Shown in pieces: positions 1 to 34,883 of a stretch of 34,883 nucleotides of DNA (its first letter is position 1; every line of letters starts with the position of its first letter). The notes beneath the pieces are model-generated. The model worked only from the letters and a program-made list of their open reading frames with translations, did not search any database and was not told the DNA's origin. The DNA comes from Pricia sp. (GTDB taxonomy: Bacteria > Bacteroidota > Bacteroidia > Flavobacteriales > Flavobacteriaceae), in contig JAGXIC010000268.1 of assembly GCA_024635875.1 (NCBI GenBank), forward strand, positions 1 to 34,883, given 5' to 3'. A program made the position numbers and the translations under genes.

Positions 1-2200
1 ATTCTCTTCCATCACACAGCCCTTGGTATCCGTTACACGAAACGTATAGGTTTCCGGGGCCAGACCGGTAAATAGATTGCTGTTGCCATTGTTGATGGTA
101 CTACCGCTAGGGGCGATAATTTCATAAACGAACGGAGCGTTGCCATCGGTTACAGTAACCGTGACATCCGACACAACGGCCGGACAGACCGGGGCGGACT
201 GGGCAAAGGACAAATCGGTCGGTGGATCCAAGGGATCGATAATAACGGCCGGGGTTTCGTCGGTACATCCGTTGGCATCCTTGACCGTAATGGTATAGGT
301 GCCAGCCGTGATTCCAGTACTGAAAGTATCGGAGGGTACGAAATTCACACCGTCGATGCTAAAGGTATACCCAGGGGTGCCTCCGGAATAATTGATGGCC
401 TGAAGGGTGGCCGAGGTATTGTCACAGCGATAGTCTTGAACGACATCGATCGTTCCGGGATCCAATACAGGGGGAGCCGTTAGGGTTATATCGTCCGAAA
501 AGACACAACCTTTCGTGTCGGTTACGGAATAGGCATAAGTTCCGGCGATGAGACCGGAATATGTGGTCTGTACCGATGGGCCACTTCCATCAAATACGAT
601 TTGGTAAGGAGGTGTGCCCCCGGCAATCTGCAATTCGGCGATACCATCCGCACTGGTGTTACACAGCGGGTTGGTGGGCGCTTCAGTTACCGATGGCGGA
701 TCATTGGCGGAAATCCTTACCGGGTTCGTGGTCACCGTACAGCTTTCGCTATCGGTAATTACAAACGTATAGTTTCCAGCAACTGTAGTAAAATAGGAGA
801 AGGGAATACTGGGTAGCGCAGCATTCGCTTGAACGGAACCTCCGTCCCTAAATACTTCATACGTGAAATTGGGATTTCCTCCTGTTATGTTCAGGCGGAT
901 TTCAGCATCGGGTGAGGCACTACAGTCTAGATCTTTTAGCAAGAAAGCGGATGCCGTCAATGTCGGAAACACATCGATACTGGTAGTGCCCGTACAATTC
1001 TTGCTGTCAATGACCTCAACGGTATAGCTTCCCGGCCCTAATCCCGTGAAATCGGTTTCGGACTGGTAGGCGCCCCCGTTCAAACGGTACTGGAAAGGCG
1101 CTTCTCCACCGGATGTTACATTGGCGGTCAGGGTCAAGCCGCTATTGCTGTCATAACATAGGTTGTTGGCGTCCACTTCAAGAACCGGTGCAACAGCAGG
1201 GGAAAGCGCAAAAGTGCGCGTTACTTCACATCCTCCGGCATCCCTTACGGTCACGGTATAGTTTCCTGATGTGTCGGTCAGGCCGGAAAAGGAATTGGTC
1301 GGCTGTGGCCCAACGGATGAACCGACGGGGTCTTCAAGTTCGTACTCATATCCGCCCCATCCACCGGCAGTGGTTATAACCACCGAACCGGGGTTCGTTC
1401 CTGTGGTGGAACAAGTGATGTCCGTAACGTCAAGATCGGAGATGACCAATTGCGATGGCGGGGCAGCGACCGTAATATCGGTGGTTGCCTCACAATTGGT
1501 GACGGTATCCGTAACGGTAATGCTATACGTACCTGCCGCCAGACCGGTCAGCGGAAGCGCGTTGGCGGTTTCGGCAGTTCCGGAGAAGTTTGCGGGACCG
1601 GTGACGTTATAATCATACGAAGTCGCAAAATCGGCCACATTAAATGTGCCTGCACCATCGGATAAGCCAAAGCAAGTGATATTATTGTTCAATTGTCCGG
1701 TTACGGTAATCGGCGTAATCGGGGCGATGGTATAGCTTTCCTGAATTGTACAGCCCTTGGTATCGCTTACCCGAAAGGTAAATGTGCCGGGCGATAGGCC
1801 CACAAAAGTAGCGTTGGATCCATTGTTCACCGCATCTGCAGCGGGGGCGACGATCTCATAGGTAAAAGAAGGATTGCCATTGGCAACGCTTACCGTAACA
1901 TCGGACGTCGATGAGGGGCAAAGCGGTTGTGTCGAGGCAAAAGTAAGGTCAGTGGGCTCGTTCAACGGATCTATGGTAATCGGATCGGTCGGAAAAGTAC
2001 AACCGGCGGCATCGCGTACCGTAACGGTATACGTACCACGGTTCAGGTTCTCAAAACGATGGGCATTGGGCGTGGTGTCCGGTACAAAATTGATGCCATC
2101 GATACTGTAGGAATAAGGTGCCGTGCCCCCGACTATATTTTGTGCTTCAATAATGGCGTCCTGAGCACACGTATACTCTTGAATAAGTGCCGAATCGGCA
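1..2200 (-). repeat. Higher-order protein repeat in the giant adhesin: a multi-module block recurring at approximately 1.74 kb
   Basis: acagcccttggtatc occurs at about 16 and about 1750 in the same frame. GTYTVTVRDAAGCTFPTDPITIDPLNEPTDLTFASTQPLCPSSTSDVTVSVANGNPSFTYEIVAP corresponds to GTYTITVKDANGCTDETPAVIIDPLDPPTDLSFAQSAPVCPAVVSDVTVTVTDGNAPFVYEIIAP. Confidence 0.75.
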
Positions 2201-5200
2201 TCCAAAGCATTTGTTGGGGTAGAAATGGTATGGTACTCGAAATAATCACAAGAAGCACTGCCCTTTCTTTGGTTGATAACTATGGCATAATCACCGGCCG
2301 GTAAGCCCGGAAAGTTTCCTGTTCCATTGAACGCAAGGGCATTGATATACTCGTAATCGTCTTCGTCAAAAGAGGTCGCGTCGAAGAGATAGTAAGTGAG
2401 TTGGTAGCCATTGCTATTAACAAGGTTGAATACTATAGCTCCGGTAGATTCGCCGAAACAGAGTACATCGGTCACCGAAGTAGGGTCGAACTCGGCGGCG
2501 GGCCTAAACTCTATTTCTACGGGGTTCGAAAAGGCGATACAGTTGTTTCTATCAACAACGATAAAAGTGTAAACCCCAGGGTCAAGAATATCGAAAATTT
2601 GACTTGTCTGGTATTCCGAGGGCGGTATTTCCGTAGGAGCATTGTACGATGTTACCGTGTTTCCGTCAGCATCGATAAATGACCAAATGGCATAGACGTG
2701 AGGTGTTTTACCTCCATCCGAACTCATCAGAATATTACCCTCCTTACAGGTGATATGCTGTGAGACCCTGGCCTCTAGTTGAAGATCTGAATTGTCTACG
2801 ATCTCTATCTGGCCCGTATCGGAACAACCATCATCCGTGGTAACCCGGAAATCATAAATCCCAGGGTTCAGGTCTTCAAAGGTATAATTATTGTCGTCGG
2901 ATGGGCCGAAGTTATCGACAACCGTTCCGCCCCGTGAAACTTCATAATAGTATTGACCGACCGCGTTCAAGGCGGATAGGCTGATCGAACCAAAGCCGGT
3001 ACAGGAGGCATCGACCTTGTTGGACTCTATTTCAAAGACCCGGTCAAGGATACCGATATCCGGTGTGCTGAAAACACAGGCGCCGTCGATGGGATTTCCG
3101 GAGCTGTCGAGCTGAACCGCATCGACACGGTAGGACCCGTTGGCAGAAATATCAAAGCTCGGCCCGCCTTTGGCGCTAAAGGGCACAACGATTGCGCTGG
3201 TGGAAACATTGACCAATCGATAGCCATAATTGTTGCCCAGGTTGGTAATGGTGATATTTCCATCATTTCCACAAAGAATATCCCGGTTATTGTATTGAAT
3301 ATCCAAGGTGTTCTGGAAAACATCGAAATAATAGCGGTTGAAACAACCGTTCTGGTAATTGACCACCAATCGGTATTTTCCGGATGTTGTCACGGTATAA
3401 TCACTTCCCGTAGCTACCGGGTTCCATATACAGGTCAAATCCTTATTGGCGCAGTCGTCAGGGGCGGCCGAACAGCTACCTTCATCCAAAAGTTCCCATG
3501 AAATGCTCTGTGCGTCAAGAATATTAAGTTGTATAGGTTTTGAATCATTTGTGCCACAAAGGAATATTTTTGGCAGCAAATCGCCATCTACACTACACTG
3601 TGCAATTTCACCTTGAATATCATTGGTAGGATCTGCATCGCTATTGATATCATTATAATATTCGATAATAGGGTTGGTACGATTGCTTCCATATCGCTCT
3701 ACCACTATGATTTCCTTAAATCCCTTACAAGGATCGGCAACGATTTTATCGACAATATAGGTGCCTTCCTGAGTTACGGCCAGTGTACTGGGGTCGTTGT
3801 CGGGATCGCCGTCGTTCAAGGTAGTATCGGACGCATCGAACTGCCCGTTACCGTTATCGTCGCGCTTCCACACATAGTCGTCGAAATTGTTACCGGCATT
3901 CAAGACCACATTGGCACCACAAAGTAGTACGGTACGGGTGAAATTACAATCCGCAAGGTCGTCTAAAAGAAAGTTGGTGGCCCCGGGGGTTACAAAGCCG
4001 CAGTTGTCGAAATCCGACACACTGGGATCATCGGTAATGGTAGCACTATTGATATCTCCTCGATATGTCGAATAGGCCAAATTTTGAATTTGATCTGTAC
4101 AGGCGTCTACAAAATCGAAGCAGTTTTCCGCCACCTTCACCCTTAAACGTATTTCATATACCGGATCGCCAATTTCAACACGATTGTTAGGAACGGAAAA
4201 GGTTATTTCATTGGTAGCGGCATTGACACTTGCAGTTACACCAGGTGCACCGGAAACATCGAAACTTATGAAGCTGGTATTGACCGGTAGTACATCACGG
4301 ATAGTATAATCGACCGCATCATCGTTACCCAAATTTCGAAAGGAAAGTACATAATCCAAGGTTTGCCCAAGATTGACGCCCCCATCGGTAATATCGTTTC
4401 CGGCAATATCCTCCACCCGTTTTTCAAGTACGATGTTTGGTTCGATAATTTCAACGGCAAACGCGGCTAAAAAGGAACCATATCCGTCACCAGTTGAGGT
4501 AAACCGTAAAATTGCGCCACTCTCTTCATTCGGAAGAACGGAATTTAAAGGATTGTCTAAATTGAAGAGGTCTAAATCGGTTCCCAGTGTGTTCGTCCCA
4601 TAGGGAGTTCTGGTGGGTACTTGTGCTCCATCCGTAGTGATGGTGGAGTTGAAAAAATTATTTTGTGGATTTAAACCGGTCGACAAATTGGTGAAATTGG
4701 TGTTGGAATTAGCCCTTAAAAAGAACCTGTCGTTGTATATACCTCGGTCACCCTCTAGGGCCCCAACTCCAATTCTGGCCCTTACGGGAAATGGATTGGG
4801 CAACGTTCTAAAACCGTTAACGGCGACATCAACATTTCCCGCCGCGCCTGACATACCCGCGTAACCATCAAAAGTTGAGATAAACTTGCCCGATTCATTG
4901 GGGTTCTCATAGATGACAACCATAACCCAACCAGCGGAGCTGGAACCGTTTCTGCGCCCTTTGGTGGCACGGACATTGGCTACCGTATAATTACCATTGG
5001 GATTGGTGTTCGACCGCACAAGATCAGTTACGTTCTTATAGCAGACATAGGGCGAATCCTTAAAAGAGTTGTTGATATTGCCATAGTCGTAACCATCATA
5101 GATAATGTCGTCTTCTTGACCTATAGGATCGGCAGCGGCATCTGCCGTAAGATCGACATAGGCACCTCCCGGCACCTGAAATTTAATATTGAACCAATCC

Positions 5201-5622
5201 TCTATCCGTGGGGTACCGCTAAAAGACTGATTTCCTTCGGTGCTGCGCTCGTTGGGGTAGGTGGCCGCCCAGTAAAGCCCAGCATACCTTACTTGGGAAC
5301 AGTCTGGATCTGAAATATTCAATTCGGCACTACTGGAACTGAATGTAGACGAATTGCTATCGATGTCGATATATTCCATCCACAGCGAATTGTTGTTTCC
5401 ATCTCCGTTGTAAGGCGTATTTGCCTGTCCGGGGTTGGCTTGCGTCGCACGGTTAAGGATGTTGTTGCCCACAAAGATGATATCACCCCGTATTTCGATA
5501 TTTCCCCCATCTAGTCGTGGGGAAAAAGGCGCTACCTCTTGTGCGTTGGAAGCGATAAAGCTACCAATGAAAAGGACGAAAAATAAAAGGTGCTGTTTTA
5601 AGGTCGGTTGGGTCAGTCTCAT
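1..5622 (-). CDS. Giant T9SS-secreted SprB-like repeat adhesin (partial; C-terminus beyond window start), with a DUF11-like domain and many Ig-like/SprB-type repeats
   Basis: Reverse-strand reading from ATG at 5622-5620 is open to position 1 (exactly 1874 codons, no stop). N-terminus MRLTQPTLKQHLLFFVLFIGSFIASNAQEVAPF looks like a signal peptide. DUF11-like segment NIVLEKRVEDIAGNDITDGGVNLGQTLDYVLSFRNLGNDDAVDYTIRDVLP. Repeats of the type GG..PY.YSIDG..F....F..L..GTYTVTVRDA.GC. Absent from the ORF track, probably because no stop lies in the window. Confidence 0.9.
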   Translation of the reverse strand, partial: MRLTQPTLKQHLLFFVLFIGSFIASNAQEVAPFSPRLDGGNIEIRGDIIFVGNNILNRATQANPGQANTPYNGDGNNNSLWMEYIDIDSNSSTFSSSSAELNISDPDCSQVRYAGLYWAATYPNERSTEGNQSFSGTPRIEDWFNIKFQVPGGAYVDLTADAAADPIGQEDDIIYDGYDYGNINNSFKDSPYVCYKNVTDLVRSNTNPNGNYTVANVRATKGRRNGSSSAGWVMVVIYENPNESGKFISTFDGYAGMSGAAGNVDVAVNGFRTLPNPFPVRARIGVGALEGDRGIYNDRFFLRANSNTNFTNLSTGLNPQNNFFNSTITTDGAQVPTRTPYGTNTLGTDLDLFNLDNPLNSVLPNEESGAILRFTSTGDGYGSFLAAFAVEIIEPNIVLEKRVEDIAGNDITDGGVNLGQTLDYVLSFRNLGNDDAVDYTIRDVLPVNTSFISFDVSGAPGVTASVNAATNEITFSVPNNRVEIGDPVYEIRLRVKVAENCFDFVDACTDQIQNLAYSTYRGDINSATITDDPSVSDFDNCGFVTPGATNFLLDDLADCNFTRTVLLCGANVVLNAGNNFDDYVWKRDDNGNGQFDASDTTLNDGDPDNDPSTLAVTQEGTYIVDKIVADPCKGFKEIIVVERYGSNRTNPIIEYYNDINSDADPTNDIQGEIAQCSVDGDLLPKIFLCGTNDSKPIQLNILDAQSISWELLDEGSCSAAPDDCANKDLTCIWNPVATGSDYTVTTSGKYRLVVNYQNGCFNRYYFDVFQNTLDIQYNNRDILCGNDGNITITNLGNNYGYRLVNVSTSAIVVPFSAKGGPSFDISANGSYRVDAVQLDSSGNPIDGACVFSTPDIGILDRVFEIESNKVDASCTGFGSISLSALNAVGQYYYEVSRGGTVVDNFGPSDDNNYTFEDLNPGIYDFRVTTDDGCSDTGQIEIVDNSDLQLEARVSQHITCKEGNILMSSDGGKTPHVYAIWSFIDADGNTVTSYNAPTEIPPSEYQTSQIFDILDPGVYTFIVVDRNNCIAFSNPVEIEFRPAAEFDPTSVTDVLCFGESTGAIVFNLVNSNGYQLTYYLFDATSFDEDDYEYINALAFNGTGNFPGLPAGDYAIVINQRKGSASCDYFEYHTISTPTNALDADSALIQEYTCAQDAIIEAQNIVGGTAPYSYSIDGINFVPDTTPNAHRFENLNRGTYTVTVRDAAGCTFPTDPITIDPLNEPTDLTFASTQPLCPSSTSDVTVSVANGNPSFTYEIVAPAADAVNNGSNATFVGLSPGTFTFRVSDTKGCTIQESYTIAPITPITVTGQLNNNITCFGLSDGAGTFNVADFATSYDYNVTGPANFSGTAETANALPLTGLAAGTYSITVTDTVTNCEATTDITVAAPPSQLVISDLDVTDITCSTTGTNPGSVVITTAGGWGGYEYELEDPVGSSVGPQPTNSFSGLTDTSGNYTVTVRDAGGCEVTRTFALSPAVAPVLEVDANNLCYDSNSGLTLTANVTSGGEAPFQYRLNGGAYQSETDFTGLGPGSYTVEVIDSKNCTGTTSIDVFPTLTASAFLLKDLDCSASPDAEIRLNITGGNPNFTYEVFRDGGSVQANAALPSIPFSYFTTVAGNYTFVITDSESCTVTTNPVRISANDPPSVTEAPTNPLCNTSADGIAELQIAGGTPPYQIVFDGSGPSVQTTYSGLIAGTYAYSVTDTKGCVFSDDITLTAPPVLDPGTIDVVQDYRCDNTSATLQAINYSGGTPGYTFSIDGVNFVPSDTFSTGITAGTYTITVKDANGCTDETPAVIIDPLDPPTDLSFAQSAPVCPAVVSDVTVTVTDGNAPFVYEIIAPSGSTINNGNSNLFTGLAPETYTFRVTDTKGCVMEEN

Positions 5623-5623
5623 T

Positions 5624-7795
5624 TTAAGCCAGCTGGTTAGGTCTGACCCGCATAATCCACATTTTGTCGGAATACGAGTCGTTTAGGTTGGTGTAATAGG
5701 ATAACAGGGCACTGTTCCAGGAGGCGTGTTTTTTAAGGTATACGTACCTCCAGTTGTTTTCGGGGTTGATGAAATATCCGGCGCTGAGCCCGTGGGAATT
5801 CAATAGCTTTACGAAACGGTTGGCGTTTTTCGGGTTGGCGAAGACATTGGCGATAATGTAATAGCCAGAACCGATACCTTTTATTTGAAAGGTCTTGGCC
5901 GAAAGTTCTTTATCCGTGACCTGATCTCTTACAATTACATTCTGTTGTAGGACATCGGTACCGTATTTTGCCGATTTCTCTTTGAGCTTATCTACATTAC
6001 TGGCGTAAGCCTCGTTTGTATAGCGGTTGTCGACGTCCATAATCCAAAGGTTGCCGGTATAGGCACCGTTCATACCTGATTTATGCGCATCCAATGCTTC
6101 TTGCCAAGTATCATAGCGTTTCAGGTATACGTATTTTAGTCCGTTTTCGGGATTGTCGACATAATCGGGACTAAAGCCTTGGTCCCCCATATCGTTGATG
6201 AAATTTTCCATGTATTTACCGCCCTTGTAGACGTTGGCCACCACATAGTATCCATCTTGCACGCCGTCAAGATTTCTGAACTTTCGTCCTTTGACGTTAC
6301 TGCGCTCGGCGGTTTCGGTATATTCGTCGACCTCGATCGGGTTACGGGTCTTGTCCTGAACAACGGTAGGCAGTATTCGTTTGGCCGAATTTTGAGCTAC
6401 CCTGCCCTTGCCGCTCGTATTTGCACTGTTGGCATTATTAAGACTGCTGAGAGAATGGAAAGTACCGGTCGAAGCGCCTGTACCGCTCGTTATATTTCCG
6501 TCGTTACCAGAATTATTGGTCGCTATAGATGGCCTGTCTTGACTTCCCAAGAAAAGTTCTTGTGCTTGTTTTTCAAGTTTGGGATTCTTCCCATTGGTCT
6601 CGTTACGCACCATGCTCATGACCAAATTGAAACGGCGTTCCAAATCTTGTTGGCGGCCGTTTTCCAGAGAATCCTGACGGAACATTAGTTCTTGGATGAT
6701 GGCATCGTTCTCGGCCAGCTTCCTTTTTAGTTCAGCGATTTCCTCATTGGCTGCGAAATCATTTTTGTTGGCTCCCTCATTAGTATCTGCTAGCGTATCC
6801 TCATAATCCTCTTCCAACATTACCCGGTCTTCGGTAAGGTTCGGGGTGAAGGAATAGGCAAATGATATTTCATGGGTAACGCCCAAGTTGTTAAAATCGG
6901 TGGAAAAACCTTTTTCCATGGTATATCCGAGGGAAAGTCTTCGGTTGATGTTAAATCCAGCTCCTGCTGATGCGCCGTAGAAACTGTCATATCCACCTTG
7001 CAACCAACCCAATTTGGGCAGGTCGAGAATCATTCCACCACCATAGGCAAGGTCTTGGGGCTCATCGGCATCGGCAGCAGCCCTGTTCTGGCCGTTCATA
7101 CGAATCCGCGCTATGGGCATTAACCGGCTGCCCTCCATGATTCCGTCCCCATTTTGAAAGGGATAGGTATACTGCAAGTGGCCGGAATAGGTCTTATCAC
7201 CGAATTCGGTCAAGGATTTACTGGTCTTAAGATTATAATCAAAAAGATTTTCGGCAAATACGCCGAAATCGAACTGTCCGTAAGAAATATTGAAACCGGG
7301 CTGAAAAGAGAGTACATTGCTGTCTTCGGTACCGTTCAAGCGAAAGTCGTTGGGGTCGATAACGTCGATGTTATTGCGATCTAGCCCCGTACTATAGTAG
7401 GCAAGGTTTCCGCCAAAAGTAAAATTGCTCTTATCGCTCAATTTAATACCGTACGCATAATTGGCCAGGATGCCGATGTTGGAAACCGGCCCCAACTTTT
7501 GGGTATAGGCACTAAGGCCCAATCCGCTTCTATCCCCTATCCTACCGCTATAGCTTAAGAAATAGGTCTGGTCATTATCTTTAAATTGTACCGATTGGTT
7601 TCGGTGTAATAAGTTGACATACGACTTATCTTCCTGTACCGTAGAAAAGGTCGGATTGATCAAAAACCGGTTGAATTTCAACAGGTTTTGTGATGCGGGA
7701 CTGTACAGTAAAATAGGATCATCTGCCTGCGCCCGAACATTCGTAAAGGCCAAGACCGCGAAAATCGCCAATGCTATGTGTTTTACAAATCTCAT
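5624..7795 (-). CDS. Type IX secretion system PorP/SprF-family outer-membrane protein with C-terminal coiled-coil, linker and two SPOR-like modules
   Basis: 723-aa ORF. N-terminal ~310 aa matches PorP/SprF style (DPILLYSPASQNLLKFNRFLINPTFS..., barrel-like strands, GYTMEKGF...THEISFAYSF). C-terminal extension has heptad-like EEIAELKRKLAENDAIIQELMFRQDSLENG, an S/G/N-rich linker and two GYY(V/I)(V/I)ANV...YVYLK...WIMxV modules (about 6274-6020 and 5884-5636). Confidence 0.9.
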   Translation of the reverse strand: MRFVKHIALAIFAVLAFTNVRAQADDPILLYSPASQNLLKFNRFLINPTFSTVQEDKSYVNLLHRNQSVQFKDNDQTYFLSYSGRIGDRSGLGLSAYTQKLGPVSNIGILANYAYGIKLSDKSNFTFGGNLAYYSTGLDRNNIDVIDPNDFRLNGTEDSNVLSFQPGFNISYGQFDFGVFAENLFDYNLKTSKSLTEFGDKTYSGHLQYTYPFQNGDGIMEGSRLMPIARIRMNGQNRAAADADEPQDLAYGGGMILDLPKLGWLQGGYDSFYGASAGAGFNINRRLSLGYTMEKGFSTDFNNLGVTHEISFAYSFTPNLTEDRVMLEEDYEDTLADTNEGANKNDFAANEEIAELKRKLAENDAIIQELMFRQDSLENGRQQDLERRFNLVMSMVRNETNGKNPKLEKQAQELFLGSQDRPSIATNNSGNDGNITSGTGASTGTFHSLSSLNNANSANTSGKGRVAQNSAKRILPTVVQDKTRNPIEVDEYTETAERSNVKGRKFRNLDGVQDGYYVVANVYKGGKYMENFINDMGDQGFSPDYVDNPENGLKYVYLKRYDTWQEALDAHKSGMNGAYTGNLWIMDVDNRYTNEAYASNVDKLKEKSAKYGTDVLQQNVIVRDQVTDKELSAKTFQIKGIGSGYYIIANVFANPKNANRFVKLLNSHGLSAGYFINPENNWRYVYLKKHASWNSALLSYYTNLNDSYSDKMWIMRVRPNQLA

Positions 7796-7801
7796 GGTCG
7801 G

Positions 7802-10063
7802 TTATCTGATAACGGTTATGGTACCTTGTTTCAAGGTCTCGGTGGCGTTCTTGATGACATAATAGAACACCATGTTCTGTTTGGCGAATGCCGTTGACGA
7901 CTCGGGCCAGTTGTTCTGATAATTCGTGGCGTTCATCACCTCAACACCTTTGGCATTGTAGATAATGACGCGCACATCGGATTTACCGGAATAGGAATTC
8001 GGAACGACCCATTGGTCGTTAGACCCATCGCCGTTTGGCGTAATCACGTTGGGTATATTGAACAGGTCGAGATAGCTAACTTTAATCGATTTGCTGATTT
8101 CGCAATTATCGACATTGGCGATCAACAAATAGCTGCCTTCCTCTGTAAAGGTGATGGACGCCCCTGTTGCAATTTCCACAGTATTGGCATCTAACCATCG
8201 GTAGGCGGTTCCCCCGCTGGCAGTAACGGTTTTCGAACTTCCTTCCGGGAAAATAACGTCGCCTTCGACATTCAGGGTAATCAGGTCTGGATCTAACGGG
8301 GAGATTGTGATTTCGTTGGAAGTAAGTGGGCAAATACCCTTCTGAATGACCAAGCGATAGGTGCCCGGTAGTGTCACCGTCAAAGCGCTCTCGGTAGTAC
8401 TGACGGAAGCACCATCGCGTTCCCAAGCGTAGCTTTCTCCTGTCAAATCGGTATCCGTATTTAAGGTAATAGTATCCGAAGCGCTACAATACACGGTACT
8501 TGTGCTCGTAATCGTAGTCGACGCACTGCTTCCAAGTTGAACGGGAAGCGTGTTCGAGGTAGCGTTAAAGCTTCCCGAAACGCCTTCTATGGTGTAGTTT
8601 CCGTTTTCGTTGTTCGAGGTCAAACTGATACTTTGTGCGTTTTCCCCGGATACACTGGTGCCGTCCTTCTTCCATTGATAGGCAAAGTTCGTGGTTACAT
8701 CCGCGGTCACATCAATTTCACTGTTGCCGGATAGTTCCGCATAAATTTTATCGACTTCCAAAACGATGCTCGAACTGTTACAGGATTCATAAGCTGTGGC
8801 ATAATCAATTTCGAATCGGAAAGCACTTGGGCTAACTACCTCGGTCGTTTCCGAAATTAGGGACGAACTACAGGAACCGCTGGACGTTACCACCACATAA
8901 TAGGTGCCTGCTTGAGAGACCGTAAGGGAATTACTGTCGGAGGACGGAATGGCCGTACTGTTCCTATACCATTGGTAGGTCGGTGCATTGGCATCAGTTG
9001 TAATCGATAAGGTCTCGCTGTCCGATGGCAGAACCACTACGTTGGCGGCGTTATCCCTTGTTACGTTGAATTCGCCCGCATTAGTTATGGTAACGGCTGC
9101 CGAACGTTCGGTACAAATTCCTGTACCTGAGATTTCGACTAGATAGTCCCCATCGAAATTTGCTGTAGATCCGTTAACCGTATATGTTGTGGCAACGGCT
9201 CCTGAAATGGCCGTGCCGTTTTTATACCATTGATAGGCCCAGCCAGAACCGGTCGTGTCGATACTAAGGGCTTCCGATTGGCCCAAACACAATCCTGTTT
9301 TAGAGGGAGCATTAATAGCGATGCCTTGTCCCGATGCGTTCAGGGTAACTTCTGTGGCATTCGAGTCTGTGGTTCCACTACCGGAACATTCGCCGTAGTC
9401 AATTTGTACCGTATAGTATCCATCTTGGGTGGCCTCTATAAAATGGGTCTTGGGCGGGAGTAACGACCCGCTTCGGTACCAATTGTACTGATAGGTCTCT
9501 GGGGCGGATAGATTGTGGACTTCCAATCGAACGCTGTTGGTGTTGCTACAGATATTGCCAACAATTTGACCGTCACCATTTTTACTGATGGCCAGGGCCG
9601 AAGTGTGATCCATATAATAGAAGCTGTACGATGCCGTCGTGGCTGCGCCGATGCTTGCAGGACTGGTACTTCGGACCCGGAGTTCATAGGCGGCGCCACG
9701 GGTATCCGTAGGTATTGAAAATTCGAACCCCGTAGTCTTTACGGTGTTATTGTCCGATTCGCGGGCCAATTCGACGGGGTTGCTAAAACTTCCGGTGGCA
9801 TCCGACAGTTCCAATATCCATTCGTTGTCGGTGTTGGGGGTTCCGGCATACACGACGTTGGCGAAGTACTGATTGAAATTTCCGTTGGCACCTGCACAAA
9901 CCTTGTCCCATGCGTTTTTACACGGGGGATCGGAACATAGGTTATTGTTGTCGGCAGGTTCGGGCGCTAGAATCGTCAAGCTCTGCGCTGATAGTTGAGC
10001 GGCCCCGAAGAGCATAAAAGCCATGAATAGTTGGGGTACGGAATAAAGTAGTTTTTCTGTCAT
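7802..10063 (-). CDS. T9SS type B sorting-domain (gliding motility-associated CHU_C) protein with Ig-like repeats
   Basis: 753-aa ORF with signal peptide. Repeated YQWYK(R)NG/S...YTV/YYVVV Ig-like units. C-terminus NIPNVITPNGDGSNDQWVVPNSYSGKSDVRVIIYNAKGVEVMNATNYQNNWPESS...VFYYVIKNATETLKQGTITVIR is the characteristic CHU_C domain. Confidence 0.92.
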   Translation of the reverse strand: MTEKLLYSVPQLFMAFMLFGAAQLSAQSLTILAPEPADNNNLCSDPPCKNAWDKVCAGANGNFNQYFANVVYAGTPNTDNEWILELSDATGSFSNPVELARESDNNTVKTTGFEFSIPTDTRGAAYELRVRSTSPASIGAATTASYSFYYMDHTSALAISKNGDGQIVGNICSNTNSVRLEVHNLSAPETYQYNWYRSGSLLPPKTHFIEATQDGYYTVQIDYGECSGSGTTDSNATEVTLNASGQGIAINAPSKTGLCLGQSEALSIDTTGSGWAYQWYKNGTAISGAVATTYTVNGSTANFDGDYLVEISGTGICTERSAAVTITNAGEFNVTRDNAANVVVLPSDSETLSITTDANAPTYQWYRNSTAIPSSDSNSLTVSQAGTYYVVVTSSGSCSSSLISETTEVVSPSAFRFEIDYATAYESCNSSSIVLEVDKIYAELSGNSEIDVTADVTTNFAYQWKKDGTSVSGENAQSISLTSNNENGNYTIEGVSGSFNATSNTLPVQLGSSASTTITSTSTVYCSASDTITLNTDTDLTGESYAWERDGASVSTTESALTVTLPGTYRLVIQKGICPLTSNEITISPLDPDLITLNVEGDVIFPEGSSKTVTASGGTAYRWLDANTVEIATGASITFTEEGSYLLIANVDNCEISKSIKVSYLDLFNIPNVITPNGDGSNDQWVVPNSYSGKSDVRVIIYNAKGVEVMNATNYQNNWPESSTAFAKQNMVFYYVIKNATETLKQGTITVIR

Positions 10064-10256
10064 AAGTAGGCGTAGTTTTTGGGTTACTACAAGTTTTTCC
10101 TGATTTGGGATCGGGATAAAATACTATACATCAACAAATATGGTGCATATAGTACGCGTGGGAAATTTAATGTTGTGGCATGGGATAAAAGTGTTGTGAA
10201 ACAGGAATATTTGTATGAATGGGATAGGTAAATAAGTGAGATTATCCCATTTTCCG

Positions 10257-10264
10257 TACCTTTG
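10257..10264 (+). promoter_or_regulatory. Bacteroidota -7 box candidate (TACCTTTG) upstream of glnS
   Basis: Exact TAnnTTTG match 20 nt before the glnS ATG at 10285; no convincing -33 TTTG seen at the expected spacing. Confidence 0.5.
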
Positions 10265-10284
10265 GGCGTTTTAAAAGTTATGCT

Positions 10285-11967
10285 ATGAGCGAAGTTGGTG
10301 AATCATTGAATTTTATCGAACATATCGTTGAGGAAGACCTAGAAAATGGATATTCCCCTTCCGACTTGCGTTTTCGTTTTCCGCCAGAACCCAATGGCTA
10401 TCTTCACATTGGGCATGCCAGTTCCATTTGTCTCAATTTCGGACTGGGGTTGCGGTATAATGCGCCGGTCAATCTGCGCTTTGACGATACGAATCCCATC
10501 AAGGAAGAACAGGCATATGTAGATGCTATCAAGAAGGATGTGGAATGGTTGGGATATAATTGGGATACCGAACGGTATGCTTCTGATTATTTTCAACAGC
10601 TTTACGACTGGGCGGTGATGTTGATCAAAGAGGGCAAGGCGTATGTAGATAGTCAATCCTCCGAACAAATGGCGGCTCAAAAAGGGACACCGTACGAGCC
10701 CGGAAGAAATAGTCCAAATCGAAATCGTTCCGTTGCCGAAAATTTGGAGTTGTTTAAAGGGATGAAAGATGGAAATTTTGAGGAAGGTTCCCATGTACTT
10801 CGTGCCAAAATCGACATGACCGCGCAGAACATGTTGATGCGCGACCCGATAATGTACCGAGTGTTACATAAAGCGCATCACCGCACCAATACCGATTGGT
10901 GTATTTACCCCATGTACGACTGGACACATGGGGAGAGCGATTATATCGAACAGGTCTCCCATTCCCTATGTACTTTAGAATTTGCTATGCACCGAGAGCT
11001 TTACGATTGGTTTTTAGACCAAGTGGTAGATTCCAAAAAATTGCGCCCTAAACAGCGGGAATTTGCCAGAAGAAACCTAAGCCATACCGTGGTGAGCAAA
11101 CGCAAATTGTTACAGTTGGTCGAGCAACATGTGGTCGATGGATGGGACGACCCGAGAATGCCCACGATATCTGGATTAAGGAGAAGGGGCTATACACCGG
11201 AAGCCATCCGGAATTTCGTAGATACCATCGGTATTGCTAAACGTGAAAATCTTATCGATGTATCCCTTTTAGAATTCCATGCCCGAGAGCATTTGAACAA
11301 AATAGCGCTAAGGGTTATGGGCGTTCTTGATCCGGTCAAGGTAGTTATTACCAACTATCCCGAGGGAGAGGAAGAATGGCTGGAGACCGAGAATAACCCG
11401 GAGGATGAATCCGCAGGCACCCGACAAATTCCTTTTTCCAGGGAAATATTTATCGAAAGAGCCGATTTCAAAGAGGAGGCGAACCGCAAGTTTTTCCGAC
11501 TTAAATTAGGTGGAGAGGTTCGGTTAAAATCCGCCTACATCATTAAAGCAGAGGGGTGTACTAAGGATGCCGACGGGAATATTGTTGAAATTCAATGCGT
11601 TTACGATTTGAAAAGTAAAAGTGGCAGCGGAACCGAGGAAAGTATGCGGAAGGTAAAGGGCACGTTACACTGGGTTTCCATAAAACACGCCATAAAAGCC
11701 GAGGTGAGACTATATGATCGCTTATTTTCCGATGAAAGTCCGGATACGCATAAGGATAAAGATTTTATGGATTTCATCAATCCTGAAGCTCTAGAGGTGA
11801 TTACGGGTTATCTTGAACCTAGTCTTGTATCCGCAAAAATTGGAGATCGTGTCCAATTTCAACGCTTGGGATATTTTTGCGTTGATCCGGACTCATCCCA
11901 AGAAAATCTGGTGTTCAATCGCACGGTTGGGCTACGGGACACTTGGGCGAAAATTCAAGACCAATAA
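10285..11967 (+). CDS. glnS: Glutaminyl-tRNA synthetase
   Basis: 560-aa ORF with class I HIGH motif (FPPEPNGYLHIGHASSICLNFG), KMSKS-like VVSKRKL, and GlnRS C-terminal beta-barrel sequence. Confidence 0.97.
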   Translation: MSEVGESLNFIEHIVEEDLENGYSPSDLRFRFPPEPNGYLHIGHASSICLNFGLGLRYNAPVNLRFDDTNPIKEEQAYVDAIKKDVEWLGYNWDTERYASDYFQQLYDWAVMLIKEGKAYVDSQSSEQMAAQKGTPYEPGRNSPNRNRSVAENLELFKGMKDGNFEEGSHVLRAKIDMTAQNMLMRDPIMYRVLHKAHHRTNTDWCIYPMYDWTHGESDYIEQVSHSLCTLEFAMHRELYDWFLDQVVDSKKLRPKQREFARRNLSHTVVSKRKLLQLVEQHVVDGWDDPRMPTISGLRRRGYTPEAIRNFVDTIGIAKRENLIDVSLLEFHAREHLNKIALRVMGVLDPVKVVITNYPEGEEEWLETENNPEDESAGTRQIPFSREIFIERADFKEEANRKFFRLKLGGEVRLKSAYIIKAEGCTKDADGNIVEIQCVYDLKSKSGSGTEESMRKVKGTLHWVSIKHAIKAEVRLYDRLFSDESPDTHKDKDFMDFINPEALEVITGYLEPSLVSAKIGDRVQFQRLGYFCVDPDSSQENLVFNRTVGLRDTWAKIQDQ

Positions 11968-12030
11968 AAATTATCTATGCAAATAGAATCGGCCATAGCG
12001 TACCCGTATCATTAATCGTCGTTTTTAATT

Positions 12031-12050
12031 AAAGCTAAGAAGCTTTTTTT
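12031..12050 (+). terminator. Short intrinsic terminator downstream of glnS
   Basis: aaagct-aaga-agcttt followed by tttt; 6-bp stem and T-tract. Confidence 0.5.
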
Positions 12051-12268
12051 AAAATATATATCTTGGTTCGTTGTGAATGTCTTTCGTTGAGGAAATCGTT
12101 TCTATGGGGGCATAATCATTGAGAAACCGTTGTAAAGTCAATTTTTAGTCGGATTGGGGCAATAGCGCAAGGTATTTTCTAGTATATTGCATATTCTTGT
12201 TTGTTGGTGTATTTAAAGTTGACCGCGCTCAAGATTTAACAACAACTTTAACAACTGAATAGATAAAA

Positions 12269-12607
12269 TTGAATATTATGTCAAAAGACAGTGGAAGTAT
12301 AATGCTAGCCTTATTGACCGGAGCCGCAATTGGAGCCGGAGTGGGAATTTTGTATGCCCCGGACAAGGGAGACAAAACCCGACAGAAAATTAGTAAACAG
12401 GCTAAGAAAACAAGTGATGATATTGTAAGCCGAATCACGCAGGCTAAAGATGAACTAACCAAGACGGCGGAGGCCAAGAAGCTCGATTTTGAAGCCAAAT
12501 TGGATAAAACCATCTCGAATATGAGTTATAAGGCGGATGACATTATCTTAGGTCTTGAAAAGAAATTGGAAGACTTAAGGAAGAAAAATGCCCAACTCCA
12601 GAAATAA
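12269..12607 (+). CDS. YtxH domain-containing protein; start likely at the internal ATG at 12278
   Basis: IMLALLTGAAIGAGVGILYAPDKGDKTRQKISKQAKKTSDDI matches the YtxH-family N-terminal glycine-rich membrane segment; Lys/Glu-rich helical tail. Confidence 0.85.
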   Translation: MNIMSKDSGSIMLALLTGAAIGAGVGILYAPDKGDKTRQKISKQAKKTSDDIVSRITQAKDELTKTAEAKKLDFEAKLDKTISNMSYKADDIILGLEKKLEDLRKKNAQLQK

Positions 12608-12610
12608 TGT

Positions 12611-12961
12611 ATGGCATTTGAAGAAGTAAAGGAAAATTTTTCCGAGGCTGAAGCCACGGCACGATCATATATTAAATCTAGCAGGGAATTTTATAAGCTT
12701 AAAGGCTTTAAAGTTCTTATGAAGGGGCTGATGGTATTCGTCAAAATCGCCTCAGTAGGTATAATGTTGATGATGGCCTTGTTGTTTTTTTCAATCAGCG
12801 CTGCGTTCTGGATAGGCACCGAGCTGGAAAAAACATCCTACGGATTTCTAATAGTTGGAGGTTTTTATCTATTTATAGGTTTGCTAATCTATATTTTTAG
12901 ACACTCCCTTCGAAAGCCGCTTTTAAAAAAGTTTTCCGAATTCTATTTTGACGAGATATGA
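12611..12961 (+). CDS. Phage holin family/superfamily III-like small membrane protein (two predicted TM segments)
   Basis: 116-aa ORF directly after the YtxH gene. Hydrophobic stretches VKIASVGIMLMMALLFFSISAAFWIG and YGFLIVGGFYLFIGLLIYIF. Confidence 0.65.
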   Translation: MAFEEVKENFSEAEATARSYIKSSREFYKLKGFKVLMKGLMVFVKIASVGIMLMMALLFFSISAAFWIGTELEKTSYGFLIVGGFYLFIGLLIYIFRHSLRKPLLKKFSEFYFDEI

Positions 12962-13176
12962 TACCCAAAAAATATACATCGTTCAAGGAAATCGATAACG
13001 ACCTTAAAATCCTCAAGCTTCAGCGCGAAATTGACTTGGAGAATTTGAAAATGAACTTCAATCAGACCAAGCACAGCTTACAGCCCTCAAGTCTTCTCGG
13101 GGGTTTTGGTGGATTAGTTAAAAGCTTTTTGGTATCTCTTTTTGCCAGAAAGGTTTTGAAGAAATTTAGCAAATAA
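12958..13176 (+). CDS. Small conserved protein, DUF6327-like
   Basis: 72-aa ORF MIPKKYTSFKEIDNDLKILKLQREIDLENLK...LLGGFGGLVKSFLVSLFARKVLKKF, overlapping the upstream stop by 4 nt. Family name assigned from memory. Confidence 0.65.
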   Translation: MIPKKYTSFKEIDNDLKILKLQREIDLENLKMNFNQTKHSLQPSSLLGGFGGLVKSFLVSLFARKVLKKFSK

Positions 13177-13200
13177 AAATCCTTAAATTCTCAATTATAA

Positions 13201-13232
13201 AGCCCGATAAACGTAAGTCTATCGGGTTTTTT
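13201..13232 (+). terminator. Intrinsic terminator after the YtxH/holin/DUF6327-like operon
   Basis: cccgata (13203-13209) / tatcggg (13220-13226) stem followed by tttttt. Confidence 0.8.
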
Positions 13233-13305
13233 GCATTTACACGAACCCATAAACAGGCAGTTTGGCGCCGAAACCCGGCCTGTTGTTCTCCTGTTCGTTT
13301 TGTTG

Positions 13306-14241
13306 CTATTTCTTTCCTCCCAGGTTCGGCGGATTCTTCTTTTTCATCTCCTCCCCGATCATGTTACTTGCAGTAAAGGACGCTACCATATTGTTCAGCA
13401 TATCACTCCCCGCTTGAGGAGAATTGGGTAATAATATGAGGTTGGTGTTGGTCGCTTCGCCTATAGATTGCAACGTGTCATAATGTTGGGTCACTACTAT
13501 GAGCGCCGAGGCTTCCTGAGAATTGATGCCGACCTTATTCAGCACTTCTACCGATTCTTCAAGCCCCCTGGCGATTTCACGACGTTGATCAGCAATACCC
13601 TGTCCTTGTAAACGCTTGCTCTCCGCTTCGGCCTTTGCCTTTTCTACGATTAGGATACGTGCGGCATCCCCTTCGAACTGGGCGGCAATTTTTTCGCGCT
13701 CCGAAGCGTTGATACGGTTCATGGCTTCCTTGACTTGTGCATCTGGGTCAATATCGGTCACCAAGGTTTTTATGATATCAAAACCATAGTCGAACATGGC
13801 CTCTTGTAACTCCGTCTTAACGGCAATGGCGATATCGTCTTTCTTTACGAACACGTCATCTAGTTTCATTTTGGGCACCTCTGCGCGCACAACGTCGAAT
13901 ACGTACGAGGTTATCTGCTCATGTGGATATTCCAGCTTGTAAAAGGCCTCGTAGACCTTATCCTTAAGCACAACATACTGGACCGAAATTTTTAGCTTGA
14001 CGAAAACATCGTCAAGGGTCTTGGTCTCGACAATCACATCCAATTGCTGGATTTTAAGGCTCAAACGCCCCGCAATACGGTCTACGATGGGAATTTTCAT
14101 ATGTAAACCGGAGCCGCGAATACTATGAAATTTGCCAAATCGCTCAATGGCAACGGCAGTTTGCTGCTTGACAATAAAGAAGGAAGAAAAGAGGATAACT
14201 ACCGCAATAAAGATTATTGGGATAAGAAGAAAACTGCCCAT
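13306..14241 (-). CDS. SPFH/Band 7 (stomatin/prohibitin-like) membrane protein
   Basis: 311-aa ORF: N-terminal TM then FIVKQQTAVAIERFGKFHSIRGSGLHMKIPIVDRIAGRLSLKIQQLDV..., REKIAAQFEGDAARILIVEKAKAEAESKRLQGQGIADQRREIARGL. Confidence 0.92.
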   Translation of the reverse strand: MGSFLLIPIIFIAVVILFSSFFIVKQQTAVAIERFGKFHSIRGSGLHMKIPIVDRIAGRLSLKIQQLDVIVETKTLDDVFVKLKISVQYVVLKDKVYEAFYKLEYPHEQITSYVFDVVRAEVPKMKLDDVFVKKDDIAIAVKTELQEAMFDYGFDIIKTLVTDIDPDAQVKEAMNRINASEREKIAAQFEGDAARILIVEKAKAEAESKRLQGQGIADQRREIARGLEESVEVLNKVGINSQEASALIVVTQHYDTLQSIGEATNTNLILLPNSPQAGSDMLNNMVASFTASNMIGEEMKKKNPPNLGGKK

Positions 14242-14393
14242 GATGTATTTGGTTTTAGTTAGAGTTAATGAAGATACTTAGACTTTATTAGATTAGTAGC
14301 GTTTTTAGAAAGTTTGTTACAAGGCCATGCACCTGCGGTGTAAATTCCAAAAAGCCAAATTTCAAAAAAATTTGTGGGTACGCTAGTAGGATA

Positions 14394-15932
14394 TTATCCG
14401 ATTGAAGCAACAGCCCTGTTGATTCGTCCAATACTCTCCGCCTTTCCGATCAGCCCCATAATATCGAACAGATGAGGCCCCTTCATATCCCCGACAAGGA
14501 CCAAACGCAGCGGAGGCATCACTTTCCCGAAGGAAAGCTCCTGGTCCGTAATCCATTGTTTTGTTTGGGTTTCCAAATTTTCGGACGAAAAATCTTCTAT
14601 AGTTTCCAAGAACGATACCAATTGGTTTAGCACATCCGGAGTGCCTTCTTTCCATTGCTTTTTGACCGCTTTTTCATTGTAAGACTTCGGAGCAACATAA
14701 AAATAATCAGAAAGCTCCCAAAAATCGGAGACGAAGTTTGCCCGTTCTTTAATTAGGGAAACTACTTTCTGAACCTTGTCAGGTTGAGTACCTGTCTGAA
14801 TGTCAGTGTTGGACAGGCGGTCGAGACCTAAATAAACATGCTCTTTGAGAATCGGCATAAACAAAGACGTTAATTCTTCATCGGGCTGATTCTGCAAGTA
14901 CTGATGATTGTACCAAACGGTCTTATCGGGGTCAAAACGTGCCCCGGATTTGTTTACGCGGTCTAGGCTAAAAGCTTCAACGAGCTCATCCAACCTGAAT
15001 AGCTCTTGTTCCGTACCTGGGTTCCAGCCTAGAAGCGCCAAAAAATTGATTACGGCCTCCGGAAAATAGCCCGCTTCGCGATACCCGGCAGCTGTATTCC
15101 ATTCTAAAGGGAATATTGGAAATCCACCTTTTTCCCCATCTCTTTTGCTCAATTTACCGTTTCCGGTCGGTTTGAGTATCAAGGGCAGATGTGCGAATTC
15201 AGGGGCATCCCATCCAAAGGCATCGTACAGTTGCTGATGAAGGGCTAAAGAAGGTAGCCACTCCTCGCCACGAATGACGTGGCTGATTTCCATTAAGTGG
15301 TCGTCCACAATATTGGCCAGATGGTAGGTGGGCATCCCGTCGCTCTTAAAAAGTACCTTATCATCCAAGGTGTTGGAATCGATTTCGATAGCCCCTCGGA
15401 TGGTGTCCTTTAAATGCAAAGTTTCGTCGGGGGGCGTTAAAAAGCGGATGACATAATCGACTCCGTCATCCAAGCGCTTTTTTACCTCTTCGGGCAGTAA
15501 CGATAGGGAATTATCCAACTTTAATCGATTGTGCCAGTTATATATAAAGGTCTTTCCCTTGGCCTCGTGGTCTTTACGGTGCTGGTCAAGCTTTTCGGAG
15601 GTATCGAAAGCGTAGTAGGCTTTTCCCTTGTCGACAAGTTCTTGCGCGTATTTCTCGTAGAGGTGCTTACGTTCGCTCTGGCGATACGGACCATACCCCC
15701 CGTTTTTTCCTGGGCCTTCGTCATAAGGAATGCCACACCAGTCCAATGCATCGATAATATACTGTTCGGCACCTTCGACATATCGATTTTGATCGGTATC
15801 CTCAACCCGTAGTATGAATACGCCCTTGTGTTTTTTGGCATATAGATAATTGAACAATGCAGTGCGAACACCGCCGATGTGTAGGGGTCCGGTTGGGCTA
15901 GGCGCAAAACGGACGCGGACTTTTTCTTTCAT
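14394..15932 (-). CDS. gltX: Glutamyl-tRNA synthetase
   Basis: 512-aa ORF: RVRFAPSPTGPLHIGGVRTALFNYLYAKKHKGVFILRVEDTDQNR, KLSKRDGEKGGFPI. Confidence 0.97.
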   Translation of the reverse strand: MKEKVRVRFAPSPTGPLHIGGVRTALFNYLYAKKHKGVFILRVEDTDQNRYVEGAEQYIIDALDWCGIPYDEGPGKNGGYGPYRQSERKHLYEKYAQELVDKGKAYYAFDTSEKLDQHRKDHEAKGKTFIYNWHNRLKLDNSLSLLPEEVKKRLDDGVDYVIRFLTPPDETLHLKDTIRGAIEIDSNTLDDKVLFKSDGMPTYHLANIVDDHLMEISHVIRGEEWLPSLALHQQLYDAFGWDAPEFAHLPLILKPTGNGKLSKRDGEKGGFPIFPLEWNTAAGYREAGYFPEAVINFLALLGWNPGTEQELFRLDELVEAFSLDRVNKSGARFDPDKTVWYNHQYLQNQPDEELTSLFMPILKEHVYLGLDRLSNTDIQTGTQPDKVQKVVSLIKERANFVSDFWELSDYFYVAPKSYNEKAVKKQWKEGTPDVLNQLVSFLETIEDFSSENLETQTKQWITDQELSFGKVMPPLRLVLVGDMKGPHLFDIMGLIGKAESIGRINRAVASIG

Positions 15933-15936
15933 AGGA

Positions 15937-15944
15937 CAAAGATA
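15937..15944 (-). promoter_or_regulatory. Bacteroidota -7 box candidate (TATCTTTG on minus strand) immediately upstream of gltX ATG
   Basis: caaagata on plus = TATCTTTG on minus, ending 4 nt before the gltX start codon. Confidence 0.55.
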
Positions 15945-16039
15945 ACAAATGCGCTTAGCCCCTTTGTCCAGAAAACGGGAATTTCTTACAGAACATCCAA
16001 TGACAGTTGCCCATGTGGGAGCTTAGGGGCTTTTTTACG

Positions 16040-16047
16040 TATCTTTG
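16040..16047 (+). promoter_or_regulatory. Bacteroidota -7 box candidate (TATCTTTG) immediately upstream of the DUF4175 gene
   Basis: TATCTTTG ends 6 nt before ATG 16054 (MASYKTILWKLNQF). Confidence 0.55.
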
Positions 16048-16053
16048 CGGTCT

Positions 16054-19000
16054 ATGGCCAGTTATAAAACCATTCTGTGGAAGCTTAATCAGTTTACCCG
16101 AAAGTATTATACCAAGATGCTCATTAAGGGCGCGCTGCTCTTTGTGGTGCTCGGTTTGGTGTTCTTTTTCGCCGTGCTTGGGGTCGAATACTTTTTATGG
16201 CTTAATTCTACAGGGCGTTTGGTGCTGTTGATGCTTTTTATCGGTATGGAGCGTTTTCTGCTATTCCGGTATATTCTGACGCCACTTTTCTATTTGTTTA
16301 AACTCAAACGGGGCATTAGCAACAAACAGGCCTCTCTGTTGATCGGAAAACATTTTCCGGATGTGGGGGATAAACTCTTTAACCTATTGGACCTTGCGGA
16401 GGATAAAAATCAGTCCGAATTGCTGTTGGCCAGCATCGAACAGCGCAGCGAAAACATGGATACGATTCCTTTTGCCAAAGCAGTGGATTTCCATGAAAAC
16501 TTAAAATATACGAAATACCTTATCTTACCCGCCCTCCTTTTTGGCCTTATCTGGCTCTCCGGTAATTTGGTATCCTTTTTTGGTTCTGTAGACCGTGTGG
16601 TAAATTACGATTTAGCCTATGAGCCGCCTGCTCCATTTCAGTTCCGGCTTTTATCGGAGGATTTGAATGTTTTAGACACAAAGCAATATACCATCGAAGT
16701 CATCACGGAGGGAGAGGTACAGCCTGAAGAAGTTTATATCGATATGGATGGAGCCACTTCTTTGTTGCAAAAACAAAATGGACGGTATCAATATACATTC
16801 ACACCGCCGCTGAAGCAAACAACCTTCTCTTTTAAGGCTAATGGAGTAATTTCCAGACCTTACATTTTGAATGCGCTAACTACACCCTCCATCCAAGACT
16901 TCCGAATTACCTTGGATTACCCAAACTATACCAACCGTCCTTCAGAGGTGCTCAGTAGTACCGGGAATGCCACTTTTCCCGAAGGCACCAAAGTATCTTG
17001 GGAGATAGAAGGCCAAAATGCGGATGATATCCAGTTAATCGAAAAGGATACTACGCTATCCTTTAACAAGGAAGGAAATCGTTTCGAGCTTTCAAAAAAC
17101 ATCTATTCAGATTATCCGTATGAGTTATCCACATCTAACACGAATATTCAGGACTACGAAAAACTGGGATATCGCTTTACGGTCATCAAGGACGCCTATC
17201 CGACCATAAAGGCGAAACAGGTATTGGACTCCCTGAACCCAAACGTATCCTATTACGCCGGGGAGGCTTCCGATGATTATAAACTGAGGAGTATAAAATT
17301 GGTCTGTTATCCTGATGATAGTCCTGATAACCAGCAGGTAGTGTCATTATCAGCGCCCAATGGTAATTTCGACCAGTTCTATTATACATTTCCTTCAGGG
17401 CTGGAATTAGAATCCGGGAAAAGATATAGCTTCTATTTTTCAGCTACCGATAATGATGCCATACACAAAGGAAAAACCGCGAAGAGTCAAGTATTTTCGA
17501 TGGCTTTGCTCGATGATGACCAATTGCGCAACCAAGAACTCGAATCGCAGCAGTTCCTTATCAAAAATATGGACAGGTCTTTGGATAATTTCAAGGAGCA
17601 AAAGGAGACCCTAAAGGATATCAGCCGCAATCAAAAGGAAAAACAACAGTTGAATTTCAACGATCAGACACAGGTCAAGGATTTTTTACAAAAACAACGC
17701 CGGCAAGAAAACCTGATGCAGAGGTTTAGTAAAGAGCTTAAGGAGAATTTGGATAAAGTGGAGAAAGACGACCAAATGAACCAACTGTTGAAAGAACGTT
17801 TGGAGCGTCAGGAACTGGAAGCCAAAAAGAACGAAAAGCTGCTCGAGGAACTCAATAGGATAGCTGACAAAATTGATAAGGAAGAACTGACCAAACGCTT
17901 GGAGGACCTCGGCAAAAAGCAACAGAACAGCCAGCGGAACCTTGAGCAGTTATTGGAATTGACCAAACGGTATTACGTGACCGAAAAAGCGTCGCAGTTA
18001 GCAAAAGATTTGGCAGCCGAGGCCAAACGCCAAGAATTGCTTTCCAAAATGAAAGTGGGACAGGATTTTTCAGATGCTGAGCAGCAGAAGCTGAACGAAA
18101 GTTTCGAAAAGCTGGCCCTGGAACTAGAGGAATTAAAAAAGGATAACGCAGATTTGAAAAAGCCTATCGGTTTGAACATCGACGACACTAAAAAGGAGGC
18201 TGTAAAGCAAGACCAGCAAGATGCGTTGGAGCAAATCAATAAGCATCAAGGGGCTGAGGAGTCGTCGAAATCCGAAGAGAAAGAAAAGGCTGCACAGGCT
18301 ACCAGTAAAAAGCAGAAATCCGCGGCGCAGAAAATGAAGGAAATGAGTGAGGCGCTTGAGGAATCCTCCTCAGGCGGCGAAGGGGAATCCAGTATCTCAG
18401 AGGATGCCGAAATGCTGCGACAGATTCTTGACAACTTAATCATATTTTCTTTCAAGCAAGAAAAGTTGTACGATAGCCTTGAGGATGTCGATGTCGATAA
18501 CGCCCAATTTTCGGGCTCTGTTCGCGAGCAACAACAGCTACGGGATCTATTTGGACACGTTGACGATAGTTTGTTTGCACTGTCCCTTCGACGGGCAGAG
18601 CTTTCCGAATTTGTCAACGAGCAGATAACCGAGGTGTATTACAATATGGATAAATCTCTCGAAAGTATGGCCGAAAGCCAAATATACCAAGGTGTTTCGT
18701 ATCAAAAATATGTCATGAACGCGTCTAATAGCTTGGCCGATTTCTTGGCCAATATGCTAGATAACATGCAACAAAGCATGCAGGCCGGCAAGGGGCAGGG
18801 ACAAGGTCAAGATTTTCAATTGCCGGACATTATCAAGGGCCAAGGCGAACTCAAAGAGAAGATGGAGGGCATGGGTCAGCAAGGGCAGGGCAAGCCACAA
18901 AGCGGACAGGGAGAGGGCCAACAAGGCGAAGGTCAGAAGGGAGAAGGTCAGCAGCAGGGTGATGGCGAGGGTCAGTCCAATTCTGGTGAAGGGAACAAAG

Positions 19001-19533
19001 ACGGAGAAGGCCAAAACGGCAAAGGAGGCCAGAAGGGCGAAGGAAAAGAGGGTAGAGGCTCTAATGGCGAAAGCGGCAACCAAGGCGGACAAGGGCAAGG
19101 TCAACCCAGCGAAGCCGAGCTACAGGAAATTTATGAAATCTACAAGGAGCAACAGATGATTCGACAGAAACTTGAGCAGCAGTTGCAGGATATGATTAAC
19201 GCGGGCGATAAAAAACTAGGGCAAAAACTTCTGAAACAAATGGAAGATTTTGAGAACGACCTGCTGGAAAATGGCGTTACCCAAAGAAGTATTTCTAAAA
19301 TCAATACCATTCAGTATGAGCTGTTGAAACTTGAGAATGCGGCATTGAAACAAGGCCAGAAATCCGAACGTGAAAGCAGTACGAACACTAAGGATTTCAA
19401 AAACCCCATACTCACCAAGCCGCCTGCCCTTGATAATTATCGCAATGAAATTGAAATTTTAAATAGACAAGCCTTACCTTTGCGCCCCAATTTTCAGAAT
19501 AGGGTAAAAGACTATTTTAAGAGCGATGATTGA
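16054..19533 (+). CDS. DUF4175 family protein (N-terminal TM segments, long coiled-coil, Q/G/E/K-rich low-complexity region)
   Basis: Long ORF; two N-terminal hydrophobic segments, extensive Glu/Lys/Gln coiled-coil, GQGEGQQGEGQKGEGQQQGDGEGQ tract. The track start at 16045 is a TTG inside the putative -7 box, so ATG 16054 is preferred. Confidence 0.85.
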   Translation: MASYKTILWKLNQFTRKYYTKMLIKGALLFVVLGLVFFFAVLGVEYFLWLNSTGRLVLLMLFIGMERFLLFRYILTPLFYLFKLKRGISNKQASLLIGKHFPDVGDKLFNLLDLAEDKNQSELLLASIEQRSENMDTIPFAKAVDFHENLKYTKYLILPALLFGLIWLSGNLVSFFGSVDRVVNYDLAYEPPAPFQFRLLSEDLNVLDTKQYTIEVITEGEVQPEEVYIDMDGATSLLQKQNGRYQYTFTPPLKQTTFSFKANGVISRPYILNALTTPSIQDFRITLDYPNYTNRPSEVLSSTGNATFPEGTKVSWEIEGQNADDIQLIEKDTTLSFNKEGNRFELSKNIYSDYPYELSTSNTNIQDYEKLGYRFTVIKDAYPTIKAKQVLDSLNPNVSYYAGEASDDYKLRSIKLVCYPDDSPDNQQVVSLSAPNGNFDQFYYTFPSGLELESGKRYSFYFSATDNDAIHKGKTAKSQVFSMALLDDDQLRNQELESQQFLIKNMDRSLDNFKEQKETLKDISRNQKEKQQLNFNDQTQVKDFLQKQRRQENLMQRFSKELKENLDKVEKDDQMNQLLKERLERQELEAKKNEKLLEELNRIADKIDKEELTKRLEDLGKKQQNSQRNLEQLLELTKRYYVTEKASQLAKDLAAEAKRQELLSKMKVGQDFSDAEQQKLNESFEKLALELEELKKDNADLKKPIGLNIDDTKKEAVKQDQQDALEQINKHQGAEESSKSEEKEKAAQATSKKQKSAAQKMKEMSEALEESSSGGEGESSISEDAEMLRQILDNLIIFSFKQEKLYDSLEDVDVDNAQFSGSVREQQQLRDLFGHVDDSLFALSLRRAELSEFVNEQITEVYYNMDKSLESMAESQIYQGVSYQKYVMNASNSLADFLANMLDNMQQSMQAGKGQGQGQDFQLPDIIKGQGELKEKMEGMGQQGQGKPQSGQGEGQQGEGQKGEGQQQGDGEGQSNSGEGNKDGEGQNGKGGQKGEGKEGRGSNGESGNQGGQGQGQPSEAELQEIYEIYKEQQMIRQKLEQQLQDMINAGDKKLGQKLLKQMEDFENDLLENGVTQRSISKINTIQYELLKLENAALKQGQKSERESSTNTKDFKNPILTKPPALDNYRNEIEILNRQALPLRPNFQNRVKDYFKSDD
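18787..19110 (+). repeat. Low-complexity GQGEG/KGEGQ-type coding repeat within the DUF4175 gene
   Basis: Repeated ggccaaggcgaaggtcagaagggagaaggtcag... encoding (G-Q-G-E)n/(K-G-E-G)n. Confidence 0.8.
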
Positions 19534-19945
19534 GTTCCATTATGAATCTGATTTTCTATTGGAAGACGAGGCGAAGTTAGCCGATTGGATAAGTAGGGTA
19601 GTGGCTTCTGAGGGGGGCAGCTATAATCAGATAGATTACATTTTTTGTTCGGACAACTATCTTCTTGAGATGAATAAAAAATACTTATCCCACGATACGT
19701 TTACAGACATCATCACGTTTGATTATTCGGACGGGAAACGAATTGGCGGAGATATTTTCATCTCGGCGGAAAGGGTGAGGGAGAACGCGACGATATTCGA
19801 AACAGACTTCCAGGAAGAGCTGCTTAGGGTCATGGCTCACGGGCTGCTTCATTTATTCCGATACACGGATAAAACCGAAGCGGGAAAAGATGAAATGCGG
19901 GACAAGGAAGACGAGAAAATAAAATTGTTCCACGTGGAACAATGA
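19526..19945 (+). CDS. ybeY: Endoribonuclease YbeY (rRNA maturation RNase)
   Basis: 139-aa ORF with HDTFTDIITFDY...GGDIFIS and HGLLHLFRYTDKTEAGKDEMRDKED; overlaps the upstream CDS end by 8 nt. Confidence 0.93.
   Translation: MIEFHYESDFLLEDEAKLADWISRVVASEGGSYNQIDYIFCSDNYLLEMNKKYLSHDTFTDIITFDYSDGKRIGGDIFISAERVRENATIFETDFQEELLRVMAHGLLHLFRYTDKTEAGKDEMRDKEDEKIKLFHVEQ
19924..19943. promoter_or_regulatory. parS: parS-like centromere site (20-bp perfect palindrome attgttccacgtggaacaat), inside the 3' end of ybeY
   Basis: Matches the parS layout TGTTNCACGTGNAACA; encodes the YbeY C-terminus FHVEQ. Confidence 0.75.
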
Positions 19946-20000
19946 CCAAGGTTTTGATTCGTTGCCGGTCGTCTCTATAGGTTTGTCGTGCCTCGAAACA

Positions 20001-20021
20001 CCTGCCCGTCCGGTAGGCGGG
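20001..20021. repeat. GC-rich CCTGCCCGTCCGGTAGGCGGG intergenic repeat-like element
   Basis: Imperfect palindrome (gcccg...cgggc) of a type common as a dispersed element in flavobacterial intergenic DNA; only one copy seen here. Confidence 0.35.
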
Positions 20022-20184
20022 CTCAATGATCTACATCCATGTTACGGGGAATCGTCAAATAGCGACTTTTTTTGAAGGCGCAGATGGGTTGGTCGCCAAG
20101 TAATCGCATAGCTATTGTGTCGAGGCGTCCGGCTCGGAGGCCTTCAGTGGAAAATAACTTAAAAAACAATTTAATTATACCTCA

Positions 20185-22053
20185 ATGTTCCCAGAACAAT
20201 ACGATGTCATAGTAGTGGGAGGCGGCCACGCCGGAGCGGAAGCCGCCGCTGCCGCCGCCAACTTGGGCTCTAGAACCCTGTTGGTCACTATGAATTTACA
20301 GACCATCGGCCAGATGTCCTGTAACCCGGCGATGGGCGGAATCGCTAAAGGCCAGATTGTCCGAGAGATTGATGCGCTCGGCGGCTACAGCGGAATCATA
20401 ACTGACAAATCTGCTATCCAATTCAAGATGTTGAATAAATCCAAGGGGCCGGCTATGTGGAGTCCCCGTGCACAGAGTGATCGTATGCGGTTCGCGGAAG
20501 AATGGCGACTTGCCTTAGAGAACACTCCAAACTGTGATTTCTACCAAGAGATGGTCAGCGGACTTTTAGTCGAGGATAATCGAGTGGTGGGCGTGCGGAC
20601 TTCATTGGGACTAGAGATTAGAGGTAAATCTGTGGTCCTTACCAACGGCACTTTTTTGAACGGACTGATCCATATTGGGGAAAAACAATTTGGCGGGGGC
20701 AGGGCAGGAGAAAAGGCAGCTACAGGGATAACAGAGCAACTCAGGGAATTTGGGTTCGAAAGTGGAAGAATGAAGACGGGAACTCCGCCAAGGGTCGATG
20801 GCCGTTCGTTGGATTATTCGGTTATGATTCCACAACCCGGGGACCCTATTCCAGAGAAATTTTCTTATTTGGACACCCCTGTTTTGAAACAACAACGCGA
20901 TTGTCATATGAGCCACACAAGCGCTAAAGTTCACGATTTGCTCCGCGAGGGGTTTGACCGTTCACCAATGTTCAACGGGCGGATTAAAAGTATTGGGCCA
21001 CGCTACTGTCCATCTATCGAAGATAAAATCGACCGCTTTGCCGATAAAGATAGTCATCAGCTTTTCGTTGAGCCTGAGGGATGGCATACCGTCGAGGTCT
21101 ATGTTAACGGCTTCTCAACCTCATTGCCCGAAGATGTGCAGTTCAAGGCTTTGAAATCGGTAAAGGGTTTTGAGAACGTCAAATTTTTCAGACCGGGGTA
21201 TGCTATCGAATATGACTATTTTCCACCCACCCAACTCAAACATACACTGGAAACCAAACTCATTGAAAACCTGTATTTTGCCGGACAGATCAATGGCACG
21301 ACGGGCTACGAGGAAGCGGCTTCGCAAGGACTCATGGCCGGCATCAATGCACACCTTAAGGTGAACGAAAAGGACGCTTTTGTCCTGCAAAGAGATGAAG
21401 CCTATATAGGCGTTTTGATTGACGACCTGATAACAAAAGGCACCGAAGAACCGTACCGCATGTTCACTTCCCGTGCAGAATATCGAACACTCCTACGACA
21501 GGATAATGCCGATTTAAGATTAACCCCTAAGAGTTTTGATAGCGGGTTGGCCAATAGGGATCGCTTAAAAAGGATGGAAGAAAAGGAGCGAAAATCCGAT
21601 GCGTTCGTGAACTTTTTTAGGGAAACGAGCGTACTTCCAGAGGATATAAATCCCATTTTGAATCGATTGGATTCCGCTCTGGTGAAGCAATCCGACAAGA
21701 TGTTCAAGGTATTTTCCCGTCCGAAAGTGAAGATGGAGCACATGCTCGAATTAGAACCGGTTTCCGGTTTTGTTGAAGATAACGACCTCGATAGGGAAGT
21801 GTTGGAACAAACGGAAATTCAGGTTAAGTATTCGGGATATATCGCAAAGGAGAAGAACAATGCGGATAAGCTGCAGCGATTAGAGAATGTAAAAATTCCA
21901 AATAATTTCGATTACACCAAGCTAAAGTCGCTCTCGTTTGAAGCGCGGGAAAAGCTTTCTGCTGTTCAGCCAGTTACCATAGCGCAAGCGGCCAGGGTTA
22001 GCGGAGTGAACCCCTCGGACATTAGTGTTCTGTTAGTGTATTTGGGAAGATGA
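20185..22053 (+). CDS. mnmG: tRNA uridine-5-carboxymethylaminomethyl(34) synthesis enzyme MnmG
   Basis: 622-aa ORF: YDVIVVGGGHAGAEAAAAAANLGSRTLLVTMN...CNPAMGGIAKGQIVREIDALGG; GQINGTTGYEEAASQGLMAGINAHL. Confidence 0.98.
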   Translation: MFPEQYDVIVVGGGHAGAEAAAAAANLGSRTLLVTMNLQTIGQMSCNPAMGGIAKGQIVREIDALGGYSGIITDKSAIQFKMLNKSKGPAMWSPRAQSDRMRFAEEWRLALENTPNCDFYQEMVSGLLVEDNRVVGVRTSLGLEIRGKSVVLTNGTFLNGLIHIGEKQFGGGRAGEKAATGITEQLREFGFESGRMKTGTPPRVDGRSLDYSVMIPQPGDPIPEKFSYLDTPVLKQQRDCHMSHTSAKVHDLLREGFDRSPMFNGRIKSIGPRYCPSIEDKIDRFADKDSHQLFVEPEGWHTVEVYVNGFSTSLPEDVQFKALKSVKGFENVKFFRPGYAIEYDYFPPTQLKHTLETKLIENLYFAGQINGTTGYEEAASQGLMAGINAHLKVNEKDAFVLQRDEAYIGVLIDDLITKGTEEPYRMFTSRAEYRTLLRQDNADLRLTPKSFDSGLANRDRLKRMEEKERKSDAFVNFFRETSVLPEDINPILNRLDSALVKQSDKMFKVFSRPKVKMEHMLELEPVSGFVEDNDLDREVLEQTEIQVKYSGYIAKEKNNADKLQRLENVKIPNNFDYTKLKSLSFEAREKLSAVQPVTIAQAARVSGVNPSDISVLLVYLGR

Positions 22054-22062
22054 AGCGGTCAT

Positions 22063-22076
22063 GTTCCACGTGGAAC
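22063..22076. promoter_or_regulatory. parS: Second parS-like site (gttccacgtggaac, 14-bp palindrome) just downstream of mnmG
   Basis: Same core as 19927-19940, 10 nt after the mnmG stop codon. Confidence 0.7.
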
Positions 22077-22293
22077 TTGAATTTTTTGTGATGTAAGGAA
22101 GGAATTGAAGTAGGCCATTCGCTTTGGAATTCAGCTTTTCTCCTTTTTTTAATTTAGGTCTCGAGAATCAAGTCGTAAACCAATTTCCCTTTCCATTGGG
22201 ATGCTGGTTTGTAGGCTGAAGCCTTATAGGTCCGAATTTTTGCTTGTGGTGTGATTTATGACACGGTTTTTGCAATCTTCATCCCATCGGAAA

Positions 22294-22836
22294 AATGAAG
22301 GCAAACCTCATCCTATTAATCATCCGTATTGCCGTGCAATCTTGCATCCCTATACGCATCGCCCCTAACATCGATGACTATAAAGTAGCCCAAGGAAGGA
22401 AGTTCAAGCGAAATCTTCCCAAGAGAGATGTTCGTTTTTGAAGACCCTAAGAATAGAGATCATTTTTATAATTATGTCGAAACCAAGTTTCAACTGAATA
22501 ATGAAAACGTTTATGATGACGTTCCTTTTACGCTTAATGGGGTGCAACATTTTTTCTCTTTTTATGAAGTTGAGATTCCGACTAAAGAAGGCAATCTAGG
22601 AGGCGTGCTAGCCGATCCCATCCTTGATGGTGCCGGCATGGATCCGATTTTCGAAGATTCCTACGATAAGTAGAAAAGGACACTGGTATATTGCAATAGA
22701 GGTCTACAGCGATTTGGACAAAGATTGTTTGCACGTCGATGCACTTTCAAGGGAAGCGGTTTTGAAGTATCTTCGATCCCTGAAGCACAAATACTTGATT
22801 ACCCATAATTACAATGAAACCGTTTTTAAAGACTAA
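22294..22836 (+). pseudogene. Hypothetical lipoprotein-like gene interrupted by two compensating frameshifts (or sequencing errors)
   Basis: ATG at 22294 reads MKANLILLIIRIAVQSCIPIRIAPNIDDYKVAQGRKFKRNLPKRDVRF-stop. Frame then shifts to MFVFEDPKNRDHFYNYVETKFQLNN...DPIFEDSYDK (22428-22673), then returns to the original frame: ISRKGHWYIAIEVYSDLDKDCLHVDALSREAVLKYLRSLKHKYLITHNYNETVFKD (to 22836). Confidence 0.65.
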
Positions 22837-23647
22837 GGATTTTTCGGTTACCGGTGAAGCGTTTGAACTGTTGCTTGACAAAGATTTACAAATGCTGGTG
22901 ACCCGTCCCCAGCCGGAAAATTTGAATGCCTATTATCAGAGCGAAGCCTACATTTCGCACACAGATGCCAATAGTGCATTTTCGGATAAAATCTATCAAG
23001 GGGTCAAAACCTTTAGTCTTTGGATGAAAACACGCCTTATAAACGGCTACGCAAATAACAATAGATCCCTGTTAGATTTCGGTGCCGGTACCGGCGACTT
23101 TCTGTTGGCCGCCCAAAAGAACGGATGGACCGTAGACGGGGTGGAGCCCAACCGTGATGCACGAATGCGTTCTCGGGAAAAGCGAATGGAGTTGCGCCGC
23201 GATATGGACGCCTTACCTAAAAAACACTTTCAAATCATCACACTGTGGCATGTACTTGAACATCTTCCGGATTTGGAAAATCAGATGGCACAACTTATAA
23301 GGCGTTTGGAGGATGATGGCACGATGATCATCGCTGTCCCTAACTTCAAATCTTTCGACGCCAGGCACTATAGGGAATTTTGGGCGGCGTATGACGTACC
23401 GCGTCATCTATGGCATTTTTCAAGAATCTCAATTGAAAAGTTATTTGAAAAGTATGGACTCAAAGTTGTGCGAACCGAACCAATGGTTTTTGATGCCTTC
23501 TATGTTTCCTTGCTTTCCGAAAAATATAAAACGGGCAAACAGAATTTTATAAAAGCCCTTTATTTGGGAGTACTTTCAAATATGAGCGGATGGCTTACCA
23601 AAGAACATTCTTCCATTATTTACATCCTTCAAAAAAAAGAACGCTAG
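22814..23647 (+). CDS. Class I SAM-dependent methyltransferase
   Basis: 277-aa ORF with motif I LLDFGAGTGDFLLAAQKNGWTVDGVEPN and ITLWHVLEHLPDLENQMAQLIRRLEDDGTMIIAVPN. Confidence 0.9.
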   Translation: MKPFLKTKDFSVTGEAFELLLDKDLQMLVTRPQPENLNAYYQSEAYISHTDANSAFSDKIYQGVKTFSLWMKTRLINGYANNNRSLLDFGAGTGDFLLAAQKNGWTVDGVEPNRDARMRSREKRMELRRDMDALPKKHFQIITLWHVLEHLPDLENQMAQLIRRLEDDGTMIIAVPNFKSFDARHYREFWAAYDVPRHLWHFSRISIEKLFEKYGLKVVRTEPMVFDAFYVSLLSEKYKTGKQNFIKALYLGVLSNMSGWLTKEHSSIIYILQKKER

Positions 23648-23652
23648 AGAAG

Positions 23653-23688
23653 GTTCTAATTTTCGAATTAGAACGCTTAATTTTTTTT
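23653..23688 (+). terminator. Intrinsic terminator after the methyltransferase
   Basis: gttctaatt-ttcg-aattagaac: 9-bp perfect stem with TTCG loop, followed by gcttaatttttttt. Confidence 0.75.
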
Positions 23689-24043
23689 AAGTATCCGGCA
23701 AATGATAGCTTATGATTTGGCTGCAATCCATCTTTGATAGCCAAAACTTAAAATTAAGCGTTTTAAGAAACCTTTGTAGTAACGCAAACCTGTGGGTCAT
23801 TAATTTGCCGAAACTTCAAACGAACGGACTTTATGGGGCCAATACTCAATAGTCTCCATTGATTATTTGTGTGTTTGTGATAGAATACGCTTATGGCGAT
23901 AAGATTGGTGCTTCAAGCAGGGTGTAGAATTAGTAAAATGGATATCTCTTGACATTCCGCTATATCCTTTCAAAAAGCTTTTCTATTTTTGCGCAGCCAA
24001 AAACGGTAAAAAGAGGTATTATTTTTAAATAGGATAAATCAAA

Positions 24044-24571
24044 ATGAAAACAAAAGGAAATAGTTTAGGTAAAATAGTTTGGGTTTTTGCATTTTTAGGA
24101 TTGGCTTCTTGCCAGCAGGCCAAAATTGGATATGTCGATAATGTAAAACTGATGGATGCGTATCAGGAAAAAATTGATGTTGAGGCTGACTTTAAAGTTA
24201 AAGCGGACGCCCTTAACAAGAAAAGAGATAGTATATCACAGGCATTTCAGGCAGAAGCACAGGCATTTCAGGCAGAGGCTGAAAAGATGTCGCAGAAAAA
24301 GGCCCAGGAACAATATGGCCAAATGCAACAGCGCGGCCAGATGATCGGACAACAATTGCAACAAGAAGATCAGCAGCTGCAGGCCATCGGGCAGACCGAA
24401 ATGGACAGTATCGTTAGCAAAGTCAAAAAAGAGGTCCAGACCTATGGCAAGGCGAACGGATATACCTATATTCTCGGCGGGGGCGATGGGGGCAGCGTTC
24501 TTTACGGTGACGATGCCAACGACCTTACCGATGAGGTTGTAAAGCTTTTGAACGAGAAATATAAAAAATAA
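24044..24571 (+). CDS. OmpH/Skp-family outer-membrane chaperone-like lipoprotein
   Basis: 175-aa ORF; lipobox-like LASCQQ, IGYVDNVKLMDAYQ..., central coiled-coil, YILGGGDGGSVLYGDDANDLTDEVVKLLNEKYKK. Confidence 0.88.
   Translation: MKTKGNSLGKIVWVFAFLGLASCQQAKIGYVDNVKLMDAYQEKIDVEADFKVKADALNKKRDSISQAFQAEAQAFQAEAEKMSQKKAQEQYGQMQQRGQMIGQQLQQEDQQLQAIGQTEMDSIVSKVKKEVQTYGKANGYTYILGGGDGGSVLYGDDANDLTDEVVKLLNEKYKK
24240..24281 (+). repeat. 21-nt tandem duplication inside the OmpH-like gene
   Basis: aggcatttcaggcagaagcac / aggcatttcaggcagaggct..., encoding QAFQAEA twice. Confidence 0.85.
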
Positions 24572-24601
24572 TTGCTATGCGCTTAGCGCGGCACACACGA
24601 T

Positions 24602-24648
24602 ACGAAATAGTCCCTGAAGGTTTCTGAAACCTTCAGGGACTATTTCGT
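24602..24648. terminator. Bidirectional terminator: 47-nt perfect inverted repeat (23-bp arms, 1-nt centre) between convergent genes
   Basis: acgaaatagtccctgaaggtttc-t-gaaaccttcagggactatttcgt; lies between the OmpH-like CDS (ends 24571) and the minus-strand DoxX-like CDS (stop 24650-24648). Confidence 0.85.
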
Positions 24649-25070
24649 TACTGCAACAAGAATACTAGAAAAACGGCGGGTACAAAATAGACCGCAATGG
24701 TCTGGGCTCCCTCATAATCTCTGGCCAGCCGTTGACCGAAAAGTAACATCAAAAGGGATATACAAGACATAATCGCTCCGTAAAAAGCAAAGCCCGTTTC
24801 ATTGAATACGACGATCTGGAATAGTCCGGCTGAGCACAGCAAGCCAGCTAGCATCTCTGACAACAGCACCGTGCCCAATAAAAAGGGTGTTACACTTTCT
24901 AAAGGGGTGTCGGCAAAATGACCTTTCAGAAATGATAGGTTGCCTTTCCAATCGAAGACTTTATCTATGCTGCTTTGAAGAAAGACGACAATCAAAAAAA
25001 TCAAGATCAAGTTCTCGGTAGCGTGGCTTATTAGGTTTTCCATAAAGTTGGTTTGGTCTGGTTTTAGCAA
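24648..25070 (-). CDS. DoxX-like small integral membrane protein (start possibly at 25043)
   Basis: 140-aa ORF with about four hydrophobic segments; FLIVVFLQSSIDKVFDWKGNLSFLKGHFADTPL... Confidence 0.65.
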   Translation of the reverse strand: MLKPDQTNFMENLISHATENLILIFLIVVFLQSSIDKVFDWKGNLSFLKGHFADTPLESVTPFLLGTVLLSEMLAGLLCSAGLFQIVVFNETGFAFYGAIMSCISLLMLLFGQRLARDYEGAQTIAVYFVPAVFLVFLLQ

Positions 25071-25096
25071 TACATCGGTCTTGCTAATTTCAATAA

Positions 25097-26260
25097 CTAA
25101 GGCAATATAGTTTGTGCTGGCCGGTGCAAAAGCCGGGTAAGTTTTATCGACAGGTCCGTCAAGATGATTTTGGAATTGCCGTTGCGTTCGATATGGTAGA
25201 GGGCTGTTTCCAGCTCATCGACGATATCCGAAATGTTATTTTCGTGAATGAAGGCTGCGAATTTATTCAGTTGAAAGCCGTCTACGTGAATACGCATAAA
25301 GGCCAGTTCGTGGGTGTTGAAGTTGATAAGCAGGGCTTGGCGCATCACCGTAAGGCAATACTGTAAAAAATTCTTTTGGGTCTCCCTGCCTGTCTTGGCG
25401 ACCTCTTCGCTCCAGAGTATGAGTTCATGAATAGCCGCTTTATTTCCTTTGGACTTGAAAGCGCTGCGCACCCACTGTACGAACCATTTTTCGAAAACAA
25501 GGTCTTCCGAATCTTTGTTCATGAGGTCCAGGGCCTTATTAAAATTGCCATCGGCCTCATGGGCGATTTGCAGGGCTTCTTCCCGCACCAAACCCTTTTG
25601 AACAAGGGCATTTGCCATTACCACTTCCGCCAAGGGTGGGAAATGTAAGAGTTGGCAGCGCGATCTTATGGTCTGTATAATTTGTTCCTCATCTTCCGCA
25701 ATCAATAAAAAAACGGTATTGTTCGGGGGCTCCTCGATAAGTTTTAAGAGCTTGTTCGAGGCCGATACGTTCATTTTTTCGGCCATCCAAATCAGCATTA
25801 CCTTATAGCCACCTTCGTACGATTTCAACGCCAATTTTTTCACCACCTCCTGTGCTTCGTCCACACCGATTTGGCCCTGTTTTTTTTCGATACCGATCAG
25901 CCGGTACCAATCGAACAGGTTTCCATACGGTTGCTCCTTCACAAAAGCACGCCATTCTTCAAAATAATGATCGCTTACCGCATGGCTTTTGATTTTATCG
26001 GAATTCGACACCGGAAAGGCAAAATGCATATCGGGGTGCGAGAGGGTATTGAATTTGAGATTACAGGCTTGGTTTTCCCCTATATTTTCCCCGTTCGCGT
26101 TAGCACAGATAACATATTGCGCATAGGCCAAGGCCATCGGCAAGGTGCCCGAACCTTCTGGACCGATGAACAATTGCGCATGGGGAATACGCCCCGCATC
26201 GGCACTGGTGGCCAAATGGTTCTTGATATGTGATAGCCCTAAAATGTCTTTGAACAACAT
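25097..26260 (-). CDS. holB: DNA polymerase III subunit delta'
   Basis: 387-aa ORF: LFKDILGLSHIKNHLATSADAGRIPHAQLFIGPEGSGTLPMALAYAQYVIC; KVMLIWMAEKMNVSASNKLLKLIEEPPNNTVFLLIAEDEEQIIQTIRSRCQLLHFPPL. Confidence 0.93.
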   Translation of the reverse strand: MLFKDILGLSHIKNHLATSADAGRIPHAQLFIGPEGSGTLPMALAYAQYVICANANGENIGENQACNLKFNTLSHPDMHFAFPVSNSDKIKSHAVSDHYFEEWRAFVKEQPYGNLFDWYRLIGIEKKQGQIGVDEAQEVVKKLALKSYEGGYKVMLIWMAEKMNVSASNKLLKLIEEPPNNTVFLLIAEDEEQIIQTIRSRCQLLHFPPLAEVVMANALVQKGLVREEALQIAHEADGNFNKALDLMNKDSEDLVFEKWFVQWVRSAFKSKGNKAAIHELILWSEEVAKTGRETQKNFLQYCLTVMRQALLINFNTHELAFMRIHVDGFQLNKFAAFIHENNISDIVDELETALYHIERNGNSKIILTDLSIKLTRLLHRPAQTILP

Positions 26261-26463
26261 TCCGTAAAGATAGCGTTTTCGGGGATAGTTTTGGCAGTTC
26301 GCTTACAGTGATACGCGTCCGCCACACGCCCTAAGCAATTTTTTTGCGTTCGGCGGATAGCGCACGGGGTATACAGTAGGCCTCAAATTGAATTTAGGGT
26401 TGTATAATTCCGATAGGGGTCAAAAACTGCTTACTGCCACTGCCAACTGCTTACTCTTTTCCT

Positions 26464-26471
26464 TACATTTG
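26464..26471 (+). promoter_or_regulatory. Bacteroidota -7 box candidate (TACATTTG) upstream of pgk
   Basis: TAnnTTTG match 23 nt before the pgk ATG. Confidence 0.5.
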
Positions 26472-26494
26472 CCATTCCCATAAAACCATAAAAC

Positions 26495-27688
26495 ATGAAG
26501 ACGATAGACGATTTTAATTTCAAGGATAAAAAAGCACTGATTCGTGTAGACTTCAATGTGCCTTTAAACGATGATTTCAAGGTTACGGATACCAACCGTA
26601 TCGAGGCAGCAAAACCTACCATAATAAAAGTTTTGGAAGACGGTGGAAGTGCCGTTTTGATGAGCCATTTGGGCAGACCTAAAGGCCAAGCAAATCCAGA
26701 CCTATCGCTACAACATATTGAAGATACGGTTTCCAATATAATTGGGGTAAAAGTTAAGTTCGTCAACGACTGTATTGGTAAAAGCCCCGAAAATGCAGTC
26801 GCAGCTTTGCAGCCCGGGGAGGTGCTATTGTTAGAGAACCTTCGTTTTCATGCCGAAGAGGAAGCGGGCGATACCGGTTTTGCCAAACAGCTGTCAAAAT
26901 TAGGCGATATCTACGTTAACGATGCCTTTGGAACGGCCCATCGTGCACACGCCTCTACGACAGTTGTGGCCCAGTTTTTCCCTGATGATAAGTGTTTCGG
27001 ATATTTATTGGCCAAAGAAATCGAAGCTATCGACAAGGTGATGGAAACCGGGGAGAAACCAATTTTGGCGATTTTGGGCGGGGCGAAAGTTTCCTCAAAG
27101 ATTACCATCATCGAAAATATATTGGACAAGGTCGACCATCTGATTATCGGCGGGGGGATGACCTACACTTTTGTAAAGGCGAAAGGCGGAAAAATAGGCG
27201 ATTCTATCTGCGAGGACGATAAGATGGGTCTGGCCATGGACATATTAAAGCAGGCTAAGGAAAAAGGGGTGGAAGTACATCTTCCGGTAGATGTTTTGGC
27301 GGCTGATGATTTTGCGAACGATGCAAACACCAAAGTGGTCGATGTAGACAAGATTCCCGATGGATGGCAGGGCCTTGATGCCGGCCCCAAAACTTTGGAA
27401 AATTTCATGGAGGTTATCTCAATGGCCAAGACCATTTTGTGGAACGGCCCTGTGGGCGTTTTCGAAATGGAGAACTTTGCCAAAGGCACCATTGCCGTCG
27501 GAAAAGCGATTGACGAAGCGACCCAAAACGGTGCATTCTCGTTGGTCGGTGGTGGCGACTCCGTTGCCGCGGTCAAACAATTCGGATTTGAGGATAAAGT
27601 AAGCTACGTTTCAACGGGCGGCGGGGCCATGCTCGAAAGTCTAGAGGGAAAAACCCTGCCAGGAATCGCTGCAATAATGGGGCAATAA
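26495..27688 (+). CDS. pgk: Phosphoglycerate kinase
   Basis: 397-aa [18 protein letters not shown]..., [62 protein letters not shown]. Confidence 0.98.
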
Positions 27689-27837
27689 GTGCGTTATCGA
27701 TAAACAGATATACTGGCTCAAGGCACTATTTTATAGTTCGAAAGTTTTTCCGGAAAAAAGCCCGGTTTTCGATGGGTTGGAACAGTTTGGTAGGTGCATA
27801 AATTTCCAATCCATATGTACCGCAATTCGCAGCTAAT

Positions 27838-29517
27838 ATGATAACAAAAAACAAGTTGTTTTTTCCGTTGGTCTGGTGTTTGGTTTTCGCCGTCCCGTTG
27901 ATAGCACAACAAAAAGATTCCAAGGGCCCATCTGAAAAAGGTTCCCTAACCGCAACCCAAGAAGACGAAGCTTTATCTGCGGATATGGAGTCTCCCATCG
28001 ATACGTTGGCCATGGATATGACCGGTGTCGAGCAGATGGAACAAATGGCATCGGATACGACGTTGAACGATACTGTCCTGAAATTGATTCAAGACGGGGG
28101 GGGCATCAGCAAATATGCCCTTCAAGATCTTCCGGAAGCGGCAAAGTACGATAGTCTTTGGATGGAGGTGCTTTACGAAAGCGCTTCCCTTTCCGATGAA
28201 ATGTTCAGTGAGATATCCGAGCTCGACTATGATAAGACCTATCCAACATCATTACCCACCGATACGTTAAAGGCCCGATTGGAACGGTTGAACCAAAAGA
28301 CGCCTTTCAACGTAGCCTATAATCCATCCCTAGAAAATGTAATCAAATCCTTCCTCTTTAGAAAACGGGAACTGATGGAAAAAATGTTGACCGTCAGCCA
28401 GTTTTATTTTCCGCTTTTTGAACAGGAACTTGACAATTACGACATTCCTTTAGAGATGAAATACTTGGCCATTGTGGAGTCCGCCTTGAACCCAAGGGCG
28501 CGCTCCCGTGTTGGTGCAACGGGGCTTTGGCAGTTTATGTACGGCACGGGAAAACAGTTTGATCTTGACGTTTCAAGCTATGTCGACGAGCGTAGCGATC
28601 CAATCAAGTCTACGGAAGCCGCCTGTAAGTTTCTATCTCAATTATACGATGTTTATGGGGATTGGGATTTGGCCCTGGCCGCATATAATTCCGGACCGGG
28701 TAATGTCAACAAGGCCATACGGAGGTCTGGGGGCTATAAGAACTATTGGAATCTTCGCCGGTACCTTCCCCGGGAAACCGCCGGTTATGTACCTGCGTTT
28801 TTGGCGACCATGTACCTTTTCGAATATGCCGACGAACACGGGCTGAAAGGCGAAAAAGTAGAGCGCGCGTATTTCGAGACCGATACCGTGCATGTAAAGA
28901 GCCTGATTACCTTCGATCAGGTAACCGAACTTTTAGGAGTCGGCAAGGAAGAGCTGAGAGTGCTCAACCCGTCCTACAAACTTGATGTGATCCCGTTCGC
29001 CGATGGCAAACCGCATACGCTGCGGTTACCTAAGTACGCCATGGGAATGTTCGTTTCTAACGAAGAGGCGATTTATGCGCATGTAAAAAAGGAACTTGAG
29101 AGCAATGAGAGTCCACTGCCGCAGCTTGTAAAAGAAGCGGAACAGAACAGCATACGCTACAAGGTGCGCAGTGGTGATTATCTCGGTAGAATCGCGGAAC
29201 GCCACGGGGTCGGTGTGAGCCAACTCAAACAGTGGAACGGTCTTCGGGGCAACGACCTGAGAATAGGGCAAAGGCTTACCATCTATCCAAGGCGGATACC
29301 CGGTGAAACGGCGGCACCGAGCGGTTCAACAGCCGCTGCAAATACCTCGATTCCGGAAGGGGCGAAAGTACATACGGTTAGGAGTGGAGACTCGCTATGG
29401 ACCATCTCAAAAAAATATCCAGGAATTTCCGTCGAGAATTTACGACAATGGAACGGTATTAGCGGTAGTAACCTAAAACCGGGGACAAGATTGAAATTGT
29501 GCGCTTGTCCATCATAA
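27838..29517 (+). CDS. MltD-like lytic transglycosylase with SLT domain and two LysM domains
   Basis: 559-aa ORF: IVESALNPRARSRVGATGLWQFMYGTGKQFDL (SLT); YKVRSGDYLGRIAERHGVGVSQLKQWNGL and HTVRSGDSLWTISKKYPGISVENLRQWNGI (LysM). Confidence 0.95.
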   Translation: MITKNKLFFPLVWCLVFAVPLIAQQKDSKGPSEKGSLTATQEDEALSADMESPIDTLAMDMTGVEQMEQMASDTTLNDTVLKLIQDGGGISKYALQDLPEAAKYDSLWMEVLYESASLSDEMFSEISELDYDKTYPTSLPTDTLKARLERLNQKTPFNVAYNPSLENVIKSFLFRKRELMEKMLTVSQFYFPLFEQELDNYDIPLEMKYLAIVESALNPRARSRVGATGLWQFMYGTGKQFDLDVSSYVDERSDPIKSTEAACKFLSQLYDVYGDWDLALAAYNSGPGNVNKAIRRSGGYKNYWNLRRYLPRETAGYVPAFLATMYLFEYADEHGLKGEKVERAYFETDTVHVKSLITFDQVTELLGVGKEELRVLNPSYKLDVIPFADGKPHTLRLPKYAMGMFVSNEEAIYAHVKKELESNESPLPQLVKEAEQNSIRYKVRSGDYLGRIAERHGVGVSQLKQWNGLRGNDLRIGQRLTIYPRRIPGETAAPSGSTAAANTSIPEGAKVHTVRSGDSLWTISKKYPGISVENLRQWNGISGSNLKPGTRLKLCACPS

Positions 29518-29590
29518 ATTTAGGCTATTACCTTAGGGTCTACCTACCCGTTAATTCGTTTAATAGCCGGTTAACTCAAAACCTTAGTCC

Positions 29591-30586
29591 ATGAAAAAAC
29601 TTGGAACACTAGCTTTACTTCTCGTCTTGATCCTAACCTCCTGCAACGATGGGAAAAATAAAAATTATCTGCCCACTTCAATCGGCGCCATAAATTCAAT
29701 GGTCGTAGTGATCGACAACGAACTTTGGAAAAGCAAGGTCGGCGATTCGATCAGAAAGCATTTTGCGGCACCCGTTCTGGGCATGCCGATGGACGAACCA
29801 CTTTTCAGTATCGACCAGATTGCGCCAAAATTTTTTACGGGATCTATCCGCAATACCCGTTCGGTCCTTTATGTTATGGAAGATTCGGTAAATGTAGGAC
29901 ATGTCAAAAGCGATATGTACGCAACACCTCAAAAAGTGGGCGTTATTAAAGGGGCCGACCAAGATGAAATCATCGATAATGTGATGAAGAAATCCGATGA
30001 GATTATTGCCGCTTTTAAGGAGATGGAGATTGCGGAAGCGCAAAAACGATTCAATCGATCGTTGAATAAAGAAGGGGCGCTGCAAGAGAAGTTTGGTATT
30101 TCGTTAAAAGTACCCTCTATCTATAAAGTGGGGAAACAAGAAGATAATTTCGTCTGGATCGACCGAGAAATACAAAAAGGAACCGCGAACATCACTGTTT
30201 ACGAGATGCCCGCCAACAATTTTATTACCGATTCTACCTTGGTTCAGGATATCATCGCCATGCGTGATTCCATTGGCGAAAAATATATTCCCGGGCCTGA
30301 TATAACCGGCAAAGTAACCTATATGCGAACGGAGCCTGCCTACGCCCCCGCCGTTTTCCCTGTGGAAATTGCTGGCTTAAAAGGCGTTGAGGTACGCGGT
30401 ATATGGGATATTAAAAACTACCCGATGGCCGGTCCATTTCTGACCTATATTCTCAACGACAAAGCGAACAATCGAAAATTGGTTCTGGAAGGCTTCGTAT
30501 TTGCCCCCGCTACCGAAAAAAGAGACGATATATTCGAATTAGAGGCCATATTAAAGACCTTGAAATTTACATCCCCAACCAAGTAA
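29591..30586 (+). CDS. DUF4837 family lipoprotein
   Basis: 331-aa ORF; signal/lipobox LLVLILTSCND; sequence style of the DUF4837 family; sits in the expected pgk-mltD-DUF4837 order. Confidence 0.85.
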   Translation: MKKLGTLALLLVLILTSCNDGKNKNYLPTSIGAINSMVVVIDNELWKSKVGDSIRKHFAAPVLGMPMDEPLFSIDQIAPKFFTGSIRNTRSVLYVMEDSVNVGHVKSDMYATPQKVGVIKGADQDEIIDNVMKKSDEIIAAFKEMEIAEAQKRFNRSLNKEGALQEKFGISLKVPSIYKVGKQEDNFVWIDREIQKGTANITVYEMPANNFITDSTLVQDIIAMRDSIGEKYIPGPDITGKVTYMRTEPAYAPAVFPVEIAGLKGVEVRGIWDIKNYPMAGPFLTYILNDKANNRKLVLEGFVFAPATEKRDDIFELEAILKTLKFTSPTK

Positions 30587-30615
30587 TTAGACTTCGTAAG
30601 AAATAAGTTCAATAG

Positions 30616-30642
30616 AAAAGCCCATCGTTAAGATGGGCTTTT
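30616..30642. terminator. Intrinsic terminator downstream of the DUF4837 gene
   Basis: aaaagcccatc-gttaa-gatgggctttt, 11-bp perfect stem. Confidence 0.8.
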
Positions 30643-30664
30643 GCATTTCAAAAGGATGATTGTA

Positions 30665-30835
30665 TCAACCAAATGCGAATCCTGTGGTAACCCTATAGAT
30701 AAAGGCATAAATAACCATACCCAATAGCATAAAACAAAGCCAAGAATAAACTTTAAAATACTTCTGTAGCACCCTTAAGCTCCAATCTCTAAAAGCTTCT
30801 ACGTAGATTTCCTTTACAAGTAATAATTTGCTCAT
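30665..30835 (-). CDS. Small (56-aa) predicted membrane protein, possibly DUF6747-like
   Basis: Below the track length cut-off. Reverse-strand translation MSKLLLVKEIYVEAFRDWSLRVLQKYFKVYSWLCFMLLGMVIYAFIYRVTTGFAFG-stop has one clear TM helix and an amphipathic N-terminus. Confidence 0.6.
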   Translation of the reverse strand: MSKLLLVKEIYVEAFRDWSLRVLQKYFKVYSWLCFMLLGMVIYAFIYRVTTGFAFG

Positions 30836-31030
30836 ACATTCAATTTTTAATTATTTCCTATACAAAGGTGGTAAAAGATTTATGGCAATTCTATTAATTT
30901 AGATGAAATGCTTTGCATATCAGATATGAAATTCACAGGAGGTCAATCATCGATAAAACCCTTTAATATATAGATACTCGGAATGGGGGAAAGCACTTTT
31001 GCCCAACTTCGATTCGCCGAGAAACAAAAA

Positions 31031-31052
31031 AGCATCCATGAATTAGGGATGC
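31031..31052 (-). terminator. Terminator for the minus-strand OmpA gene
   Basis: On minus strand: gcatcc...ggatgc stem followed by a T-run (plus strand aaaaaagcatccatgaattagggatgc). Confidence 0.6.
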
Positions 31053-31097
31053 CTTTCTGGTTAGATTGATAGGTATGGTCATGGAACCTTGAAATTC

Positions 31098-33620
31098 TTA
31101 CTCTCTTACAATAATAAACTCTGAACGTCGGTTGAGCAGGTGTGTGGCTTCCGCACAGGCTACGGTGCCGTTACACTCGTTGAGCAATCGACTCTCACCA
31201 TACCCGATGGCACTCTCGACACGGCTGGCGTCAATACCTTGGGATATGATATAGTCACGAGTCGATTTGGCGCGTTTGTCCGACAGGTATTCGTTGTACA
31301 CCCTGCTACCGCGCGAATCGGTATGTGATTCGATCTTTATTGCCATGCCTGGGTATTCTTTCATCACGCTGACCAGTTTGTCCAATTCTTTAGCGGCTTC
31401 GGGTCGCACATTCGATTTATCGAAGGCAAAATAGATCATTTCGGTCTTCAACTTCTTGATGCCCTCCTCTAAGGCAATCATATCTTCAATGCGCTTCAAG
31501 GAGATGTCTACATTCACGCGTTCGTTGTCTACTGTGGCTACTGACCGTTCGTTATCGAAGAACTCCCTTTTTTCGGTTTTTAGGATGTATTTGGTGTTAC
31601 CGTCAAGATCCTCGAATACAAAGCTACCGTCATCTTCGGTCATCATTTCCTTAAGTTTGATGCCGTTGCCGTCCAAAAGCTGTACGAGTGCCTTGGGCAT
31701 TAAGTTTCCGGTAACCAACTCGGTGATTACGCCTGCAATGGCGTTGTTGTTGGCCGGTATTTCTTCTATGGTCGGTCTTTTGAACGAGTAGATATCGTCA
31801 TCCCCTTTACCCCCGGCGCGATTGGACGCAAAAAATCCATTTTGGTTTTCTTCGTTTACAATATATGAAAAATCATCTTTGTTGCTGTTGATGGGCTTGC
31901 CCATATTGGCTACGGTTCCAAAGCCCTCTTCCGTGTTGTAGGCCGCTTCGAATACATCGAGGCCTCCAAGACCCGTGTGTCCATCCGAAGAAAAATAGAG
32001 TTTGGCACCATTAAAGAAAGGGAACATCTCCCTTTTCTCGGTATTTATTCCGGGACCAAGGTTACGAGGGGCAGAAAAGCCGCCATCATCCAATACATCG
32101 ACTACGAAAATATCGCTCTTGCCAATACTGCCAGGCATATCGGATACAAAATAAAGCTGTTTGCCATCAGGGCTCAAGGCGGGGTGTCCCGTGGAATAGT
32201 CGTTGCTATTGAACGAAACCTCTACCGCATCCGTCCACTCCATACCGATTTTGTTCGATTTGTATATTTTCAGGTGGTTCACCCCTTCTTTATCGCGCTT
32301 CAGCTTTTTACCGAAGTTGTTGCGCGTAAAATACATCGTTTTATTATCGGGCGAAAAAGCCACGGATGCCTCGTGATATTTCGTATTTATTTTTTTAGAA
32401 AATTTCAAGGCATTTTTGAGGTCTTGCGACTCTTTGTTTATTTCGGCCACATACAGATCAAGGTAAGGCTGATCGTTCCATTTATATTTTCGGGTCTTAA
32501 AGAAGGATGAATCTTTAGCGGAAGAAAATACAATTTGGTTCGAATCGAGAAACATCGGCGAAAAGTCGGAATATTTGGTGTTGATGGACATGTTTTTAAG
32601 TTCGAAATCCTCTTCCGAGCCTAAAATGTTGTCCAATACGATCTCGTTGGCCGTAACGTTGGTGTTGTCTAGGCTTGCTTCTCCGTTTTTCGTTTTCCGG
32701 TTATACAATCGCATAAGGCGTTTGGCGCGGCCGTATTTTCCCGTGCCTTTTAGGGAGTGGGCGTATTTGAACATATTATCCTCTGACATTTCCTTACCGT
32801 AGTTTTCATAAAGGATGTTGTACCAATGATAGGCCTTTTCCATATCGGTATTAAAGTAATGGGCATCGGCAGCTTTCTGAAGGTTATCTCGTGTATAATA
32901 TTTTTCGCCTTTTGAAAGGGCTTGCTCGTATAGATCGGCAGCTTCGGCATACCACATTTTATTGAAATAGGCGTCGGCCTTTTCGATAGTTCGGCTTTTG
33001 TTGCCAGTTTTGGCGATACTGGGCGCATTGGCGTCGAGAGAAAGCACTTGTTCGGCAATTTCGCTGGGTTCAACATCCTCTTCGTCGATATTAGCCGCCG
33101 TAATCAATCCAGTTTCGCTCACTTCTAACATAGCCAATGATGATCCGCCAATGGTCATGCTATGCTCTATTTCGAGAATCCAAACGTCTTCGGCATACGT
33201 ACCGTCCAGTTTTGAAACACAGGCATCGACGGCCTCAAGACCGAACGGATAGTAGGCCAAGTACACATAATTGAGCCGGTTATCGGGATTCGTGATATAA
33301 CCGGACTCTGCAAAGCCTTTTCGCTTTAACTTTTTAACGGCTCTATTGCCATTTTTTCCCTCGCTGAACACCCCGGATACGATGTAATAACCATTCTCCA
33401 CATTTTCAAGTCCGCTGAAGGTTCTATGGGGAATATTCTGGCTATCGGCGGCCTCTTCGAAGGTCTTGTTGATGGAAACGACCGGTTCGGTATATGAAGG
33501 GCGATTTTTTGTATCGTTGCTTGCCGTGGTCGGTGTTTCGTCGATTTTGAAGTCTTGATGGTCTTGGGCAAAGACGCCAAAAGACAGGAGGAAGATTAGG
33601 GCAGGTACTATTTTTTTCAT
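31098..33620 (-). CDS. PorE-like OmpA family protein: N-terminal SPOR-like module, TPR, PD40 beta-propeller, carboxypeptidase-regulatory-like domain, OmpA C-terminal peptidoglycan-binding domain
   Basis: Preferred start MKKIVPALIFLLSFGVFAQ (track start 33650 is 10 aa upstream). SPOR-like at 33416-33162; KADAYFNKMWYAEAADLYEQAL (TPR); GHPALSPDGKQLYFVSDMPGSIGKSDIF (PD40); AGVITELVTGNLMPKALVQLLDGNGIKLKEMMTEDDGSFVF; IKIESHTDSRGSRVYNEYLSDKRAKSTRDYI...LLNRRSEFIIV (OmpA). Confidence 0.92.
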   Translation of the reverse strand: MKKIVPALIFLLSFGVFAQDHQDFKIDETPTTASNDTKNRPSYTEPVVSINKTFEEAADSQNIPHRTFSGLENVENGYYIVSGVFSEGKNGNRAVKKLKRKGFAESGYITNPDNRLNYVYLAYYPFGLEAVDACVSKLDGTYAEDVWILEIEHSMTIGGSSLAMLEVSETGLITAANIDEEDVEPSEIAEQVLSLDANAPSIAKTGNKSRTIEKADAYFNKMWYAEAADLYEQALSKGEKYYTRDNLQKAADAHYFNTDMEKAYHWYNILYENYGKEMSEDNMFKYAHSLKGTGKYGRAKRLMRLYNRKTKNGEASLDNTNVTANEIVLDNILGSEEDFELKNMSINTKYSDFSPMFLDSNQIVFSSAKDSSFFKTRKYKWNDQPYLDLYVAEINKESQDLKNALKFSKKINTKYHEASVAFSPDNKTMYFTRNNFGKKLKRDKEGVNHLKIYKSNKIGMEWTDAVEVSFNSNDYSTGHPALSPDGKQLYFVSDMPGSIGKSDIFVVDVLDDGGFSAPRNLGPGINTEKREMFPFFNGAKLYFSSDGHTGLGGLDVFEAAYNTEEGFGTVANMGKPINSNKDDFSYIVNEENQNGFFASNRAGGKGDDDIYSFKRPTIEEIPANNNAIAGVITELVTGNLMPKALVQLLDGNGIKLKEMMTEDDGSFVFEDLDGNTKYILKTEKREFFDNERSVATVDNERVNVDISLKRIEDMIALEEGIKKLKTEMIYFAFDKSNVRPEAAKELDKLVSVMKEYPGMAIKIESHTDSRGSRVYNEYLSDKRAKSTRDYIISQGIDASRVESAIGYGESRLLNECNGTVACAEATHLLNRRSEFIIVRE

Positions 33621-33929
33621 GATTTGGGATGTAGGAAAAAGAGGAAACATTAAGCGGTACAGACAAGGCTACTCAAGAGGGAATGGCTTGAAATTAATAA
33701 GCTTAGGCATCTTTATATTTGTCTAATAGGATAACGTAAAATTCGGCTAATCACTGCTTTTAGGATAACAATTGTTGTGAAAGGAGGATAAATAGTGGTG
33801 TATCGGACAGTGGGCTAACCTTAATCGGAAAATTAGGGCTTTAGACCTATAAGAGGAAGCGCGCTGATAGGGGGATGAGTGAAATTCTTAACCTATCTGC
33901 TGACTTCATAGGATGAATTCGGGGCCAAA

Positions 33930-33960
33930 AAAAGCCTTTAGCGTAACACTAAAGGCTTTT
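33930..33960. terminator. Terminator downstream of tatA
   Basis: aaagcctttag-cgtaaca-ctaaaggcttt, flanked by an A-run that becomes a T-run on the minus strand. Confidence 0.75.
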
Positions 33961-33983
33961 ATATGATATAATATGTAGACTAT

Positions 33984-34178
33984 TCAGTCTTTCTTGTCTT
34001 TCAGTTTATCGTTTACGGGTTCGTCTTCCTTTGAAGCATCCTTAAATTCTTTGATACCGCTTCCCAAGCCGCGCATCAATTCGGGAATCTTTTTCCCCCC
34101 GAACAATAAAAGAATTATCACGACGACAACGGCAATTTGCCAAGGCCCAATTGCTAAAAATATATGTAATGCTGTCAT
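33984..34178 (-). CDS. tatA: Twin-arginine translocase subunit TatA/E family
   Basis: [52 protein letters not shown]; track ORF starts at 34202 but the ATG at 34178 fits the family better. Confidence 0.93.
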
Positions 34179-34199
34179 AATCTCAATTTTTATGGATAA

Positions 34200-34207
34200 C
34201 AAATGTA
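34200..34207 (-). promoter_or_regulatory. Bacteroidota -7 box candidate (TACATTTG on minus) for tatA
   Basis: caaatgta on plus = TACATTTG on minus, about 21 nt upstream of the tatA ATG. Confidence 0.5.
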
Positions 34208-34422
34208 GTAAAAAAGTAATTTACTTGGTTATAATAATACGGAAGATAATTATTAAAGTGGTTTAATAACATAAATCTGTGTTCAAGTACTTACGAAGAA
34301 AGAAGAGGAAGGGTTCATTGTGATTTCATGTTCTTGCCAGTTCAAAGATCCGGAAGAAGGGCGAGACCATCAAATTTTCATAAAAACCCTCAAATTTATA
34401 CGCGGCATGAGTATATTTGTGA

Positions 34423-34883
34423 ATGGCCAACAAAGTCAAGAAAAGGAAAGAAATCAAGAGGAAGCTTTTACACAAGTACCGGTTGGTCATTCTCAACGAA
34501 AGTACTTTTGAAGAAAAGATATCCTTTAAGCTCAGCCGGCTCAATGTATTTGTCACAGGCTCGCTCTGTATCATCGGCTTGATCGGACTCACCACTTTAT
34601 TGATTGCATTTACGCCTTTACGCGAATACATCCCCGGATATTCATCCACAAAACTTAAAAAGCAAGCGACAGATCTTACGTACAAAACGGACTCTTTAGT
34701 GGTCACATTGGGAAATACCAACCGATATTTGGAAAATATTCGTATGGTGTTGAGCGGCGATATCGAAAACAATGAAACCAACCTTGATTCCATTCGTGAA
34801 CAGTTTGAACTGGATCCTTCAAGTATCGATCTTACCCCAATAAAAGAAGATTCAATGTTGAGGGCCGAAGTGGAGTTGGAGGA
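34423..34883 (+). CDS. N-terminal part of a membrane-anchored M23 (LytM-type) peptidase family protein, truncated by the window end
   Basis: Open from ATG 34423 to the end: MANKVKKRKEIKRKLLHKYRLVILNESTFEEKISFKLSRLNVFVTGSLCIIGLIGLTTLLIAFTPLREYIPGYSSTKLKKQATDLTYKTDSL... The catalytic domain is outside the window. Not in the track because it has no stop. Confidence 0.75.
   Translation, partial: MANKVKKRKEIKRKLLHKYRLVILNESTFEEKISFKLSRLNVFVTGSLCIIGLIGLTTLLIAFTPLREYIPGYSSTKLKKQATDLTYKTDSLVVTLGNTNRYLENIRMVLSGDIENNETNLDSIREQFELDPSSIDLTPIKEDSMLRAEVELE

Follow-up and report, generated by a model that had tools for sequence, protein, structure and literature searches.

Gene organization

The window, by which is meant the whole 34,883-nucleotide stretch of Pricia sp. 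DNA analysed here, carries three consecutive genes on its minus strand: sprC (10063–7802), sprD (7795–5624) and sprB (5622–1). The sprC ortholog specifies a 753 amino acid protein with Ig_7 domains and a type B C-terminal domain (CHU_C, E-value=8.8e-13), the likely cargo of SprD, and is situated directly upstream of sprD as in sprCDBF. The sprD ortholog, which encodes a cysteine-free 723 amino acid outer-membrane barrel protein of the PorP/SprF family with a putative periplasmic arm, was assigned from its open reading frame, its match to PF11751, the gene order and a primer match. Only the 5′ part of the sprB ortholog is present; its 1874 codons run off the contig end and include SprB repeats (PF13573, E-value=3.3e-25, 8 stretches).

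According to the papers that cite it (PMC5879114, PMC12635249, PMC9870892), the operon sprC-sprD-sprB-sprF was published by Rhodes et al. (2011). In relatives the gene order is type B protein, SPOR-bearing PorP, SprB-repeat adhesin and short PorP with a CxC tail, and a type B-like gene stands immediately upstream of sprD in 73 of the 80 named orthologs. A tail of the C-x-C type is carried by SprF (PMC12635249). The window contig ends inside sprB; in 10 related genomes a PorP with such a tail lies directly 3′ of the adhesin gene, and in a genome of the same genus (G081) a 317 amino acid PorP ending in NCRCTY comes after the adhesin. Sequence comparison with F. johnsoniae sprD was confined to a published 22-base primer; primer 1296 spans the final 33 bp of that gene (PMC9870892). 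The last 33 bp of a 1487 amino acid ortholog (locus L187, genome G288; GKMAIVKVEN-stop) match primer 1296 with 3 synonymous changes, the chance expectation being zero, and no match to the exact F. johnsoniae primer was found among the genome contigs searched. Given the sprCDBF gene order, the CxC-tailed PorP that follows the adhesin and the primer match, the family of the protein encoded at 5624–7795 is, as judged from sequence, SprD, an identity that rests on a near match to the primer in a Flavobacterium-type genome together with gene order, and that the earlier note had missed. The closest named genome with a SprD ortholog is that of Pricia antarctica (86% identity); Zobellia, Maribacter, Arenibacter and Eudoraea also possess one. 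Gliding in flavobacteria requires SprD, and to our knowledge its role in this process has so far been unexplained. At a further locus (L049, 9000–9500) a stand-alone gene for a 167 amino acid SPOR module, apparently a duplicated sprD end, lies between sprD and sprB.

Architecture of SprD

The N-terminal part of the protein matches Pfam PorP_SprF (PF11751; residues 36–314, E-value=1.3e-54, 186 bits against a curated cut-off of 22.3) and NCBIfam TIGR03519 (T9SS_PorP_fam; residues 5–316, E-value=4.7e-51, 174 bits against 90.55). The barrel (residues 23–318; 6842–7729, minus strand, as are all the segments given here) has 14 predicted strands, which AlphaFold places between residues 58 and 316. 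A predicted coiled-coil helix (residues 346–417; 6545–6760) follows, with helices at 348–400 and 405–416 and 68% identity to the window protein in orthologs, and after it comes an S/G/N-rich linker (residues 418–502; 6290–6544), predicted to be disordered, with pLDDT below 50 over residues 418–489. The C-terminus holds two SPOR-like modules, module 1 at residues 515–588 (6032–6253) and module 2 at residues 644–717 (5645–5866), which are 39% identical to each other; residues 508–720 correspond exactly to 5636–6274 of the window. The earlier note had described a PorP/SprF barrel of unusual length, extended by a heptad-rich part, an S/G/N-rich linker and two related modules, and each of these elements was borne out. 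The length is unusual since four of the six PorP proteins in the same genome have 312–327 residues; the other long one is a 672 amino acid paralog with one module.

That the extension is a periplasmic arm, as the note had also held, is supported by the barrel model, in which both ends of the 14-strand barrel lie on one side, and by analogy with the paralogous carrier SprF, the C-terminal tail of which is periplasmic (PMC12635249). The full-length model has a low pTM (0.41) and gives no information on the placement of the arm relative to the barrel.

The C-terminal modules

Screening against PF05036 (SPOR), the check put forward in the earlier note, gave a mixed result: the window protein scored below the curated cut-off (E-value=0.035, 14.9 bits against 21), and the paralog from the same genome (21.8 bits) and orthologs at the same place (31.0 and 28.4 bits) scored above it. 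An iterative profile search gathered 75 modules, 50 of which were non-redundant and were taken for family matching. The Pfam SPOR family was matched individually by 35 of the 50 (best E-value=5.5e-6), the next Pfam family by 5. Module 2, modelled with AlphaFold from 50 sequences, has a mean pLDDT of 93.9 and the predicted order beta-alpha-beta-beta-alpha-beta. A Foldseek comparison with the PDB placed the SPOR domain of DedD first and that of CwlC second, with those of RlpA, FtsN and DamX within the top 39; the values are modest (best E-value=3.1e-3, TM-scores 0.4–0.6) and the pattern is consistent. When the PDB was searched by sequence, neither the whole protein nor the module profile returned a SPOR entry; fold comparison alone yielded such entries. 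Four E. coli SPOR domains, compared with the modules by profile, gave a weak match (32% probability, E-value=4.8e-4), which was used for residue correspondence only.

The modest Foldseek values and the low E. coli profile probability would suit a superficial likeness, in which a ferredoxin-like or RNP-like fold has no relation to SPOR. We consider this very improbable, because SPOR domains of five different proteins, two of them ranked first and second, appear within the best 39 matches, and because ortholog modules at that site score above the Pfam cut-off. The SPOR-like fold predicted in the earlier note is thus upheld, and the modules are supported, at the level of models, as having a SPOR fold.

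Conservation and distribution

Across 80 orthologs (81 sequences with that of the window) identity to the window protein is 74% for the barrel, 18% for the linker, 67% for module 1 and 79% for module 2, the most conserved segment of the protein. Since the linker has diverged so much further than the barrel and module 2, the modules are under strong selection and are not drifting. Mature SprD is without cysteine in all 81 sequences, none occurring after the signal peptide. The survey of homologs that the earlier note had proposed found the barrel-plus-arm architecture in more than 80 genomes with the modules conserved, which rules out chance or an annotation error.

Several variants were encountered. 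The Flavobacterium-type SprD proteins at loci L187 and L200–L204 possess, between barrel and module, a very long helical repeat of AKADAEA type, which apparently far exceeds a radial crossing of the periplasm. At L055 (5550–7697) the SPOR module of a SprD-like protein is followed by a TonB_C-like domain (E-value=0.0016), and at L210 (2453–7045) three SPOR-bearing PorP genes stand in tandem behind one type B CTD gene. Proteins of about 500 residues and of unknown family at L037–L040 end in a SPOR-like module, with a dprA-like gene adjoining in two of the loci, and a secretin-domain protein at L197 (6107–7963) likewise has a C-terminal SPOR-like module.

PorP tails and PorE partners

PorE binds peptidoglycan through its OmpA-like domain (PMC9143113), and carriers paired with PorE are thought to be static (PMC9143113, PMC12618676). 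When 97 PorP genes from related genomes were sorted by tail and neighbours, an OmpA-bearing PorE was found adjacent to 26 of 40 short-tailed PorP, to 0 of 12 with a CxC tail and to 0 of 45 with SPOR modules, so that the mutual exclusion of a SPOR arm and an adjacent OmpA-bearing PorE has no exception among the 97. The Fisher value of 4.6e-12 overstates the case, as the collection procedure enriched for SPOR-bearing genes and barrels group according to tail; because barrel families and tail types coincide, the 45 are not 45 independent events. Seven of the 45 adjoin a PorE-like protein without OmpA, all in one paralog family. Both arrangements occur in the genome under study: on contig C64 the neighbour of a 327 amino acid PorP is an OmpA-bearing PorE, and on contig C258 that of a SPOR-bearing PorP is a PorE-like protein that has no OmpA. 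These distributions support the proposal of the earlier note that the arm takes the place of a PorE-type partner.

CxC tails (DCYCPA) also mark a second PorP family, distinct from SprF, that was seen at L242 (4661–5650) and L250 (16365–17354) and is a candidate further mobile carrier. In the window itself a PorE-like protein (PD40 propeller, CRD, OmpA) is encoded at 31098–33650 on the minus strand and bears the same SPOR-like module near its N-terminus (residues 87–161; 33168–33392). The distance of this gene from sprD, 25–29 kb, is conserved in relatives.

Ligand of the arm

The SPOR domains of RlpA and FtsN recognize denuded glycan by its lactyl carboxylate, which is read by a conserved Gln and a patch of basic residues (PMC6895207). 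Contact positions in the present modules were assigned by profile alignment, extended ungapped into strand 1. On this alignment Ile/Val occupies the position of RlpA Q270 in all 50 modules, Tyr that of FtsN R285 in all 50 and that of RlpA R311 in 47 of 50, and the Trp of the last strand is invariant. The resulting aromatic face (Tyr, Tyr, Trp; positions 684, 686 and 713 of SprD), its side-chain exposure deduced from strand alternation, would suit either stacking on sugars or contact with the surface of a protein. The domains that accompany the module point to the cell wall, since it is also found with LysM repeats, OmpA and secretin and in PorE-like proteins.

Our proposal, to which we give about an even chance, is that SprD is the PorP carrier of SprC and that its SPOR-fold arm connects the carrier to a structure beneath the outer membrane, most likely cell-wall glycan strands. 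From the gene order and the rule known for such pairs, the SprD barrel would receive SprC, a type B substrate, from the translocon of the T9SS and retain it at the cell surface. Past the last barrel strand a coiled coil and a flexible linker would lead into the periplasm and carry the two SPOR-fold modules, whose role in cis would be the one that PorE has in trans for other carriers of PorP type, with a hold presumably weak or reversible enough for movement. The models suggest that the SPOR-fold arm is the periplasmic grip of SprD; the type of structure gripped is what we infer. Against the proposal stand the replaced glycan-contact residues, the reported movement of SprC and the presence of the module even in a PorE equipped with OmpA. 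Of the peptidoglycan tether advanced in the earlier note, the part that is supported is the arm in place of a PorE-type partner; the substituted residues and the reported movement of the presumed cargo tell against the rest.

SprC reportedly travels along the gliding track (PMC12635249), and a fixed tether would be ill-suited to SprD if SprC is, as presumed, its cargo. Possibly, then, the modules grip a track protein (GldJ, GldK or GldN) non-covalently, SprD carrying SprC as SprF carries SprB through its twin-cysteine disulfide. SprF is bonded to GldK through the CxC motif of its short tail (PMC12635249), and SprF orthologs of the same operon keep that tail; without cysteine SprD would be unable to use this disulfide link and would need another grip, and the invariant Tyr/Tyr/Trp set that replaces the canonical glycan residues could provide one. 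GldJ is present in the genome under study, and no GldK above the cut-off was found in this incomplete assembly. This reading, which we hold only tentatively, must be set against the recurrence of the module outside the gliding operon, in LysM, OmpA or secretin proteins, and against the one family in which the module occurs in place of OmpA; cell-wall glycan is accordingly rated somewhat above a track protein as the ligand. An unlikely variant would have three alternative PorP grips (a PorE/OmpA adaptor, a track-bonded cysteine tail and a SPOR-fold arm), the third retooled with its aromatic face for something other than denuded cell-wall glycan, such as gliding-track glycans or surfaces, so as to hold reversibly on a moving rail. 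Binding to a different protein component of the carrier system (SprC, PorE, SprA or another SprD), for assembly and not anchoring, would account for the same module in both PorP-type and PorE-type proteins and for the isolated module gene in one genome; its company with LysM and OmpA, which points to the cell wall, makes this quite improbable.

Comparison with known systems

SprD itself was already known; what appears to be new is that SprD and other PorP carriers bear a SPOR-fold arm and that PorP tails fall into three types. A literature search, with most subscription journals outside its scope, found no paper tying SPOR domains to type IX secretion carriers or to SprD. Read as a PorP carrier whose periplasmic arm has the SPOR fold, SprD would acquire a concrete and testable role in gliding. 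The arm would also stand beside two known ways of holding a carrier, PorE/OmpA and the SprF disulfide, and raises the question of whether a fold for cell-wall binding has been recruited into a moving machine.

SprD of F. johnsoniae (sprCDBF) has the gene order, PorP barrel and C-terminal SPOR-like module seen here, with the match to its 3′-end primer in a Flavobacterium-type ortholog. Flavobacterium-type SprD proteins have 1220–1635 residues, with a single, divergent module and a long helical spacer rich in Ala, Lys and Glu, whereas the present protein has 723 residues, a short spacer and two modules. SprF, the PorP-type carrier of SprB, shares with SprD the barrel family, the operon and a place beside a type B adhesin, but has a short tail with CxC where SprD is cysteine-free and has a SPOR arm. 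In the PorP-PorE pair of P. gingivalis (PorP, PorE, PG1035) a PorP barrel holds a type B substrate and has a periplasmic link (PMC9143113), as SprD probably does; there the linker is a separate OmpA-domain protein, whereas in SprD it would lie within the barrel protein and have a SPOR fold. The SPOR domains of RlpA, FtsN, DamX, DedD and CwlC have the fold and order of elements predicted for the SprD modules, but those of RlpA and FtsN contact glycan through Gln and Arg (PMC6895207), where the SprD modules have Ile/Val and Tyr.
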